From contig NZ_SGWX01000001.1 in NCBI RefSeq assembly GCF_004216535.1, positions 2,108,001-2,172,000 on the forward strand: DNA of 64,000 bases. The letters run 5' to 3'. Made by a program: the position numbers and the translations under genes. Shown in pieces: positions 1 through 64,000 of the stretch. The first letter of the stretch is position 1. Each line of letters begins with the position of its first letter. Below the pieces are notes generated by a model. That model had not been told where the DNA came from. It saw only the letters and a program-made list of their open reading frames with translations, and did not search any database. The stretch is from Xylanimonas ulmi (GTDB lineage: Bacteria > Actinomycetota > Actinomycetes > Actinomycetales > Cellulomonadaceae).

Positions 1-2
1 CC

Positions 3-1310
3 GGCCGCGGATGGCTCGCCTGGGACACCTACCGGTGGACCCCCGGCGCCCACACCGCACAAGAAGCCGCACGCACCCTCGCCCGCCGCCTGCCCACCGG
101 CGAAGGCTGGAACACCTACCGCAAAACCGCACTGTCCGCCCGCGGCGTCGACGGCGTCCTCAAACTCGCCGCCACCGACCCCCGCATCCACACCGACGCC
201 AACAACCTCGACGCCCGCCCCTACGAGCTCAACACCCCCGCCGGCGCCTACAACCTCCGCACCGCCACCCTCCTACCCACCGACCCCGCAGCACTCCACA
301 CCCGCCACACCTCCGTCGCCCCCGACTTCGACGCACCCCACCCCCGCTGGGACCGATTTCTCGCCATGACGTTCGCCGGCGAGCCCGACATGATCGAGTA
401 CGTCCGCCTCGTCCTCGGCGTCACCATCATCGGCGCCGTCCTCGAGCAGATCCTCCTGTTCGCCCAAGGGCAGGGGAAGAACGGCAAGAGCACGCTCATG
501 GAGACCGTGCAGCGCATCCTCGGCATCGGACCCTCCGGATACGCCGCGTCCGCCCCCTCCTCACTGCTCATCGCCACCCGCAACGAAGGCCACCCCACCG
601 AGATCGCCCGCCTCGCAGGCGCCCGCATGGTCGTCACCTCCGAGATCGAAGAGGGGCAGCGGTTCGCCGAGGCCAAGGTCAAACTCCTCACAGGCTCCGA
701 CACCCTCACCGGCCGGTTCATGGGCAAGGACTTCTTCGACTTCCGACCCACGCACACCCTGTGGACCCTGTCGAACCCCATGCCCGAGGTCCGCACCGGC
801 GGGCCCGCGTTCTGGCGGCGCGTGCGCCTGCTCAAGTTCCCCCACGAGGTCCCCGAAGAGCTGCGCATCCTCGACCTCGGCGACCAGCTCGTGCACGAGG
901 AGGGGCCGGCGATCCTCGCGTGGATGATCCGCGGCGCCCGCGACTACCTCGCCCACGGGCTGCACACCCCCGCCGTCGTCACCTCCGCCACCGACGCCTA
1001 CCAGCACGAGACCGACACCGTCGCCCGGTTCGTCGAGGAGCGGTGCGAGCTCGGCGACCCCAACGCCCAGCACATGACCGTCACCTCAGCGGCCGTCCGC
1101 GCCGCCTACGAAGCCTGGTGCCGCGTCGAGGGTGAGACCCCCGTGTCGCAGAAGGCGCTCGTGCAGCAGCTCATCGGACGGTTCGCGGTGCGGTCCGCGC
1201 GGTCGAACAACAGCCGCTACCTGTCCGGGATGCGCCTGACGGATGTGTCACCGGACGACGACGACGCGTCACGCGGAGAGCCGCCGACGCTGGCCGTGGA
1301 CGGGTGGTGA
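3..1310 (+). CDS. Phage DNA primase/helicase, D5/P4 family (5' partial)
   Basis: The reading frame is open from the first bases of the window, so the start lies to the left. The visible part has the D5 N-terminal signature (WLAWDTYRW near the edge, then LDARPYELNTPAGAYNLRT) followed by a superfamily 3 helicase core. Its Walker A is GQGKNGKST (about codons 155-163) and an acidic Walker B-like stretch VVTSEIEEG follows. In P4 alpha and D5 relatives this region unwinds DNA at the phage origin while an upstream domain primes. The first ATG of good length (366) is not a sensible start because it would cut the D5_N domain. The third codon position is extremely rich in C, unlike the structural genes downstream. 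The family is clear; only the length is unknown. Confidence 0.93.
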   Translation, partial: GRGWLAWDTYRWTPGAHTAQEAARTLARRLPTGEGWNTYRKTALSARGVDGVLKLAATDPRIHTDANNLDARPYELNTPAGAYNLRTATLLPTDPAALHTRHTSVAPDFDAPHPRWDRFLAMTFAGEPDMIEYVRLVLGVTIIGAVLEQILLFAQGQGKNGKSTLMETVQRILGIGPSGYAASAPSSLLIATRNEGHPTEIARLAGARMVVTSEIEEGQRFAEAKVKLLTGSDTLTGRFMGKDFFDFRPTHTLWTLSNPMPEVRTGGPAFWRRVRLLKFPHEVPEELRILDLGDQLVHEEGPAILAWMIRGARDYLAHGLHTPAVVTSATDAYQHETDTVARFVEERCELGDPNAQHMTVTSAAVRAAYEAWCRVEGETPVSQKALVQQLIGRFAVRSARSNNSRYLSGMRLTDVSPDDDDASRGEPPTLAVDGW

Positions 1311-1319
1311 ACCGTCATG

Positions 1320-1525
1320 CTGACGCGCGCCCGATCCACTGTCACGAACCGTGACGGATGCGTGACGCTTCGTGACACATCCGCGCACCACATCCGTCAC
1401 CGCGCAAACGTGACACATTCCGTCGCATCACCGCAGGTCGTGACGCATGTGACGGATGTTTCCAACCCTCGAAACCTGTCCGTTTTGACCGTTCGTGACA
1501 CGAGTGACACGAGAATGCGACCCCT
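1320..1525. promoter_or_regulatory. GTGACG-rich iteron-like region
   Basis: The 300 bp between the primase and the next gene hold no convincing gene. They are crowded with short GTGAC/GTCAC words in both orientations, such as GTGACGGATG at about 1351 and 1450, CGTGACGC at 1361, GTGACACA at 1373 and 1410, and GTGACACGAGTGACACGAG at about 1496. Similar words recur upstream of 12,624. This density suggests repeated binding sites for a phage protein, either a regulator or a replication initiator. The function is inferred only from the repetition and from the position next to the helicase gene. Confidence 0.5.
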
Positions 1526-1560
1526 CAGCCCTATACGCGCGCACACACGCACAGGGGGCC
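1526..1560. repeat. Copy A of a conserved GC-alternating element
   Basis: The 35 bp read CAGCCCTATACGCGCGC, then a short CA-rich spacer, then GCACAGGGGGCC. The same element recurs at 12,529-12,565. The ends CCCTAT and ACAGGG form an imperfect inverted repeat around an alternating pyrimidine-purine core. In both places it lies 50-60 bp upstream of a phage gene start and directly after the GTGACG words. A shared promoter, operator or processing hairpin is plausible, but I do not recognise it. Confidence 0.6.
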
Positions 1561-1612
1561 GCGACCGCACACAATCCGTCACGCGTCACTTTCCCACCAG
1601 GAAAGTCACACC

Positions 1613-2074
1613 ATGACCGGCGCGATCTTCGACCTCGACACCCCCACCCCATCCCCGCGACGCAACGACCGCCCCTGGTGGGCCGACGCCTACGAAACCC
1701 GCACAGGCTCCGAACTACGCCTCGCCGGCGACCGCCTCATCCCCGCCCGCCACGACTGCGGCCGCTGGATCCTCACCGGCTACGACGCCCCCACCCTCGC
1801 CACCGCCGTCAACCTCGACCCCAACCCCCTCACCGCCCTACTCGAAGCCGCCTGCGTCATCCTCGCCATCCCCACCTACCGCCTCTGGGGCAACCCCGGC
1901 CGCTGGTCCGTCACCCCCCGCCACGAACCCGGCCTCACCTACCTCGGCCGCGCCCCCAACGCCGACACCGTCACCGTCATCGCCGCACACGCCTGCAACC
2001 GACCCCCACTCACCAGCGCACAACTGCGCATGACCGCCACCACCCGCACACGACTCGAGGAGCCTCCGTACTGA
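1613..2074 (+). CDS. Phage hypothetical protein, 153 aa
   Basis: The ATG at 1613 follows a GGAAAG Shine-Dalgarno-like sequence, and the stop overlaps the next gene's ATG (TGATG). I do not recognise the product. It is soluble, with no membrane segment, and has aromatic-rich stretches (RPWWADAYETRTGSELRLAGDR near the start, YRLWGNPGRWSVTPRHEPG in the middle) and three cysteines without a clear zinc pattern. Almost every codon ends in C, as in the primase, which links both genes to the same early replication module. A role in DNA replication or recombination is inferred only from position. Confidence 0.7.
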   Translation: MTGAIFDLDTPTPSPRRNDRPWWADAYETRTGSELRLAGDRLIPARHDCGRWILTGYDAPTLATAVNLDPNPLTALLEAACVILAIPTYRLWGNPGRWSVTPRHEPGLTYLGRAPNADTVTVIAAHACNRPPLTSAQLRMTATTRTRLEEPPY

Positions 2075-2568
2075 TGGTCAACAAGCCCAAGAGCATCGGC
2101 ACCGCCGCCGAAACCGCCGTCGTGAGGTTCGCCCGCGCCAACGGCTTCCCGCTCGCCGAACGCCGCGCCCTCGCAGGCGCCTACGACATCGGCGACGTCC
2201 TGCTCACCGCGTTCACCATCGTCGAGGTCAAGGCGGGCAAGGCCGCCGAACACGCCTCCGACAACCAGATCCTCGCGTGGCTCGACGAGACCGAAACCGA
2301 ACGCCGCAACGCCAACGCCGAGGCCGCCCTCCTCGTCACCAAGCGCGCCGGCAAGGGCCACGCCAACGCCGGCCAGTGGTGGACGCACTGGCGCCTGGGC
2401 CACCTCGCCCAGGTCCGCGGCTACCCCGTCGACCTCACCGACTCCATCGCCGACGACGCCGTCGTCCGCATGACGCTCGCCTCCGCGCTCGCCCAGCTGC
2501 GCGCAGGCGGCTACGGAGACCCCATGTCACTGACCGACGACACCACCACCAATGTCACCCAGCACTGA
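2074..2568 (+). CDS. PD-(D/E)XK nuclease, Holliday-junction-resolvase-like
   Basis: This 164-residue protein begins MVNKPKSIGTAAETAVVR, the usual opening of small phage resolvase-like nucleases. It then shows AERRALAGAYDIGDV and IVEVKAGK: the invariant D of the GD pair and the ExK motif form the metal-binding PD-(D/E)XK site. The family cuts branched or flapped DNA during phage replication and before packaging. The start ATG overlaps the stop of the gene before it, with GAGGAGC just upstream, so both are translated from one message. The longer in-frame extension upstream is rejected because it has no SD and overlaps a real gene. The exact substrate is not shown by the sequence. Confidence 0.82.
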   Translation: MVNKPKSIGTAAETAVVRFARANGFPLAERRALAGAYDIGDVLLTAFTIVEVKAGKAAEHASDNQILAWLDETETERRNANAEAALLVTKRAGKGHANAGQWWTHWRLGHLAQVRGYPVDLTDSIADDAVVRMTLASALAQLRAGGYGDPMSLTDDTTTNVTQH

Positions 2569-2583
2569 CACCAGGAGGAACCG

Positions 2584-3324
2584 ATGAGCCGGAGACGGAG
2601 CCGCGTTGACACTGGCGCTGGCGCGATTCAGCCTCGCGCGCACGCGCGGGAGCAGCCTCCCGAGCCGTGCCATCACGGGTGCAGGCTGACCGGCGCGCAC
2701 TACCCGACCTGCGACGGTGGCCGGTGCAAGGGCTGCCTGCCTCGCCCGGCCGACGTCGGCAATCTGTGCCAGTGGTGCTTCAACGAGCTCGGCCGCGACA
2801 TCGCCACCATCGGTGAGCGTCTGCCATGGCTCGACACGCTCGCCACTACCGCGCTCGACGCCTCGGCTGCGCCGCCGGACGAGATCGTGACCCGCGCCGG
2901 CGACCCGGCCGAGGGAACCGTCTTGCATCCTGCCGCGCTGGCCGCTGACGAGGCCCGCTCGATCCTGGTCTTCTACGTGCGTGTGGTGGCGGACGAGCGG
3001 GGGCTGCGTGACGTCGACGCGCACGACCCGGCCGCGTGGCTGGCGCCGCACCTGGACTGGCTCGCCGGGCAGGAGTTCGCGCACGACCTGCGCGCCGAGC
3101 TCGCCCACCTCGCCGGCGCTGTGTCCCGCTTCCACGGTCCTGGCGACGTCGAGCCTGCCCGCCCGCTCGACGAGCCGTGTCCGCGCTGCGACCAGATCGC
3201 GTTGTGGGTGACGCCGCCGCGGTGGGGTGGGCAGGAGGAGCGGGTGGAGTGCACCAACCCGGACTGTGCGCGCGTGTTCTCTGAGGGAGAGTGGGCGCGC
3301 TTTCAGGGGACGGCGGCGGCGTGA
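2584..3324 (+). CDS. Phage zinc-ribbon protein, 246 aa
   Basis: A strong AGGAGG stands 7 bases before the ATG. The N-terminal part has a cysteine/histidine cluster (CHHGC, then CDGGRCKGC and CQWC), and the C-terminus has a second pair of knuckles (CPRCD and CTNPDCARVF). The middle is alpha-helical and acidic. Two zinc ribbons at opposite ends suggest nucleic-acid or protein binding. Proteins of this build are common between the replication and terminase genes of actinophages and generally lack an assigned function. I call it structural-zinc and regulatory by inference only. Confidence 0.72.
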   Translation: MSRRRSRVDTGAGAIQPRAHAREQPPEPCHHGCRLTGAHYPTCDGGRCKGCLPRPADVGNLCQWCFNELGRDIATIGERLPWLDTLATTALDASAAPPDEIVTRAGDPAEGTVLHPAALAADEARSILVFYVRVVADERGLRDVDAHDPAAWLAPHLDWLAGQEFAHDLRAELAHLAGAVSRFHGPGDVEPARPLDEPCPRCDQIALWVTPPRWGGQEERVECTNPDCARVFSEGEWARFQGTAAA

Positions 3325-3554
3325 GCGTCAACCTCGTCGTCAGCGCCCCGCGAGGTGCTCGCACCTACTGGTCGGGATGGTGTGCGCACAGGCACCCGAG
3401 GTGGGCAGAACAGACGCGCGGCGTGTCCAAGGGCACGTTCGGGTGGCCGCCCACGACGCACCGAGACGGATCCCTCGCGGAGGTGCTCTCCTGGGCGACG
3501 GAGCATGCAGCGCTGCTCCATGGGGGGCGCTTCGAGATCGAATGGCGTCTATGA
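3321..3554 (+). CDS. Small phage protein, 77 aa
   Basis: The GTG start overlaps the stop of the zinc-ribbon gene (GTGA), and its own stop overlaps the next ATG (ATGA), so the three are translationally coupled. The product has a WSGWCAHRHPRW motif and a tryptophan-rich tail (GRFEIEWRL). No family is recognised. A longer start at 3291 is possible but would overlap the zinc-ribbon gene by 34 bases without a better ribosome site. Confidence 0.55.
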   Translation: MSVNLVVSAPRGARTYWSGWCAHRHPRWAEQTRGVSKGTFGWPPTTHRDGSLAEVLSWATEHAALLHGGRFEIEWRL

Positions 3555-3748
3555 GCGACCAGTGGGCGTCCGTCCCTGACGCGTGCCGGCTCGTGCGAGT
3601 CACCCCCGGCACCGTGTACGTGTGGGTCCACCGCGGCAAGGTCGCGACCCGCCACGAATGCGGCCGGCTGCTGGTCAACGTCGCTGACCTGCGACGCGCC
3701 GAAGCGGCCTGGCGTGTCCGGCTACGCAGGCGCGCCGCAAAAGTGTAA
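3551..3748 (+). CDS. MerR/excisionase-type helix-turn-helix protein, 65 aa
   Basis: The ATG at 3551 overlaps the previous stop. The product reads as a minimal winged helix-turn-helix: ASVPDACRLVRVTPGTVYVWVHRGKV is the helix-turn-helix followed by the wing strand (in MerR/AlpA/Xis-like proteins the W and the R/K after 'GTVYVW' sit in the recognition part), then a basic C-terminus RRRAAKV. Proteins of this fold act as phage excisionases or small transcription regulators. The location just before the terminator and terminase genes suits a regulator of the early-to-late transition, which is inferred. Confidence 0.72.
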   Translation: MSDQWASVPDACRLVRVTPGTVYVWVHRGKVATRHECGRLLVNVADLRRAEAAWRVRLRRRAAKV

Positions 3749-3780
3749 GATCCGATGCCTGGAGGAGTATGTCCTCAACC

Positions 3781-3812
3781 AAGGCCCGGACGTCACCACG
3801 ACGCCGGGCCTT
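3781..3812 (+). terminator. Hairpin between early and packaging genes
   Basis: AAGGCCCGG and CCGGGCCTT form a perfect 9-bp stem around a 14-base loop. It lies 33 bp after the HTH gene stop and just before the terminase genes. There is no clean T run. It argues against starting the terminase small subunit at the upstream ATG (3714), which would translate through the hairpin. Confidence 0.6.
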
Positions 3813-3845
3813 CGGCATGCGCGGCGGGAGGGCGGTGACGCCCTC

Positions 3846-4370
3846 GTGGCAGAGAAGATCGTTCGCACCGCCGAGCAGGCGGACACGCTCCGGCAACTCG
3901 TCCAGCAGCCCGGCATGACCCAACGCAAGGCGGGCAAGGCGCTCGGAGTCTCACAGTCCACGATCGCCCGCTGGTCCGACGACCTCGGCATCCCATGGAA
4001 TCGCGACCCTGTGAAGCCAGCCGTCGCCGCGAAGGTGTTCGACGCCAAGGCGAAACGCGCCCAGCTCGAGAAAGACCTCCTCGACGACGCCGCCCGGCTG
4101 CGCCAGCAAATATGGGAACCGCACGAGTACATCGACCACGGCGGCAAGAACTTCACCGAGGTCCGATGGACGCAGGCCGAACCATCCCCCGCGGACAAAC
4201 TCAAACTCATGCAGGCCGCCACGGTCGCCGTGCGGCACTCCCTCGACATCGCCAAGCACGACAGCGAGGCAAACGAGTACACCGAGCAGCGCAACGTCGT
4301 CGATGAGCTCATGGACCGACTGCGCCGCACCGCGCCAACCGACGACGACGGCGAAGCCGTGGAGGGTTGA
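3846..4370 (+). CDS. Terminase small subunit (candidate)
   Basis: This 174-residue protein sits directly before the large terminase. After AEKIVRTAEQAD it has a helix-turn-helix (MTQRKAGKALGVSQSTIARW), then a long charged helical region and an acidic tail. TerS proteins bind the packaging site through an N-terminal HTH and assemble as a ring that hands DNA to TerL, and the size and position fit. I chose the GTG at 3846 because it lies downstream of the hairpin and follows GGGAGGG. An upstream ATG at 3714 would overlap the HTH gene. The call rests on context plus HTH architecture rather than on a diagnostic motif. Confidence 0.72.
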   Translation: MAEKIVRTAEQADTLRQLVQQPGMTQRKAGKALGVSQSTIARWSDDLGIPWNRDPVKPAVAAKVFDAKAKRAQLEKDLLDDAARLRQQIWEPHEYIDHGGKNFTEVRWTQAEPSPADKLKLMQAATVAVRHSLDIAKHDSEANEYTEQRNVVDELMDRLRRTAPTDDDGEAVEG

Positions 4371-4372
4371 CG

Positions 4373-5635
4373 TTGACCGACTTCCCGATCTCGACCAAAC
4401 AGCACAAAGCGATCGTCGAGGCGGAGAAGCACCGCATTGCGCTCCTTGAGGGGGCCGTCCGCTCTGGCAAGACGTTCGCGGTCTGTCTCGCGTTCTTCGG
4501 CGCGGTCAGGAACGCCCCCCGCTCGGGGCTCATCCTCATCACGGGCCGCACCCTGCAGACCATCGAGCGCAACATCATCGAGCCGATGATGGACGGCGCA
4601 CTGTTCGGGACGCTCGCCGCCGCAGTCGAGCACACCCGCGGATCGTCCACCGCACGAGTCCTCGGCCGCGAGGTCCACCTCGTCGGCGCAAACGACGCCC
4701 GCGCAGAGGAGAAGCTGCGCGGCCTGACCGCATGCCTGGCCATGTGCGACGAGGCAACCCTGCTGCCCGAGGCGTTCTGGGCGCAGCTCCTCGCCCGCCT
4801 GTCCGTGCCTGGCGCCCGCCTCATCGCGACGACGAACCCCGGATCGCCGCGGCACTGGCTCAAGACCAAGTACCTCGACCGGGCCGACAAGCTCGACATG
4901 GTGTCGTTCAAGTTCCGGCTCGATGACAACCCGTCGCTCACCGAGACGTACAAGAACAACCTCAAGGCCGAACAGACCGGGCTGTTCTACCGGCGCAACA
5001 TCAACGGCGAATGGGTCGCGGCCGAGGGCAGCGTCTACCCGATGTTCGACCCCACCAAGCACGTGATGCCTCGCTCGAAGATGCCGCAGATGCATCGCGT
5101 GCTCGCGCTCGGCATCGACTACGGAGACACACACCGCACCGCGGGCATCCTGCTCGGCCTTGGCCCTGACCCGCGCGGCGCGGATCGTCTGTACGTCCTC
5201 GCCGAGTGGGCACCGCCGGCCGTGACCATCGGGGAGATGTCGAAGCACCTGCGTGACTGGATGGCAGGGCAGCCGGAGCCGGAGTGGATTCCTTACGACC
5301 ATGCTGCGGCGGCGTTCGGCCACCAGTTGCGGACGGACGGCTTCTCCGGCGTCATGCGTGCACACAAGTCGGTCATGAGCGGCATCCGCGTCGTGGGAGC
5401 GCTTCTCGCCGCTGATCGGCTCGTGATCGCCGACGACGCGACGAACCTGCTCGACGAGGTTCCGTCATACACGTGGGATCCGAAAGCGACTGAGCGCGGC
5501 GAGGACTCTCCCGTGAAGGCAGACGACGACTTCGTGGACGCCGCCCGCTACGCCATCTTCTCGACGCTGATCCACTGGCGCGACGCCGTGCCGCTCACCG
5601 CGCCCGGCGCTGACACAGGAGAGGAGGACGACTGA
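4373..5635 (+). CDS. Terminase large subunit (TerL)
   Basis: The packaging motor carries Walker A GAVRSGKT (residues 27-34), a Walker B-like LAMCDEA, the coupling segment ATTNPGSPRHW and a C-terminal RNase H-like nuclease with GIDYGD, EWIPYDHA and DDDFVDAARYA providing the acidic metal ligands. It translocates DNA into the prohead at the portal and cuts concatemers. Two TTG codons are possible starts. I prefer 4373 because GGAGGG stands 6 bases before it; the one at 4367 lies on the ribosome site. The stop overlaps the portal ATG. About 420 residues is normal for the family. Confidence 0.95.
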   Translation: MTDFPISTKQHKAIVEAEKHRIALLEGAVRSGKTFAVCLAFFGAVRNAPRSGLILITGRTLQTIERNIIEPMMDGALFGTLAAAVEHTRGSSTARVLGREVHLVGANDARAEEKLRGLTACLAMCDEATLLPEAFWAQLLARLSVPGARLIATTNPGSPRHWLKTKYLDRADKLDMVSFKFRLDDNPSLTETYKNNLKAEQTGLFYRRNINGEWVAAEGSVYPMFDPTKHVMPRSKMPQMHRVLALGIDYGDTHRTAGILLGLGPDPRGADRLYVLAEWAPPAVTIGEMSKHLRDWMAGQPEPEWIPYDHAAAAFGHQLRTDGFSGVMRAHKSVMSGIRVVGALLAADRLVIADDATNLLDEVPSYTWDPKATERGEDSPVKADDDFVDAARYAIFSTLIHWRDAVPLTAPGADTGEEDD

Positions 5636-7176
5636 TGCCTTTGCCCGTCCGTGACCAGGCTTGGCCGCCCGCCGACCTGCAGCCCGTGCAGGCCAAGCTG
5701 CGCGAGTGGGACGCCTGGTGGACCGGCGACCCCAGCGCGCTCGAGCGCGCCTACCGTGGCACCGCGTCCCCGACCCCGGCCGACCGGCCCGCGCAGCGGC
5801 GCGGCGGTGTCGTCGGCGCGTTGGCCCGGTTCTGGTGGGGTCGCCCGATCAACGCGAACGGGCAGCGCCGCGACGACACGCATGTGCCGTTGGCGTCCGA
5901 CATCGCCCGCGCCAGCGCCGACATGCTGTTCTCGCAGCCGCTGACCCTCACCGTCGACGACAAGGGCGCACAGGCCCGCCTTGACACGCTCCTGGCCGAC
6001 CAGGCGTACGCGACGCTCACCGGGGCGGCCGAGCAGGCCGCCGCCCTGGGTGGCGTGTACGTCAAGGTGGCGTTCGACCGCGAGGTCGCCGACACCGCGT
6101 TCCTGGTGTCCGAGCCCGCCGACCGCGCCATCCCCGAGCTCGCGTTCGGGCGGCTGCGCGCGGTCACGTTCTGGCGGGTCGTCCGGTCGGAGGGGCAGCA
6201 GGTGTGGCGGCACCTTGAGCGGCACGAGGTCGACGCCGGCGGGTACGGCGTGACCCAGCACGGCCTGTACCAGGGCACACCCGACCGGCTCGGCCGGCCC
6301 GTCCCGCTCGCCGACGTCGACGCCCTCGCCCCGCTCGCCGGGTCGGTCAACGAGGACGGGTACGTCACCGAAGGCGCGACACCGGGCCTGGACGTCGTGT
6401 ACGTCCCGAACGACGCCGCCGCTGCGGCGCGGGCGTGGCGGCACATCCCGACCGCTGACGGGTGGGGCGCGTCCGACTTCGACGGTGTTGAGGGGTTCCT
6501 CGACAACCTCGACGAGGCGTACGCGTCGTGGATGCGAGACATCCGCCTCGGCAAGGCCCGCCTGCTCCTCGCGCAGTACATGCTCGACAGCAACGGTCCC
6601 GGCCTGGGCGCCGCGTTCGACCTCGACCGGGACGTGTACACGCCGCTCAAGATGGCCGCCGTCGAGGACGGGGACGCCCCGATCACGCAGGTGCAGTTCG
6701 CGATCCGGTTCGCGGAGCACAAGGCGACCGTGGACCACTGGACCGACCAGATCATCACGTCGTCCGGGTACTCCCCCGCCACATTCGGGCGCGACAGCCG
6801 CGGGTCGGCGATGACGGCCACCGAGGTCGACGCCCGTGAGGCGCGGTCTGCGACCACGCGGGCGCGGAAGATCCGCACGTGGTCGCCTGCGCTGCGGCAG
6901 ATCATCGCGAAGCTGCTCGAGGTCGACGCGGTCGTGTTCAACCGTGGGGCGACGCCGGCGGACGGGTTGCGGGTGCTGTTCCCTGACGCGGTGCAGCAGA
7001 CCCCGGAGGATCGGGCGCAGGCCGCGCAACTGTTGAAGGCTGCGGGTGCGGCGTCGACGGACACGCTGGTGCGGATGGTGAATCCGGACTGGGACGACGT
7101 CACAGTGGGGGACGAGGTGGCGCGGATCCTCGCGGAGAACGCGGCCTTGCCTGACCCGTATTCGTTCGGCGGCTGA
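5635..7176 (+). CDS. Portal protein, SPP1 gp6-like
   Basis: The product is 513 residues, starts in overlap with the TerL stop and ends in overlap with a 51-residue ORF. Portal features include an N-terminal tryptophan-rich segment (REWDAWWTGD), a central region with ADMLFSQPLTL and AALGGVYVKVAFD, the long helical part with WTDQIITSSGYSP and GRDSRGSAMTATEV, and a C-terminal helical crown. Twelve copies form the ring through which DNA enters and to which the connectors attach. The order TerL, portal, MuF-like, scaffold, capsid makes the call secure. Confidence 0.92.
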   Translation: MPLPVRDQAWPPADLQPVQAKLREWDAWWTGDPSALERAYRGTASPTPADRPAQRRGGVVGALARFWWGRPINANGQRRDDTHVPLASDIARASADMLFSQPLTLTVDDKGAQARLDTLLADQAYATLTGAAEQAAALGGVYVKVAFDREVADTAFLVSEPADRAIPELAFGRLRAVTFWRVVRSEGQQVWRHLERHEVDAGGYGVTQHGLYQGTPDRLGRPVPLADVDALAPLAGSVNEDGYVTEGATPGLDVVYVPNDAAAAARAWRHIPTADGWGASDFDGVEGFLDNLDEAYASWMRDIRLGKARLLLAQYMLDSNGPGLGAAFDLDRDVYTPLKMAAVEDGDAPITQVQFAIRFAEHKATVDHWTDQIITSSGYSPATFGRDSRGSAMTATEVDAREARSATTRARKIRTWSPALRQIIAKLLEVDAVVFNRGATPADGLRVLFPDAVQQTPEDRAQAAQLLKAAGAASTDTLVRMVNPDWDDVTVGDEVARILAENAALPDPYSFGG

Positions 7177-7331
7177 TGCGCATCCGACTGTCGGTCGAGT
7201 TGCGCATAAGCCGCGACCGTGACCGTGACGACGCCGAACCTCAGCGCGAGTCGCAGACCGACGCCTGGGTGGCCGACTCCAGCCAGGAGCACGACGCGCC
7301 GCGGATCGGGTTCGGCACCTTCAACCTCTGA
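7176..7331 (+). CDS. Small phage protein, 51 aa
   Basis: The ATG overlaps the portal stop (TGATG) and the frame runs 51 codons to a TGA only 9 bases before the next gene. The product starts MRIRLSVELRISRDRDRDD and ends with IGFGTFNL, which is highly charged in the middle. Tight packing on both sides supports translation. A short ORF between portal and MuF-like genes is common in actinophages; its function is unknown. Confidence 0.6.
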   Translation: MRIRLSVELRISRDRDRDDAEPQRESQTDAWVADSSQEHDAPRIGFGTFNL

Positions 7332-7340
7332 GGGGGCGCC

Positions 7341-8501
7341 GTGGCTGTGTGGATCCCCGACGGTGGCCGTGACGCCCTCGACCTGCTCGTGCGTGACCTC
7401 GTCGACCTGTTCGGGCAGGCTGAGGGCCGCATCACCCGTGCCGTGGTCGCGCAGCTGCGCGCCGGCCTTGACGCCGGTGTCGGCCCGGTGCAGGCGCTGC
7501 GCATGGGCGAGTTGACGGCGGAGGCGCAGCGTGTGGCCCGGTGGCTGTCGCAGACGTCGCCGGAGGTCCTCGAGCGGATCCTGACGACGGCGGCGCAGCA
7601 GGGTGTGGACGCGGCGGTCGCGGAGTTGTCCGCGCTCGTCGGGTCTACCGGTACGACGTCGGCGACGGCGGTGGCGGGCACGGCGGGCACCCTGGTGCGG
7701 CCGGGCACGGCGGCCGCGGTGGTGATGCGCGCGGACCTGTCCAACGCGCTCGCTGACGTCACCCGTCGGGTGTTGCGGTTCCCGGATGACGTGTACCGGC
7801 GTGCGATCGCCGCTCACGCGTCCGATGTCACGTTGGGTCTCGGTACGACGGGCAGCGCGCAGCTGCGGGCGTGGAACAGCCTCCTCGGGCAGGGTGTGAC
7901 GGGGTTCGTGGACGTCGCTGGGCGTCACTGGAACCTTGCCACGTACGTCGAGATGGCGACCCGGTCTGCGACGCGGCGGGCGTTCGATGACGCGAAGGTC
8001 GGGGCGATGCAGGCCAACGGCGTCGACCTGGTGTCGATCGTGGTGGGGCGTGGGGCGTGCGAGTCGTGCGCCCGCTGGGCCGGGAAGGTGCTGCGGACGA
8101 CGCCGGGGCCGACTGGGCGCATCCGGGTGCGGCACGCCACGCAGGACCGTGAGGTCACGGTGACGGTGGCGGGCACGCTCGACGAGGCGAAGGCCGCGAA
8201 GTGGCGTCACCCGAACTGCCGGTGCGCGACCGTCGCCTACCTGCCCGGCCTGTCCGTGATCGAGGACGTCACCACGTTCGACCCGCAAGCCGAGGCGGAC
8301 CGGGAACGGCTGCGTGACCTTGAGCGGCGTGTCCGCAGGGCGCGCACCGACGAGGCGACCGCACTGGACGACGACACCCGGCGTGCCGCACGCGCCCGCG
8401 TCCGCGACTTGCAGGCGCAGATCCGCGCGCACGTCGCCGAGACCGGGCTGATGCGGCAGCGCAACAGGGAGAAGCCCGACCTCGGCAACATCCGTGTCTG
8501 A
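7341..8501 (+). CDS. MuF-like minor capsid protein (Phage_min_cap2 type)
   Basis: The product is 386 residues from a GTG with AGGGGGC upstream. It is helical for its first half, then has the conserved cysteine/histidine core: GRGACESCARWAGKV and, about 60 residues later, HPNCRCATVAYLPG, the HPNCRC block that marks MuF and min_cap2 proteins. These sit inside the prohead on the portal and are injected or help assembly. The tail after the core is strongly charged and helical (RDLERRVRRARTDEA). Position right after portal agrees. No toxin domain is fused to the C-terminus, unlike some MuF proteins. Confidence 0.87.
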   Translation: MAVWIPDGGRDALDLLVRDLVDLFGQAEGRITRAVVAQLRAGLDAGVGPVQALRMGELTAEAQRVARWLSQTSPEVLERILTTAAQQGVDAAVAELSALVGSTGTTSATAVAGTAGTLVRPGTAAAVVMRADLSNALADVTRRVLRFPDDVYRRAIAAHASDVTLGLGTTGSAQLRAWNSLLGQGVTGFVDVAGRHWNLATYVEMATRSATRRAFDDAKVGAMQANGVDLVSIVVGRGACESCARWAGKVLRTTPGPTGRIRVRHATQDREVTVTVAGTLDEAKAAKWRHPNCRCATVAYLPGLSVIEDVTTFDPQAEADRERLRDLERRVRRARTDEATALDDDTRRAARARVRDLQAQIRAHVAETGLMRQRNREKPDLGNIRV

Positions 8502-8506
8502 GACTT

Positions 8507-8524
8507 CCCCGCCTGATGGCGGGG
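8507..8524 (+). terminator. Small hairpin before scaffold gene
   Basis: CCCCGCC and GGCGGGG form a perfect 7-bp stem around TGAT, 6 bp after the MuF-like stop. There is no T run. It probably attenuates transcription or stabilises the 3' end, lowering upstream genes relative to scaffold and capsid. This is inferred from position. Confidence 0.5.
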
Positions 8525-8596
8525 GCCATGGGAAAGAGTCCCAACCCTGACCCGACGGGAAGAGCCCCGACGGTCGCCACCCCAAGGAGCAACCCG

Positions 8597-9217
8597 ATGA
8601 ACGCACGCACACGCCTGCCCATCCTCCACACACCGGGCATGCCCGCCCGCTTCCACCGGCTCCGCTTCGTCGAAGCCGGCGCGAACGACGGCACCCCCGG
8701 CGCGCCCGCCGGCAACGGCGACAACGGAGCCGCGGCAGGCTCCACGCCGCCCGCACCGCCCGCCCCGCCGGCCGCGCCCGTCCCGACACCGCCCAAGGCG
8801 TCCACGGGCACGTTCTCGCAGGAGTACGTCAGCGAGCTGCGCGAGGAGTCCAAGGCGGCCCGCATCAAGGCGCAGGAGGCTGAGACGCAGGTCGCCACGC
8901 TCACCAAGCGGGCCGAGGACGCCGAGAAGGCCCTCGCTGACCTGCAGACGGCGGGCAACCTCGACAAGGCGATCGCCGCCGCCTCCGGCAACGGCATCGC
9001 CCTCCTCGCGGTCAAGGGCGCAGGCGTCCTCAACGGAGTCGACCTGACCGACCAGGCCAAGGTCGACGCCGCCGTGAAGGCGTTCATCGACGAGCACCCG
9101 GAGCTCAAGGCCGCCCCGACGGCGACCCGCTCCACCGTCCCGTCCCCCGGAGGTCCCGGGGAAGGCGGGCAGCGACCCACCAGCATCCGTGACGCCCTCG
9201 CCAGGGCGTCGCAGTAA
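8597..9217 (+). CDS. Scaffolding protein
   Basis: The product has 206 residues from the ATG at 8597, which follows AAGGAG. A Pro/Ala/Gly-rich N-terminal third leads into a strongly charged coiled coil (SELREESKAARIKAQEAETQ through KRAEDAEKALADLQT) and a helical end. This is the usual look of phage scaffolds, which guide capsid assembly and are then removed. It lies immediately before the major capsid gene, 21 bases apart. An ATG further upstream (8516) lies within the hairpin and lacks a ribosome site. Confidence 0.86.
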   Translation: MNARTRLPILHTPGMPARFHRLRFVEAGANDGTPGAPAGNGDNGAAAGSTPPAPPAPPAAPVPTPPKASTGTFSQEYVSELREESKAARIKAQEAETQVATLTKRAEDAEKALADLQTAGNLDKAIAAASGNGIALLAVKGAGVLNGVDLTDQAKVDAAVKAFIDEHPELKAAPTATRSTVPSPGGPGEGGQRPTSIRDALARASQ

Positions 9218-9238
9218 CCCCGTCCCAGGGAGGACACC

Positions 9239-10225
9239 ATGGCAATCACTCTCGCCGACGCCCAGGTCAACGTTCAGGACGACGTCGACTTCGCCGTCAT
9301 CGACAACCTCCGCCGCAGCTCGTGGCTGATCGACCAGATCACGTTCGACGACTGCGTGAACCCGTCCGGTGGCGGCGCGACCCTCACCTACGGGTACACG
9401 CGCCTCGTGTCGGCCGCGCCGGCCGCGTTCCGTGCGTTCAACACCGAGTACACGCCCGGTGAGGCCAAGCGTGAGCGCAAGACCGTCGACCTCAAGCCCC
9501 TCGGCGGTGCGTTCAACGTCGACCGCGTCCTGGCCCGTCTCGGCGCCGCGTCGACGAACGAGGAGGCGTTCCAGTTCGAGCAGCTGAACAAGTCGATCCG
9601 CACCCGCTTCCAGGACGAGCTCGTCAACGGTGACACCGCTGTCAGCTCGGCCGGGTTCGACGGCCTGGACAAGGCCCTCGCTGGCACGGTCACCGAGTTC
9701 GGTGCGGGCGCGGTCGCTGACTGGACGGCTGTCACCCTCGGGGACGACCGCGGTCTGACGAACGACGCTCTCGACCTGCTCGACGAGCTCGTGCACGCCG
9801 TCAACGAGGGCGCGGGCGCGATCCTGACGAACGACAAGGGCGCCGCCCGGGTTCGCTCGCTGGCCCGCCGCGCCGGGTACTACACCCGGTCGGAGGACGC
9901 CCTCGGCCGCGTCGTCGAGATGTTCGGGTCCGCGGTGATCGTCGACCTTGGCGACAACGCCAACGGGTCGGGCCCGATCGTGCCGGTCGAGACCCGCACC
10001 ATCGGCGAGGACTCGGTCACGGGCCTGACCGACATCTACGCGGTGCGGTTCGGCCTCGACGCCTTCCACGCCGTCAGCACGGTCGGGCAGCTCGTGCAGA
10101 CGTTCCGCCCGAACTACGACGCCCCCGGCGCGGTCAAGACGGGCGAGATGGAGATGGGCCCGACCGCGGCCGTCCTCAAGTCGACCCGTGGCGCTGCGGT
10201 GCTGCGCAACGTGAAGGTGCAGTGA
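9239..10225 (+). CDS. Major capsid protein, HK97 fold
   Basis: The product has 328 residues behind GGGAGGACACC. The order of elements fits HK97-fold capsids of actinophages: an N-terminal arm (NLRRSSWLIDQITFDD), an E-loop-like segment with YGYTRLVSAAPAAFR, the spine helix (NEEAFQFEQLNKSIRTRFQ), and a C-terminal A-domain ending in KSTRGAAVLRNVKVQ. No protease gene and no long delta domain are visible; the separate scaffold takes that role. Hundreds of copies form the shell. Confidence 0.92.
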   Translation: MAITLADAQVNVQDDVDFAVIDNLRRSSWLIDQITFDDCVNPSGGGATLTYGYTRLVSAAPAAFRAFNTEYTPGEAKRERKTVDLKPLGGAFNVDRVLARLGAASTNEEAFQFEQLNKSIRTRFQDELVNGDTAVSSAGFDGLDKALAGTVTEFGAGAVADWTAVTLGDDRGLTNDALDLLDELVHAVNEGAGAILTNDKGAARVRSLARRAGYYTRSEDALGRVVEMFGSAVIVDLGDNANGSGPIVPVETRTIGEDSVTGLTDIYAVRFGLDAFHAVSTVGQLVQTFRPNYDAPGAVKTGEMEMGPTAAVLKSTRGAAVLRNVKVQ

Positions 10226-10227
10226 CC

Positions 10228-10491
10228 ATGGCGAGCATCGTGAAGGTCACTGCACCGGACGGAACGCCGGTCGCCCCGTCGGACGAGCCGGGCCTTGTCG
10301 CGTACTGGGTGCGTCGCGGCTACGTCGTCGAGTACGACGTCGCCGACGGTGTGCCGGGTGAGGCCGTGAACGAGGTGACCGGTGAGGTCACCCCGGCCGG
10401 TGAGCCGCTGCCCGTCCTCGAGCAGGACGGCGGCGACCCGCTCCCCGACGTGGACCCGAAGCCGGTCACACGCCGCCGCAAGACGGCCTGA
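10228..10491 (+). CDS. Small head protein, 87 aa
   Basis: It starts ATG 10,228 (a GTG at 10,222 overlapping the capsid stop is also possible) and begins MASIVKVTAPDGT. It contains PGLVAYWVRRGYVVEYD and ends with a basic RRRKTA tail. A protein of about 90 residues directly after the capsid gene is typical of this phage type. It may decorate the head or serve as an adaptor; the sequence does not decide between them. Confidence 0.62.
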   Translation: MASIVKVTAPDGTPVAPSDEPGLVAYWVRRGYVVEYDVADGVPGEAVNEVTGEVTPAGEPLPVLEQDGGDPLPDVDPKPVTRRRKTA

Positions 10492-10505
10492 CCGGTCACA
10501 CAACC

Positions 10506-10634
10506 TGGTGGGGTGGCGTCAACGACGGCGGGCACCACCGCATGACGCACACGCATCCGTCGAAGGCCGTTCGGGGCGTCTCGATGCCCGTGACTCCACG
10601 CCCTGACAGGGACGCGACCTGCGCCACCCCACCA
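10506..10634 (+). other. Structured non-coding segment after capsid genes
   Basis: Two perfect 13-bp arms, TGGTGGGGTGGCG (10,506-10,518) and its complement (10,622-10,634), enclose about 100 bases. Inside, CGACGG (10,523) pairs with CCGTCG (10,557), and GGGGCGT (10,573) with ACGCCCT (10,598). No frame in it looks coding. The closing arm ends 7 bases before the ribosome site of the connector gene. It may be a structured RNA, a processing site or a control element for connector expression. It is not a tRNA by inspection. Confidence 0.45.
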
Positions 10635-10653
10635 CACCACCGAGGAGGCCGCC

Positions 10654-11082
10654 ATGGGCATGCCCGTCTACGCCAACCCCACCGACCTCACCGAAGGCCA
10701 GTGGCTGCCCGAGGTCCCCGACAACGCGGCCGCGCTGCTGCGTGCGGCGTCCGCGCTGCTGCGCCGCGCCACCAACGCCGCGATCTATCCCGTGGACGAC
10801 GAGTACCGCCCTACCGACCCCGCACTCATCGACGGGTTCCGTGACATCGTGTGCGCCCAGGTGGCCGCGTGGGTAGGCGCGGGCATCGACCCTGTCGCCG
10901 TCCAGACTGGCGCCGCGGGTGGTGTGGTGGCGTCGAAGGGCATGGGCGGCAAGTCGATCAGTTTCGCAGGCGCGGACCAGGCTGCCGCGGCCCGCGTGTG
11001 GGCGGCCACGCATCTGGGTGTCGAGGCGCAGGACATCCTTGACGGGCTGCCGTTGACGTTGACGGTGCAGGTGATCGGCTGA
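10654..11082 (+). CDS. Head-tail connector (gp15/Gp6-like adaptor)
   Basis: GAGGAGG precedes the ATG. The 142-residue product begins with YANPTDLTEGQWLPE and has alternating helices (AALLRAASALLRRATN, FRDIVCAQVAAWV), as in adaptor proteins that form a 12-mer ring under the portal. It ends with the hydrophobic strand LPLTLTVQVIG. Position after capsid and before other connectors agrees. The stop overlaps the start of the HIT gene (TGATG). Confidence 0.78.
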   Translation: MGMPVYANPTDLTEGQWLPEVPDNAAALLRAASALLRRATNAAIYPVDDEYRPTDPALIDGFRDIVCAQVAAWVGAGIDPVAVQTGAAGGVVASKGMGGKSISFAGADQAAAARVWAATHLGVEAQDILDGLPLTLTVQVIG

Positions 11083-11426
11083 TGAGCGACCCGTGCGTGT
11101 TCTGCGCGATCGTCAACGGGCGGTCCCCGGCACGGTTCGCCTACACCTGGCCGGAGACGGTGGCGTTCTATCCGCTCAACCCAGTCGTGCCCGGGCACCT
11201 GCTCGTCGTCCCGCGCGGGCACGTCGCCAACTTCGCGGAGGACCCTGACGTCACGGCGACCACGATGGCGCGCGCCGCCGAGGTGGCAGCGTCACTCGGC
11301 GGGGACATGAACCTCATCACCTCGCGCGGCGAATGGGCGACACAGTCCGTGTTCCACCTGCACGTCCACTTGGTGCCACGTCGCGAGAGCGACGGCCTCG
11401 CGCTGCCGTGGACGGAGCAGCCATGA
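11082..11426 (+). CDS. HIT-family nucleotide hydrolase/transferase
   Basis: This 114-residue protein is an almost complete HIT domain: CVFCAIVNGRSPA at the start, then VVPGHLLVVPRGHV, and the catalytic histidine triad HLHVHLVPR near residue 90. HIT proteins hydrolyse or transfer nucleotidyl groups (for example AMP-lysine, ApnA). It overlaps the connector gene before it and the closure gene after it, so it is fully embedded in the head-tail operon and would be expressed late. The N-terminal CxxC may bind zinc as in Hint-type proteins. A role in assembly, or in modifying host nucleotide signals, is open. Confidence 0.9.
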   Translation: MSDPCVFCAIVNGRSPARFAYTWPETVAFYPLNPVVPGHLLVVPRGHVANFAEDPDVTATTMARAAEVAASLGGDMNLITSRGEWATQSVFHLHVHLVPRRESDGLALPWTEQP

Positions 11427-11746
11427 GCGACCCGTTCGCGGAGTGGCGTGTCCCTGTCACCGTGCGCGCCCTGACCGGAGAGGGCTCCATGGGCCGCACC
11501 TACGGGCCCGCGGTCACCGTGCCCGCCGTCGTCGAGCTCACGAACCGGCTCGTGGTCACCGCGGACAAGCGGGAGGTCACGGTGACGTTCACGGTGTCGC
11601 TCGACCGCATCATGCGGGCAGTCACGCCGGGGTCGCTCGTCGACGTCGGCGAGGGCGTCGAACGTGAGGTCCTGCTCGTGACACACGACGACCCCGCATC
11701 GGATGGCCGGCTGGCTGACTTGGCGGGGACGGTGCTCGCGATATGA
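11423..11746 (+). CDS. Head closure/stopper-type protein
   Basis: It starts ATG 11,423, overlapping the HIT stop. The 107-residue product is rich in beta strands with a central TNRLVVTADKREVTVTFTVS and a C-terminal SLVDVGEGVEREVLLVTH. Small beta-rich proteins at this place close the connector channel (SPP1 gp16-like). No sequence motif is decisive; the call rests on size, fold and order. Confidence 0.66.
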   Translation: MSDPFAEWRVPVTVRALTGEGSMGRTYGPAVTVPAVVELTNRLVVTADKREVTVTFTVSLDRIMRAVTPGSLVDVGEGVEREVLLVTHDDPASDGRLADLAGTVLAI

Positions 11747-12087
11747 CCTCAGACCCGATGGACGTGGACGCGCTCGCCCGCCAACTACTCACCGGCACCG
11801 CGGACGGACTGACCCTCGCCGCCGAGCGGGTGCGCGCCGTCGCCGTGCCACGCACCCCGATCGAGTACGGCGACCTACGGTCCTCGCTGACCGTCGACCC
11901 CGCCGGCCCCGGCGACCGCGAGGCGACCGTGTTCTCCGACCTGCCGTACGCCGCCCGCCAGCACGAGGACCTGTCCCTGCGGCATGACGACGGGCAGGCG
12001 AAGTACCTCGAGACGGCCGCGCTCGACTCCGCGGACGAGGTGGGGCAGATCATCGCCGCACAGGTCGCCCGCGCGCTCGGCGGTTAG
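11743..12087 (+). CDS. Neck/tail-completion protein, HK97 gp10-like
   Basis: The 114-residue product overlaps the previous stop. Features of gp10-like neck proteins are visible: an N-terminal helix (DALARQLLTGTADGLTLAAERV), PRTPIEYGDLRSSLTV (the conserved 'P-T-G/Y-x-L-R-x-S' block), a beta segment with YAARQHED, and KYLETAALDSADEVGQII at the end. It probably joins head and tail. Its last four bases overlap the convergent lipoprotein gene. Confidence 0.78.
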   Translation: MTSDPMDVDALARQLLTGTADGLTLAAERVRAVAVPRTPIEYGDLRSSLTVDPAGPGDREATVFSDLPYAARQHEDLSLRHDDGQAKYLETAALDSADEVGQIIAAQVARALGG

Positions 12088-12347
12088 TCGCCGTACCGCT
12101 CCATGAAGTCGCGGCGCAGCTGCTTCGCCTCGTCGGACGTGTCGTCGGACAGGCCGCCCAGGTCGGCGCAGTAGTTGATCACCGCGGTCTGCTTGGCGTC
12201 GGCGGCCTTGATCGCGTCGGGGTCCTGCTGGCACGCCTCGAGCGCGGCACGGTACTCGTCGCCCGTCCAGGTCTTCTCCCCGCACCCGGTCAGGGTGGCG
12301 GCGAGGACGGCTGTGGTGGCGAGGACGGCGGCGGTGCGGCGGCTCAT
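12084..12347 (-). CDS. Small phage-encoded lipoprotein (moron candidate)
   Basis: This minus-strand gene lies inside the head-tail operon. The 87-residue product starts MSRRTAAVLATTAVLAATLTGC: two arginines, a hydrophobic stretch and the lipobox LTGC, so it should be exported and lipidated. The mature part is short and charged, with two more cysteines (ACQQD and YCADL) that could form a disulfide. Reverse orientation, an own upstream region of about 270 bp and unrelated function mark it as a moron. Prophage lipoproteins of this size often exclude superinfecting phages or alter the lysogen surface; that role is inferred. A longer start at 12,464 would hide the signal peptide. Confidence 0.78.
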   Translation of the reverse strand: MSRRTAAVLATTAVLAATLTGCGEKTWTGDEYRAALEACQQDPDAIKAADAKQTAVINYCADLGGLSDDTSDEAKQLRRDFMERYGD

Positions 12348-12623
12348 GCGTCCCAGCGTAGGTGGCGCATGTGTCACGGGTCGCGCCCAAGACCCCCATG
12401 GATGGTTGCTCAACGCACGTATCGGTGACGCATTGGCCCCGTTCCATGACGGATCGTCTCGCAATGTGTCACGGGTCTGACCTGCGGTTATGACGCTTGT
12501 GACGGATGTGACGCGTTTTTCACACCTACAGCCCTATACGCGCGCGCATGCGCGCACAGGGGGCCACCGACCCGCACACACGCGTCATCCGTCACAACCA
12601 TCATCCGGAAGGAGGCGACGCCA
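12348..12623. promoter_or_regulatory. Divergent control region between lipoprotein and tail genes
   Basis: There is no gene in these 276 bp. They carry TGTCACGGGTC twice (about 12,372 and 12,471), GTGACGCATTGG, ATGACGGATCG and the run TTATGACGCTTGTGACGGATG followed by TGACGCG (12,488-12,514), the same words as upstream of 1613. Element copy B follows. The region should hold promoters for both the minus-strand lipoprotein and the tail operon. AAGGAGG at about 12,610 serves the tail terminator gene. Confidence 0.55.
12529..12565. repeat. Copy B of the conserved GC-alternating element
   Basis: CAGCCCTATACGCGCGC, then GCATGC, then GCGCACAGGGGGCC. Compared with copy A, the ends are identical and only the core differs, so that this copy is a better palindrome (CCCTATACGCGCGC against GCGCGCACAGGG). 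It lies 59 bp before the tail terminator start, much as copy A lies 53 bp before its gene. Conservation of ends and spacing over 11 kb suggests function. Confidence 0.6.
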
Positions 12624-13043
12624 GTGACCCTCACCGACACCGAGACCGTCTACGCCGTCGCGCAGGTCCTCGCCGACGCAGGCGTGGGGGCGTGGCGCCC
12701 CAACGGTCCTGGCTTCACCGCGGGCGAGGTCGGGATCTTCTACGGGCAGATCGGGACTACCCCAGACCGGGCGATCGGCGTCACCCGGTACACGCGCCTC
12801 GACTTCGTCCCCGGCGACCGCCACCCGGTACGAGTCCCATACCTGCAGGTGCGGGTGCGGGGCGCCACGGCGCCGAACAGCGCCGACGACCTGGCAGACG
12901 CCGTCGACGGTGTCCTGCAGGGGCTGACCCGTGTGGGCGGCCTGAACTACGTGGAGCGGGTCTCCGGCCCTGCCCCGCTGGGTCCTGACGGCAACGGCCG
13001 CCAGGAGCTGACCATCAACTACCGAGTCTCCCTGGAGGGCTGA
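12624..13043 (+). CDS. Tail terminator protein (candidate)
   Basis: The product has 139 residues from a GTG with AAGGAGG upstream. It begins with a helix (TVYAVAQVLADAGVGAW), then beta strands including YLQVRVRGATAP and a C-terminal GRQELTINYRVSLEG. This is the fold and size of tail terminators, which cap the tail tube at the head end. It lies immediately before the major tail protein as expected. Confidence 0.74.
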   Translation: MTLTDTETVYAVAQVLADAGVGAWRPNGPGFTAGEVGIFYGQIGTTPDRAIGVTRYTRLDFVPGDRHPVRVPYLQVRVRGATAPNSADDLADAVDGVLQGLTRVGGLNYVERVSGPAPLGPDGNGRQELTINYRVSLEG

Positions 13044-13046
13044 CCC

Positions 13047-13598
13047 ATGGCCTACGACCCCTCGCTCCCCGCCGGGAGCACCCTCGGCAAGAGCTTCGAG
13101 TACGGCGTTGACGTGGACACGGCCGCGGCCGGTGTCGCGACACCGGTGTGGCAGGCGATCCGCCGCATCTTCAACGTCGTGCCGACGATGACGCCGATCA
13201 CGCAGACGGCGCAGACGTACGACGACCTCGGGTCGCCGAACGACGAGGTCACCGCGTGGTCGTGGTCGCTCGCGTTCTCCGTGTACGTCAACCGCGCCCT
13301 TGAGACGGGCTCCCTGCTGCCGGAGATCAAGGCGCTGTTCGACCGGTACGGCGACAAGCGCGGCGACAAGGCGGTGGCGCATGTGCGCTGGTACCACAAG
13401 CCTGCCGAGTCGGATGCGACGCCGGACCCGTCGGACGCGTTCGAGGGCCGGTGCACGGTCGCGATCGTGCGCGGCAACGCGGGCCCTGACGGCGCGAACG
13501 AGATGTGGAACATCACTCTCACGGGCAAGGGGTATGCGACGCGCATCGAGAACCCGTTCGAGGGCTGGGTTGCCGCGGACGCCGGCGGCGGGGAGTGA
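13047..13598 (+). CDS. Major tail (tube) protein
   Basis: The product has 183 residues, starting three bases after the tail terminator stop. The sequence has typical tail tube elements: an N-terminal extended arm with LGKSFEYGVDV, RRIFNVVPTMTPIT, a beta-rich core (WSWSLAFSVYVN), the surface loop DATPDPSDAFEGRCTVAI, and NEMWNITLTGKGYATRI near the end. Many copies stack as hexamer rings around the tape measure. The upstream terminator and downstream chaperones confirm the call. Confidence 0.87.
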   Translation: MAYDPSLPAGSTLGKSFEYGVDVDTAAAGVATPVWQAIRRIFNVVPTMTPITQTAQTYDDLGSPNDEVTAWSWSLAFSVYVNRALETGSLLPEIKALFDRYGDKRGDKAVAHVRWYHKPAESDATPDPSDAFEGRCTVAIVRGNAGPDGANEMWNITLTGKGYATRIENPFEGWVAADAGGGE

Positions 13599-13599
13599 C

Positions 13600-13992
13600 G
13601 TGGACCTGTCGGGTCTGACCGAGCATCTCGCCGCTGTCACGGACGAGGCCAGCCTGCGGTTGCCGGTCGGGGGGCGTACCTATGACGTGCGCCCGCCCGA
13701 CCTGGCCCGTGAGGCGCGCTGCTGGGCGCTGTGGGCGACCCGCAAGATCGAGGACCCGGAGCGACTGCAGAAGGCGGCTGACGAGGTTCTCGCCGGCGAC
13801 TCATTGCACGTGCTCGCCCTCGGTAGGGACGTCGTGGACGAGATGACCGAGGACGGTGTCCCCGGTGTCCTGATCCGCGAGCTCGGGAACGTGGCCCTGG
13901 TGGCGTGGTGCCTCGGCCCGGCCGCAGCGCAACAGTACGTCGACTCACTCACCGCGTCGGCCGAGGACGGTGAGGAGTCGGGGGAAGCCTGA
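13600..13992 (+). CDS. Tail assembly chaperone, short form (gpG-like)
   Basis: The product has 130 residues from a GTG whose codon follows the major tail stop directly (GAGTGACGTGG). It is mainly helical: GRTYDVRPPDLAREARCWALW, DPERLQKAADEVLAGDS and AAAQQYVDSLTAS. It ends in an acidic AEDGEESGEA. Together with the frameshifted extension it guides tube protein around the tape measure. The stretch GGGGGAA four codons before the stop is the slip site. Confidence 0.85.
   Translation: MDLSGLTEHLAAVTDEASLRLPVGGRTYDVRPPDLAREARCWALWATRKIEDPERLQKAADEVLAGDSLHVLALGRDVVDEMTEDGVPGVLIRELGNVALVAWCLGPAAAQQYVDSLTASAEDGEESGEA
13980..13986 (+). promoter_or_regulatory. Programmed -1 frameshift site GGGGGAA
   Basis: In the chaperone frame the codons read TCG GGG GAA GCC TGA. 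Slipping one base back at GGGGG moves ribosomes into the frame that is open to 14,303. GGGGGAA-type slips are known from lambda-like tail chaperone pairs in siphoviruses. No ATG or GTG start with a ribosome site exists near the beginning of the downstream part, which supports frameshifting. Confidence 0.75.
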
Positions 13993-14303
13993 TCGACCCC
14001 GCCACCTGGACCCAGGACGACTGGGACCGGTACGGGGTCGGGAGCAAGGACCCGGTCACTGGCCTGTACGACGACTACCGGATTCCCGCGCATGTGGTGC
14101 CGCGGCGGGCGGGCCGGGTGATCGGGTGGGCGGACATCCTGCCGCACTGGACGCTCGTGGTCGCCGACCTGGCCCGCCTGTACGGAGTTGATCTGACCGA
14201 CCCGGCTGTGTGGGCCCGCCCTGGTGCGCCCATCCGCCGTCTCATCGTCGGGCTCGGTGACGAGCCGTCGTCTCGGCTGCGCGCCGCTCTTGGAGGTGAC
14301 TGA
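13983..14303 (+). CDS. Tail assembly chaperone extension (gpT-like), made by -1 frameshift
   Basis: This frame is open from the slip site to 14,303 and adds about 106 residues to the short chaperone: LIDPATWTQDDWDRYGVG, then DYRIPAHVVPRRAGRVIGW, HWTLVVADLARLYGVDL and LGDEPSSRLRAALGGD. The WTQDDWDRYG segment is typical of actinophage gpT regions. The stop overlaps the tape measure ATG (TGATG). A GTG at 14,094 could start a shorter product, but that would drop the conserved first third. Confidence 0.78.
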   Translation, partial: GSLIDPATWTQDDWDRYGVGSKDPVTGLYDDYRIPAHVVPRRAGRVIGWADILPHWTLVVADLARLYGVDLTDPAVWARPGAPIRRLIVGLGDEPSSRLRAALGGD

Positions 14304-16453
14304 TGTCGACCACGCTGCGTGTCGCAACCCTGGAGACCGCGCTCACGATCAACGACGACGGGCTCGTGACCGGGCTCGCCAAGGCGAAGAAGGCGACGGA
14401 CGACCTCGACGGCACCACAGCCGGCGTGGCCGTCCAGGCCGATCCCGCCGCGGCGTTGCGGGACATCGCCCGCATCGCGGACAAGGCGGAGCAGCTTGAC
14501 CGGGCCCGTCCCCGAGTGGACGTGGAGGCGGACGCGGCGCGTGCGCTGCGGGACTTGGAGCGGCTCGCGGACGAGGCGAAGGACCTTGACCGCACCCGCA
14601 CTGACATGGAGATCCTCGCGGACACGGAGGACGCTCACCGGCGTCTGACGGAGGCTGCGGACGAGCTCAAGGCGCTCGACGGGGACAAGGCGACTGTCAC
14701 GGTCGACGTCGACCAGGTCGGCGCTGAGAAGGGGCTGGGTCGGGCTGGTGAGCTCACGGGTGAGTTCCGTGACGAGGCCATGCAGAACTTCTCCGAGGTC
14801 ACGTCCTCGTTCGCTGGGGATATGCAGTCGATCGGCGACCTGGCGCAGGGCACCCTCGGCGGGTTGGCGTCCGGTATCGGTGGGCCGCTGGGCATCGCGC
14901 TCGGCGCGGCCGCGGTCGGTGTCGGTGTGCTCATCAACAAGCTGTCGACCGCGGCGGAGGAGGCGGAGGCGCTCGTCACCGAGACCGCCGAGCTCGCCAA
15001 CCAGATCGTCGAGGCCGGCGGTGCGCTCGAGGCGGCTGACTACGCGTCCCGGTTCCGGGAGTGGTCGGCTGAGATCGCCGACAGCGCGAACTGGTTTGAG
15101 CGGCTCGTCGGGTTGCAGGAGGAGTCGACGACCAACCTGGACGAGCTGTCCGAGAGTGCGGGCAAGGCGGGCGTGTCCGTCGAGGAGCTCGTCAACGCGA
15201 TGTCGTCGGGTGACGTCGACAAGCAGCGTGACCTGCTGGGCCGGTACACGGACGCTTCCCGTGACCTTGACGCTCAGGTCGCCGCGGCGACCGCGACGAT
15301 GTCCGAGCACCTGATCACGGTGGGCGAAGCGGGTCCGGTGTACGACGAGGTGGGTCTCGCCGCGTCCCGGCAGCGTGATGCGCTCATGGACCAGAAGGAC
15401 GCCCTGTCCGACGTGTCGGACGAGCTACGCGTGAACGTGCAACGGCAGGAGGACGCGCAGCGTCGGGCGGACATGCTCGAGGCGGCGACCGAGGGCGTGT
15501 CCGTCGCGCAGCTGAAGATGCAGCGGGCTGTGGACAAGGCGAATCAGGCCCTCGACGACGCGTCGGGGAAGGCGCGGGACGTCGCGCAGGCGCAGATCGA
15601 CCTGGCGTCGCAGATCGACGAGACGACCCGGGTCATGACCGAGACGGACAAGAAGACCGGCGAACTCACCTCGACCGAGCTCGACCGCAAGCAGGCCCTG
15701 TTGGACCTGGCGTCGCAGATCGTCGAGACCGCGTCCGCGCAGTCTGACGCGTCGGGCAAGACGGAGGACTACAACGCCGTCATCGCGGCGAACCGGCAGG
15801 CGTTCATCGACGCCGCAGCGGCCGCCGGCATCACAGGGCAGGCGGCTGAGGACCTCGCTGACTCGTACGGGCTGATCCCCAAGCAGGTGGACACGGACAT
15901 CTCGTCGAATGCCGCCGACCGCGAGGCGGAGCTCGACAGCCTGCAGACGACGATCGACAACCTGCACGGCAAGGAAATCCCGATCGAGGTGAGCACGCGT
16001 GCGGCGAAGCTCGCCGTCGACGAGCTCAACTCCTACATTGCGACGCACACGTCCGGGACGCGGCGTGTGAACCTGCCTGGCCGCGTGTCGAACGCGAACG
16101 GCAACATCCTCGAGTTCGCGAACGGCGCTGAGAACCATGTCGCGCAGATCGCGCCCGCTGGGGCGTGGCGTGTGTGGGCTGAGGACGAGACCGGCGGTGA
16201 GGCGTACATCCCGCTCGCGCAGTCCAAGCGGGCCCGTTCCGAGCAGATCCTCGACGACGTCGCGGGCCGGTTCGGGATGCTGCTGGTGCGGCGCGCGAAC
16301 GGCAGCGTGGACATCCCCGCAGCCGGGCCGCGCACTCAGTCCGCCCAGGCGTCCGGCCCGACGATCATGGCGCCGATCACGGTCGTCACAGATGACCCGC
16401 GACTGGCGGCGACCTTCGTCGCCGAGCACCTGACAAGTCTGGGGGCGGCATGA
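14303..16453 (+). CDS. Tape measure protein
   Basis: This is the largest phage gene, 716 residues, between chaperones and Dit. The N-terminal part has three tandem repeats of about 30 residues (42-71, 72-101, 102-131) of the pattern V-x-V-x-A-D-x-x-A-A-x-R-x-L-x-x-L-A-D-x-A-x-x-L-D-x-x-R. A hydrophobic Gly/Ala stretch follows (about 185-218, GGLASGIGGPLGIALGAAAVG), then long coiled coil, a fourth repeat-like unit near 530-560 and a Gly/Asn-rich C-terminus. By the usual rule of about 0.15 nm per residue the tail would be near 107 nm. No peptidoglycan hydrolase domain is evident. Confidence 0.9.
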   Translation: MSTTLRVATLETALTINDDGLVTGLAKAKKATDDLDGTTAGVAVQADPAAALRDIARIADKAEQLDRARPRVDVEADAARALRDLERLADEAKDLDRTRTDMEILADTEDAHRRLTEAADELKALDGDKATVTVDVDQVGAEKGLGRAGELTGEFRDEAMQNFSEVTSSFAGDMQSIGDLAQGTLGGLASGIGGPLGIALGAAAVGVGVLINKLSTAAEEAEALVTETAELANQIVEAGGALEAADYASRFREWSAEIADSANWFERLVGLQEESTTNLDELSESAGKAGVSVEELVNAMSSGDVDKQRDLLGRYTDASRDLDAQVAAATATMSEHLITVGEAGPVYDEVGLAASRQRDALMDQKDALSDVSDELRVNVQRQEDAQRRADMLEAATEGVSVAQLKMQRAVDKANQALDDASGKARDVAQAQIDLASQIDETTRVMTETDKKTGELTSTELDRKQALLDLASQIVETASAQSDASGKTEDYNAVIAANRQAFIDAAAAAGITGQAAEDLADSYGLIPKQVDTDISSNAADREAELDSLQTTIDNLHGKEIPIEVSTRAAKLAVDELNSYIATHTSGTRRVNLPGRVSNANGNILEFANGAENHVAQIAPAGAWRVWAEDETGGEAYIPLAQSKRARSEQILDDVAGRFGMLLVRRANGSVDIPAAGPRTQSAQASGPTIMAPITVVTDDPRLAATFVAEHLTSLGAA

Positions 16454-17229
16454 GGGTGACGATCACGCCGGTGGATCGACCGCAGGACGGAGTGATCCTC
16501 GGCGGTCTGCGAGGCGCATACAACCCTGCGCTGCCTGGCTGGTTCCTGCAGCCGGACAACCCGATCTCGGGCTGGTTTGGCACGGCGTCCCCTCGCGTGG
16601 ACCTGTCCCCGGTGCCGCAAGGTGACGGAGCGTACTGGCCGGCGCAACTGCTGTCCGAGCACCGGATTGTGACGATCCGCGGGCTGGTGCGCGGTGTCTC
16701 CACGATCGAAGCGGCTGCGGAGAGAGCCACCCTCAACGCGTTGGCCGGGCGTCGCCTGACCGTGTGCGTCGAGGACGCCGGCGGGCCGAGGTTTGCGGAT
16801 GGGTTCGTGTCCGCCGCGCTCGACCCGACCGTGCGTGTCCTGCAGAACGGGCTGTGGTTCTCCCTGATCATCACCTGCCCTGACCCGAACAAGTACGGGT
16901 TGCCGGTGGACGTGCCCGCGGTCGGTGGTGCGGTCGGGTTCGACAACGCGGGCAACGCTCCCACCTGGCCCACGTTTGTGGTCGGTGGGCCTGTGACGGC
17001 GTTCACGGCGGCCATAGACGGTCAGGTCGTCTCGTGGGCTGGCAACGCCCCGTCAGGGGTCGTGATCGACACATACGACGGGGTGCCCCTCGACCCGGCC
17101 GGGAACCCGGCCGGTGTCCTTGTCGATGACGACGTGTTCCAACTGCCGCCGGGTGCGTCGAGTGTCGCGGTGACAACGACACCGGCGGGTGTGCCGGTGT
17201 CGTTGCGGGCGCGGGCGGCGTGGAGGTGA
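16450..17229 (+). CDS. Distal tail protein (Dit-like)
   Basis: The ATG overlaps the tape measure stop. The 259-residue product has an N-terminal beta domain (LLSEHRIVTIRGLVRGVST, the 'R-x-I-x-I-x-G' strand seen in Dit proteins), then helix ERATLNALAGRRLTV, and a C-terminal galectin-like beta part. Dit forms the hexameric ring at the tail end to which the baseplate binds. It lies directly after the tape measure, as usual. Confidence 0.8.
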   Translation: MRVTITPVDRPQDGVILGGLRGAYNPALPGWFLQPDNPISGWFGTASPRVDLSPVPQGDGAYWPAQLLSEHRIVTIRGLVRGVSTIEAAAERATLNALAGRRLTVCVEDAGGPRFADGFVSAALDPTVRVLQNGLWFSLIITCPDPNKYGLPVDVPAVGGAVGFDNAGNAPTWPTFVVGGPVTAFTAAIDGQVVSWAGNAPSGVVIDTYDGVPLDPAGNPAGVLVDDDVFQLPPGASSVAVTTTPAGVPVSLRARAAWR

Positions 17230-17234
17230 GCGCT

Positions 17235-18326
17235 TTGGCTCCCCTGCGGGTGTTCGCGTTCAACGTCGTCGACGGTGCTCCGCTCGGCCGTATCCCGTAC
17301 ACCGGGGCGTCGTGGGTTGGCACGCTCAACGAGTCGGGCCGGATCGACGTCACGGTCGCCTGGTCCGCGCAGGCGGCCGCTAAGGACTTGCGCGCCCGGC
17401 TGCGTCCTTGGCGGACGGCGCTCGCTGTGGTGCGTGGACGGCGTGTCCTGGCCGCGGGGCAGATTACGCGCAGGCTGTGGAAGTCGGGGCAGCTCTCCAT
17501 CACGTGTGGTGGCGGGTGGACGCTGCTGACGAAGCGGCTCGTGCTCAATCACGCCCTCGCCACATCGTGGGTGGACGGCGAGGTCCTGATCGATGAGGAC
17601 CACCCGGCCCCGCAGTGGGTGCTCAACCTGTCCGGGTCGCTGGGTGACATCGGGTGCGGGCTGGTTGCTGAGGCGCTCAAGTGGGGTTCGCTGCCGATCG
17701 ACCTGCCCGCTCTGACGGGCGGGACCAACCAGCGCACCTACAACGGGTGGGACTTGTCGACGACTGCGCAGCGTCTGGCCGAGCTGACGGCCGTCGAGGG
17801 TGGCCCCGAGATTGAGTTCGCCCCGTACCTGACCGACACGGGTCACCTCCGCTGGCGGTTTCGGGCCGGGTCGCCTGAGCTCGTCGACACGGTCTGGCAG
17901 TGGAACACCGCCTCCCCGGGCCGCAGGGCCTCGCTGTTGAGCGTGGACGAGAACGGCGCCGACATGGCGACTGACGCGTACGGCCTCGGCGGTCGCGCCG
18001 ATGACCTGGTTCTGGCCGGGCGTCGGCATACGTCCGCGCTTGCGGGTTGGCCGGTCATGCAGGTCGCGGACACTTCGCACTCGACGGTGACCGACCTGGG
18101 CACCCTGCTGGGCTGGTTGGGCGAGACGGTCGCGCGTGGGACCGAGGACCAGGAGTCGATCGAGTTGCGGGTGGGCGCGGAGTACGCGGTGCGTCCGGGC
18201 GATCACGCGGACGTCGGGGTGCGTGACCTGTACCTGGGTCGCACGGTCCTGCCGCTGAAGGTGGTCGAGGTGTCCGGGGACACGGGTGAGTGGCTGACGG
18301 TGCGCTGCCGGATGAGGGAGGGCTGA
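17235..18326 (+). CDS. Tail-associated baseplate protein (gp37/Tal-like)
   Basis: The product has about 363 residues. I chose TTG 17,235 because GGAGG lies 8 bases before it; GTG codons at 17,220 and 17,226 overlap that ribosome site. The protein is beta-rich at the start (APLRVFAFNVVDGAPLG), has tryptophan-containing turns (RPWRTALAVVRGRRVLAAGQITRRLW), a middle part with LSTTAQRLAELTAVEGGPEI and a C-terminal beta segment (RTVLPLKVVEVSGDTGEWLT). This architecture matches the actinophage tail protein that follows Dit and forms the tail tip hub. No lytic motif is seen. Confidence 0.78.
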   Translation: MAPLRVFAFNVVDGAPLGRIPYTGASWVGTLNESGRIDVTVAWSAQAAAKDLRARLRPWRTALAVVRGRRVLAAGQITRRLWKSGQLSITCGGGWTLLTKRLVLNHALATSWVDGEVLIDEDHPAPQWVLNLSGSLGDIGCGLVAEALKWGSLPIDLPALTGGTNQRTYNGWDLSTTAQRLAELTAVEGGPEIEFAPYLTDTGHLRWRFRAGSPELVDTVWQWNTASPGRRASLLSVDENGADMATDAYGLGGRADDLVLAGRRHTSALAGWPVMQVADTSHSTVTDLGTLLGWLGETVARGTEDQESIELRVGAEYAVRPGDHADVGVRDLYLGRTVLPLKVVEVSGDTGEWLTVRCRMREG

Positions 18327-18979
18327 TGGGCTACAACCCGCCGACGAATGACCCGCTGGAGGTCCTGCGCAGGCAGCAGGAGGCCGCGGCGCGCCGGTCG
18401 CGTGAGGCGCTCGTGGCTGGTGGCACGCAGCCGTTCCAGTCGGTGCGCAAACTCCAGGCGCAGATCGCGGAGCTGCAGGCCCAGGCGCAGGAGTTGGCCG
18501 AGCAGGCGGCGGCGATCGAGGCCGTCAACGACCAGCAGTCGGCCATCATCACTGACCTGTCCGCGAAGCAGGCCCGGATCGACGCCCTGGACCTGCAGGT
18601 GCTGCGGATGGCCGCCAATCATGCGGCGCAGTCGGGGATCACGCTCGGCACCTCGGCGGCGTCGTACGCGCCCCTGTCGTTCACGGTCCCGGCGGGGTTC
18701 ACGTCGGCGATCGTGACGGGGCACTCGGCGATGGCTGTGGGCGCCTCGACGGTCAACGCGGCGCAGATGACCACCCGCATCCAGGGCGCGGACGGGCAGT
18801 TCATGAACGTCTACCCGGACCCGAACTTCGCGAACGGCGCCACGGACTTCGCGCGGACCCTGACCGGGCTGACGGGTGGGGGCGTGGTCACCGTCGAGAC
18901 GCGCGCCTACAGCCAGGCGGGCGGCGTGTCCGCGTTCATCACCACGACGGCGACCGTGATCTTCGCCAAGAGCGTCTGA
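18326..18979 (+). CDS. Minor tail protein with coiled coil
   Basis: It starts ATG 18,326 overlapping the previous stop (TGATG). Of 217 residues, 15-100 are heptad-rich helix (VRKLQAQIAELQAQAQELAE, SAIITDLSAKQARIDALDLQ), which suggests a trimeric stalk. The rest is a beta domain beginning with YAPLSFTVPAGFTSAIVTGH and ending TTATVIFAKSV. It probably links fibre or host-binding parts to the tail hub. The specific role is unknown. Confidence 0.75.
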   Translation: MGYNPPTNDPLEVLRRQQEAAARRSREALVAGGTQPFQSVRKLQAQIAELQAQAQELAEQAAAIEAVNDQQSAIITDLSAKQARIDALDLQVLRMAANHAAQSGITLGTSAASYAPLSFTVPAGFTSAIVTGHSAMAVGASTVNAAQMTTRIQGADGQFMNVYPDPNFANGATDFARTLTGLTGGGVVTVETRAYSQAGGVSAFITTTATVIFAKSV

Positions 18980-18988
18980 GGAGACCCC

Positions 18989-19342
18989 ATGTCGACATTC
19001 GGCAGACCCGCCGCGGCGGCGGTGGCGCCGCTGATCGTGTCCCGCCATCAGGACAACGACATCATCCTGCGCTGGCGCCAGCGCGACCCGGACACGGGCG
19101 TGGAGACGCCGGTGGACCTGACGGGGTGGACGGTCACCGTGACCCTGTCCTCCCCGCAGGGGCAGGAGTGGACGTCCTGGCGGGCGCTGACCGACGTGGG
19201 CGGGGTCGTGCACATCGGGCCGACCGTGACCCTCCTGTCCGACCCGGTGTGGGCGTCACGCCCCACAGGCACCTACCGCGTCGTAGCCGTTAGCGGCGGG
19301 CGCACCGTCGTCCTGGCCGACGACCAGATCCGCATCGTCTGA
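18989..19342 (+). CDS. Small beta-sandwich tail protein (LtfC-like)
   Basis: The product is 117 residues, nine bases after the previous stop with GAGGAGACC upstream of the ATG. After a short N-terminal arm it is a beta sandwich: NDIILRWRQRDPDTG, VDLTGWTVTVTLSSPQG and TGTYRVVAVSGGRTVVLADD. Small proteins of this type come before tail fibres in actinophages (LtfC/Gp6-like). The identification rests on fold and order. Confidence 0.65.
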   Translation: MSTFGRPAAAAVAPLIVSRHQDNDIILRWRQRDPDTGVETPVDLTGWTVTVTLSSPQGQEWTSWRALTDVGGVVHIGPTVTLLSDPVWASRPTGTYRVVAVSGGRTVVLADDQIRIV

Positions 19343-19355
19343 GAGGCAGGACCCC

Positions 19356-21203
19356 ATGGCGCACCAGGTCATCGACGTCGTCACCCCGTACATCTCCACG
19401 CCCGGCGCGGTGAACCCCGCGCTGCTGGCCGCGGCGACCGCGAACGCCGCCGCACTGGTCGACAACACCGTGGCGGCGCTCGCGCTGCCCGCCCAGGTCC
19501 ACCAGGAGGTCGTCGAGCAGGTCACGTCGAGCCCGACCGTGATCGACGCGGCCACCGCCGCCGTGGCCGCCGCATTCACGGCCGCCGCTCCCGCCGATGT
19601 GCTCGCCGCGGTCTCCGGGGCCGCGTTCTACCGCGGCCAGCTCTCGGCCGGGTCCAGCGCCGACGTGCTGCGCCTGCGCGCCGACGTGGGCGTGTGGTCG
19701 GTCTATGACACCGCGACCGCCGAGACCATCACCGGCCTGCCCGTGGCCGCGCCCGGGACGCTGACCGTCGCCTGGGTGCGTGGGAGTGGGGCCACGTCGT
19801 CGGTCGCGATGCAGGAGTACCGCACGGTCTCTGGCGCCGCATACACCCGCGAGGCGTCGTCGTCCGGGTGGACGCCATGGGAGCGCACCTCGTGGACGCG
19901 CGGCCAGCTCTCGGCCGGGTCCAGCGTCGACGTGCTGCGCCTGGCCGAGGACGTGGGCGTGTGGTCGGTCTATGACGCCGCCACCGCCGCCGCGATCACC
20001 GGCCTGCCCCGCCCGTGGTCGGGCGCGCTGACTGTGTGGTGGGTGCGCGGGGGTAGCCTGTCCACATCCGTGGCCATGCAGGAGTACCGCACGACGGACG
20101 GCGAGGTCTACACCCGCCAGACCTCAGGGGCGGGCTGGACGCCCTGGGCGGCCCCGGGGTCGGCGTCCATCACCCGCGTCGACATCTTCCTCGCCGCCGG
20201 CCAGTCGAACATGTCGGGTCGCGGCACCCCGTATGGCGCCGACCTCGATCCGCCCCACCCGCGCATCTGGGAGGTCGGGGCTCATGCGCCCACACTGCGG
20301 GTCGCGTCCGTGCCCCTCGACATGCGCGGCGACAACCCCAACGCGGCCCTGTCCATCGCCACCACATTCGCCCGCGAGTGGGTCGCCCGCACCGGCGAGA
20401 CCACCGTGGCCCTGCTGGTCCCGGCCGCCCAGGGCGGCACCGGATTCGACTCCGGCACCTGGAATTGGCGTGACCCTGACGGCCCCTGGTCCCTGACCGC
20501 GGCCATGCTCACGCAGACCGCCACCGCGATCGCAGCCGCCCAGGCCAAGTGGCCCGGCGCGACGGTCACCGTGCGAGGCATGCTGTGGCACCAGGGCGAG
20601 AACTCCTCCGGCCTCGACCAGCCCGGCTACACCGCCGCCATCGACGACCTCTTCGCCCGGGTCCGGGCCGGGCTCGGCGCCCCCGACCTGCCCATCATCC
20701 TCGGCGAACTGTCCCCGGACCGCCGCGAGGGCGCCCCCGAGCGGGTCTCCGACCTGACCATCGCCGACACCCCGGCCCGCGTCGCGCGCACCGCCGTGGC
20801 GCACTCCCGCGCCGGACTGTCCCGGGACGGAGACCTGTCGCACTACGGGCGCGAGGGCGTCACCCTGCTCGGTCAGCGCATGGCCGACGCGTACACCGCC
20901 GCCGTCGCCAACGCGGCCGGCGTCCTGGCGATGCCGCCCGGATTCGTCCAGGCGTGGCGCGACGGGACTAGCGTCCGCGTCGAATGGTCGGCGCCACTGT
21001 GCCGCGCCACCGGCTACCAGGTCGCGACGTACGACGGGACGAACTGGACCACCGCAGGTGACGACCTGACCGTGATCGGCCGCCGCGCGACCATCACCGG
21101 CGCCCGCGCCACCACCACCACACACGTGCGCATCGCCACCCTCACCCCGTCCGGGACCTCGCGCCCCACGCCGCAGATCCCGGTGGGCGCACACTCCGCC
21201 TGA
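19356..21203 (+). CDS. Tail fibre with SGNH/sialate-O-acetylesterase-like domain
   Basis: The product has 615 residues. Residues 1-90 are an Ala-rich helical attachment part. Two tandem copies (about 92-178 and 182-267) of a knob-like repeat share RGQLSAGSS, DVGVWSVYD, ITGLP, VAMQEYRT and GWTPW. Residues 275-535 are a carbohydrate esterase of the SASA type: GQSNMSG (Ser284), WHQGENS (411-417) and DLSHYG (Asp493/His496) supply the nucleophile, oxyanion residues and the Asp-His pair. A fibronectin type III-like end follows. The fibre should bind the host surface and remove acyl groups from a cell-wall or capsule glycan. Substrate unknown. Confidence 0.86.
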   Translation: MAHQVIDVVTPYISTPGAVNPALLAAATANAAALVDNTVAALALPAQVHQEVVEQVTSSPTVIDAATAAVAAAFTAAAPADVLAAVSGAAFYRGQLSAGSSADVLRLRADVGVWSVYDTATAETITGLPVAAPGTLTVAWVRGSGATSSVAMQEYRTVSGAAYTREASSSGWTPWERTSWTRGQLSAGSSVDVLRLAEDVGVWSVYDAATAAAITGLPRPWSGALTVWWVRGGSLSTSVAMQEYRTTDGEVYTRQTSGAGWTPWAAPGSASITRVDIFLAAGQSNMSGRGTPYGADLDPPHPRIWEVGAHAPTLRVASVPLDMRGDNPNAALSIATTFAREWVARTGETTVALLVPAAQGGTGFDSGTWNWRDPDGPWSLTAAMLTQTATAIAAAQAKWPGATVTVRGMLWHQGENSSGLDQPGYTAAIDDLFARVRAGLGAPDLPIILGELSPDRREGAPERVSDLTIADTPARVARTAVAHSRAGLSRDGDLSHYGREGVTLLGQRMADAYTAAVANAAGVLAMPPGFVQAWRDGTSVRVEWSAPLCRATGYQVATYDGTNWTTAGDDLTVIGRRATITGARATTTTHVRIATLTPSGTSRPTPQIPVGAHSA

Positions 21204-21218
21204 CCCCACTCATCCCCG

Positions 21219-21243
21219 GCCCCGACACCGGCAGGTGCGGGGC
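21219..21243 (+). terminator. Hairpin between tail fibre and lysis genes
   Basis: GCCCCG and CGGGGC pair, with an inner CACC/GGTG, around GGCA and one bulged A; CTCTCCCT follows. It lies 16 bp after the fibre stop. It is probably a terminator or attenuator between structural and lysis genes. Confidence 0.65.
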
Positions 21244-21266
21244 TCTCCCTATGCCTGGAGGCACCA

Positions 21267-22217
21267 GTGACCTACAGCCCGCTCACCACCGAGACGATGC
21301 CGCCCACTGGGCTCACGCTCATCAACGGCAAGCGTGTCCACAAGTGGTCGTCGCGCCCCGCCGGGACGAAGATCCGCGGCCTGAACGTGCACCACCACGC
21401 CGACACGGGCACGGGCGGCATCGACCGCCTGGTGAAGTCGAGCGCCAAGGCGTCCGCGAACTACATCATCCGCACGTCCGGCGCGCTGATCGGGTCCGTG
21501 CCCGAGGAGTACCGGGCGTGGACGACGTCGAGCGCCGCGGCCGACAACGACAAGATCACCGTCGAGATCCAGAACTCGACCGGGGCGCCCGAGTGGCGCA
21601 TCTCCGACGCTGCCTGGACCACACTCGTGCGCCTGTACGCCGACCTCGCCGAGCGGCACGGATTCGCCCCGACGCGCGCCAACGTCAAGGGCCACCAGGA
21701 GTACGGCGTCGCCACCGCCTGCCCCGGCCCCTACCTGCTGCCCCGGCTCGGGCAGGTCGCCGCCGAGGCCGCCGCACTGGGTGGCGCGGCCCCGGTCGAC
21801 AAGCCCGCCGCCCCGGCGCCGGCCAAGCCCGCCCCGGCACCAGCCGCACCGACCGGCCTGACCGCTGACGGATTCTGGGGCGCCGCGACCACCCGGCGCG
21901 GGCAGGCGGTGCTGGGGACCCCCGAGGACGGCGTCGTGACCAACCAGACGTCGGCGTGGCGACCCGGCAACCCGGGCCTGACCAGCGGCTGGGACTGGAC
22001 CGGCAAGCCCGGTGACGGCGGCTCCCAGTTCATCGCCGCCCACCAGCGTCTGCTCGCGCAGCGTGGTCACTACAAGGGCGCGATCGACGGCAAGGCTGGC
22101 CCGCAGTACTTCCGCGCCCTGCAAGCCGACCTCGACACACCCGCCGACGGCGTCGTGTCGAGCCCGTCGCGCATGGTCATCGCGCTGCAGCAGCGCCTCA
22201 ACGAAGGCAGGATCTGA
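21267..22217 (+). CDS. Endolysin: N-acetylmuramoyl-L-alanine amidase
   Basis: The product has 316 residues from a GTG with CTGGAGG upstream. Residues 1-175 form an amidase_2/PGRP-like domain: VHHH (41-44), YIIRTSG, then GHQEYG (His143) and ACPGPYLLPR (Cys152) provide the zinc ligands. A Pro/Ala linker (about 180-200) leads to a C-terminal part with two peptidoglycan-binding-like repeats (LTADGFWGAATTRRGQ, then GAIDGKAGPQYFRALQ ... DGVVSSPSRMVIALQQRL). It cuts the bond between muramic acid and the peptide stem at lysis. The stop overlaps the holin start (TGATG). Confidence 0.92.
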   Translation: MTYSPLTTETMPPTGLTLINGKRVHKWSSRPAGTKIRGLNVHHHADTGTGGIDRLVKSSAKASANYIIRTSGALIGSVPEEYRAWTTSSAAADNDKITVEIQNSTGAPEWRISDAAWTTLVRLYADLAERHGFAPTRANVKGHQEYGVATACPGPYLLPRLGQVAAEAAALGGAAPVDKPAAPAPAKPAPAPAAPTGLTADGFWGAATTRRGQAVLGTPEDGVVTNQTSAWRPGNPGLTSGWDWTGKPGDGGSQFIAAHQRLLAQRGHYKGAIDGKAGPQYFRALQADLDTPADGVVSSPSRMVIALQQRLNEGRI

Positions 22218-22588
22218 TGAGCACCCGCATCGTCCCCGACGACGTCGTTCTGGCCGCGAAGCGCGGCTTCTTGCGCACCACCTTCCAGGCGTACGCCGCG
22301 ACGCTGACCACAGGTCTGCCCGGCGCGGCCGCGATCGTCGCGTTCGTGCAGGACGACTCCCCTGGCAAGTGGATCGCCGCCGGCATCACGATCGCGCTCG
22401 CACTGCTGTCCCCGCCCGCCGCAGGGCTGGCGTCGTACCTGTCGATCACGTCGAAGGGCATCCCCGAGGACTACCTGCCCCCGGCAGCCGTCATCGAGAC
22501 GATCGCGGTTGGTGGCTCCATTCGATCCGGCACGATCGGCGTCTACCCGCCCGCAACCGCGTCTGACGACACGCCTGAGGCAGGGTGA
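22217..22588 (+). CDS. Holin
   Basis: The product has 123 residues and overlaps the endolysin stop. There are two membrane segments: TFQAYAATLTTGLPGAAAIVAFV (about 22-44) and WIAAGITIALALLSPPAAGLAS (about 52-73), separated by a short charged turn DDSPGK. The hydrophilic tail is about 50 residues. This matches small phage holins that open the membrane for the amidase. It is followed by a second membrane-anchored protein. Confidence 0.8.
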   Translation: MSTRIVPDDVVLAAKRGFLRTTFQAYAATLTTGLPGAAAIVAFVQDDSPGKWIAAGITIALALLSPPAAGLASYLSITSKGIPEDYLPPAAVIETIAVGGSIRSGTIGVYPPATASDDTPEAG

Positions 22589-23049
22589 ACGCGCCGCCCC
22601 CGCCCGGCGCGCTGTCCGGTGAGGTCACCGTGGGCGAGCTCGGACGCTGGCTCAACCGCGTCGACAAGCAGCTGACCGCGCTCACCGACGAGATCCGTGA
22701 GCAGCGCGCCGAGTACGTGCACCGCACCGAGTGGGACCTATGGCGGGAGAACGCCAACCGCGAGCTCGACGAGATGCGTCTGGCGTGCAAGACGGCGCTC
22801 GACGCGGCCGCCAAGGCATCCGAGGCGGCGGCCGCGGCTGCGGGGACGGCGACCAAGGCGGTCGAGACTGCGGCGGCTGCGGCCGCGACCGCGCACAAGG
22901 CGGTCGAGGAGATGAGCGAGGACGTCGCCGACCATGAGGGCCGGCTGCGTTCGCTCGAGCACACCATCTGGCGTGCGGCCGGCGCGGCGGCCGCAGCGGG
23001 CGCTGCGGCCGGGTTCGGTCTGACGCAGCTGCTGCACATCGTGCCGTGA
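22585..23049 (+). CDS. Membrane-anchored coiled-coil lysis protein (second holin-like)
   Basis: The GTG overlaps the holin stop. The 154-residue product has a long charged coiled coil (VDKQLTALTDEIREQRAEYV; then Ala-rich AAKASEAAAAAAG ... AVETAAAAAATAHKAVEEM) and a C-terminal membrane helix (about 128-150, RAAGAAAAAGAAAGFGLTQL). Such proteins follow holins in many actinophages and may be pinholins, antiholins or spanin-like helpers. The sequence shows only topology. Confidence 0.7.
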   Translation: MNAPPPPGALSGEVTVGELGRWLNRVDKQLTALTDEIREQRAEYVHRTEWDLWRENANRELDEMRLACKTALDAAAKASEAAAAAAGTATKAVETAAAAAATAHKAVEEMSEDVADHEGRLRSLEHTIWRAAGAAAAAGAAAGFGLTQLLHIVP

Positions 23050-23129
23050 CGCCGGATCCTCGCGACGACCGGGGCGGCTGCTGCCCGGAGTGTCTCGCCG
23101 CGGTGGCGCGGATCGTGCGTCGGCGCTGA
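23046..23129 (+). CDS. Possible 27-aa cysteine knuckle peptide
   Basis: GTGA overlaps the preceding stop and opens 27 codons: MTPDPRDDRGG, then CCPEC, then a basic end ARIVRRR. The overlap style is the same as in the rest of the lysis operon, and CCPEC suggests a metal knuckle. It is very short and could be a chance frame. Confidence 0.35.
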   Translation: MTPDPRDDRGGCCPECLAAVARIVRRR

Positions 23130-23143
23130 CACAACATGCGACG

Positions 23144-23177
23144 GCCCCCGTCCTGCTCTCACGAGCGGGGCGGGGGC
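23144..23177. terminator. Bidirectional hairpin closing the late operon
   Basis: GCCCCCG and CGGGGGC pair with an inner GCTC/GAGC. It lies between the last + strand lysis ORF and the stop of the convergent minus-strand gene (23,193), where a two-way terminator is expected. Confidence 0.65.
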
Positions 23178-23192
23178 GCCTCGGCGGAGAAC

Positions 23193-23687
23193 TCAGCCGA
23201 AGGGCAGTACTCCCGGAAGCGATTGCGCGACGCGGAACGGCATCCGATGCATCTCGCTCTCGTCGATGGTGATCACGAACGCGTATGCGCCCGGGCGCTC
23301 GAACGGGTACGAGTCGATGTTGAGCGCGAACGGGATGTGCTGGGAGTCGCCAGGCATGATCCCCGGAGGCCGACCCATGTTGAACTGGGCCTCGATCTGC
23401 CCCAGGTTGTCCCCGCCCTCGGGCGCGCCTGGACCAAGCGGGAGACGTTGTCCGTCCTCCGCCTCAAGGTGGATGGTGAGACGGTGCGCCTGGTTCGTCG
23501 CGGTATAGGGCACGGCCACGGACAGCGCGATGCCGATCCGAGGAGACGCTGCGGGGAGCGCCGGAAACGAGAGCATGCTCCATCCGCCGCCCTGGATGTA
23601 GAGCTTGCCTTCTGCGGTTACAGCGGAGTCACAAAGCATGCCGTCGACTGTGAAGTCGGTGATTGATGCGCGAGCTGGATGAGCCAT
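23193..23687 (-). CDS. Prophage accessory protein (DUF6941-like), 164 aa
   Basis: The product starts MAHPARASITDFTVDGMLCD with AAAGGA 8 bases upstream. It is a beta-rich protein with EGKLYIQGGGWSML, IGIALSVAVPY, AHRLTIHLEAEDGQ and a C-terminal YAFVITIDESEMHR. This pattern resembles proteins labelled DUF6941, found scattered in actinobacterial genomes and prophages with no known role. It is transcribed away from a divergent RHH gene and against the lysis operon, so it is likely expressed from the prophage state. The family label is from memory and needs a profile search. Confidence 0.7.
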   Translation of the reverse strand: MAHPARASITDFTVDGMLCDSAVTAEGKLYIQGGGWSMLSFPALPAASPRIGIALSVAVPYTATNQAHRLTIHLEAEDGQRLPLGPGAPEGGDNLGQIEAQFNMGRPPGIMPGDSQHIPFALNIDSYPFERPGAYAFVITIDESEMHRMPFRVAQSLPGVLPFG

Positions 23688-23811
23688 GTCGCACGTCCTT
23701 TCGGGGTGTCCGGAGTCGGTCTGTATGACAGACCGTACCACCACGGCACGCTTGCGTATACATTTGATCCCTAGTTGTATGACACCACACCCCGACAGGA
23801 AGGAACGCCAC
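23688..23811. promoter_or_regulatory. Divergent promoter with GTATGACA operators
   Basis: The region between the divergent genes holds a perfect inverted repeat GGTCTG-TATGA-CAGACC (23,718-23,734). The 8-bp word GTATGACA inside it (23,723-23,730) recurs at 23,777-23,784. TTGCGTATACATTTGAT between the two copies is unusually A/T-rich for this genome and may hold a promoter. Operators for the adjacent RHH protein are likely. Confidence 0.55.
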
Positions 23812-24090
23812 ATGGGCACTGCAACACGAGGCTCGGTCCTCTCGCTGAGGCTTTCCGATCGCGAGCGCGAGGCGCTGCGCGTCGCCGCCGAGGCGCGCGG
23901 TACGGGCGTGTCCGAGTTGGTGCGCTCGATGGTCGCCAAGGAGCTCAGCCCGTCACCGTCTCCGCGCGGCGCCACCACGTCGGGGCAGTCAGCACCGGCA
24001 ACTGTCGGCCAGGGCGTCTTCTGGCAGATGGGCACAGGCGGCGCGACGGCCTCCGGAGGCCGTATCACAACGACGTCACCGACGTCCTGA
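23812..24090 (+). CDS. Ribbon-helix-helix DNA-binding protein, 92 aa
   Basis: The ATG at 23,812 follows GGAAGGAA. Residues 7-45 are a CopG/Arc-type RHH domain: GSVLSLRLSDREREALRVAA (strand plus helix A) and GTGVSELVRSMVAKEL (turn plus helix B). The tail is low-complexity, Gly/Ser/Thr-rich. RHH proteins dimerise and insert a beta sheet in the DNA major groove. The paired GTATGACA sites upstream suggest it represses its own and the divergent gene. Longer starts upstream run through the operators and are rejected. Confidence 0.78.
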   Translation: MGTATRGSVLSLRLSDREREALRVAAEARGTGVSELVRSMVAKELSPSPSPRGATTSGQSAPATVGQGVFWQMGTGGATASGGRITTTSPTS

Positions 24091-24117
24091 TCGACGCCAG
24101 TCGACCACCACGCCCCC

Positions 24118-24150
24118 GGCCCCTCTCCGCTTCGGCGGGGAGGGGCCTTT
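24118..24150. terminator. Strong intrinsic terminator with TTCG loop
   Basis: GGCCCCTCTCCGC and GCGGGGAGGGGCC (one G-T pair) form a 13-bp stem around TTCG, followed by TTT. It lies between the convergent stops of the RHH gene (24,090) and the HTH gene (24,165), and can serve both strands. Confidence 0.85.
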
Positions 24151-24164
24151 CGGCGCGCCCGGGG

Positions 24165-24557
24165 TCAGTCGTCGGCGTCGAGCTCGGTGCGGGTGCCGAT
24201 GGCGACGCCGGGGATCTCGTGGGCTGCGCGTGCGACGACGTGCCGCCACCAGCGGGCGGGCAGGTGGGCGAGGTCGGGGCGTGCGGCGTGCATGTCGGCG
24301 TCCGTGCGGTAGACGACGACGGCGGGGTCGCGGGCGTCCTGCAGGGCGGTGACGACCTCTCCGACGGCGGTCGCGGTGTCGGCCTCGACCTGTTCGACCT
24401 CCTGGCGCACGCGCAGCGGGATGGGGTCGCGGCCGGACTCCCAGCGGCGGACGGTGTCGTGGCGGACGTCGAGGATGGCGGCGAGGGATTCGGTTGTGAG
24501 GCCGAGGTACTCGCGTACGGTCTGCAGCTCGCCGCCGGTCATGCGGTCGTCGGTCAT
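24165..24557 (-). CDS. Aca2/YdiL-like HTH regulator
   Basis: The product has 130 residues from ATG 24,557 with GGAAGGGG upstream. The first 65 residues are an HTH domain: GGELQTVREYLGLTTESLAA, then VRHDTVRRWESGRDPIPLRV. The run W-E-S-G-R-x-x-I-P followed by a long helix and a C-terminal part (PAVVVYRTDADMHAARPDL, ARWWRHVVARAAHEI) matches the layout of YdiL/DUF1870 proteins, the fold of the anti-CRISPR-associated repressor Aca2. Aca2 represses its own operon by binding palindromes at the promoter. Here a small ORF and a palindromic promoter lie upstream. The domain layout is seen; the Aca2 link is inference from similarity I recall. Confidence 0.78.
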   Translation of the reverse strand: MTDDRMTGGELQTVREYLGLTTESLAAILDVRHDTVRRWESGRDPIPLRVRQEVEQVEADTATAVGEVVTALQDARDPAVVVYRTDADMHAARPDLAHLPARWWRHVVARAAHEIPGVAIGTRTELDADD

Positions 24558-24580
24558 GGTGGTCCCCTTCCGAGAGGGTT

Positions 24581-24613
24581 GAGCCCCCACCCCTTGTTGC
24601 GGGGTGGGGGCTC
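24581..24613 (-). terminator. Perfect 13-bp hairpin between small ORF and HTH gene
   Basis: GAGCCCCCACCCC and GGGGTGGGGGCTC are exact complements around a 7-base loop. In the minus direction it lies 7 bp after the 49-residue ORF and 24 bp before the regulator's start. It could act as attenuator, making the first gene's transcript more abundant than the regulator's. There is no strong U tract. Confidence 0.75.
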
Positions 24614-24620
24614 GTGGTTG

Positions 24621-24770
24621 TCAGCGGAGCAGTTCGCGGGCGTCGGCGATGACGTCGGTGATGCTGTCGTAGGTCTCGCCGTACTCCTCGATGAGCTCGA
24701 CGACCTTGGTGAGTTCGGTGTCGGAGAGGGACTGGCGGACCATCGCGGTGAGTGCGGAGGTGGTGATCAT
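24621..24770 (-). CDS. Small acidic protein, 49 aa (candidate anti-CRISPR-like cargo)
   Basis: The ATG at 24,770 has AAGGAG 6 bases upstream. The product MITTSALTAMVRQSLSDTEL continues as an amphipathic, acidic helix (VVELIEEYGETYDSITDVIA) and ends DARELLR. It is all-helical and has no membrane part. It is first in a two-gene operon with an Aca2-like regulator, directly next to the attachment site, which is the place where prophages keep acr or other counter-defence genes. Its function is unknown. Alternatives are an antitoxin-like or regulatory partner of the HTH protein. Confidence 0.68.
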   Translation of the reverse strand: MITTSALTAMVRQSLSDTELTKVVELIEEYGETYDSITDVIADARELLR

Positions 24771-24826
24771 CGTCGGCTCCTTGTGCCGTCGTGGTCTGGG
24801 GCTGTTCCCCTGACCTCGTGACACTC

Positions 24827-24855
24827 ACTCTACCCCACAGTTTGTGGGGCGACTA
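24827..24855 (-). promoter_or_regulatory. Promoter with palindromic operator filling the spacer
   Basis: Read on the minus strand: -35-like TAGTCG (24,855-24,850), then CCCCACA-AAC-TGTGGGG (24,849-24,833), then -10-like TAGAGT (24,832-24,827). The perfect palindrome is exactly the 17-bp spacer. A protein bound there would block the polymerase. The most likely ligand is the HTH protein of the same operon. The -10 matches 4 of 6 and the -35 3 of 6 consensus bases. Confidence 0.6.
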
Positions 24856-24889
24856 GTCGGGAGGGCAGGCCGACCGGGTGAAGCGCGAC

Positions 24890-24945
24890 ACATCTGTATG
24901 CCGGGAAGCCGCCTATACAGCCGAAGGGATTCCGTCGGGGATGAC
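24890..24945. other. Right prophage-host junction (attR or attL)
   Basis: Phage sequence ends and the host ATPase frame begins here. CTGTAT (24,894-24,899) and ATACAG (24,915-24,920) form inverted arms 15 bp apart on the phage side. The host side reads, on the minus strand, CACGTGGTCATCCCCGACGG, where the encoded HVVIPD is the conserved start of a CpaF motif and the next residues diverge. The crossover is likely in or next to CATCCCCGACGG. The mate at the left end is outside the window. Confidence 0.65.
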
Positions 24946-25395
24946 CACGTGCAGTCGCGAGCCGTCCGGCAGCGCGGCGTCGACGAACGGCGAGCTCAGG
25001 TCCAGGCGCCGCCCGCTCGCCTTGAGCATGCGCTCGACCAGGTCGCGCACCTGCCCCGCGGTGAGGATGGTCGTGGTCAGCTCGGGCACGCCCCCGCGCG
25101 CGACGAACACCTGGGCCGGGGAGTTGAGCCAGACCTCCTCGACCTGGGGGTCGTCGAGGTACTGCTGCAGCGGTCCGAGCCCCGCGAGGGTGTCGACGAC
25201 GGCGCGCGCGGCCTGCTCGGGGTCGGCGAGGGCGGGTACGAGCCCCCGCGCGGTGCGCTCGGCGTAGTCGCCCAGCGCGTCGGACACGAGACGGTCGAGC
25301 GCGGCGCGCTCGCGCACGGGGTCGAGCCCGCGGCGGCGCACGAGCTCACGCACCTCCTGCTCGAGGATGGCTGCGGCGTCGATCACGGCGGTCAT
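24913..25395 (-). pseudogene. cpaF: CpaF/TadA-type pilus ATPase, N-terminal fragment cut by prophage
   Basis: The fragment has 160 codons starting at ATG 25,395. They match the N-terminal domain of CpaF/TadA ATPases: a helical start ([20 protein letters not shown]), [20 protein letters not shown] (the GPLxxLLxDPxVxEIxxN block), [20 protein letters not shown] and [18 protein letters not shown]. Intact proteins then have a conserved basic stretch and the Walker A and B motifs. Here the frame changes after IPD and stops nine codons later at the prophage edge. CpaF powers Flp-type pili or secretion. The rest of the gene and the downstream operon should lie left of the prophage. Confidence 0.85.
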
Positions 25396-25575
25396 GCGGG
25401 CACCCTTGGATCCGCTTGCTCTCGCGGGCCCGACAGGGGCCCGGACGACCTCCCGGGGCGGTCGCGGGGGAAGAGTAGGGGACGCGTCACGCCGTCCAGA
25501 AGCAGCCTGTGGATAACCCTCGCGGGCAGCGCCGTGGCGCCCGGCCGACCGGGCGCGCGGGTAGCCTTGACCCTC

Positions 25576-26694
25576 GTGGCATCCATCGACTTCCCCTCGC
25601 AGATCCGCGCGCTGCGCTCCACCCTCGAGTCCATCGAGGCTGTGAGCGACCCGGAGGTGCTCAAGCGGAAGATCGCCGACCTCTCCGAGCGGGCCTCGGC
25701 TCCCGACCTGTGGGACGACCCCGACGCCGCGCAGAAGGTCACCTCGGCGCTGTCGGCCACGCAGGCCGAGCTCAACCGGGTCGCCGAGCTCGGCTCGCGC
25801 ATCGACGACGTCGAGGCGCTCGTCGAGCTCGGCGAGGAGATGGATGACGCCGACTCGTTCGACGAGGCCGAGGCCGAGGTCGCCGCCATCCGCAAGGATC
25901 TTGACGCGCTCGAGGTGCGCACGCTGCTGAGCGGCGAGTACGACGCGCGTGAGGCGGTCGTGACGATCCGCGCGGGCGCCGGCGGCGTCGACGCCGCGGA
26001 CTTCGCCGAGATGCTCATGCGCATGTACCTGCGCTGGGCCGAGCGCCACGGCCACCCGACCAAGGTCATGGACACCTCCTACGCCGAGGAGGCGGGCCTG
26101 AAGTCCGCGACCTTCGAGGTCAACGCCCCGTATGCGTTCGGGAACCTGTCGGTCGAGGCGGGCACGCACCGCCTGGTGCGCATCTCGCCCTTCGACAACC
26201 AGGGACGGCGCCAGACGTCGTTCGCGGCCGTCGAGGTGATCCCGCTCATCGAGCAGACCGACTCGATCGAGATCCCGGAGTCGGAGATCAAGGTCGACGT
26301 GTTCCGCTCGTCGGGCCCGGGCGGCCAGTCGGTCAACACGACCGACTCCGCGGTGCGCATGACGCACATCCCCACCGGCATCGTCGTGTCGATGCAGAAC
26401 GAGAAGTCGCAGATCCAGAACCGCGCCGCCGCGCTGCGCGTGCTCCAGTCGCGCCTGCTGCTGGTGCGCCAGCAGGAGGAGGCCGCGAAGAAGAAGGAGC
26501 TCGCGGGCGACATCAAGGCGAGCTGGGGCGACCAGATGCGCTCCTACGTGCTGCAGCCTTACCAGATGGTCAAGGACCTGCGCACCGAGCACGAGAGCGG
26601 CAACCCGGCCGCGGTGTTCGACGGCGCCATCGACGACTTCATCGAGGCGGGCATCCGCTGGCGCCGATCGGCCCAGCTGGCCGAGCAGGTCTGA
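25576..26694 (+). CDS. prfB: Peptide chain release factor 2
   Basis: The product has 372 residues from GTG 25,576 (reads [20 protein letters not shown]). RF2 reads UGA and UAA. The anticodon-like tripeptide is SPF (within [16 protein letters not shown]), which marks RF2 rather than RF1, and the catalytic GGQ is in [18 protein letters not shown]. The helical N-terminal domain and the C-terminal end with [12 protein letters not shown] are complete. No internal TGA frameshift is present, unlike E. coli. The longer frame upstream to 24,844 overlaps the ATPase fragment and is not real. ftsE/ftsX, which often follow prfB in Actinobacteria, are not next to it. Confidence 0.97.
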
Positions 26695-26740
26695 CCGACC
26701 GAGCCGCCTCGCGGACCGCGCGGGGGCTACCCTCGCGCCC

Positions 26741-27967
26741 ATGACCTGCATCCCCCGCGGCGCCTGGCAAGACGTCGCGCGCGCCACCGGCCTGCTGTCC
26801 CCCACCGGCGACGTCGCGGCCACGGTCTTCGCCGAGATGTCGGCGCTGGCCGTGCGCACAGGCGCGATCAACCTCGGTCAGGGCTTCCCCGACGTCGACG
26901 GTCCCGAGGCGATCCGGGCCGCGGCGGTCCGCGCGATCGAGCGCGGCGCCAACCAGTACCCGCCCGGACCGGGCGTGCCCGAGCTGCGCGCCGCCGTCGC
27001 GGCCCATCAGCGCCGCCACTACGGCCTCGACGTCGACCCGGACACCGAGGTGCTGGTCACGACGGGTGCGACCGAGGCGCTGGCCGCGGCCGTGCTCGCG
27101 CTGACCGGGCCGGGCGACGAGGTCATCACACTGGAGCCCTTCTACGACGCGCACGCGGCCGTCATCGCGCTCGCCGGGGCCACGCATGTGCCGGTCGCGC
27201 TCACCCCGACGCCCGACGGGTTTCGCCTTGACGTCGACGCCCTGCGGGCCGCGGCGAGCCCCCGCACGCGCATGCTGCTGATCAACACCCCGCACAACCC
27301 GACGGGGACCGTCCTGACCCGCGCGGAGCTGGAGGCGGTCGCGGCCGTCGCGCGCGAGACGGGCGCCGTCGTCGTCACGGACGAGGTCTATGAGCACCTG
27401 ACGTTCGACGGCGCCGCACACATCCCGCTCGCGACGCTGCCGGGCATGGCCGAGCGCACCCTGACCGTCTCCTCCAGCGGCAAGTCCTACAGCCTCACGG
27501 GCTGGAAGATCGGGTGGGTCCATGGACCGGCCGCGCTGGTCACGGCGGTGCGCACCGTCAAGCAGTTCCTCACCTACGTCTCGGGCGCCCCGTTCCAGCC
27601 CGCGATCGCCCAGGCGCTCGACGACGACGCGACGCCTCGCGCGCTGGCCGCCTCGCTCGCCTCGCGACGCGACCTGCTGTGCGACGGACTGCGCGCGGCC
27701 GGGTTCGACGTCGTCGTGCCGCAAGGCACGTACTTTGTCGTCGCGGACGCGACGGCGCTGGTCGACCGGCTCGGGGTGGGCGACGGGGTCGGGCTGGCGC
27801 GGCGCCTGCCCGAGCTGGCGGGCGTCGTCGCGATCCCGATGACGGCGTTCTGCCGGGCGGGCTCGCCCACCGCGGCGCGGCTGCGCGACGCGCTCCGGCT
27901 GACGTTCGTCAAGCGGGAGGACACCCTGCGCGAGGCGGTCACCCGGCTCGGCGTGCTGGCGGGCTGA
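26741..27967 (+). CDS. PLP-dependent aminotransferase, class I (DapC/KAT-like)
   Basis: The product has 408 residues. Fold-type I features: INLGQGFPDVDGPE, YPPGPGVPELRAAVAAHQ, TTGATEALAA, INTPHNPTGTVL (substrate-binding NPTG), VVTDEVYEHLTFDG and SSSGKSYSLTGWKIGW with the PLP-binding lysine, and a C-terminal RLTFVKREDTL with the carboxylate arginine region. The subfamily contains N-succinyldiaminopimelate, kynurenine and methionine aminotransferases, and the sequence alone does not settle the substrate. It stands alone after prfB, 46 bp away, with no lysine genes nearby. Confidence 0.88.
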   Translation: MTCIPRGAWQDVARATGLLSPTGDVAATVFAEMSALAVRTGAINLGQGFPDVDGPEAIRAAAVRAIERGANQYPPGPGVPELRAAVAAHQRRHYGLDVDPDTEVLVTTGATEALAAAVLALTGPGDEVITLEPFYDAHAAVIALAGATHVPVALTPTPDGFRLDVDALRAAASPRTRMLLINTPHNPTGTVLTRAELEAVAAVARETGAVVVTDEVYEHLTFDGAAHIPLATLPGMAERTLTVSSSGKSYSLTGWKIGWVHGPAALVTAVRTVKQFLTYVSGAPFQPAIAQALDDDATPRALAASLASRRDLLCDGLRAAGFDVVVPQGTYFVVADATALVDRLGVGDGVGLARRLPELAGVVAIPMTAFCRAGSPTAARLRDALRLTFVKREDTLREAVTRLGVLAG

Positions 27968-28046
27968 CACCGCGGCGGCCGCCGGCGGCGCTCGCTCGAT
28001 CCGCGCGGTCGCGCCCGCGCCGCTCGGTCGCACCGGCCGCGGCCGG

Positions 28047-29423
28047 TCAGGGGCAGATGCCCGGGCGCAGCGCCGGGGCCGGCGGCTCCGGTTCCGGGGC
28101 GGGAGCCTCGGCCGGGCTCTCGACCCCAGGCTCCTGCGCGGGAGCGTCGGCGGGCGGGGTGGCAGGAGCGTCGGCGCCCGGCTCCCCCGTCGCGCCGTCG
28201 TCTGCGGCGTCGTCTGCCGCGGGCGGCGGCTCGGGCGCGACGAGCTGCGGCGGCGGCTCGTCGGCGATCATGCGCGCCCAGATGACGTCGGCCTCGCGCG
28301 TGATCCACACGACCCGGTTCGGGTCGCTCGGCGCCGCGGTCACCGGCAGCGGCGTGAACACGATGTGGGCGGGGTCCAGGTCGCGCAGGCTCCATGCCAG
28401 GCCCGCAAGCGACGTCGGACTGGCGAGCCCGCGGCCCGTGGAGATCGACGCAAGGACGGCCTCGACGGTGCGCAACAGCCGCGGCGCGTCGGTGATGACG
28501 TTCTGCCGCAGCACCTCACGCAGCATCGCCTCGACGAACGTCTGCTGGCGCTCGATGCGGGCCAGGTCCGAGCCGAGCTCCAGCCCCATGCCGCGTCCGC
28601 CGCGGGCGCGCAGGAAGTTGATGGACTGGTCGCCGTCGAGGACCTGCTCGCCGGCGGGCAGGTCGAGGTTGATGTAGCGATTGCCGCGCACCGGCTCGGG
28701 CAGGCACATCCGCACGCCGCCCAGGGCGTCGACGACGTCCACGACCCCGTTCATCATGACGACGATGTGGTCGGTGACGCGCACGCCGGTCAGGTGCTCG
28801 ACCGTCAGGATGGCGCACGCCGCGGCGGTGGTCAGGTCGCGCTCGCCGCCGCCGCCGAGCGAGAACGCGGAGTTGAACATGCCGCGCTGGGGCCGGGACT
28901 CACCGCCGCCGGGCAGCGGGCACGCGGGGATGTCGACCAGCGAGTCACGCGGGATCGAGACGACCTCGACGCGGCTGCGGTCGCTCGCGACGTGCACCAG
29001 CAGGGTCGTGTCGGAGTGGAACTCGTTGCCCGCTCCGGCGAGCGCGTCATTGCCGGCGCCCCGGTAGTCGGTGCCCATCACCAGGATGTTGAGCGGCTGC
29101 CCGGTGAACGGGTCGTCGGGCAGCGCCGGGCGGTCGTCGCGGTCGGCGAGCAGGGCGTCGACGTCCGAGACCTCCAGGCTGGCGCGCAGGTCCAGGTAGA
29201 CGGCGCAGCCGCCCGCGACCGCGAACGTCAGGGCGCTGGTGAGCGCCAGGCCGAGCACGCGCCGCACCCCCGACCGCCGCAGTCGGATCGCGTGCCGTGG
29301 TCCGTGCGTGGGCGCCGCGGGCTGCGCTCGCCGGGCCCGCGCGGGCGTGCGCGGGCGTCCCGCGTCACGCGCCCGTCGGCGCGTGCGGGGCTCGGCGCGA
29401 TGCCGGGGCTGCGGGGAGGGCAC
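28047..29423 (-). CDS. LytR-CpsA-Psr (LCP) family cell-wall ligase, copy 1
   Basis: The product has 458 residues from a GTG. A basic cytoplasmic N-terminus is followed by one membrane helix (VLGLALTSALTFAVAGGCAV, about 57-76) and the LCP domain: NILVMGTDYRG, FHSDTTLLVHV, EVVSIPRDSLV, then GGVRMCLPEPV, FLRARGGRGMGLELGSDLAR and RQQTFVEAM. The arginines and aspartates bind polyprenyl pyrophosphate. LCP enzymes attach teichoic-acid-like or arabinogalactan-type polymers to peptidoglycan outside the membrane. The tail is Pro/Ala/Glu-rich and ends RPGICP. A paralogue lies directly upstream. Confidence 0.92.
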   Translation of the reverse strand: MPSPQPRHRAEPRTRRRARDAGRPRTPARARRAQPAAPTHGPRHAIRLRRSGVRRVLGLALTSALTFAVAGGCAVYLDLRASLEVSDVDALLADRDDRPALPDDPFTGQPLNILVMGTDYRGAGNDALAGAGNEFHSDTTLLVHVASDRSRVEVVSIPRDSLVDIPACPLPGGGESRPQRGMFNSAFSLGGGGERDLTTAAACAILTVEHLTGVRVTDHIVVMMNGVVDVVDALGGVRMCLPEPVRGNRYINLDLPAGEQVLDGDQSINFLRARGGRGMGLELGSDLARIERQQTFVEAMLREVLRQNVITDAPRLLRTVEAVLASISTGRGLASPTSLAGLAWSLRDLDPAHIVFTPLPVTAAPSDPNRVVWITREADVIWARMIADEPPPQLVAPEPPPAADDAADDGATGEPGADAPATPPADAPAQEPGVESPAEAPAPEPEPPAPALRPGICP

Positions 29424-29503
29424 GGCTGGGACCGTAGTCGGCCCACGCAGCCGTCACGGGCGTGGGGCGCGTTCGACCCGCGCCGCGGGCGCGTGGCGTC
29501 ACG

Positions 29504-30829
29504 TCAGGGCGGACACACCCCCGGCAGAAGCGTCGCAGTCGGCGCGGAGGTCGCGCCGCCGCCGACCTCGACGCCGCCGTCCGTGCCGCCCGGGGTCTGA
29601 TCCCCCGCGGTCTCGCCGGGGGTTTGATCGCCCGAGGTTGGATCGGGCGGGGTCTGATCGGGCGGGGTCTGATCGCCGGGAGTCTGATCGCCGGGTGGCG
29701 CCGTGTCCCCCGGCGTGGGCGTCGACGCGGCCCCGTCGCCACCGTCCCCCGCTCCGGGCGCCCGGTCGGCGGCGATGCGCTCCCAGATCGGGTCTGTCTG
29801 CGAGGTGACCCACTCGACCCGTCCGGGGTGCGCCGCCGAGTCGACCACGGGCAGCGGCGTGAACACGATCTCACCGGGGTCGACCCCGCGCAGGCTCCAC
29901 GCCAGACCGGCGAGCGCGCGCGGGCTGGCCAGCTCGGGGCTGGTCGAGATCGAGCGCAGCACCGCCTCGACCAGCGAGTAGAGCCGCGGCGAGTCCATGA
30001 TGAGGTTCTGGGCGAGGATCGTGCGCAGCGTCGAGTCCAAGAACGCCTGCTGGCGCTTGATGCGCTCCAGGTCGCTGCCCAGCTCCAGGCCCATGCCGTG
30101 ACCCTTGCGGGCGCGCAGGAAGTTGATCGCCTGGTAGCCGCTGAGCGTCTGGCGCCCGGCCGGCAGGTCGAGGTCGACGTTCACTCCCCGCACGGGCTCG
30201 GGCAGGCACATCGGGACGCCGCCGAGGGCGTCGACGACGCCGATCACCCCGGTCATCTTGACCACGAAGTGGTCGGTGATCGGCACGCCCGTCAGGTCCT
30301 CGACGGTGAGGATGGTGCAGGCGGCCGCGCCGGTGACGTCCTTGCCGTCGCCGCCGCCGATCGCGAACGCCGTGTTGAACATGGCGTCGCGGCGCGGCGG
30401 GCTCTCGCCGCCGCCCGGCAGCGGGCACGCGGGGATGTCGACCAGCGAGTCGCGCGGGATCGAGACGACCTCGATCCGGCTGCGGTCGCCCGCCACGTGG
30501 ACGAGCAGCGTCGTGTCCGAGTGGAACTCGTCGCCGGCGCCGGCGAGCTCGTCGTTGCCCTCGCCCCGGTAGTCGGTGCCCATCACCAGGATGTTGAGCG
30601 CCTGGCCCGCGAAGGGGTCGTCGGGGTCGGCCGACACGGTCGGGCGGTCCGTGCGCTGTCCCAGCAGCGAGTCGACGTCGGACACCGTGATGTCGTTGCG
30701 CAGGTCGACGTAGGCGGCGGCCGCGCCGCCGCCGACGAACGCGAGCACTCCGGTCACGGTCATGCCCAGGGCGCGGCGGACGCGATGCCCTCGAAGGTGG
30801 GCGGCGTGCCGCGGCAGCGTGGTGACCAC
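29504..30829 (-). CDS. LytR-CpsA-Psr (LCP) family cell-wall ligase, copy 2
   Basis: The product has 441 residues from a GTG, same strand as copy 1 and 80 bp upstream of it. It shares nearly all motifs: one membrane helix (LGMTVTGVLAFVGGGAAAAY), NILVMGTDYRGEGNDELAG, VVSIPRDSLVDIPACPLPGG, CTILTVEDLTGVPI, LRARKGHGMGLELGSDLERI. The tail has repeated GDQTP/PDQTP pentapeptides and ends PGVCPP, as copy 1 ends PGICP. The pair looks like a tandem duplication that has since diverged in the tail. Role as in copy 1; possibly a different polymer. Confidence 0.92.
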   Translation of the reverse strand: MVTTLPRHAAHLRGHRVRRALGMTVTGVLAFVGGGAAAAYVDLRNDITVSDVDSLLGQRTDRPTVSADPDDPFAGQALNILVMGTDYRGEGNDELAGAGDEFHSDTTLLVHVAGDRSRIEVVSIPRDSLVDIPACPLPGGGESPPRRDAMFNTAFAIGGGDGKDVTGAAACTILTVEDLTGVPITDHFVVKMTGVIGVVDALGGVPMCLPEPVRGVNVDLDLPAGRQTLSGYQAINFLRARKGHGMGLELGSDLERIKRQQAFLDSTLRTILAQNLIMDSPRLYSLVEAVLRSISTSPELASPRALAGLAWSLRGVDPGEIVFTPLPVVDSAAHPGRVEWVTSQTDPIWERIAADRAPGAGDGGDGAASTPTPGDTAPPGDQTPGDQTPPDQTPPDPTSGDQTPGETAGDQTPGGTDGGVEVGGGATSAPTATLLPGVCPP

Positions 30830-30919
30830 GCTCGGACAGTAACGCCCGTGCGGCGCGTGCGCCGGGTCCGCGACGTCCGGGGTTCGACGCCCGCCGGGCC
30901 CCGGGCGAGGGCGCAGGCG

Positions 30920-31897
30920 TCAGCGGGGCTCGCGGGCCGCCTGGACGAACCCGGTCACGGCGTCGGCCACGCACGCGATGACGACCGCCAGCACCACGAC
31001 GGTCGTGAGCACGCCGCCGGGTCCCAGCAGTTCGGGGCCGTCACTCCAACCCAGTTCGACGATGGCCTCGGGGCGCAGCACGCGGCCCGCCGCGAGCGGC
31101 GGCACGACGACGGCGATGGTCGCCGCGTCGAGTGCGGCCCGGGCGCCGGCCTGCCACCATGACCAGCGCGCGCGGGCCAGCGCCACCACGGTCAGCGCGA
31201 GCTCGGCGGCGATGATCGCGACGAGCGCCCACCGCAGCCACGCCCAGGTGTCGGCGTTCAGGACGTCGACCTGCTCGCTGGCCCGCCACACGAGTGGAAG
31301 GCCGGGCGCGACCAGCACGAACGCTCCCAGCAGCACGAGCCAGACGGCGTCGCCGATCGAGGTCCGGCGCGCCCGCCGTGCGCCGGGGGCCGTCAGCGCC
31401 GGGAGGCGCTCGGGCCTCCACCCGCCGGACGGGTCCAGGTCCTCGGCTGGGACCTTGCGCTCCATCACGGCCAGCACCGCGGTGATCCCGACGGCGGTGA
31501 ACGCCGCCACCTCGACGCCCGAGCCGATCGCCTCCCCCAGGACGGCGGCCGCGGTGCGTCCCTCGGCGACGGCGCCGATGGCCGCTCCCACGGCGCCCGC
31601 GGCGGCGGCGATCGGCGCGACGAGGCGCACGAGGCGGCGCCACAGCAGGTAGTAGCGCGGCCCGATCAGCCACAGGGGGCGGTCCAGGTACTCGGCTGCG
31701 AGCCGGTCGGGATGCCCGAGCTCGGCGAGCGTCGCGTACTCGGCCGCGGCGGGCTCGGCGCCCGCCGCGCGTCGGGCGTCGACGGTGTCGGCGATGCGCT
31801 CGGTGAGCTCGCGCCGCAGTCCGTCGCGCTGGTCCGGCGGGACCTGGGCCACGGCGGCCTCCAGGTAGCGCGCGGTCAGGTCGTCTCGGTCAGTCAT
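30920..31897 (-). CDS. Membrane protein with permease-prefix/HAAS-like N-terminus
   Basis: The product has 325 residues. The N-terminal 80 residues are soluble (RYLEAAVAQVPPDQRDGLRR, then ADTVDARRAAG and YATLAELGHPDRLAAEYL), a helical domain often seen in proteins paired with PadR regulators. About seven membrane helices follow (for example LVAPIAAAAGAVGAAIGAVA and AVWLVLLGAFVLVAPGLPLV). The ATG overlaps the PadR stop (ATGA), so both form one operon. The usual role is a membrane target controlled by its PadR partner; transport or stress functions are unproven. Confidence 0.82.
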   Translation of the reverse strand: MTDRDDLTARYLEAAVAQVPPDQRDGLRRELTERIADTVDARRAAGAEPAAAEYATLAELGHPDRLAAEYLDRPLWLIGPRYYLLWRRLVRLVAPIAAAAGAVGAAIGAVAEGRTAAAVLGEAIGSGVEVAAFTAVGITAVLAVMERKVPAEDLDPSGGWRPERLPALTAPGARRARRTSIGDAVWLVLLGAFVLVAPGLPLVWRASEQVDVLNADTWAWLRWALVAIIAAELALTVVALARARWSWWQAGARAALDAATIAVVVPPLAAGRVLRPEAIVELGWSDGPELLGPGGVLTTVVVLAVVIACVADAVTGFVQAAREPR

Positions 31898-32229
31898 CTC
31901 TCGGTCCCCTCCCGCAGGCGCCGCAGGGCGGCGTCGAGCCGGTCCCAGTCGTCGCTCAGGACGCCGGCGAGGTCCGCGCCCGCCGACGAGGTCGTGTAGA
32001 ACTTGCGCGGCCGGGCCTCATCGGTGTTCCACTCACTGGTCACCAGTCCCTGCTTCTCCAGCCGTCGCAGCAGCGGGTAGAGCGTGTTGGCGTCGACGTC
32101 GAGCCCGTCGGCCGTGAGCGTCTCCAGCAGGGCATACCCATACCCGGGCGTGCGCAACCGGATCAGGCAGGCGAGCGCGACGGTTCCCCGCCTCAACTCC
32201 TGCAGATACTGGCTGCGATCCATATCCAT
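31894..32229 (-). CDS. PadR-family transcriptional regulator
   Basis: About 111 residues from ATG 32,229 (an in-frame ATG at 32,223 is an alternative). The winged-helix PadR pattern is clear: ELRRGTVALACLIRLRTPGYGYALLE, VDANTLYPLLRRLEKQGLVTSEW and RPRKFYTTSSAGADL. The C-terminal helix is short, as in the small PadR subfamily 2. It should repress its own operon through the palindrome directly upstream. No SD lies before the start, and the promoter spacing suggests a leaderless message. Confidence 0.9.
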   Translation of the reverse strand: MDMDRSQYLQELRRGTVALACLIRLRTPGYGYALLETLTADGLDVDANTLYPLLRRLEKQGLVTSEWNTDEARPRKFYTTSSAGADLAGVLSDDWDRLDAALRRLREGTER

Positions 32230-32231
32230 GC

Positions 32232-32266
32232 GACGCACTTTACTGTGCGTCACACACTATTGTCTA
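32232..32266 (-). promoter_or_regulatory. PadR operon promoter with overlapping palindrome
   Basis: On the minus strand: TAGACA (32,266-32,261; 5 of 6 matches to TTGACA), an 18-bp spacer, TAAAGT (32,242-32,237; 4 of 6 to TATAAT). GACGCAC-AGTAAA-GTGCGTC (32,251-32,232) is a perfect 7-6-7 inverted repeat covering the -10. Transcription would begin within a few bases of the ATG at 32,229. An autorepression operator is the simplest reading. Confidence 0.7.
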
Positions 32267-32318
32267 TGCCGAACCCCCCGGCCCGACCGTGTCGGCGGCC
32301 CGCGAGAGGATGGTCGGC

Positions 32319-33095
32319 ATGTGCGGCCGCTACGCCTCCTTCCGCGACGCCGAGGACCTCGCCGACGACGTCGCCATCGCCGAGCTCGCCGACGACGTCC
32401 GGCTGCTGCCGCCGTCGTGGAACGTGGCGCCCACCGACACCGTGCGCGTCGTCGTCGAGCGGCCCGCGCGCAGCGACGCCGGGCCGGGCACGGGCGAGAT
32501 CACGCGCTCGCTGCGGCTCGCGCGCTGGGGCCTGGTGCCGTCATGGGCCAAGGACCCCAGCGGTGGCGCGCGCATGATCAACGCCCGCGCCGAGACGCTG
32601 CTCGGCAAACCGGCGTTCGCCCGGCCGCTCGCACTTCGCCGGTGCCTCGTGCCCGCCGACGGCTACTACGAGTGGCGGCGCCTACCGCTCCCACCGGGCG
32701 CGCCCGCGCGGGCCTCCGCGCCGCGCCAGCCGTACTGGATCCATCGTGACGGCGAGCCGGTGATGTTCGCCGGACTGTATGAGTTCTGGCGCGACCGCAC
32801 CCGGGCCGACGACGACCCCGCGCGCTGGTTGGTCACCGCAACGATCGTGACGACGGCCGCGAGCGCCGGCCTGGCCCACATCCACGACCGGATGCCGGTC
32901 GCGCTGCCCGCCGCGGCCTGGGACGCCTGGCTTGATCCGGCGGTGGGCGCCGAGCAGGCCGCGGGCCTCCTGGCCGCCCCGCTCGACCGGTTCGCGCTGC
33001 GACCGGTGACCTCGCTGGTGAGCTCGGTGCGCAACAACGCGCCGAGCCTCCTCGACTCGGACCCGGCGCCCGCGGACGCCGACCTCCCGCGGTGA
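32319..33095 (+). CDS. SRAP/HMCES-type abasic-site DNA-protein crosslink protein (YedK-like)
   Basis: The product has 258 residues. The family needs Cys2 at the processed N-terminus, so the start must be the ATG at 32,319 giving MCGRYASF; GAGAGGA lies 8 bases before it. Other signatures: SWNVAPTDTV, RWGLVPSWAKDPSGGARMINARAETL (Asn and Glu of the active site), RRCLVPADGYYEWRR, and TAASAGLAHIHDRMPVAL with the catalytic His. The enzyme links covalently to abasic sites in single-stranded DNA and protects them during replication. It is divergent from the PadR operon. Confidence 0.95.
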   Translation: MCGRYASFRDAEDLADDVAIAELADDVRLLPPSWNVAPTDTVRVVVERPARSDAGPGTGEITRSLRLARWGLVPSWAKDPSGGARMINARAETLLGKPAFARPLALRRCLVPADGYYEWRRLPLPPGAPARASAPRQPYWIHRDGEPVMFAGLYEFWRDRTRADDDPARWLVTATIVTTAASAGLAHIHDRMPVALPAAAWDAWLDPAVGAEQAAGLLAAPLDRFALRPVTSLVSSVRNNAPSLLDSDPAPADADLPR

Positions 33096-33108
33096 GGCGC
33101 CGCGCCCC

Positions 33109-34218
33109 TCAGACCCCGCTGTAGGCGCGCTGCAGGCGCACGGGACGCATCGACCCCAGGCCCTGGAGCTCGGCTTCGGGCTGCTCGGTCAGGGCGTAGC
33201 GCGAGGACGTGCCCAGCAGCGCCGCCGTCGCCGGGTCGACCAGCACCTCACCTGGCTGCGCCGCGTCGGTCAGGCGCGCGGCGAGGTTGACCGACGGGCC
33301 GAACACGTCGCCGAACCGTGACAGCACGCGCCCCCACACGAACCCGACCCGCACGGGGATCTCGGGCCCGTCGGGGTTCGCGGTCGACAGCCCGAGCGCC
33401 ACCTCGGCGCCGTGCTGCACGTCGTCGGCGATGAACAGGACGGCGTCGCCGACCGTCTTGACGACGCGGCCGCCCGCCTCGGTGACGACGTCGCGCGCGC
33501 GGGTCTCGAAGAGCTGGACGAACTCGCTCAGCTCCTCCGACCCGAGGCCCGCGGTGCGCTTGGTGAACGAGACGATGTCGGCGAACCCGACCGCGCGGCG
33601 CAGGGGCAGCTTGTGCTCGTCGTGGTCGCCGCTGCGCGCGCCCGCGAACTCGGTCAGATAGCGGCCGGTCACCGCGGCGAGCTGACGCCGCCACGCGTGC
33701 TCCAGCTGGTGGGCGAGCACGCCGGCCAGGTGCGGCATGGTCTCCAGCACGCTCAGGCGGGCGCTGACGTCGTCGAGCCCCCGCTCACGCGCGGCGTTCT
33801 CGACGAACGCCTCGACCTGCCACAGCGCGAGCCGCTCGGTCGTGTGCCCCATCGAGCGCACGAGCGTGCGCAGCGCGGGCTCGTCGAGGCGCTGGGTCGC
33901 GGCCAGGCGCGCGATCTCGCGCAGCGACTCCATGTCCGAGTCGGTGAACCAGCGCTCGGTGGCCGCCTGGACGGGCAGTCCGAGCCAGCGCCAGTAGTCC
34001 TCGATGAGCTCGTGCGACAGGCCCGTGCCCTCCACCAGGTCGTCGAGCGTGTAGCGCCGGGGCCCGCCGAGGATCTCCAGGTCGATGCGGGCCGCGGTGT
34101 CGTGGGCCGCGTCGTCGCCGGCGTGCGGCGCGAGGTCGGTGGCGGCGTGCGCCGCGGCTGCGGATCGGTCCTCGGGCTGGTCGCCGGCCGAGCCGTCGCG
34201 CGGGTTGTCGCTCGTCAC
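33109..34218 (-). CDS. Class III adenylate/guanylate cyclase
   Basis: The product has 369 residues. The C-terminal cyclase domain (about 200-365) has VGFADIVSFTKRTAGLGSEE (first metal Asp and the following strand-helix), GGRVVKTVGDAVLFIADD (second metal Asp), RVGFVWGRVLSRFGDVFGPS and NLAARLTDAAQPGEVLVD. The N-terminal half is a helical regulatory domain with YTLDDLVEGTGLSHELIEDY, as in Rv1264-like pH-responsive cyclases. No membrane helix is seen, so it is cytosolic. Substrate-selecting residues cannot be assigned safely by eye; cAMP production is likely. Confidence 0.9.
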   Translation of the reverse strand: MTSDNPRDGSAGDQPEDRSAAAAHAATDLAPHAGDDAAHDTAARIDLEILGGPRRYTLDDLVEGTGLSHELIEDYWRWLGLPVQAATERWFTDSDMESLREIARLAATQRLDEPALRTLVRSMGHTTERLALWQVEAFVENAARERGLDDVSARLSVLETMPHLAGVLAHQLEHAWRRQLAAVTGRYLTEFAGARSGDHDEHKLPLRRAVGFADIVSFTKRTAGLGSEELSEFVQLFETRARDVVTEAGGRVVKTVGDAVLFIADDVQHGAEVALGLSTANPDGPEIPVRVGFVWGRVLSRFGDVFGPSVNLAARLTDAAQPGEVLVDPATAALLGTSSRYALTEQPEAELQGLGSMRPVRLQRAYSGV

Positions 34219-34251
34219 CCGCCCAGTCTAGGCGCCACCCGTCACCGCTGG

Positions 34252-35130
34252 TCAGGCGCGTCGCACGTGGTGCACATCCCCGGCTGCGACGATCCGCACA
34301 CTGCCGTCGGCCCGCACGACGACGAGGGCGCCGTCGGCGGCCAACCGCTCGGCCGTGCCCTCGACCGCGCCCGCGCCGCCCGCGAGCTCGACGCGCACCG
34401 TGGCGCCCAGCGTCGCGCACGCCGCCGCGTACTCGTCGGCGAGCGACGGCACGCCCCCCGGACCGGGCGCCTCGGCGTCGCCGTCGTCGGCCGACCACCG
34501 CTCGACGACGGCGGCGAGCTCGCGCAGCAGCCCGACCAGCAGCGCCGTGCGGTCGCACGCGGCCTCGTCGGCGCCCGCGAGCGCGAGCGACGTCGCGGTG
34601 GGAACGGGCAGCTCCTGCGCGGTCTGGGTCACGTTGAGCCCGACGCCGACGACGACGCCACCCCCCGCCACCGGCACGACCTGCGCGAGGACTCCGGCCA
34701 CCTTGCGCCACGGGCCGAACCCCGCCACCTCCTCGTCGGCGGGCAGCAGCACGTCGTTGGGCCACTTGAGCGCGGCGGGCACACCCACCGCCCGCAGCAC
34801 ACGCACGACGGCGAGGCCGCTGATGAGCGGGAGCCACCCGAGGGCCGAGTCCGGGACACGGGGGCGCAGCAGCGCCGAGACGGTCAGCGCGGCGTGGGGC
34901 GGCGTGCGCCACTCTCGCCCCGCGCGGCCGATCCCGGCGGTCTGATGCTCGGCCGCGAGCGCCGCAGGCGCCTCCAACCCGGCGCCGTCGGCGGCCGCCG
35001 CACGGGCCCGCTCGACGAGGGCGAGGTTGGTCGAGGTGACGGTCGGGGCGACGTCGACGGCCGCCCACTGGCCCGCGGGGCGCAGCACGGCGTGGCGCAC
35101 GGCCTCGACATCGAGGATGTTGGGGTCCAC
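34252..35130 (-). CDS. birA: Biotin-[acetyl-CoA-carboxylase] ligase
   Basis: About 292 residues from GTG 35,130 (AGGA 7 bases upstream; an ATG at 35,172 would add 14 residues). There is no HTH, so this is a monofunctional class I ligase. Motifs: [30 protein letters not shown] (the GRGRxGRxW loop that binds biotinyl-AMP), [11 protein letters not shown] with the catalytic Lys, and GVGLNV. It attaches biotin to the AccA carrier domain encoded at 42.1 kb. It is divergent from accD, with a shared 110-bp promoter region. Confidence 0.93.
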
Positions 35131-35240
35131 GAGGACATCCTGCCGCACCTGCGCGTTGTGGGATGCCACCAAAAGATCCCCGCGGCGCGCGTCGTCGGGC
35201 GCATCGATCTGTGCGGATCGCCCAACTACGCTCGGGAACT

Positions 35241-36926
35241 GTGAACGCCGCCACGCAGACCCAGCCGGACACCGCGCCGCAGACCGCGCCGGACGCGTCC
35301 CCAGGGGCCGCCACGGGCCCGACCGTGGCTGTGACCGACCCCGCCGCCGTCACCGGCACCGCCGCGAAGCTCGCCGACCTGGAGCGCCGGCGCGCCGCCG
35401 CGGTCGTCGAGCCCGAGGCCGCCGCCGCGGCCAAGCAGCACGCGCGGGGCAAGAAGACCGCGCGCGAGCGCATCGAGGCGCTGCTCGACGAGGGCTCGTT
35501 CGTCGAGCTCGACGCACTGGCCGCGCACCGCTCGCGCAACTTCGGCATGGACGCCAAGCGCATTGCGGGCGACGGCGTCGTGACGGGCTACGGCGCCGTC
35601 GACGGTCGGCAGGTGTGCGTGTTCTCACAGGACTTCACGGTGTTCGGCGGTTCGCTGGGCGAGGTGCACGGGCAGAAGATCGCCAAGGTGCAAGACCTCG
35701 CCCTGCGCACGGGAGTGCCGATCGTCGGCATCAGCGACGGCGGCGGCGCGCGCATCCAGGAGGGCGTCGCGGCACTGACGCAGTTCGCCGAGATGTTCCG
35801 GCGCAACGTGGCCGCCTCGGGCGTCGTGCCGCAGATCTCGCTCATCCTCGGCCCGTCGGCGGGCGGCGCGGTGTACTCCCCCGCGCTGACCGACTTCATC
35901 GTCATGGCCGACGGCACGTCCAACATGTTCATCACGGGCCCGGACGTCATCCGGTCGGTCACGGGCGAGGACGTCGACTTCGAGACGCTCGGCGGCGCGC
36001 GCACCCACAACGAGCGCTCCGGCGTCGCGCACTACCTCGCCGCCGACGAGGACGACGCGATCGACTACGTGCGCCACCTGCTGGGGTACCTGCCGCAGAA
36101 CAACCTGGGCGACCCACCCGCCTTCCCGCCCGAGGACGACGTGCCGCTCGAGGCCAGCGAGGACGACGAGGCGCTCGACGCCCTGATCCCGGACAGCGAC
36201 AACCAGCCGTACGACATGCGCACGGTCGTCGAGACGGTGCTCGACCCCGAGTCGTTCCTGGAGGTCCAGCCGCTGTTCGCGCCCAATGTGCTGGTCGGCT
36301 TCGGGCACGTCGAGGGCCAGGCGGTGGGCGTCGTCGCCAACCAGCCGATGTCGATGGCGGGCACGCTCGACATCGACGCGGCCGAGAAGGCCGCCCGGTT
36401 CGTGCGCACCTGCGACGCGTTCAACATCCCGGTGCTGACATTCGTTGACGTGCCCGGGTTCCTGCCCGGCGTGGGCCAGGAGCATCAGGGCATCATCCGC
36501 CGCGGCGCGAAGCTCATCTACGCCTACGCCGAGGCCACCGTCCCGCTCGTCACGGTCATCACGCGCAAGGCGTACGGCGGCGCGTACATCGTCATGGGCT
36601 CCAAGCAGCTCGGGGCCGACGTCAACCTCGCCTGGCCCACGGCGCAGGTCGCCGTCATGGGCGCGGGCGGCGCCGTCAACATCCTGCAGCGGCGCGCGCT
36701 GGCCGACGTCGAGCGCGCGGGCGGCGACGTCGAGTCGGAGCGCCGGCGCCTGACGGCCGAGTACGAGGAGGCCATCGTCAACCCGTGGGATGCGGCCGAG
36801 CGCGGCTACGTCGACGCCGTCATCCGCCCCTGCGAGACGCGCGCGCAGATCGTGCGCGCGCTGCGCGCGCTGCGGACCAAGCGCGCGAGCCTGCCGCCCA
36901 AGAAGCACGGCAACATCCCGCTGTAG
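35241..36926 (+). CDS. accD: Acyl-CoA carboxylase carboxyltransferase (beta) subunit
   Basis: The product has 561 residues from GTG 35,241. After a low-complexity N-terminus, two crotonase-like halves are complete: [78 protein letters not shown]; then [20 protein letters not shown] and [18 protein letters not shown]. It moves the carboxyl group from carboxybiotin to acetyl- or propionyl-CoA, for fatty acid synthesis or related acids. Whether acetyl or propionyl is preferred cannot be told by eye. accE follows after one unknown gene; accA is 3.5 kb downstream. Confidence 0.95.
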
Positions 36927-37016
36927 CAGCCGTCAGGCGCCACGGCGCGGTGACGGACACGACACGGCCCGACCCACCCGGTCGAACCCCCACGCCCCCT
37001 GGGAGACAATCGCCGA

Positions 37017-37550
37017 ATGAGCCACGAGGACACCACGCACAGCCCCGCACCGCTGTCCGACGTCGACCCCACGCCGCTGCACGCCGCCGTCGACGCTCTC
37101 GCCGCGACCCTGCACGAGTACGTCGAGGCCGCGGTCGGCGTGCGCGCCGAGTTCGGCGCCGCCGAGTCGGACGACGACCCGCGGATCCTCGCGCTCGAGA
37201 ACCATGTCGGGCAGCTCAACGCGGGCCTGTTCGACGCGCTGCACGACACGCTCGGCATGCACCCGGACCTGACCAGCTCGGTGTGGGAGCCGTCCGACGG
37301 CGATGACGAGCACGCCCACGAGCTGGTCGAGGCCGCCGAGGAGGCCGAGGTCTTCTACCTCGGGTTCGTCGTGGCGGCGCCGCATGAGGGCGCCGCCATG
37401 ACGCTCGACGGCATGATCGACCTGCTCGACGAGGTCGGCGACGAGGCGACCAACCGCTTCGCCGACGGCGGGTACGACGTCGTGGAGTGGGCCGCCTCGC
37501 GCGGCGCCGCCCCGGGGTTCGGCGAGGACGACGACGAGGAGGCCGAATGA
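37017..37550 (+). CDS. Unknown acidic protein between accD and accE, 177 aa
   Basis: The ATG lies 90 bp after accD. The product is soluble, acidic and helical: PLHAAVDALAATLHEYVEAA, ENHVGQLNAGLFDALHDTLG, then DGMIDLLDEVGDEATNRFAD and an acidic end GEDDDEEAE. I do not recognise a family. Its stop overlaps the accE start (ATGA), so the two are translated together, suggesting a link to the carboxylase complex. The 90-bp gap to accD shows no clear terminator. Confidence 0.78.
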   Translation: MSHEDTTHSPAPLSDVDPTPLHAAVDALAATLHEYVEAAVGVRAEFGAAESDDDPRILALENHVGQLNAGLFDALHDTLGMHPDLTSSVWEPSDGDDEHAHELVEAAEEAEVFYLGFVVAAPHEGAAMTLDGMIDLLDEVGDEATNRFADGGYDVVEWAASRGAAPGFGEDDDEEAE

Positions 37551-37789
37551 CGCCGGCCGTCCGCATCGTGCGCGGCCAGCCCGACGAGGTCGAGGTCGCC
37601 GCGCTGGTGGCGGGGCTCGCCGCCGTCGCCGCGGCCGACGGGCTGCCCGACGACGCCCAGCCGATCGCGGAGTGGACCAACCGCGCGCGCACCGTGCGCG
37701 GCACGGGCGCCGGAGCGACCGCGCGCACGTTCGGGGGCCGTTCGGGCCGCCATCACGCCGACGCCTGGCGCTGGAGCCTGCGCAGCTGA
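37547..37789 (+). CDS. accE: Acyl-CoA carboxylase epsilon subunit
   Basis: The 80-residue product shows the short epsilon pattern: VRIVRGQPDEVEVAALVAGL at the start (the 'R-G-x-P-x-x-x-E-x-A-A-L' motif) and a C-terminal WRWSLRS. AccE binds AccA-AccD and stimulates activity in Actinobacteria. It starts within the stop of the gene before. Confidence 0.88.
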   Translation: MTPAVRIVRGQPDEVEVAALVAGLAAVAAADGLPDDAQPIAEWTNRARTVRGTGAGATARTFGGRSGRHHADAWRWSLRS

Positions 37790-37880
37790 CGCCCGCGGCG
37801 CCCGACGGCGCGCGACGCGGCGTGCGCGCGCGGCGAGCCCCGCCACGACGTCGTCGGGGGCGCTGGGTAGGCTCGCGCTC

Positions 37881-39593
37881 GTGACCTCGGCTTCCCCCTC
37901 GCCCACTCCCGCCCCGCGCCCCCGGACCGCGATCGACGACGTCGCCGACGCCTACGTCGCCCAGGTCGCGCGCCTCGACCCGCTGACCGCGACCGCCGCG
38001 GGCCTGCCGGGCCACGACGACCGCATGACCGACCTGTCCCCGGCCGGCCACGACGCCCAGGCCGACCTCGACCGCGCGACGCTGCGCTCGCTCGAGACGC
38101 TCGAGCCCGCCGACGACGTCGACCGCGTCACGCTCGCCGCGATGCGCGAGCGTCTGGGCCTGGCGCTCGAGCTGCACGAGGCGGGCGAGCCGCTGGCCCA
38201 GCTCAACAACATCGCCTCGCCCGTGCAGGGCCTGCGCGACATCTTCGACGTCATGCCCACGGGCACGGATGAGGCATGGGAGAACATCGCCGCGCGCCTG
38301 AACCTGCTGCCCGGCGCCGTCGACGGCTACGTCGCCTCACTGCGCGAGGCCGCCCGGCGCGGCAATGTCGCGGCCATCCGACAGGTGCGCGAGGGCGTCG
38401 CGCAGGCGCGCACGCTCGCGGGCGCCGACTCGTTCTTCACCGCGTTCGTCCAGGGCCCAGAGGCCGCGGCCGCGCTCGACGGCTCGGCCTCCGCCTCGCT
38501 CGTGCGCAAGGACCTCGAGCGCGGGGCCACCGCGGCGCGCGAGGCGTACGGGCGCCTGGCCGCGTTCCTCGAGGACGAGCTGGCCGCGCAGGCGCCGGCG
38601 GCCGACGCCGTCGGGCGCGAGCGCTACGGGCTGTTCTCACGCCAGTTCCTCGGCGCCACGGTCGACCTCGACGAGACCTACGCGTGGGGCCTGGACGAGC
38701 TGGCCCGCATCGTGGCCGAGCAGACCGCCGTCGCCCAGGAGATCGCCGGGCCCGGCGCGAGCGTGCAGGACGCGGTCGCCGCGCTCGAGGCCGACCCGCG
38801 CTACCAGCTCCACGGCACCGACGCGCTGCGCGCCTGGATGCAGGAGACCGCCGACCGCGCGATCGCCGACCTCGACGGCGTGCACTTCGACATCTCGGGC
38901 CCGGTGCGCACCATCGAGTGCCTCATCGCCCCCACCCAGACCGGCGGCATCTACTACACCCCGCCCAGCGACGACTTCTCACGCCCCGGGCGCATGTGGT
39001 GGTCCGTGCCGCCGGGCGTGACCGAGTTCGGCACGTGGCGCGAGAAGACGACCGTGTTCCACGAGGGCGTGCCGGGCCACCACCTGCAGTGCGCGCAGGC
39101 CGTCGTCGCGCGCGACACGCTCAACTCGTGGCGCCGCCTGCTGTGCTGGGTCTCGGGCCACGGCGAGGGCTGGGCGCTGTACGCCGAGAAGCTCATGGAC
39201 GACCTCGGATACCTCGACGACCCGGGCGACCGGCTCGGCATGCTCGACGCGCAGCGCATGCGCGCCGCGCGCGTCGTCTTCGACATCGGCGTGCACCTGG
39301 GCCTCCAGGCGCCGCAGCAGTGGGGCGGCGGGCGCTGGGACGCCGAGAAGGCGTGGCCGTTCCTGGCGGCCAACGTCAACATGAACGAGGGCTTTGTGCG
39401 CTTCGAGTACAACCGCTACCTCGGCTGGCCCGGACAGGCGCCGTCGTACAAGGTCGGCCAGCGTCTGTGGGAGCAGGCGCGTGACGAGGCGCGCGCCGCG
39501 GCGGGCGAGGCGTGGGACGCCAAGGCGTTCCACGCCCGCGCGCTCTCGCTCGGCTCGGTGGGCCTCGACGTGCTGCGCTCCGCGCTGGCCTGA
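37881..39593 (+). CDS. DUF885-family metallopeptidase-like protein
   Basis: The product has 570 residues from GTG 37,881. It is mostly helical. The conserved site is TTVFHEGVPGHHLQCAQ (an HExxxH-type zinc motif) followed some 35 residues later by GHGEGWALYAEKLMDDLGYL with the third ligand region. Near the N-terminus DPLTATAAGLPGHDDRMTD is the usual DUF885 opening. The family is related to M32-like carboxypeptidases; substrates are unknown. No signal peptide is seen, so it is cytosolic. It stands between the acc genes and maf. Confidence 0.9.
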   Translation: MTSASPSPTPAPRPRTAIDDVADAYVAQVARLDPLTATAAGLPGHDDRMTDLSPAGHDAQADLDRATLRSLETLEPADDVDRVTLAAMRERLGLALELHEAGEPLAQLNNIASPVQGLRDIFDVMPTGTDEAWENIAARLNLLPGAVDGYVASLREAARRGNVAAIRQVREGVAQARTLAGADSFFTAFVQGPEAAAALDGSASASLVRKDLERGATAAREAYGRLAAFLEDELAAQAPAADAVGRERYGLFSRQFLGATVDLDETYAWGLDELARIVAEQTAVAQEIAGPGASVQDAVAALEADPRYQLHGTDALRAWMQETADRAIADLDGVHFDISGPVRTIECLIAPTQTGGIYYTPPSDDFSRPGRMWWSVPPGVTEFGTWREKTTVFHEGVPGHHLQCAQAVVARDTLNSWRRLLCWVSGHGEGWALYAEKLMDDLGYLDDPGDRLGMLDAQRMRAARVVFDIGVHLGLQAPQQWGGGRWDAEKAWPFLAANVNMNEGFVRFEYNRYLGWPGQAPSYKVGQRLWEQARDEARAAAGEAWDAKAFHARALSLGSVGLDVLRSALA

Positions 39594-39609
39594 CGGCTAG
39601 GGTTCGGCT

Positions 39610-40287
39610 GTGCCCCACGTCCACGTCATCCTCGCCTCCGCCTCCCCCGCCAGGCTGAGCACGCTGCGCTCCGCGGGCGTGCGGCCCACCGTCGTCGTCT
39701 CGTCGGTCGACGAGGACGCGGTGCTCGCCGCCGCGCGCGAGCGCTTCGGCGACCTGGAGCCCGCCGACGCGGTGCTGGTGCTGGCCCAGGCCAAGGCCGA
39801 GGACGTCGCCCACCGCGTCGAGGACGAGGAGGCGAGCGCCGACATGCTCGGCGTGCAGGTCGCCGACGCCGTCGTCGTCGGCTGCGACTCGATGTTGGAG
39901 CTCGACGGCGAGGCGCTCGGCAAGCCCGCCGACGCCGACGACGCCGTCGCGCGCTGGCAGGCCATGCGCGGGCGCTCGGCCGTGCTGCACACGGGCCACT
40001 GGCTGGTCGACCTGCGCGACGCCGAGCGCGGCGGCAGCGGGGCGACGCTGGGGGCGACCTCCTCGACCACGGTGAGCTTCGCCGACATCGACGACGATGA
40101 GATCGCCGCGTACGTCGCCACGGGCGAGCCGCTGCAGGTGGCCGGGGCGTTCACGATCGACGGGATCGGCGGGCCGTACGTCGAGCGCGTCGAGGGCGAC
40201 CACCACGGCGTTGTCGGGCTCTCGCTGCCGCTGCTGCGCGAGCTGCTCGGCGAGGTCGGTGTGCCGTTCCGCGCGGTGCGCTCGTGA
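39610..40287 (+). CDS. maf: Maf-family nucleotide pyrophosphatase
   Basis: The product has 225 residues from GTG 39,610, 16 bp after the peptidase stop. Motifs: ILASASPARLSTLRSAGV (Maf starts L-A-S-x-S-P-x-R), VVGCDSMLELDGEALGKPAD (D in the active site and GKP) and GAFTIDGIGGPYVERVEGDH near the end (Q/F-D-G-x-G). Maf proteins hydrolyse non-canonical or excess dTTP/UTP/CTP-type nucleotides. Maf next to acc genes is a familiar actinobacterial arrangement. Confidence 0.93.
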   Translation: MPHVHVILASASPARLSTLRSAGVRPTVVVSSVDEDAVLAAARERFGDLEPADAVLVLAQAKAEDVAHRVEDEEASADMLGVQVADAVVVGCDSMLELDGEALGKPADADDAVARWQAMRGRSAVLHTGHWLVDLRDAERGGSGATLGATSSTTVSFADIDDDEIAAYVATGEPLQVAGAFTIDGIGGPYVERVEGDHHGVVGLSLPLLRELLGEVGVPFRAVRS

Positions 40288-40298
40288 CCACCGTCTGA

Positions 40299-40331
40299 CA
40301 GGGCGTTTGGCGGAATCCTCCAAACGCCCTG
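40299..40331. terminator. Perfect 12-bp hairpin between maf and accA
   Basis: CAGGGCGTTTGG and CCAAACGCCCTG are exact complements around CGGAATCCT. It lies 12 bp after maf and 60 bp before accA. There is no T run, but the stem is long. The palindrome might also be a dispersed repeat, which cannot be judged from one copy. Confidence 0.65.
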
Positions 40332-40390
40332 CGGGGCCGTTGGCGCGTTTCGGCCCGGTCGCCCGGGTGGTCGCCGCGCTACGGTGAGCC

Positions 40391-42187
40391 GTGCCCATCA
40401 CCAAGGTCCTCATCGCCAACCGCGGCGAGATCGCCGTCCGGGTCGCGCGCGCGTGCGCAGACGCGGGCCTCGCGTCGGTCGCGGTCTACGCCGATCCCGA
40501 CCGTCAGGCGCTGCACGTGCGCCTCGCCGACGAGGCGTTCGCGCTCGGCGGCTCGCGGGCGCAGGAGACCTACCTCGACGCCGACAAGCTGCTCGACGTC
40601 GCCAAGCGCTCGGGCGCCGACGCCGTGCACCCCGGCTACGGGTTCCTGTCGGAGAACGCGGCGTTCGCGCAGGCGGTCATCGACGCCGGCCTGGTGTGGG
40701 TCGGCCCGCCGCCCGCCGCGATCGAGACGCTGGGCGACAAGGTCAGCGCGCGGCACGTCGCGCTGCGCGCGGGGGCGCCGCTGGTCCCCGGCACGCCCGA
40801 CCCGGTCGAGTCGTCCGCGCAGGTGCGCGAGTTCGCGGCCGAGCACGGGCTGCCCATCGCCATCAAGGCCGCGTTCGGCGGCGGCGGGCGCGGGCTGAAG
40901 GTCGCGCGCACGATGGAGGAGATCGACGAGCTCTACGAGTCCGCGGTGCGCGAGGCCCTGGCGGCGTTCGGCCGCGGCGAGTGCTTCGTCGAGCGGTACC
41001 TCGACCGCCCGCGCCACGTCGAGACGCAGTGCCTCGCCGACGCGTACGGCGCCGTCGTCGTCGTCTCGACCCGCGACTGCTCGCTCCAACGCCGCCACCA
41101 GAAGCTGGTCGAGGAGGCGCCCGCGCCGTTCCTGACCCCCGCCCAGGAGGCCGAGCTCGACCGCGCGTCCAAGGCGATCCTGCGTGAGGCCGGGTACGTG
41201 GGCGCGGGCACGTGCGAGTTCCTGGTGGGCGCCGACGGCGCCATCTCGTTCCTGGAGGTCAACACCCGCCTCCAGGTCGAGCATCCGGTCACCGAGGAGG
41301 TCACCGGCATCGACCTGGTGCGCGAGCAGTTGCGCATCGCCGACGGCGAGCCCCTGGGATACGAGTCCACCGCCGTGCGCGGCCACTCGATCGAGTTCCG
41401 CCTCAACGGCGAGGACCCGGCCGCCGGGTTCCTGCCGGCGCCCGGACGCATCACCCGGCTGCGCTGGCCGTCGGGCCCGGGTGTGCGCGTCGACACGGGG
41501 GTGATCGAGGGCGACGCCATCTCGGGCGCCTTCGACTCGATGATCGCCAAGGTCATCATCACGGGCGCCACGCGCGAGCAGGCGGTGCAGCGCGCCCGCC
41601 GCGCCCTGCGCGAGCTCGAGGTCGAGGGCATCCCCACGGTCGCGCCCTTCCACCGCGCGGTGCTCGACGCCGACGACTTCGCGCCGCCCGCAGGCGAGCC
41701 GTTCCGGGTGCACACGCGCTGGATCGAGACCGACTTCGCCGACGCGCTCGCCGCGCTAGCGCCCGCCACGCCCGCGCCCACCGAGCCCGAGGACGAGGAG
41801 CTGCAGCCGCAGGCCGAGCGCGTCGTCGTCGAGGTGGGCGGACGCCGTCTGGAGGTCGTCCTGCCCGCGGGGCTGGGCGTCGCTGCGGGCCGGGCGCGCA
41901 CCGCCAACTCACGGGGCGCGGCGGCGCGCCGTCCCGCGGGCCGGCGCAACGGCGCCTCACGCGGCGGCGCGAGCGGGACCACGCTCACGTCGCCGATGCA
42001 GGGCACGATCGTCAAGGTCGCCGTCGCCGAGGGCGCGCAGGTCGCCGAGGGTGACCTCATCGTCGTCCTGGAGGCCATGAAGATGGAGCAGCCCCTGCTC
42101 GCCCACCGTGCCGGCACGGTCCACTCCCTGACGGCCACCCCGGGCGCGGGCGTCACCGCCGGCGCCGCCATCTGCGACATCACCTGA
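40391..42187 (+). CDS. accA: Acyl-CoA carboxylase biotin carboxylase/BCCP (alpha) subunit
   Basis: The product has 598 residues from GTG 40,391. Biotin carboxylase domain (1-450): [56 protein letters not shown] (ATP-grasp glycine loop), [37 protein letters not shown] and [10 protein letters not shown] charged, low-complexity linker leads to the biotin carrier domain with [10 protein letters not shown] and EAMKMEQ, the lysine of which BirA modifies. It makes carboxybiotin for AccD. It is placed alone, with its own promoter region after the hairpin. Confidence 0.96.
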
Positions 42188-42208
42188 CCGAGCCGCCCCG
42201 GCGGCGGG

Positions 42209-43174
42209 TCACGCACCCAGACGGCGCCGCAGCCAAGGGACGCAGACCTCGGCCTGGGCGCGCTGGAACGCGCGGACGTGGGGGATGCCCCAAGGCGGCG
42301 GCTGGAGCGAGGAGTGGACGAAGTAGCCCGTCATCCCCGCCAGGAACGCGGTCACCGCGTCAGGATCGGTCCCGCGCGGCAGCGGGTGCGCGGCCAGCAC
42401 GTCCTGCGGGTCGGGGCCACCCTCAAGGCGCACGGCCGGGAGCATGCCGACGAGGTTGACGAATGCCGCGCCCCGCGCGGCGCTCGGCCAGTCCACTGCG
42501 AGCGGGGCGAAGCCGGGCACGGTCGGATCGAGCAGGACGTTGTCGCCGCGCAGGTCCCCGTGGACGAGGCTGCCGCCCCGGACGGCGTCGGCCACCTGGG
42601 CGTCGAGGCCGCCGAGCCGGGTGAGGTTCGCGGCCACCCAGGGGTCGTAGGTGTCGAGCCCCGTGCCGTCACCCCCCGCGAGCCGCCCCCAGAAGTCGAG
42701 GACCGCCTCGTCCTGGTAGTCGGGCAGCGTGGCGGCGGGGACCGCGATCTCGGCGAGCCGGTCGCACAGTCCGGCGACCGCGGCGAGCTCGTCGGCACGC
42801 CATGGCGTGACCGGGTTGCGCCCCGCCCCGACGTCGAAGGCGACCGCCTCCCAGGGGTCGGCTTCGTCCTCGACGCGCAGCGACCACCGCAGCGCCGGGG
42901 CGGGGACGCCCGCCGGGAGCAACGCCGCACGGCGCGCCTCCTCGCGGTAGAGCCACTGCGTCCGGCCGTGCTCGGAGCCCACCGCCTTGACGAACACCCG
43001 CTCGCCTCCGGCCGTGGTCAGGACCGAGGCCAGACCCTGCGAGTACCCGCCGTCGCGGGACTGCGCCGCCACGACCACGTCGCCGAGACGGTGCTCGATG
43101 GCCGCGCGCACGGCCCTGGGAGCCTCGTGCCATCGGGGACGACGACGTGCGGGCAGGGCGGGCTGGGACGGCAT
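42209..43174 (-). CDS. APH/choline-kinase-like phosphotransferase
   Basis: The product has 321 residues from ATG 43,174 (MPSQPALPARRRPRWHEAPR). The kinase-like fold: GYSQGLASVLTTAGGERVFVKAV with the ATP-binding lysine, the catalytic loop SLVHGDLRGDNVLLD and AVDWPSAARGAAFVNLV with the metal Asp. Such proteins phosphorylate small molecules (antibiotics, homoserine, sugars). Nothing nearby indicates the substrate, and no resistance claim can be made. It is convergent with accA. Confidence 0.87.
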   Translation of the reverse strand: MPSQPALPARRRPRWHEAPRAVRAAIEHRLGDVVVAAQSRDGGYSQGLASVLTTAGGERVFVKAVGSEHGRTQWLYREEARRAALLPAGVPAPALRWSLRVEDEADPWEAVAFDVGAGRNPVTPWRADELAAVAGLCDRLAEIAVPAATLPDYQDEAVLDFWGRLAGGDGTGLDTYDPWVAANLTRLGGLDAQVADAVRGGSLVHGDLRGDNVLLDPTVPGFAPLAVDWPSAARGAAFVNLVGMLPAVRLEGGPDPQDVLAAHPLPRGTDPDAVTAFLAGMTGYFVHSSLQPPPWGIPHVRAFQRAQAEVCVPWLRRRLGA

Positions 43175-43259
43175 GGCCGGAACGATCGCACAGCACACCC
43201 GCGTGCTCCAAGCACTGGACTCTTTGGCCCGGCGGGTCGGCGGCTCCTAGGCTGGCGGG

Positions 43260-43832
43260 GTGCCGGCGACACGTGACCACCTCACCCCGCATCGGCACGG
43301 GGGCGACGGGTGGGTCGAGTGCTCGTACTCCCCCGACGGCGCGGGCGCCCCGCACCGGCACTGGGGGCTGCTGGGCGCCGCGGGGCTGCTGCTGGTGCGC
43401 CGCGCGGGTGACGGCGCGGTGAGCGACGTCGTGCTCCAGCACCGCGCGCTGTGGTCGCATCACGGCGGCACGTGGGGTGTGCCGGGCGGCGCGCTCGACG
43501 TCGGCGAGGACGCCGTGACCGGCGCCTTGCGCGAGTCCTGGGAGGAGGCGGGCGTCGAGCCGCGCGCGGTCCGCGTGGTGGGCGCGCACGTGCTCGACCA
43601 CGGCGTGTGGCGCTACACCACGGTGGTCGGCGAGGTCGCCGACGGCGCCGCCGTCCACCCCGAGGCAAGCGACCCCGAGAGCCTGCAGGTGCGGTGGGTC
43701 CCGGTGGGCGAGCTCGGCGCCCTACCCCTGCTGCCCGCGTTCGCGGCGGCGCTGCCCGCACTGTGGGACGTTCTGGCCGCGGGCGGTTCGGGCAGCGAAG
43801 CCGCCGGTCAGACGCCCGGACCCCGCGCCTAG
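43260..43832 (+). CDS. Nudix hydrolase
   Basis: The product has 190 residues from a GTG. The Nudix box is intact: GALDVGEDAVTGALRESWEE followed by AGV (G-x5-E-x7-R-E-x-x-E-E-x-G). The upstream strand is HGGTWGVPGG. The family cleaves nucleoside diphosphates linked to another moiety; the substrate is open. It is divergent from the phosphotransferase, with 85 bp between the starts. Confidence 0.9.
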   Translation: MPATRDHLTPHRHGGDGWVECSYSPDGAGAPHRHWGLLGAAGLLLVRRAGDGAVSDVVLQHRALWSHHGGTWGVPGGALDVGEDAVTGALRESWEEAGVEPRAVRVVGAHVLDHGVWRYTTVVGEVADGAAVHPEASDPESLQVRWVPVGELGALPLLPAFAAALPALWDVLAAGGSGSEAAGQTPGPRA

Positions 43833-43905
43833 GCGCCCGCCCGCAATAACGCCACCCGCGTGTTGTGTAAATCAGATCGCGCCAGGTACTGTGCGATCCG
43901 GGCGC

Positions 43906-43924
43906 CAAGGTAAGGCTTCCCTCA
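43906..43924 (+). promoter_or_regulatory. DtxR/IdeR-like iron box upstream of efeU
   Basis: CAAGGTAAGGCTTCCCTCA fits the iron-box pattern TTAGGTTAGCCTAACCTAA at most conserved positions, including AGGT, the central GCT and CCT. It lies 25 bp upstream of the efeU start, where a bound repressor would block transcription in iron-replete cells. Regulation is inferred. Confidence 0.65.
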
Positions 43925-43948
43925 CATCACCAGACGCACGGGAGTGTC

Positions 43949-44800
43949 ATGCTCGCCAACTTCCTCATCGGACTGCGCGAGGGCCTGGAGGCCTCGCTGG
44001 TGGTGGGCATCCTCGTCGCATACCTGGTCAAGTCCAACCGCCGCGAGCGCCTGCCCCAACTGTGGGTGGGCGTCGCCGTCGCCGTCGTCGTCTCGCTCGG
44101 CTTCGGCGCGCTGCTCACCTTCGGCCCGCAGGGCATGACGTTCGAGGCGCAGGAGGCCATCGGCGGCTCGCTCTCGATCGTCGCCGTCGGCCTGATCACC
44201 TGGATGATCTTCTGGATGGGCAAGACGGCCCGCCACCTCAAGCGCGACCTGCAGCACAAGCTCGACGACGCCGTGGACGCCGGCAAGTGGGCCGTCGCGG
44301 TGATGGCGGCGCTCGCCGTGGGCCGCGAGGGGCTGGAGACCGCCCTGTTCCTGTGGGCGGGCGCCCAGGCCACCGGCGCGTCGACGCGCCCCCTGCTCGG
44401 CGCCGTGCTCGGCCTCGCTGTCGCGGTCGTGCTCGGCTACCTCGTCTACCGCGGCGCCGTGCGGCTCAACCTCAAGGTGTTCTTCTCCTGGACGGGCCTG
44501 CTGCTGATCGTCATCGCCGCGGGCGTGCTCGCCTACGGCGTCCACGACCTGCAGGAGGCGGGCATCCTGCCCGGCCTGAACTCGCTCGCGTTCGACATCT
44601 CCGCACAGATCCCGCCCTCGTCCTGGTACGGCACGCTCCTCAAGGGCGTCTTCAACCTCACCCCGGCCACGACCTGGCTTCAGGCGGTCGCCTGGACGCT
44701 CTACGCCGTGCCGACCCTCGCGATCTTCATCCGCACCACGTTCGGCCATCCGCGCCCCGCCCCCGACGCGACGGCGGCGCAGCAGACCGTCGCGGCCTGA
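43949..44800 (+). CDS. efeU: Iron permease EfeU (FTR1 family)
   Basis: The product has 283 residues with about seven membrane helices. Two REGLE motifs carry iron through the membrane: GLREGLEASLVVGILVAYL near the N-terminus and GREGLETALFLWAGAQ near the middle. It starts with MLANFLIG and ends with a short hydrophilic tail. EfeU imports iron together with EfeO and EfeB, encoded directly downstream on the same strand (34 bp to efeO). Confidence 0.95.
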   Translation: MLANFLIGLREGLEASLVVGILVAYLVKSNRRERLPQLWVGVAVAVVVSLGFGALLTFGPQGMTFEAQEAIGGSLSIVAVGLITWMIFWMGKTARHLKRDLQHKLDDAVDAGKWAVAVMAALAVGREGLETALFLWAGAQATGASTRPLLGAVLGLAVAVVLGYLVYRGAVRLNLKVFFSWTGLLLIVIAAGVLAYGVHDLQEAGILPGLNSLAFDISAQIPPSSWYGTLLKGVFNLTPATTWLQAVAWTLYAVPTLAIFIRTTFGHPRPAPDATAAQQTVAA

Positions 44801-44834
44801 CGCCGCCCACCCCCTCCCGACCCGAAGGATCCCC

Positions 44835-46064
44835 GTGCCCCGCATGACGCCGACCCGCCAGCCCCGCCCGCTGCGGACTCTCCCGCTCATCGGCCTCGCC
44901 GCCGTCGCGCTCGCCACCGCGGCGTGCACGCCCAACACCCCGGCCGACGCGTCGGGTGACGGCGAGGGCCCGGTGACCATCACCGTCGCCAGCACCGCCG
45001 ACGCCTGCACGCTCTCGGCCACCTCGGCGCCGTCGGGCAACGTCGTGTTCTCGGTCACCAACAACGGCGACGACGTCACCGAGTTCTACCTGCTCGCCGA
45101 GGACGGGCTGCGGATCGTCAGCGAGGTCGAGAACATCGGCCCGGGACTGTCGCGCGACCTCGTGCTGACCGCCAAGCCGGGCGCGTACCAGACCGCCTGC
45201 AAGCCCGGCATGGTGGGCGACGGCATCCGCGCGCCGTTCACCGTCACCGACTCCGGCGCCGACGTCGCCCCGACCGGCGAGGTCGCCGACCAGATCGCGC
45301 AGGCGACCACGGCGTACGTCGCCTACGTCAAGGACCAGACCGAGCAACTGCTGGCCGGCACGCAGGACTTCGTCGACGCCTACACCTCCGGCGACGACGA
45401 GGCGGCCCGCGAGCTGTACGCGCCCACCCGCGTGCACTGGGAGCGCATCGAGCCCGTCGCCGAGTCCTTCGGCGACCTCGACCCGCGCATGGACCTGCGC
45501 GAGGCCGACCTGGAGGACGGCCAGGAGTGGACCGGCTGGCACCTGCTGGAGAAGGACCTGTGGCAGCCCGAGCCCGACGCCAACGGCGGCGAGGCCTACA
45601 CGCCGCTGACCGACGCGCAGCGCACGCAGTACGCCGACCAGCTCCTGGCCGACACCCAAGAGCTGTACGACCGCGTCCACGCCGCCGACTTCCCCGAGGC
45701 CATCGACGCCGCCGCGATCGGCAACGGCGCCAAGGGCCTGCTCGACGAGGTCGCGACCGGCAAGGTCACCGGCGAGGAGGAGATCTGGTCGCACACCGAC
45801 CTGTGGGACTTCCAGGCCAACGTCGACGGCGCCCGCGTCGCGTTCGAGGGGCTGCGCGACGTCGTGGAGGCCAAGGACGCCGCGCTCGCCGGGCAGCTCG
45901 ACACGCGCTTCGCCGACCTGCAGACGCTGCTCGACGGGTACACGCAGGGCGACGGGTTCGTCACCTACACCGACCTGAGCGAGGACCAGGTCAAGGAGCT
46001 CGCCGCCGCGGTCGACGCCCTGGGCGAGCCGTTGAGCAAGCTCACCGCCGCCGTGGTGCTGTGA
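44835..46064 (+). CDS. efeO: Iron uptake lipoprotein EfeO
   Basis: The product has 409 residues. The signal region LPLIGLAAVALATAAC ends in a lipobox-like cysteine. An N-terminal cupredoxin-like domain (about 45-140, with VVFSVTNNGDDVTEFYLLAE) is followed by the M75/imelysin-type helical domain with RVHWERIEPVAESFGDLDP (H-x-x-x-E motif), GWHLLEKDLW and WSHTDLWDFQANVDGAR. It binds iron outside the membrane for EfeU. The stop overlaps the efeB start (GTGA). Confidence 0.94.
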   Translation: MPRMTPTRQPRPLRTLPLIGLAAVALATAACTPNTPADASGDGEGPVTITVASTADACTLSATSAPSGNVVFSVTNNGDDVTEFYLLAEDGLRIVSEVENIGPGLSRDLVLTAKPGAYQTACKPGMVGDGIRAPFTVTDSGADVAPTGEVADQIAQATTAYVAYVKDQTEQLLAGTQDFVDAYTSGDDEAARELYAPTRVHWERIEPVAESFGDLDPRMDLREADLEDGQEWTGWHLLEKDLWQPEPDANGGEAYTPLTDAQRTQYADQLLADTQELYDRVHAADFPEAIDAAAIGNGAKGLLDEVATGKVTGEEEIWSHTDLWDFQANVDGARVAFEGLRDVVEAKDAALAGQLDTRFADLQTLLDGYTQGDGFVTYTDLSEDQVKELAAAVDALGEPLSKLTAAVVL

Positions 46065-47410
46065 GCGCACCGGTCACCGGGCAGGGCGGCGAGGAGCCGG
46101 GCGAGACCCCGGCCCCCTCGGCGCCCGCCGCCCGCCGCGACCCGTCCCGCCGCGCCCTGCTGGGCGCCGGCGGGGCGGGTCTCGCCGCGCTCGCGGCCGG
46201 GTTCGCCGGCGGGTTCGGCGCTGCCCGCGCCCAGGGCGCGCCCCCCGCCACCGACGACGGCCACGTCGTGCCCTTCCGCGGCGCGCGCCAGGCCGGCATC
46301 GTCACGCCCGCGCAGGACCGCCTGCACTTCGCGGCGTTCGACCTCACGACGTCGTCGCGCGACGACGTCGTCGACCTGCTGCGCCGCTGGAGCCTCGCGG
46401 CCGAGCGCATGACGCGCGGCCTGCCCGCGGGCGAGCTCGGCCCGGTCGGCGGGGCGTATGACGCGCCGCCCGACGACACGGGCGAGGCCCAGGAGCTGCG
46501 GCCGGGCAACCTGACCATCACGTTCGGGTTCGGCCCGTCGCTGTTCGGCGGCGGCGACATCGGCCCCGACCGGTTCGGGCTCGCCGCCCGCCGCCCCAAC
46601 GCGCTGGCGGACCTGCCGCACTTCCCCGGCGACACGCTGGAGGCCGCGCGCTGCGGAGGCGACCTCATGGTGCAGGCCTGCTCGGACGACCCGCAGATCG
46701 CCGTGCACGCGGTGCGCAACCTGGCCCGCCTCGCGTTCGGCACGGCGCAGGTGCGCTGGAGCCAGCTCGGCTACGGGCGCACGTCGCGCACGTCGTCGGC
46801 GCAGGCCACGCCCCGCAACCTCTTCGGCTTCAAGGACGGCACCGCCAACCTCCTCGCGGAGGACACCGCGGCCCTCGACGAGCACGTGTGGGTGGCGCCC
46901 GGCGACGACCCGGCCGCGTCCTGGCTCGCGGGCGGCTCGTACCTGGTGGCCCGCCGCATCCGGATGACCATCGAGACCTGGGACCGCAGCTCGCTGCGCG
47001 AGCAGGAGAGCGTCGTGGGGCGCACCAAGGGCACGGGCGCGCCCCTGTCGGGCGGGCAGGAGGCGACCGAGCCCGACTTCACGCGCACGGGCAACGACGG
47101 CAGGCCGCTCATCGACCCCGACTCGCATGTGGCGCTCGCCCACCCGACCGCCAACGGCGGGGTGCGCATGCTGCGCCGCGGCTACAACTACACCGACGGG
47201 TCGGACGGGCTCGGGCGGCTCGACGCGGGGCTGTTCTTCCTCGCGTTCGTGCGCGACCCGGTGCGCCAGTTCGTGCCCATGCAGAACGCGCTGGCCAAGA
47301 ACGACCTCATGAGCGAGTACCTGCGCCACACCGGATCAGGCGTCTGGGCCGTGCCCCCGGGCCTGGCCGACGGCGCCGACTACGTCGGGCAGGCGCTCTT
47401 CGAGTCCTGA
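46061..47410 (+). CDS. efeB: Dye-decolourising-type haem peroxidase EfeB
   Basis: The product has 449 residues from GTG 46,061. The Tat signal SRRALLGAGGAGLAALAAG (about 28-46) sends the folded haem protein outside. Peroxidase motifs: NLFGFKDGTANL (GxxDG, catalytic Asp) and DSHVALAHP near the haem-binding histidine, plus RRGYNYTDGSDGLGRLDAG and LFFLAFVRDPVRQFVPMQ at the end. EfeB oxidises ferrous iron or releases iron from haem for EfeUO. A longer in-frame start upstream lies inside efeO and is rejected. Confidence 0.94.
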   Translation: MSAPVTGQGGEEPGETPAPSAPAARRDPSRRALLGAGGAGLAALAAGFAGGFGAARAQGAPPATDDGHVVPFRGARQAGIVTPAQDRLHFAAFDLTTSSRDDVVDLLRRWSLAAERMTRGLPAGELGPVGGAYDAPPDDTGEAQELRPGNLTITFGFGPSLFGGGDIGPDRFGLAARRPNALADLPHFPGDTLEAARCGGDLMVQACSDDPQIAVHAVRNLARLAFGTAQVRWSQLGYGRTSRTSSAQATPRNLFGFKDGTANLLAEDTAALDEHVWVAPGDDPAASWLAGGSYLVARRIRMTIETWDRSSLREQESVVGRTKGTGAPLSGGQEATEPDFTRTGNDGRPLIDPDSHVALAHPTANGGVRMLRRGYNYTDGSDGLGRLDAGLFFLAFVRDPVRQFVPMQNALAKNDLMSEYLRHTGSGVWAVPPGLADGADYVGQALFES

Positions 47411-47420
47411 GCGCGGCGCG

Positions 47421-48041
47421 CTACCGCGGCGCCGACGGCGCCGGGCTCGGCGCCCGTTGCGGCCCGAAGTGCAGCGGCGAGGCGGCGAACGCCAGGCACG
47501 CGAGCAGCGCGAGCGCCGTCGCAAGCGCACACGCCCGCGTCACGACACCGCGGGTGCGCGGACCGAGTCGGCGGCGCAGCGCCGCGAGCAGGACGAGCCC
47601 CACGAGCGCGCCCGCGGCGTTGACGATGACGTCGGTGACGTCCGCCTTGCCGAGCGCCAGCGCGAACTGGACCACTTCGAGCGTCAGGCTCGCCGCGGCC
47701 GCCGCCGCGACCACGCGACGGCGCCGCCACGCGGGCGCCAGCAGGCCCAGGTACAGCCCGAACGGGACGAACAGCAGCAGGTTCCCGGCCACCTCGACGC
47801 CGGTGTTGGCCCGCGCCCCGAGGCCCGACCCGAACGGGACCACCTTGAGCTTGCGCACCGCGCCCTCGGCCAGGTGCGGGACCTCCAGCTTCCACAGCAC
47901 GACCCACACGAGCAGCGCGAGGTAGACGACGAACAGCGCGACCACGGCAGCGTGGGCCCCGCGCCGCGGTCCGGGCTCTCGGCGCCCCGTCCCGCCGCAC
48001 GCCACCTCGCGCGCCACCTCGACCCTCTCGGCCGCCGTCAC
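47421..48041 (-). CDS. VanZ-family membrane protein
   Basis: The product has 206 residues with about five membrane helices. The VanZ pattern is visible: LKVVPFGSGLGARANTGVEVAG (N-x-x-P-F), GNLLLFVPFGLYLGLL, SLTLEVVQFALALGKADVTD (the E-x-x-Q ... R/K-x-x-D motif) and VIVNAAGALVGLVLL. VanZ-like proteins are linked with envelope stress or glycopeptide tolerance, but most members have no proven role. It is convergent with efeB. Confidence 0.88.
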   Translation of the reverse strand: MTAAERVEVAREVACGGTGRREPGPRRGAHAAVVALFVVYLALLVWVVLWKLEVPHLAEGAVRKLKVVPFGSGLGARANTGVEVAGNLLLFVPFGLYLGLLAPAWRRRRVVAAAAAASLTLEVVQFALALGKADVTDVIVNAAGALVGLVLLAALRRRLGPRTRGVVTRACALATALALLACLAFAASPLHFGPQRAPSPAPSAPR

Positions 48042-48057
48042 CGCCAGCAGATCGCCA

Positions 48058-48525
48058 TCAGCCGACCGATGCGCGCACGACGACCTCGCCGGCCTCGACG
48101 CGCAGGTCGGTGACGTCGAGGCCCGGCAGCCGCGCAGCGGTCAGCGCCTCGACGTCGACGACGACGCTCGCGTCGGGGCGCACGTCGATCGCCTCGCGCG
48201 GCAGCCCCTGGGCCGCCAGGCGGGCCTCGATCGGACCGGCGAGCAGGCCCAAGAGCTTGCCGACCGGCAGCCCGGCGGCGTTGACCTCCACCCCCAGCGT
48301 GGCGCGGCCGCCGGCGAAGCCGAGCACGCGCAGGTCGGCGCGCACGACCGGCGCGAGGCGGGCCGCGAGCTTGAGCGGCCCGGGCAGATTGTCGATCCGG
48401 CGCAGGTCAGCGGTGACGCGCACCGTGTCGCCGTCGGCCGCGACCGACGTGATGGCGGCGGGCAGCCCGGTGCCGCCGATGGCGGCGAGCCCGAGCGCCT
48501 CGGCGGGGGTGAGTCGGATGAGCAC
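48058..48525 (-). CDS. Conserved hypothetical protein, LmeA/DUF2993-like, 155 aa
   Basis: It starts GTG 48,525. The product is alternating helix and strand: LKLAARLAPVVRADLRVLGF, GRATLGVEVNAAGLPVGKLL, AIDVRPDASVVVDVEALTAA, LDVTDLRVEAGEVVVRASVG. The paired strands and amphipathic helices resemble lipid-binding LmeA/DUF2993 domains, but no signal peptide is seen. The family link is weak. It lies between VanZ and lpdA on the same strand. Confidence 0.68.
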   Translation of the reverse strand: MLIRLTPAEALGLAAIGGTGLPAAITSVAADGDTVRVTADLRRIDNLPGPLKLAARLAPVVRADLRVLGFAGGRATLGVEVNAAGLPVGKLLGLLAGPIEARLAAQGLPREAIDVRPDASVVVDVEALTAARLPGLDVTDLRVEAGEVVVRASVG

Positions 48526-48548
48526 CGTCCGAGCCTACTGGCGTCGGC

Positions 48549-49982
48549 TCACAGGCCCGGGCTCACCTGCCCGTGCAGCACGCGGGCGCCCTCGGCGATC
48601 GACCCCGACAGCGACGGATAGATGGTGAACGCGCTCGCGACGTCGTCGACGGTCAGGCGGTGCGCGACGGCGAGCGTGATGGGGAAGATGAGCTCGCTCG
48701 CGCGCGGGGAGACCACGACGCCGCCCAGCACGACGCCCGCCTCGGGGTGGGCGAACAGCTTGACGAACCCGTCGCGCATGCCGAGCATCTTGGCGCGCGG
48801 GTTGCGCGCGAGCGGCAGCGTCGAGGCCACGAAACGCACCCCGCCCTCGCGCAGCTGCCGCTCGCTGTAGCCAACGGTCGCGATCTCGGGCGAGGTGAAG
48901 ATGTTGGCGGCGACGTCGCCCAGGCGCAGCGGCTGGACGGCGTCGCCCAGCGCGTGGGCCATCGCGATGCGCCCCTGCTGGGCGGCGACCGAGGCCAGCG
49001 GCAGCACACCCGTGCAGTCGCCCGCGGCGTAGACGCCGCGCGCCGTGGTGCGCGAGACCTTGTCGACGACGACATGCCCGCTGGGGCTCAGCGCGACGCC
49101 CGCCTCCTCGAGCCCGAGGCCCGCCGTCGCGGGCACGGCGCCGACCGCGAGCAGCACGTGCGACCCCTCGACCACGCGGCCGTCGGCGAGCGTGACGACG
49201 ACGCCGTCGGCGGTGCGCTCGGCGCCCGCCGCGCGCGAGCGCGACATGACCTGCATGCCCCGGCCGCGGAAGACGCCCTCCAGCAGTGCGGCGGCGTCCT
49301 CGTCCTCGCCTGGCAGCACCCGCTCACGCGAGGAGACCAGGACGACGTCGCAGCCCAGCGCGTGGTAGGCGCCGGCGAACTCGGCGCCCGTGACGCCCGA
49401 GCCGACGACGATGAGCCTGCGCGGCAGCGCGTCGAGGCGGTACAGCTGCGTCCAGGTCAGGATGCGCTCGCCGTCGGGCACGGCCGTAGGCAGCGTGCGC
49501 GGCGTCGCGCCGACCGCGACGAGCACCGTGTCGGCGTCCAGCACGGTCTCGCCGCCCTCGGCGGCGCGCACCACGACGCGTCCTGGCCCGTCAAGGCGCC
49601 CGTCGCCCGTCACGATCCGTGCGCCCTCGCGCTCGAGCCGCGCGCGGATGTCGGCCGACTGCGCGGCCGCGAGCGCCAGGACCCGGGCGTTGACCGCGGC
49701 CAGGTCGACGTCGGTGCGCCCGGCCTCGCGCACACCCAGCTCGGGCGCCGCCTCGGACCCGGTGAGCCACTCCGCCGTGGCGATGAGCGTCTTGGACGGC
49801 ACGACGTCGGTGAGCACCGCGGCGCCGCCCAGGCCGTGACGCTCGACCACCGTGACCTGCGCTCCGAGCCGGCGCGCCACGAGGGCCGCCTCGTAGCCGC
49901 CAGGCCCGCCGCCGAGGATCACCACACGGTGGCCGTCGCGGACTGTGGGATCGGTCGTCTCGTCAGCGCTCACGGCCGACAT
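48549..49982 (-). CDS. lpdA: NAD(P)H-quinone dehydrogenase (LpdA-type flavoprotein)
   Basis: The product has 477 residues from ATG 49,982 (a GTG at 49,973 is also possible). FAD motif VVILGGGPGGYEAALVARRL, NAD motif RLIVVGSGVTGAEFAGAYHA and GVYAAGDCTG are typical of the disulfide reductase family. The redox-active CxxxxC is absent: the site reads GLGGAAVLTDVVPSKTLI, as in M. tuberculosis LpdA (Rv3303c), a quinone reductase without disulfide activity. The dimerisation domain is complete. It is divergent from the purine nucleoside phosphorylase gene, as near Rv3303c, where purine salvage genes also cluster. Confidence 0.9.
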   Translation of the reverse strand: MSAVSADETTDPTVRDGHRVVILGGGPGGYEAALVARRLGAQVTVVERHGLGGAAVLTDVVPSKTLIATAEWLTGSEAAPELGVREAGRTDVDLAAVNARVLALAAAQSADIRARLEREGARIVTGDGRLDGPGRVVVRAAEGGETVLDADTVLVAVGATPRTLPTAVPDGERILTWTQLYRLDALPRRLIVVGSGVTGAEFAGAYHALGCDVVLVSSRERVLPGEDEDAAALLEGVFRGRGMQVMSRSRAAGAERTADGVVVTLADGRVVEGSHVLLAVGAVPATAGLGLEEAGVALSPSGHVVVDKVSRTTARGVYAAGDCTGVLPLASVAAQQGRIAMAHALGDAVQPLRLGDVAANIFTSPEIATVGYSERQLREGGVRFVASTLPLARNPRAKMLGMRDGFVKLFAHPEAGVVLGGVVVSPRASELIFPITLAVAHRLTVDDVASAFTIYPSLSGSIAEGARVLHGQVSPGL

Positions 49983-50011
49983 TGTCGCAGTCGGGAGGCT
50001 AGCCTCGGACC

Positions 50012-50863
50012 ATGACCAGCAACGCCGCCTCCGTGCCCGACCTCGACGACCCGGCGACCGACCCGCTCGACGTCGCCCGCGCCGCCGCGGACCACATCGC
50101 CGAGGTCTCGGGTGTCGAGGGACACGACATCGCCCTGGTGCTCGGCTCCGGCTGGGGCGGCGCCGCGGAGCTGCTCGGCGACGTCGTCGCGCAGATTCCG
50201 TCGCACGAGATCCCGGGGTTCGCCAAGCCCTCGGTCGCGGGGCACCTGGGCACCACGCGCTCGATCCGGATCGAGCGCGCCGACGGCTCGACGCGGCACG
50301 TGCTGGTGCTCGGCTCACGCACCCACCTGTACGAGGGCCGCGGCGTGCGCCGTGTCGCGCACGGCGTGCGCACGGCCGCCGCGACGGGCGCGACCACCGT
50401 GGTGCTGACCAACGGCTGCGGCGGCCTGCACATCTCGTGGCGCCCGGGCCAGGTCGTGCTGCTCAAGGACCACCTCAACCTCACCGGCGCCTCACCGCTT
50501 GAGGGCGCGACGTTCGTGGACCTGACCGACCTGTACACCCCGCGCCTGCGCGAGCTCGCGCACCAGGTCGACCCGACGCTGCCCGAGGGCGTCTACGCCC
50601 AGTTCCGCGGGCCGCAGTACGAGACGCCGGCCGAGGTGCGTATGGCGGGGCTGGCGGGCGCGGACCTGGTCGGCATGTCGACGACCCTGGAGGCGATCGC
50701 GGCGCGGCACTGCGGCCTCGACGTGCTGGGGATGTCGCTCGTGACCAACCTCGCGGCCGGGGTGAGCCCGACGCCGCTGTCGCACGCCGAGGTGCTCGAG
50801 GCCGGCGCCAAGGCGGGCCCGGTCATCAGCGACCTGCTCGCGCGGGTGGTCAAGCTCATCTGA
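50012..50863 (+). CDS. punA: Purine nucleoside phosphorylase, trimeric type
   Basis: The product has 283 residues. Motifs: ALVLGSGWGG (phosphate-binding Ser), VLGSRTHLYEGRGVRRVAHG, VVLTNGCGGLHISWRPGQVV, YAQFRGPQYETPAEVRM (active-site EMxxx-like region with the conserved Tyr and Glu) and GMSLVTNLAAGVSPTPLSH (purine-binding Asn). It splits inosine, guanosine and deoxy forms to base and (deoxy)ribose-1-phosphate. The mutase gene follows 46 bp later on the same strand, which then makes the 5-phosphate. Confidence 0.95.
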   Translation: MTSNAASVPDLDDPATDPLDVARAAADHIAEVSGVEGHDIALVLGSGWGGAAELLGDVVAQIPSHEIPGFAKPSVAGHLGTTRSIRIERADGSTRHVLVLGSRTHLYEGRGVRRVAHGVRTAAATGATTVVLTNGCGGLHISWRPGQVVLLKDHLNLTGASPLEGATFVDLTDLYTPRLRELAHQVDPTLPEGVYAQFRGPQYETPAEVRMAGLAGADLVGMSTTLEAIAARHCGLDVLGMSLVTNLAAGVSPTPLSHAEVLEAGAKAGPVISDLLARVVKLI

Positions 50864-50909
50864 TCCGCCGCGCGGACGTCTCGCCCCACCCCAGCCCCAG
50901 GAGACTGTT

Positions 50910-52706
50910 GTGACCGACCTGATCGACGGCTCGCTGCCGTCTGTGCTCGCCGCTGCGGCCGCGTGGGAGCGCGACGACGTCGACGAGGCCGACAAGGCCG
51001 AGCTGCGCGCGCTCGTGGCGCGCGCCGAGGGCGGCACGCCGGGCGCCGTGCAAGCGCAGGCCGAGCTGCGCGACCGGTTCGCCGCGACGCTGCAGTTCGG
51101 CACCGCGGGGCTGCGTGGGGCCATGGCGGCCGGGCCCAACCGCATGAACCGCGCCGTGGTGATCGGCGCGGCCGCCGGCCTCGGCGCGTTCCTGCGCGAC
51201 GCGCTGGGCGACGCGGCTCCCCGTGTCGTGGTCGGCTTCGACGCGCGGCGCCGCTCGGCCGACTTCGCCCGCGACACCGCCGCGGTGATGACCGCGCAGG
51301 GCGTCGAGGTGCTGCTGCTGCCGGCGCCGCTGCCCACGCCCGTGCTGTCGTTCGCGGTGCGGCGCCTGAGCGCCGACGCCGGTGTCATGGTCACCGCGTC
51401 GCACAACCCCGCGGCCGACAACGGGTACAAGGTCTACCTGGGCGGGCGCGTCGTGACCGACTCGGGGCAGGGCGCCCAGATCGTCCCGCCGTACGACGCC
51501 CAGATCGCCGAGCGCATCGCGGCCGTCGGACCCGCCGCCGCGGTGCCGCGCGCCGCCTCCGGCTGGACGACGCTCGACGCCGAGATCGTCGACGAGTACG
51601 TCGCCGCCGTCGTCGCCCTCGGTGACGGGGTCCAGCGCGACCTGCGGATCGTGACGACGTCGCTGCACGGCGTGGGCGGGCAGGTTCTGGCCCGCGTGCT
51701 CGCCGAGGCGGGATTCACCGACGTGGCGCCCGTCGAGGAGCAGGCCCACCCCGACCCCGACTTCCCCACCGTGGTGTTCCCCAACCCGGAGGAGAAGGGC
51801 GCGATCGACATGGCGATCGCCGTCGCGCAGGACGCGGACGCGGACCTCGTCATCGCCAACGACCCCGACGCCGACCGGTGCGCGGTCGCGGTGCGCGACC
51901 GGCGCATGGGCACTTACCAGGGCGCCGAGACCGCCTCGTCGCAGGGGTGGCGCATGCTGCACGGCGACGAGGTGGGCGCGCTGCTGGGCGACGACGTCGC
52001 GGCGCGGCTCGCGGCGGCCCCCGCGGCCGGCGGGCCTGCGGGCGGCGAGGGTGACCGGCCCGTGCTCGCCAACTCCGTCGTGTCCTCGCGTCTGCTGGCG
52101 GCGATCGCGACGCGGCACGGGCTCGCGCACGCCACGACGCTCACGGGCTTCAAGTGGATCGCGCGCACCCCGGGCCTCGTGTTCGGGTACGAGGAGGCGC
52201 TGGGCTACTGCGTCGACCCCGAGCGGGTGCGCGACAAGGACGGCATCTCGGCCGCGCTGCTGATCGCGCAGCTCGCCAACCGGCTCAAGGCCGCCGGGCG
52301 CGGGCTCGTGGACCGGCTCGACGACCTCGCGCGCGAGCACGGCCTGTACCTGACCGACCAGCTCTCGGTGCGCTTCGAGGACCTGTCCGGCATTCCCGGG
52401 ACCATGGCTCGGTTGCGCTCCCAGCCCCCGGCCGCGCTCGCGGGCTCGGCGGTCGTCGACGTGCTCGACCTGGCGCAGGGCGCCGACGGCCTGCCCCCGA
52501 CCGACGGCGTGCGACTGCTGACCCAGGACGGCACCCGCGTCATCGTGCGCCCCTCGGGCACCGAGCCCAAGGTCAAGTGCTACCTCGAGGTCGTGCGCGA
52601 CGTCGCGGCCGACGCCTCGTCCGAGGACGTCGGCCAGGCGCGCGCACAGGCGCGGGCCACGCTCGCGACGCTCAAGCACGACGTCGCCGCCGCGCTCGGC
52701 CTGTAG
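50910..52706 (+). CDS. pmmB: Phosphopentomutase/phosphomannomutase-type enzyme
   Basis: The product has 598 residues, length of the PGM2-like group. FGTAGLRGAMAAGPNRMN at the start, VMVTASHNPAADNGYKVY (phosphoserine about residue 164), NDPDADRCAVAVRD (metal loop), GFKWIARTPGLVFGYEEALG (sugar-binding) and RPSGTEPKVKCYLEV (phosphate-binding). In this context it should convert (deoxy)ribose-1-phosphate to the 5-phosphate, feeding DeoC. A phosphoglucomutase or phosphomannomutase activity is possible by sequence. GAGACTGTTGTG is a weak ribosome site. Confidence 0.9.
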   Translation: MTDLIDGSLPSVLAAAAAWERDDVDEADKAELRALVARAEGGTPGAVQAQAELRDRFAATLQFGTAGLRGAMAAGPNRMNRAVVIGAAAGLGAFLRDALGDAAPRVVVGFDARRRSADFARDTAAVMTAQGVEVLLLPAPLPTPVLSFAVRRLSADAGVMVTASHNPAADNGYKVYLGGRVVTDSGQGAQIVPPYDAQIAERIAAVGPAAAVPRAASGWTTLDAEIVDEYVAAVVALGDGVQRDLRIVTTSLHGVGGQVLARVLAEAGFTDVAPVEEQAHPDPDFPTVVFPNPEEKGAIDMAIAVAQDADADLVIANDPDADRCAVAVRDRRMGTYQGAETASSQGWRMLHGDEVGALLGDDVAARLAAAPAAGGPAGGEGDRPVLANSVVSSRLLAAIATRHGLAHATTLTGFKWIARTPGLVFGYEEALGYCVDPERVRDKDGISAALLIAQLANRLKAAGRGLVDRLDDLAREHGLYLTDQLSVRFEDLSGIPGTMARLRSQPPAALAGSAVVDVLDLAQGADGLPPTDGVRLLTQDGTRVIVRPSGTEPKVKCYLEVVRDVAADASSEDVGQARAQARATLATLKHDVAAALGL

Positions 52707-52748
52707 CCGAGGGCGGGGCCAGCACGCCCGCCAGGGCTCGTCACGCGA

Positions 52749-52777
52749 CGGCTCGGGCCGAGCCTCGGCCCGAGCCG
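52749..52777. terminator. Bidirectional terminator between pmmB and deoC
   Basis: CGGCTCGGGCCGAG and CTCGGCCCGAGCCG are perfect 14-base complements separated by one C. It lies 43 bp after pmmB and 26 bp from the deoC stop. The convergent position suits a two-way terminator. Confidence 0.8.
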
Positions 52778-52802
52778 GTTCGCTCAGTATTCCGAGGGCG
52801 CC

Positions 52803-53516
52803 TCAGTAGTCCGAGGACGGCGCCGCGGGCGTCTGGCCCGCGAGCTCGGCGAGCACCGCGGCGGCGCCCGACATGCCCAGCCGGGTCGCGCCCGCCTCGA
52901 TCGCGCCGAGTGCGTCCGCCAGCGTACGGACGCCGCCCGACGCCTTGACGCCCAGACGCCCGCCCACCGTCTGCGCCATGAGCGAGACCGCGTGGACGCT
53001 CGCGCCGCCCGCCGGGTGGAAGCCCGTGGAGGTCTTGACGTAGTCGGCGCCCGCCGACTCGGCCGCGCGGCACACCGCGACGATCTCGTCGTCGTCGAGC
53101 AACGCGGACTCGATGATCACCTTGAGCAGGCGGTCGCCCGGCACGGCCGCGCGCACGGCGGCGATGTCGGCCTCGACGGCCTCGAAGTCGGCGGCCTTCG
53201 CGGCGCCCACGTCGATGACCATGTCGACCTCGTCGGCGCCGTCGGCGACCGACTGGGCGGCCTCGGCGGCCTTGACCGACGAGACATGCTTGCCCGACGG
53301 GAAGCCGCACACGGTGGCGACCTTGAGCCGTCCGGCCGCGGTCTGGTGCGCGAGCGCGACGAACGTCGGCGACACACACACCGAGAAGACGCCCAGGGCG
53401 GCGCCCTCCTCGACGAGCGCGACGACGTCGGCGTCGGTCGCCTCGGGCTTGAGCAGGGTGTGGTCGATGAACGACGCCAGCTCGGCGGGGGTGGTCGGCA
53501 CGGTGGCGGTGGTCAC
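52803..53516 (-). CDS. deoC: Deoxyribose-phosphate aldolase
   Basis: The product has 237 residues from a GTG. TIM-barrel class I aldolase: [58 protein letters not shown] and [16 protein letters not shown] with the Schiff-base lysine; [14 protein letters not shown] carries the second lysine. It splits deoxyribose-5-phosphate to acetaldehyde and glyceraldehyde-3-phosphate. The start overlaps the add stop by 4 bp, giving a two-gene operon add-deoC. Confidence 0.97.
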
Positions 53517-54637
53517 AGCAGGGCTCCCTCGATCTTCTGGTATCCGGGCACGATCGTCTGCTCGATGAGCGCGCGGCGCTCGTCGTGGTGCATGAACGCG
53601 CCCCAGGCGGCGGCGATGGTCACGTCCGCCAGGTCGTCGATGGTCCAGCCCGCCTCGGCCACGAGCAGCCGCATCTCATGCGACATGGACGTGCGCGACA
53701 TGAGGCGGTTGTCGGTGTTGAGCGTGACCGCGAAGTCGAGCTCCTTCAGGCGCGTGATTGGGTGGTCCGCGACCGAGGTGGCCGACGTCGCCGAGGTCTG
53801 CAGGTTGGACACCGGGCACACCTCCAGCGGGATCTGGTGGTCGCGCACCCAGTGGGCCAGCGAGCCGAGCGTCGCCAGCGGCGATCCGTCCTCGTCGCGG
53901 CCGAACTCGATGTCCTCGACGATCCGCACACCATGGCCGATGCGGTCGGCCTGGCCCACGTGCACCGCCTGCGCGATCGAGTCCACACCGGCGGCCTCGC
54001 CCGCGTGGATGGTCACCGGGAAGTCGTGCTCGGCCAGGTAACGCCAGATCTGCGCGTGTCGGTCAGGCGGGAAGCCGTCCTCGGCGCCGGCGATGTCGAA
54101 CCCGACCACGCCGCGGTCGCGGTAGGCGACGGCGAGCTCGGCGATCTCCTGCCAGCGGTCGGCGTGGCGCATCGCCGTGACGAGCTGGCCCACGCGGATG
54201 ACGCGGCCCTCGGCGGCGGCCTGCGCGACGCCCTCGTCGATGCCCGCCTGCACGGCCTCGACCGTCGCCTCCAGGCTCAGGCCCCGGGCCAGGTGCTGCT
54301 CGGGCGCCCAGCGCTGCTCGGCGTAGACGACGCCGTCAGCCGCCAGGTCGAGCACGGCCTCCTTGGCGACGCGCGCAAGCGCGTCGGCCGTCTGCATGAC
54401 GGCGATCGTGTGGTCGAAGGTCTCGAGGTAGCGCACCAGCGAGCCCGAGTCGGCCGCCTGCTGGAACCAGTCGCCCAGGCCCTCGGCGTCGTCGACGGGC
54501 AGCCGGTGCCCGACGGCGTCGGCCAGTTCGAGCACGGTCTGCGGGCGCAGCCCGCCGTCGAGGTGGTCGTGCAGCAGCACCTTGGGGAGCGCGGCGATGA
54601 GTTCGGGGCTCAGGCCGTGGATGCGGTCGTCCGTCAT
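53513..54637 (-). CDS. add: Adenosine deaminase
   Basis: The product has 374 residues. Zinc ligands: [14 protein letters not shown] (HxH), [18 protein letters not shown] (His and the catalytic Glu region), [13 protein letters not shown], and [15 protein letters not shown] (Asp ligand). Also [15 protein letters not shown] and [13 protein letters not shown]. It deaminates (deoxy)adenosine to inosine, which the phosphorylase at 50 kb then splits. Together with deoC it forms an operon. Confidence 0.96.
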
Positions 54638-54722
54638 GCGCTCAACCTAACCGCCGCGGGGCGCGCGGGCGCACTCAGCGTCCGCGCGCAGCCCGCGCGC
54701 CGCGCGCGGCGCGACGCGGCCC

Positions 54723-55064
54723 TCAGTCCGCGTCGTCCTCGGGCGCCTCGGGGCCGGTCGGCTCGGCCACGTAGGCATCCTCGTCGTCCAGACCGCGCAC
54801 CTCGACGGCCTGGTCGACGACGTCGGCCTCGTCGGCGGCGCCGGCGAGGTCGGGCCGAGGGTTGTCAGGCTGGTACTCCTCAGGCGAGGCCAGGCTCGGG
54901 CCGGGGCCCGCGAGGGCCTCCTCCAGCAGGCTCGCGGCCCCGGCGCGGCTCGGAGCGTCGTCGGGGTCGAGCGCGCCGTCGCCCTCGCGCAGGTCAGGAT
55001 CGTGCAGGTCAGGCGCGGCGAGGCCGGTGTCACGCCAGGCGTCGCGGCCGGGCTGGGTGCTCAT
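54723..55064 (-). CDS. Acidic hypothetical protein, 113 aa
   Basis: It starts MSTQPGRDAWRDTGLAAPDL with GAGGAGG-type bases upstream of the ATG. The product is strongly acidic and low in complexity: DPDLREGDGALDPDDAPSRA, SLASPEEYQPDNPRPDLAGA, then AEPTGPEAPEDDAD. It is probably disordered. Short acidic proteins of this kind are widespread in Actinobacteria and lack known functions. It separates the add operon from deoA-cdd. Confidence 0.65.
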   Translation of the reverse strand: MSTQPGRDAWRDTGLAAPDLHDPDLREGDGALDPDDAPSRAGAASLLEEALAGPGPSLASPEEYQPDNPRPDLAGAADEADVVDQAVEVRGLDDEDAYVAEPTGPEAPEDDAD

Positions 55065-55169
55065 GCGGGTTCCTCCTCGACGTGCGGTCGGTCACGCTGC
55101 GTCCATCGTCCCGCCGGGGCCGGGCGCCCGCAGCGCGGGCCGCGGGCCGGTGGCGGTCGTTGACCGGCG

Positions 55170-56000
55170 TCAGCGGGGAAGCAGTGCCCACACCACGTGC
55201 GGCCAGGCGCCCAGGGCCGCGGTCAGCGCGCCGCGCTCACGCGCCTGCTCGGGCGCCAGCAGCGCTGACGTCGGCACGGTGTGCGCCGTGGCCGACGACG
55301 GCTCGTACAGACGCACCACCCCGCCCGCCTCGTCGCGCGCGTCGACCAACAGCACCACATGCCGCGGCGCCGCCGTCTGCCACCCGCCGCCCAGGTCCCC
55401 TCCGCTGAACAGCGGGACGGGCACGCCCGACGCCGCCGCGGCGACCGCGGCGGCGAGCACCGCCGCGCCGCGCTCGCCCGCGCCCACGACCCGGTGCGTG
55501 TAGCGCACCCCGGCGAACCGCGCGACGGCGGCCGCGGCCCACGGCGCGGTGCCGTACCGACGCGGCCACGGCGGCAGCTCGCGGGCGCAGGCGCGGTGCG
55601 CGCGCCGCTGGAGCGCGGCGAACTGCCGCTGCGGGTCGCGCGCCACGCGCAGCGCCAGCCGCGGATCGCCCGCCATCGCCAGCGCCGTGAGCACCGCCGC
55701 GCCGCACGTCGTCTCGTCGATCTGCCGGGCGGGCGCAGTGGGGACGCGCTCGGCGCCGCGCGCGAGGAACGGCAGCGACACGCGTGTGGGGTACCCGACG
55801 CGGCCGCTCGGCCCGGTGCGGCCGAGCGGGTCGAGCACCGAGCGGCGCGAGGCGTCACTGAGCTCGGCGAGCGCGGCGGCGACGTCGTCGGGCACATGCG
55901 GCACGGCGCCGGGCCACGTCGCGCCCGGCGGCGCGGGCGCCGGGCCCGAGAACAGGCTCAGCCGGGCCAACAGGTCGCTCAGCCGCGCCTGCGCGCCCAT
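55170..56000 (-). CDS. Possible C39-like cysteine peptidase protein, 276 aa
   Basis: The product has 276 residues from ATG 56,000. A papain-like site is suggested by RQIDETTCGAAVLTALAMAG (Q and C of the oxyanion hole and nucleophile) and, about 120 residues later, APRHVVLLVDARDEAGGVVR (His) with VRLYEPSSATAHTV (Asp/Pro of the third position is replaced by E-P). Peptidase C39 domains show exactly this Q-x5-C ... H pattern. No signal peptide is evident. I do not know a named family. It lies immediately downstream of deoA (22 bp) on the same strand. Confidence 0.68.
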   Translation of the reverse strand: MGAQARLSDLLARLSLFSGPAPAPPGATWPGAVPHVPDDVAAALAELSDASRRSVLDPLGRTGPSGRVGYPTRVSLPFLARGAERVPTAPARQIDETTCGAAVLTALAMAGDPRLALRVARDPQRQFAALQRRAHRACARELPPWPRRYGTAPWAAAAVARFAGVRYTHRVVGAGERGAAVLAAAVAAAASGVPVPLFSGGDLGGGWQTAAPRHVVLLVDARDEAGGVVRLYEPSSATAHTVPTSALLAPEQARERGALTAALGAWPHVVWALLPR

Positions 56001-56021
56001 GACGGGCCGCGAACCCCGGCC

Positions 56022-57350
56022 TCAGTGGATCCGGTCGAGCACGACCGGGCCGCGCGCCACCGCCGTGCCGGGCGGCGCGACCTCCCACGCGCCCTCGAGC
56101 GCCTCGTAGGCGCGCGCGAACCGCTCGGGCGTGTCGGTGTGCAGCGTGAGGATCGGCTGCCCCGCGGTGACGACGTCGCCAGGCTTGGCGTGCAGCTCGA
56201 CGCCCGCCGCGGCCTGCACGGGGTCCTCGCGCCGGGCGCGCCCCGCTCCCAGGCGCCAGGCCGCGACGCCCACCCCGTAGGCGTCGAGCCGTGCGAGCAC
56301 ACCGTCGGCGTCCGCGACGACCTGCTCGGTCGCGCGCGCGGTCGGCAGCGGCGCATCCACGTCGCCACCCTGCGCGGCGATCATGCGCCGCCACCGGTCC
56401 ATGGCGCGCCCGTCGGCGAGCGCCGCGCGCACCTCGTCCTCGCCCGTGGGCCGACCGGCCGCGGCCAGCATCTCGACCGCGAGCGCCACGGTCAGGTCGA
56501 CGACGTCGGACGGGCCGCCGCCCGCGAGCACCTCGACCGACTCACGCACCTCCAGGGCGTTGCCCGCGGTCAGGCCCAGCGGCGTGGCCATGTCGGTCAG
56601 CAGCGCGACGGTGGTCACGCCCGCGTCCGCGCCCAGGTCGACCATGGTGCGCGCGAGCTCGCGCGCCGTGTCCAGGTCCTTCATGAACGCGCCCGAGCCC
56701 ACCTTGACGTCGAGCACCAGCGCGCCCGTGCCCTCGGCGATCTTCTTGCTCATGATCGAGCTCGCGATGAGCGGGATCGACTCGACCGTGGAGGTCACGT
56801 CGCGCAGCGCGTAGAGCTTCTTGTCGGCGGGCGCGAGCCCGTCCCCGGCCGCGCACACCACGGCGCCGACCGAGGCGAGCTGGTCGTGCACCTCGGCGTT
56901 GGACAGCCCGGCCCGCCAGCCCGGGATGGACTCGAGCTTGTCGAGCGTGCCGCCCGTGTGGCCCAGGCCGCGGCCCGACAGCTGCGGCACCGCGACGCCG
57001 AACGCCGCCACGAGCGGGGCGAGCGGCAGCGTGATCTTGTCGCCCACTCCCCCGGTCGAGTGCTTGTCGGCCGTCGGCACGCCGAGTGAGGCGTAGTCGA
57101 GCCGCTCGCCGCTGGCGATCATGGCGCCCGTCCAGCGCTCGATCTCACCGCGGCTCATGCCGTTGAGGAAGATCGCCATGGCCAGGGCCGACATCTGCTC
57201 CTCGGCGACGACGCCGCGCGTGTAGGCGTCGATGACCCAGTCGATCTGCCCGGACGACAGCCGCTGCCGGTCGCGCTTGGTGCGGATGATGTCGACGGCG
57301 TCGAACGGCTCGTGCCCGGGGGCAGGGGTGGTCACGGTCGCGTCGCTCAC
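56022..57350 (-). CDS. deoA: Thymidine phosphorylase
   Basis: The product has 442 residues from GTG 57,350 with GGAGGAGA upstream. DIIRTKRDRQRLSSGQIDWV opens the helical domain; KHSTGGVGDKITLPLAPLVA binds phosphate; GRGLGHTGGTLDKLESIPG and SSIMSKKIAEGTGALVLDVK, VGSGAFMKDLDTAREL continue the active site. The C-terminal domain has LHAKPGDVVTAGQPILTLHT. It splits thymidine and deoxyuridine to base and deoxyribose-1-phosphate. The start overlaps the cdd stop by 4 bp. Confidence 0.97.
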   Translation of the reverse strand: MSDATVTTPAPGHEPFDAVDIIRTKRDRQRLSSGQIDWVIDAYTRGVVAEEQMSALAMAIFLNGMSRGEIERWTGAMIASGERLDYASLGVPTADKHSTGGVGDKITLPLAPLVAAFGVAVPQLSGRGLGHTGGTLDKLESIPGWRAGLSNAEVHDQLASVGAVVCAAGDGLAPADKKLYALRDVTSTVESIPLIASSIMSKKIAEGTGALVLDVKVGSGAFMKDLDTARELARTMVDLGADAGVTTVALLTDMATPLGLTAGNALEVRESVEVLAGGGPSDVVDLTVALAVEMLAAAGRPTGEDEVRAALADGRAMDRWRRMIAAQGGDVDAPLPTARATEQVVADADGVLARLDAYGVGVAAWRLGAGRARREDPVQAAAGVELHAKPGDVVTAGQPILTLHTDTPERFARAYEALEGAWEVAPPGTAVARGPVVLDRIH

Positions 57351-57784
57351 GGGGTCTCCTCCTGAAATTGGTGCACGACCTCCAGGTCGTGCGGACCGAA
57401 CGCCTGCGGCAGGACCTCGGTCATGGGCACGACGCCGCGCGGGCTGTCGACGAGCAGGCTCGGCCCACCGTGCTCCCACAGGAGCTGGCGGCACCGGCCG
57501 CACGGCATGATCGCCTCCCCGCGCGCGTCGACGCAGGCGAACGCGACCAGGCGCCCGCCCCCGCCCTCGACGAGCGAGGAGATCAGGCCGCACTCGGCGC
57601 ACAGCGTGACGCCGTACGCGGCGTTCTCGACATTGCACCCCACCACGACGCGCCCGTCGTCGACGAGCGCGGCGGCGCCCACCGCGAACCCCGAGTAGGG
57701 CGCGTAGGCGCGCCGCATGGCCTCGCGGGCGCACGCGCGCAGGGCCTCCCAGTCGACGGGCCTGCCCGCCGCGGACTGCGTCAT
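57347..57784 (-). CDS. cdd: Cytidine deaminase
   Basis: The product has 145 residues, usual for the tetrameric type. Motifs: AYAPYSGFAVGAAALV, GCNVENAAYGVTLCAECGLI (zinc Cys and catalytic Glu in CAE) and IMPCGRCRQLLWEHG (PCxxC). It makes uridine and deoxyuridine; the latter is a substrate of DeoA encoded by the next gene. It follows the ABC transporter genes by 42 bp on the same strand, so all may be one operon. Confidence 0.97.
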   Translation of the reverse strand: MTQSAAGRPVDWEALRACAREAMRRAYAPYSGFAVGAAALVDDGRVVVGCNVENAAYGVTLCAECGLISSLVEGGGGRLVAFACVDARGEAIMPCGRCRQLLWEHGGPSLLVDSPRGVVPMTEVLPQAFGPHDLEVVHQFQEETP

Positions 57785-57826
57785 GCCTGCCTCATCTCAC
57801 TGGTCACCCCTGCCGGATGGCGGGGC

Positions 57827-59113
57827 CTACTTCGTGTACGGGATGCCCTCGGACGCGGGCGCGCGCACCCGCCCGACCAGGCCGGCGACGGCGAAGATCG
57901 TCACGACGTACGGCGTCATGAGCATGACCTGGCTCGGAATGGGCGTGCCGACGATGCCCAGCACCGTCTGCAGGTTGTCGGAGAACCCGAACAGCACGGC
58001 CGCGGCGAGCGCGCCCAGCGGGTTCCACCGGCCGAGGATCATGGCGGCCAGGGCGATGTAGCCCTTGCCGCCCGTCATCTCGCGGCCGAACGCCAGGCCG
58101 GTCGCGACGGTGAAGAACGCCCCGCCGAGCCCGGCCACGGCGCCGCCCAGGATCGCGTTCTTGACGCGGGTGCGGTTGACGTTGATGCCCACGGTGTCGG
58201 CGGCCTTGGGGTGCTCGCCGACCGCGCGCAGGCGCAGGCCCCAGCGCGAGCGGAACAGGTAGACGTGCAGCAGCGCGACGGCGACGTACATGAGGTACAC
58301 CAGCAGCGTCTGGCGGAACAGCACCGGGCCGATGACGGGGATCTGCGACAGCAGCGGGATGGGCAGCACAGGCAGCGGCGTGCGGCTGTTCCACGTGGTC
58401 GGGTCCTGCGTGAGCACGGTCGAGAACAGGTAGTTGGTCACGCCGATGACGAGCACGTTGAGCACCACGCCGACGATGATCTGGTCGACCCAGTACCGCA
58501 CGGCGAAGACCACCAGCAGCAGGCCGACCAGGGCGCCGGCGATGGGCGCCGCGATCAGGCCGACGTACGCGCTGCCGGTGACCGAGGCGACGACGGCGGC
58601 GAGGAACGCGCCCGCGAGCAGCTGCCCCTCGATCGCGATGTTGATGATGCCGACGCGCTCGCACAGGATGCCGGACATCGAGCCGAACACGAGCGGCACC
58701 GACAGGAACAGCGCTCCCGACAGCAGACCCGTCAAGGGGATGGTCTTGCCGGACCCGGCCCAGGCCAGGAACGCCAGGATCCACAGCACGCCGAACGCGA
58801 CGGGCAGCCACCACCCGAGCGTGCGGCGCGTGGCCGCGGCCCACCAGGCCAGGGCGGCCAGGGCGAGCGCGACGAGGCTGAGCACGAGCGCCGTCGCGGT
58901 CGCCGGGACCGAGAACGGCGCGATCTGGAACAGGTCGGTCGACGTCGAGAGCCGGAACGTCGTCGTCTTGCCGCCCGCGGGCAGGATCCCGAAGCCCACC
59001 AGGGCGATCAGGCCGAGCACGCTGAGCGCGACGGGCGACTTCCACGAGACGGGCTTGAGCGCGGTCGCCGGGGCGGGAGCCTGGGGGGTGCGGGTCGAGG
59101 TGGCGGTGCTCAT
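57827..59113 (-). CDS. Nucleoside ABC transporter permease 2
   Basis: The product has 428 residues with about ten membrane helices. The core resembles branched-chain amino acid/nucleoside permeases: ERVGIINIAIEGQLLAGAFL (IN-A-EG motif), YWVDQIIVGVVLNVLVIG, RSRWGLRLRAVGEHPKAADT (G-E-P-A coupling helix) and GLGGAFFTVATGLAFGREMTGGKGYI. With permease 1 it forms the channel. Gene order BmpA, ATPase, permease, permease is that of the BmpA-NupABC type. The start lies 4 bp after permease 1's stop. Confidence 0.92.
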   Translation of the reverse strand: MSTATSTRTPQAPAPATALKPVSWKSPVALSVLGLIALVGFGILPAGGKTTTFRLSTSTDLFQIAPFSVPATATALVLSLVALALAALAWWAAATRRTLGWWLPVAFGVLWILAFLAWAGSGKTIPLTGLLSGALFLSVPLVFGSMSGILCERVGIINIAIEGQLLAGAFLAAVVASVTGSAYVGLIAAPIAGALVGLLLVVFAVRYWVDQIIVGVVLNVLVIGVTNYLFSTVLTQDPTTWNSRTPLPVLPIPLLSQIPVIGPVLFRQTLLVYLMYVAVALLHVYLFRSRWGLRLRAVGEHPKAADTVGINVNRTRVKNAILGGAVAGLGGAFFTVATGLAFGREMTGGKGYIALAAMILGRWNPLGALAAAVLFGFSDNLQTVLGIVGTPIPSQVMLMTPYVVTIFAVAGLVGRVRAPASEGIPYTK

Positions 59114-59117
59114 GTGC

Positions 59118-60388
59118 TCAGGCCTCCTGCGCCGTGACGGACGACTGCTGCGCTGCCGCGCGCCGTTGCGCGCGCGTCGGGCCGCCCGGGGTGGGCAGCC
59201 GGAAGATCGCCCGGACCAGCGGGGGCGCGGCGATGAACAGCACGATGAACGACTGCACGACGAGCACGATGTCGATGGGCGTGCCGGTGCGCGCCTGCAT
59301 CGCGAACCCGCCGGCCCGCAGCCCGCCGAACAGCAGGCCCGCGAGCACCGTGCCGAAGGGCTTGGACCGGCCCAGCAGCGCGACCGTGATGGCGTCGAAG
59401 CCAAAGCTCGCGGCGACACCCGTGGTGAGCACGCGCTCGGTGCCGAGCACCTGCGCCGAGCCCGCCAGCCCCGCCAGCCCACCGGCGATCGCCATGACCC
59501 AGACCGTGACCCAGGGCACCGACATGCCCGCGGTGCGCGCGGCGTGCGGGTTGGCGCCGACGGCGCGGAAGCGCAGGCCGAGCGTCGAGCGCTCCATGAG
59601 CCACCACACGCCGAGCGCGGCCAGCAGCGCCAGGATGAACCCGAGGTGCAGCCGGAAGTTCGACCCGAGCAGCAGCGGGTAGGTCGCCGAGGCCGGGATG
59701 GGCGGGCTGATGGGGTTCGCGCTGCCCGGACGCTGGAACGCCGAGATGGTCAGCAGGTACCCGATCAGGTAGATCGCCACGTTGTTGAGCATGATCGTGA
59801 CGATCACCTCGTTGGCGCCTGTCGTGGCCTTCAGCACGCCGGCGATCGAGGCCCAGATCGCGCCGCCGAGGCCCGCCCCGATGACCGCGAGCAGCAGGTG
59901 GAGCGCGGCGGGCAGGTCGAACGTGAACCCGATGTACCCGCCGAGCACGGCGCCCATGATGATCTGGCCCTGGGCGCCGATGTTGAACAGCCCGGCCCGG
60001 AAGCCGATGCCGAGGCCGAGGCCCGCGAAGATCAGGGGGGTGGCGACCGTCATGGTCTCGGTCAGCGGGCGGATGGTGCGGGCGAACCCGTTGCCCGAGA
60101 AGTTGATGACCGCGCCCTGGAACAGCGCGGAGTACGCGCCCCCGACGGCGTCGCCGATCGCGCCGAAGAAGTCGGTGGGCCGCGCGAACAGCCAGCCCGA
60201 CGTCTCCTGTACGCGCGCGTCGGCGGCGGCGATCAGGATGCCGCCGAGCACCAGGGCGGCGACGACGGCGGCCAGCGTCACGAGCCAGCTCGACTCGAGC
60301 ATCTCGCGCAGCACGCTGCGGCTCGCGGCGTCGAACCGGCTCTCGGCCGGCGGGGCCGGCGCCGGCTCCCGCGGGGTCGTGGCCTCGC

Positions 60389-60392
<4 letters not shown>
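59118..60392 (-). CDS. Nucleoside ABC transporter permease 1
   Basis: The product has 424 residues, about nine membrane helices after a 35-residue cytoplasmic start. Conserved parts: GIGFRAGLFNIGAQGQIIMG (the FNIGAEGQ motif), ATTGANEVIVTIMLNNVAIY, LGLRFRAVGANPHAARTAGM (coupling helix), VAASFGFDAITVALLGRSKP. It pairs with permease 2. The GTG/ATG region overlaps the ATPase stop by 4 bp. Confidence 0.92.
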
Positions 60393-61975
<1,583 letters not shown>

Positions 61976-62085
61976 CGGCGCCTCCTCCTCGTCGAGTCCA
62001 TGGAACCTCACCTCGTCCCCGCGGGCCTGGCGGGGGCGCGGCGCGCCGCCCGCCGAGTCCGCGTGGCCGGGGACGGGTGGGACAC

Positions 62086-62117
62086 GGCGGCCCGGGCGCG
62101 GGTGCGCCCGGGCCGCC
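62086..62117 (-). terminator. Hairpin after the binding-protein gene
   Basis: GGCGGCCCGGGCGC and GCGCCCGGGCCGCC pair perfectly (14 bp) around GGGT. On the minus strand it lies 28 bp after the bmpA stop and before the ATPase gene. It likely lets the binding protein be made in excess over the transporter core. Confidence 0.75.
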
Positions 62118-62144
62118 TGCTACGCCGTCGTCACGGCGCGGGGG

Positions 62145-63248
62145 TCACTTCGGCGAGTTCGGCGACTCGATGGTCAGGTCGCCCGAGATGATCTTCGCCT
62201 TGAAGGCGTCGAGCTGCTCGGACACCTCGGCCGGGACCGCCGACTCGAAGTCGTGGAACGGAGCCAGGCCCACGCCCTCGTTCTCGAGGGTGCCGATGTA
62301 CGGGTCGGGCGAGAAGTTGCCCTCGGACGCGGCCTTGATGACGTCGAAGACGGCCGGGCCGATCTGCTTCATCACCGAGGTCAGGATGATGTCGCCGTGG
62401 TCCGTGGTCAGGAAGCCGTCCGAGTCGACCCAGATGATCTTCTTGCCCGCGTCGGACGCCGCGGCGGCCGCGCCCAGGCCCACGGGGCCCGCGACCGGCA
62501 TGATGATGTCGGCGCCCTGGTCGATGAAGCCCTGGGCGAGGTTCTGGCCCAGCGGCACGTTCGAGAAGTCGCCCGTGAACGAGCCCTGCTGGGTGTCCTT
62601 GTTCCAGCCGAGCAGCGTGACGTCCGCGTCGTTGTCCGTGTTGAACTGCTGGACGCCGTCGTAGAAGCCGTCCATGAACACCGACACCGACGGGATCTGC
62701 ATGCCGCCGAACGTCGCGACGGTGCCGGTCTCGGTCATGCCCGCGGCCAGGTAGCCCGCGAGGAACGCGGCCTCGGCCGTGTTGAACAGGATCGGCTTGG
62801 CGTTGGGGACGGTGACCGGGTTGAAGTCGTCGTCCGAGAAGGAGGAGTCGACCAGCGCGAACTTGACGTCGGGGTTCGCGTCGGCGGCAGCCTGGATCGG
62901 GTCCTCGAGCTTGAAGCCCACGCCGATGATCAGGTCGCAGCCCTGCTGGATCATGTTGTCGATGTTCGGACCGAAGTCCGTGTCCGCCTGAGACTCGGCC
63001 TGACGGATCTGGATGCCGAGCTCGTCACGCGCCCGCGTCAGACCCTCGTGGCCGGACTGGTTGAAGGACTGGTCGTCGAAGCCGCCCTCGTCCGAGACCA
63101 TGCAGGCCACGAAGTCGGAGGCGGCGGTCGCGCCGTCGGTCGCACCCGTGGCGCCGTCGCCGGCGGTCTCCTCGGGTGCCTGTCCACACGCGCTGAGCAC
63201 GAGTGCCGCGACGCCCGCCAGCGCGGCGAGCCGGGTCGCTCTCTTCAC
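62145..63248 (-). CDS. bmpA: BmpA-family nucleoside-binding lipoprotein
   Basis: The product has 367 residues. The signal RLAALAGVAALVLSACG has the lipobox LSAC. The substrate-binding fold: FVACMVSDEGGFDDQSFNQS (nucleoside-contacting D-x-S-F-N-Q), ESQADTDFGPNIDNMIQQGC, NTAEAAFLAGYLAAGMTETG, DIIMPVAGPVGLGAAAAASD and KKIIWVDSDGF. BMP proteins deliver purine or pyrimidine nucleosides to the permeases. It is the first gene of the transporter operon. Confidence 0.94.
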   Translation of the reverse strand: MKRATRLAALAGVAALVLSACGQAPEETAGDGATGATDGATAASDFVACMVSDEGGFDDQSFNQSGHEGLTRARDELGIQIRQAESQADTDFGPNIDNMIQQGCDLIIGVGFKLEDPIQAAADANPDVKFALVDSSFSDDDFNPVTVPNAKPILFNTAEAAFLAGYLAAGMTETGTVATFGGMQIPSVSVFMDGFYDGVQQFNTDNDADVTLLGWNKDTQQGSFTGDFSNVPLGQNLAQGFIDQGADIIMPVAGPVGLGAAAAASDAGKKIIWVDSDGFLTTDHGDIILTSVMKQIGPAVFDVIKAASEGNFSPDPYIGTLENEGVGLAPFHDFESAVPAEVSEQLDAFKAKIISGDLTIESPNSPK

Positions 63249-63393
63249 CTTGATCTCCGTTTCGATCGGCGTCGACCGCGCAATGGGGGTGGGCGCGATC
63301 GGTGGGCGCGAGCCTAGTGGTGGTTCGGGGCGAACGCCCGGTTCGTCGCGCCTCGCACGCTCGGTTCGTGACCCAATCGCAACCCGCCGAGTG

Positions 63394-63999
63394 TCATTCG
63401 GCCTGCGCCAGCACTCCCGCCGCCAAACCCGCCAGCAGTCGGACCCCGACGCCGATGGCGCGCTCGTCGACCACCAGGTCCCCCTGGTGCAGGTCGTAGC
63501 GCCGCCCGCCCGGGGTCGCGGTGCCCAACCTCGCCATGGCGCCGGGCGCCTTGGTCAGGTACCAGGCGAAGTCCTCGCCGCCCAGCGACTGCTCGGTCAG
63601 GACCACACCCGCCGGCCCGACGACGGCGCGCGCCGCCGCCTCGAGCTCAGCGTTGACCGCCTCGTCGTTGTCCACCGGCGGCACCCCGCGCATGTGGTGC
63701 ACGCTCACGTCGACCTCGTAGGGCGCCACGACCTGCTCGACGGCGTCGTGCAGCACCTGCCCGGCCCGCTCCCACGCGCGCACGTCGAGGCAGCGCAGCG
63801 TCCCGGAGACGGTCCCGGTCGACGGGATGGCGTTGTGCACGTCGCCCGCGTGGACCGCGCCCCACGTGAGGTTGACTCCCGAGCGCGGGTCGAGCCGGCG
63901 GCCCAGCACGCCCGGCACCTGGGTGATGACCTGCCCGAGCGCGTAGACGACGTCGCCCGTCAGGTGCGGGCGCGAGGTGTGCCCGCCCGAGGACGAGAC
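63394..63999 (-). CDS. M20-family amidohydrolase (5' partial)
   Basis: The start lies beyond the right edge. The visible 201 codons include the dimerisation part (SSSGGHTSRPHLTGDVVYAL), AVHAGDVHNAIPSTGTVSGT (N-x-I-P), a helix AGQVLHDAVEQVVAPYEVDV, and near the end EQSLGGEDFAWYLTKAPGAM with the metal-binding Glu-Asp. Members of this group (AbgB, IAA-amino acid or N-acyl amino acid hydrolases) split N-acyl amides. The substrate cannot be told from this half. It may be cotranscribed with bmpA or independent; 145 bp separate them. Confidence 0.9.
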   Translation of the reverse strand, partial: VSSSGGHTSRPHLTGDVVYALGQVITQVPGVLGRRLDPRSGVNLTWGAVHAGDVHNAIPSTGTVSGTLRCLDVRAWERAGQVLHDAVEQVVAPYEVDVSVHHMRGVPPVDNDEAVNAELEAAARAVVGPAGVVLTEQSLGGEDFAWYLTKAPGAMARLGTATPGGRRYDLHQGDLVVDERAIGVGVRLLAGLAAGVLAQAE

Positions 64000-64000
64000 C

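Follow-up and report, generated by a model that had tools for sequence, protein, structure and literature searches.

Aca2 is the case of a single helix-turn-helix (HTH) protein controlling its operon at both the DNA and the RNA level, and the Aca2 of Pectobacterium phage ZF40 reportedly binds RNA stem-loops of its own mRNA, a finding attributed to Birkholz et al. in 2024. In the acrIF8-aca2 operon of this temperate phage (NC_019522), a small gene stands first and the regulator second, the 17-bp spacer between -35 and -10 holds, by eye, a palindrome (IR1), and the leader folds into a 5' hairpin followed by a hairpin around the ribosome-binding site, a fold close to that of shuffled sequences (z -1.52, 12/200). 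These traits, together with the family and fold of the regulator, recur in an operon of Xylanimonas ulmi. It differs from ZF40 in that its first gene is not recognisably AcrIF8 and in that a G+C intergenic hairpin recurs in its group; furthermore, TTCG-type letters are common to promoter palindrome and leader hairpin in ZF40, whereas the Xylanimonas operator and first leader hairpin (H1) have no such letters in common. The fold of the regulator is also that of the YdiL-like Salmonella protein (1s4k) and of SO3848 of Shewanella (2ox6). For ydiL, an inverted repeat over the -10 is described, and the gene is said to stand alone (PMC8434428), whereas the Xylanimonas regulator is encoded in an operon of a mobile element, downstream of a structured leader. 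DUF1870 proteins of actinobacterial plasmids and phages are 51.2% (NZ_CP109588.1) and 46.6% (Streptomyces phage Gilgamesh) identical to it, and several of these loci have a palindromic operator and an exact or diverged leader, yet their first genes are longer or different, and in a Gordonia plasmid copy (L017) the HTH gene is directly preceded by the palindrome, and neither leader nor cargo lies between the two. We consider it probable that the Xylanimonas locus, in a temperate actinophage, is a self-limiting Aca2-type operon that follows the acrIF8-aca2 plan, with a probable translational layer of control. The window, i.e. the whole stretch of 64,000 nucleotides that was analysed, holds the following features:

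24827..24855, minus strand: predicted core promoter, read from the sequence as TAGTCG (24,855-24,850), a 17-bp spacer and TAGAGT (24,832-24,827)
24833..24849, no strand assigned: palindromic operator CCCCACA-AAC-TGTGGGG, filling the -35/-10 spacer of exactly 17 bp
24793..24815, minus strand: leader hairpin H1, GGUC-A-GGGG-AACAG-CCCC-A-GACC, near-invariant among relatives
24774..24788, minus strand: leader hairpin H2, CGGC-ACAAGGA-GCCG, with the Shine-Dalgarno sequence within the loop
24621..24770, minus strand: first gene, 49-residue acidic helical protein of unassigned function, an orphan sequence at a position that is usually acidic
24581..24613, minus strand: intergenic 13-bp G+C hairpin with a 7-nt loop, from the fold
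24165..24557, minus strand: second gene, 130-residue Aca2/YdiL-family (DUF1870) HTH regulator, from PF08965, Aca2 entries of the PDB and fold
24933..24939, no strand assigned: presumed att core CGTCGGG, 7 bp common to both junctions of the prophage with a cpaF-type gene (read by eye)

The two minus-strand genes of which an earlier note on this DNA spoke are present as open reading frames, at 24,770-24,621 and 24,557-24,165. Its view that the operon lies beside an attachment site also held: the left part of the window is prophage (phage ORFs judged by eye), a serine integrase with Resolvase (62.3 bits) and Recombinase (50.1 bits) domains is encoded at the opposite prophage end (L116), the two ends each hold one part of a split T2SSE/CpaF-type gene (114.9 bits for the C-terminal part; 19 bits, under the cut-off of 24.9, for the N-terminal one), and CCCGACG is read by eye at both junctions (in the window at 24,933-24,939), ~78 bp from the operon promoter. 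The operon is thus carried by a mobile element, and since it lies ~78 bp inside the right prophage end, integrase and operon would become neighbours across attP after excision. In an element of Cellulomonas sp. KH9 (L002/L109), a Phage_integrase gene (93.1 bits) lies immediately upstream of the operon. Two operon copies with identical printed sequence lie ~50 kb apart on one contig of another genome (L023 and L045 of G417), which suggests neighbouring or duplicated prophages. Several further features were seen in the window. Two proteins encoded at 23,193-24,090 adjoin the operon, one on the minus strand with a DUF6941 domain (104 bits) and a small ribbon-helix-helix-like one on the plus strand; a 250-nt direct repeat (76% identical) at 19,632-20,148 lies within a 615-residue phage ORF and is possibly part of a tail or receptor-binding protein; and two adjacent minus-strand LytR_cpsA_psr family genes at 28,047-30,829 (120.7 and 117.9 bits) are related to each other (repeat families D2 and D6-D8, 71-88% identical).

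The 130-residue HTH protein matches PF08965 (Aca2_YdiL) with 39.4 bits against a cut-off of 23.8, over model positions 1-111 of 118, and this profile outscores the general HTH models; the best PHROG is 955, 'HTH DNA binding protein'. The motifs ELQTVREYLGL, WESGRDPIP and WWRHV, on which the Aca2/DUF1870 assignment had first been based, are all present. Aca2 entries are also the nearest PDB sequences (8w35, E 0.0017; 7vjo, E 0.0021), and the AlphaFold2 model (pLDDT 96.6, 34 sequences) has ten PDB hits at E<=0.001, each of them to Aca2 (the Aca2-DNA entry 7vjq from ZF40 among these), SO3848 or the YdiL-like 1s4k. These alignments span 117-137 columns and cover, in the monomer model, both the N-terminal HTH and the fold of the C-terminal dimerisation domain of Aca2. 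Profile, fold and comparison thus agree on the family, and no unrelated regulator scores better. PADLOC returned weak matches to RmrA models, in the HTH part only (best E 0.00067, 16.7 bits). Relatives of the regulator are uncommon: PF08965 exceeds its cut-off in 6 of 221 genomes of the family (own genome included), and the protein finds matches in 23 of 396 genomes of the order (own genome included); of 50,697 phage records 14 match, some of these being duplicates. The Xylanimonas genome itself holds a second HTH relative, 40% identical (L046, G000:C1:2,998,277-2,998,642), which has neither leader nor palindrome and adjoins, by eye, an adenylosuccinate-lyase-like gene.

The 17-bp palindrome reported at 24,833-24,849 is indeed there and fits exactly between TAGTCG and TAGAGT, so that an inverted repeat lies inside the core promoter, as in Aca-type operons. 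By eye, the -35 is weak, with 3 of the 6 letters of the TTGACA consensus; relatives have a TTGCGC-like -35, a palindrome and a TA-rich -10 at similar spacing. The perfect palindrome is a single copy in the 3.97-Mb genome. On its own it is weak evidence, since CCCCACANNNTGTGGGG within 2 mismatches is present in 26 of 100 shuffled windows; such looser sites number 16 in the own genome versus 26 for the reversed control. The palindrome is significant because it is conserved in relatives, as a structure whose letters change: leader-bearing relatives with 63-78% identity (L002, L023, L024, L025, L068 and L082) have a palindrome with other letters at the same promoter position, imperfect in L025, and so do more distant Streptomyces elements. 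Examples are CCTCCTAAACTAGGAGG, CACCCTATTTTAGGGTG and (G)CTTCCTAAATTAGGAAG(C).

These changes follow the recognition helix of the regulator. Among 36 distinct operator/helix combinations, residue x of the R-x-W motif is associated with operator base -7 (reached in 0 of 2000 permutations) and base -6 (1 of 2000), values that overstate independence because the leader-bearing elements share ancestry. Palindromes that are misplaced or, being even-centred, mis-centred were kept in this test (L010, L013, L028, L051, L056, L058, L062, L069, L119), L066 was left out for want of a parsed helix, and L024 has a wrong printed heptad with the right x residue. DTxRRW goes with CCCCAC (4/4), RTxRRW with GTCC (2/2) and RSW with CACCC (2/2), while RHW or RNW goes with TTCC in 22 of 23 script-defined windows, the 23rd (L013) being misplaced and itself showing TTCC. 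The contrast between L111 (RRW, CGTCC) and its Streptomyces kin (RHW, CTTCC) is informative, and L089, with an RAW helix and a CTTCC operator, is an exception to a simple helix code. The autorepressor-style operator that the earlier note had proposed is thus supported both by its position in relatives and by its coupling to the helix; autorepression through operator occupancy, a reading taken from homology and covariation, is well supported.

To the earlier description we add a two-hairpin 5' leader at 24,815-24,774. It follows right after the promoter as GGTCAGGGGANNAGCCCCAGACC, with 19-26 nt from there to the start codon, and its first hairpin, H1, has the near-invariant sequence GGUCAGGGGANNAGCCCCAGACC. 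The Xylanimonas leader folds with -21.3 kcal/mol (z -4.78). In 34 distinct aligned leaders, the H1 positions pair in 97.8% of 271 cells, versus 23.6-63.2% when the pairing is slid. Both partners change in two of the eight pairs (a level reached by 7 of 500 shuffles), most of the covariation in H1 deriving from a few divergent loci, and four pairs never vary. Almost every leader has A/A, C/A or A/G, unpaired, at the flanking position of H1, which would break a DNA palindrome and, in our reading, suits an RNA internal loop. That H1 is a second DNA operator for the HTH protein is disfavoured by this position and by H1 having no letters in common with the operators. H2 behaves differently from H1 in that its stem letters differ while pairing is mostly kept: against shuffles that preserve letters rather than dinucleotides, the H2 stem averages 3.94 bp versus 1.85 (35 distinct spacers), and stems that reach 3 bp come in at least nine versions, among them CGGC/GCCG, GGCC/GGCC, GTCC/GGAC, CCGG/CCGG, GTCGG/CCGAC, CGACT/AGTCG and CTCCG/CGGAG. 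Four of the 35 have no stem above 2 bp (L025, the second L029 leader, L059 and L082).

The arrangement of these hairpins in some relatives points to an action on RNA. In L103 and L146, a module of an H1-like hairpin and H2 lies inside the operon ahead of the second gene, with no promoter or operator, and L134 has tandem H1-like hairpins, where GCCC/GGGC replaces GGTC/GACC in the second one; a similar tandem, in which the outer stem of the first hairpin is imperfect, occurs in L163 and L171. The latter two, both viral contigs, also have two separate promoters each, with palindrome, tandem hairpins and a Shine-Dalgarno hairpin, and one regulator may thus control several operons. H1 is not a known RNA family as far as Rfam goes, which gave no leader match in the window at 23,900-25,200 (E<=5) and none at the gathering threshold in five related loci. 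Our literature search found no published account of the leader, which may nonetheless exist in print.

The leader is tied to the HTH family. A search with the exact leader pattern alone retrieved 20 viral contigs, 19 of which have a PF08965 match at E<=0.001 (15 over the cut-off), the 20th being a 4.9-kb fragment that terminates at the leader. Across 84,980 species the pattern retrieved 14 contigs, from genera which, going by their titles, we take to be all Actinomycetota, and the HTH gene is in the locus in 13 of them; the apparent exception (L112) was rejected as such when its leader copy proved to be a CRISPR spacer. Six leader contexts are common to the viral and genome sets, with 29 distinct contexts overall. 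Wherever leader and HTH gene share a locus, the HTH gene lies downstream on the same strand, 245-1243 nt away, and in L029/L100, near the contig end, a further leader follows the HTH gene. When the pattern was loosened, 105 stretches matched, 80 of which were listed; 66 new ones were analysed and 41 tested with the profile. PF08965 was found in 4 of the 11 likely or doubtful records and in 1 of 30 chance-match controls (below the cut-off and with a stop), these controls matching the loosened pattern only and having been set apart beforehand, by eye, as lacking a leader context. Among 396 genomes of the phylum, both exact leader hits (the own genome and G768) have an adjacent HTH gene, and three hits with 2 mismatches have no HTH gene nearby and, by eye, no palindrome. 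In the own genome a search allowing up to 3 mismatches also gave one match in the reversed control, and only the exact hit was used.

Outside the leader-bearing group, most HTH relatives have no recognisable leader (e.g. L026, L027, L030, L017 and L046), and none was found upstream of the HTH hits in L004 (68% identity) and seven further loci. In 17 loci chosen for having no exact leader, versions with 5 mismatches occur in L028 and L019 and a diverged one, by eye, in L010. In the 396-genome phylum sample, the 23-nt leader is a specific sequence tag; it can therefore lead to first genes without likeness to anything known, with no need of established Acr or Aca sequences.

A third hairpin separates the two genes. 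The 13-bp stem that had been noted in the intergenic gap is present at 24,613-24,581, and the stretch folds with -38.2 kcal/mol (z -4.97); no U-run follows it in the window. In relatives, a hairpin of varying letters recurs in the gap that separates the HTH gene from the final cargo gene. Over 35 loci, all kept although some gaps are mis-parsed (10-25 nt, or an 80-nt fallback), the stem averages 9.17 bp versus 5.25 bp in shuffles that again preserve letters and not dinucleotides, and in 22 of the 35 at most 2 of 100 shuffles match the stem.

The gene plan described earlier, a small gene of no known kind first and the regulator second, is borne out by the comparison. The 49-residue ORF itself is not conserved, having no relative in 220 other genomes of the family nor in the phage records, while a usually acidic first ORF at that position is: first genes vary between elements, and 26 of 34 (a set that includes near-duplicates and one internal second gene) have an acidic-over-basic excess of at least five residues. 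Some printed first-gene ORFs are wrong-frame picks (e.g. L003, L018 and L057). The 49-residue protein is modelled from its single sequence as three helices, with a modest pLDDT of 71.2, and no family in Pfam, PHROGs, NCBIfam or PADLOC matches it significantly. PHROG 36653 'anti-restriction' (E 0.037) and DeaD_dimer (E 0.054) were rejected as below trust, and we do not claim membership of a recurrent YDIDAI...FWAIVE first-gene family, for which the score is 4.6 bits, a value that 15 of 500 shuffles attain. In a scan of ten genes from first or second position, E 0.03 was not bettered by any Pfam hit in nine, and the tenth has a weak HTH_17 match below the cut-off. Separately, L056, L058, L062, L063, L067, L103 and L139 have behind the leader a recurrent first gene of ~170 residues, mostly basic and thus unlike the acidic cargo, with an N-terminal HTH_17-like part (in L056, which was tested, E 0.0012, below the cut-off).

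With this in mind, we propose the following mechanism for the operon. The Aca2-type HTH protein, presumably as a dimer, would bind the palindrome between -35 and -10 and thereby block RNA polymerase, so that expression of the first gene would come as a burst followed by shut-down. The mRNA would start with the near-invariant H1, followed by H2 with the ribosome-binding site in its loop, and this transcript is probably also controlled at translation, with the HTH protein itself as the likeliest agent of that second layer. We infer this layer because the leader is conserved and tied to the HTH family and because the ZF40 Aca2 reportedly binds RNA. Since the letters of H1 are fixed while those of the operator vary, it is unlikely that the same HTH surface reads both by one code; RNA reading, if done by the HTH protein, would use residues other than the variable helix positions. 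The G+C hairpin in the gap probably lowers the dose of the regulator relative to the first gene, which itself would be an accessory gene for a dose-sensitive, small acidic protein, with counter-defence, not specifically anti-CRISPR, as the leading class.

A different reading, which we consider somewhat unlikely, is that of an accessory operon controlled at the DNA layer only, in which the HTH protein would not bind RNA and the leader hairpins would serve mRNA stability or make the ribosome-binding site accessible. The operator is coupled to the recognition helix while H1 stays constant, as if something other than the variable helix set H1; a host factor could bind H1, or H1 could merely stabilise the mRNA. 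Generic stabilising hairpins, however, need not keep their letters, whereas H1 is nearly letter-identical across genera, and H1 is tied to the HTH family.

The earlier note had gone one step further and taken the first gene as a candidate anti-CRISPR, with the HTH protein as its Aca2-type repressor. Its Aca2/DUF1870 assignment, operator and gene plan are supported, while this step is conjectural. Consistent with a true acr-aca operon are the Aca2 family, the operator in the spacer, the two-hairpin leader as in ZF40 acrIF8-aca2, and first genes in mobile elements that are small, mostly acidic and diverse. An encounter of such elements with CRISPR is recorded in Salinispora mooreana (L112), where an array with 49 repeats, each of 36 nt (locus 3,172-6,736), lies beside a Cas1 C-terminal match (97.7 bits) and has the leader copy within one 39-nt spacer. 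This spacer is identical over 29 nt, with no mismatch, to the leader and H2 start of L103, and among the 48 spacers of the array no other matches the analysed loci beyond 17 nt. One study reports CRISPR arrays in each of its 75 Salinispora strains (PMC4223832). Elements with the leader have thus been met by an actinobacterial CRISPR system, which slightly raised the low probability that we give to an acr-aca operon, yet CRISPR may meet any mobile element. Cas1 was found in 9 of 16 other carrier genomes (L113, L100 and L112 left out) versus 45 of 150 Streptomyces genomes, which is suggestive; since many of the matches are partial and the groups are unmatched, we set this frequency aside as proof. 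The own host genome has no Cas1, and the 49-residue protein has no family and no relatives. In one published survey, acr genes lie upstream of only 3% (35/1223) of Aca2-like proteins (PMC9410906). As the gene upstream of the aca-type gene has no recognisable anti-CRISPR match in Pfam, PHROGs, NCBIfam or PADLOC, the operon is not classed as acr-aca; anti-CRISPR activity of the first gene is a minority possibility, and an acr-aca operon is quite improbable. Most improbable of all is a toxin-antitoxin pair with the HTH protein as MqsA-like antitoxin repressor and the 49-residue protein as toxin, to which a weak likeness of the HTH part to MqsA-family antitoxins (TIGR03830, 30.2 bits, below the cut-off of 61.8) and the annotation 'Antitoxin' of the phage Bipper homologue point. 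Against it, the first gene matches no toxin family and switches family between elements, by eye, while the regulator persists, and the C-terminal part of the regulator has the Aca2/YdiL fold.

Returning to the self-limiting Aca2-type operon, its traits are those of a separate Aca2 branch in Actinomycetota, whose DNA operators change together with the recognition helix, the RNA leader being nearly fixed. Tentatively, this branch may amount to a shared regulon of actinobacterial phages, phage-plasmids and plasmids whose single Aca2-type HTH family would use two codes: a DNA operator that coevolves with the helix, and a nearly letter-fixed RNA module of H1 and H2 for translational control, repeated before individual genes in some operons. 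The swappable, mostly acidic first genes would form a counter-defence pool that can be found through the leader, and the leader would be what the CRISPR array recorded. Because the operator varies while the leader is nearly fixed, natural variants can show which surface of the protein reads which nucleic acid. A CRISPR spacer against the leader, if active, would target many unrelated elements together.
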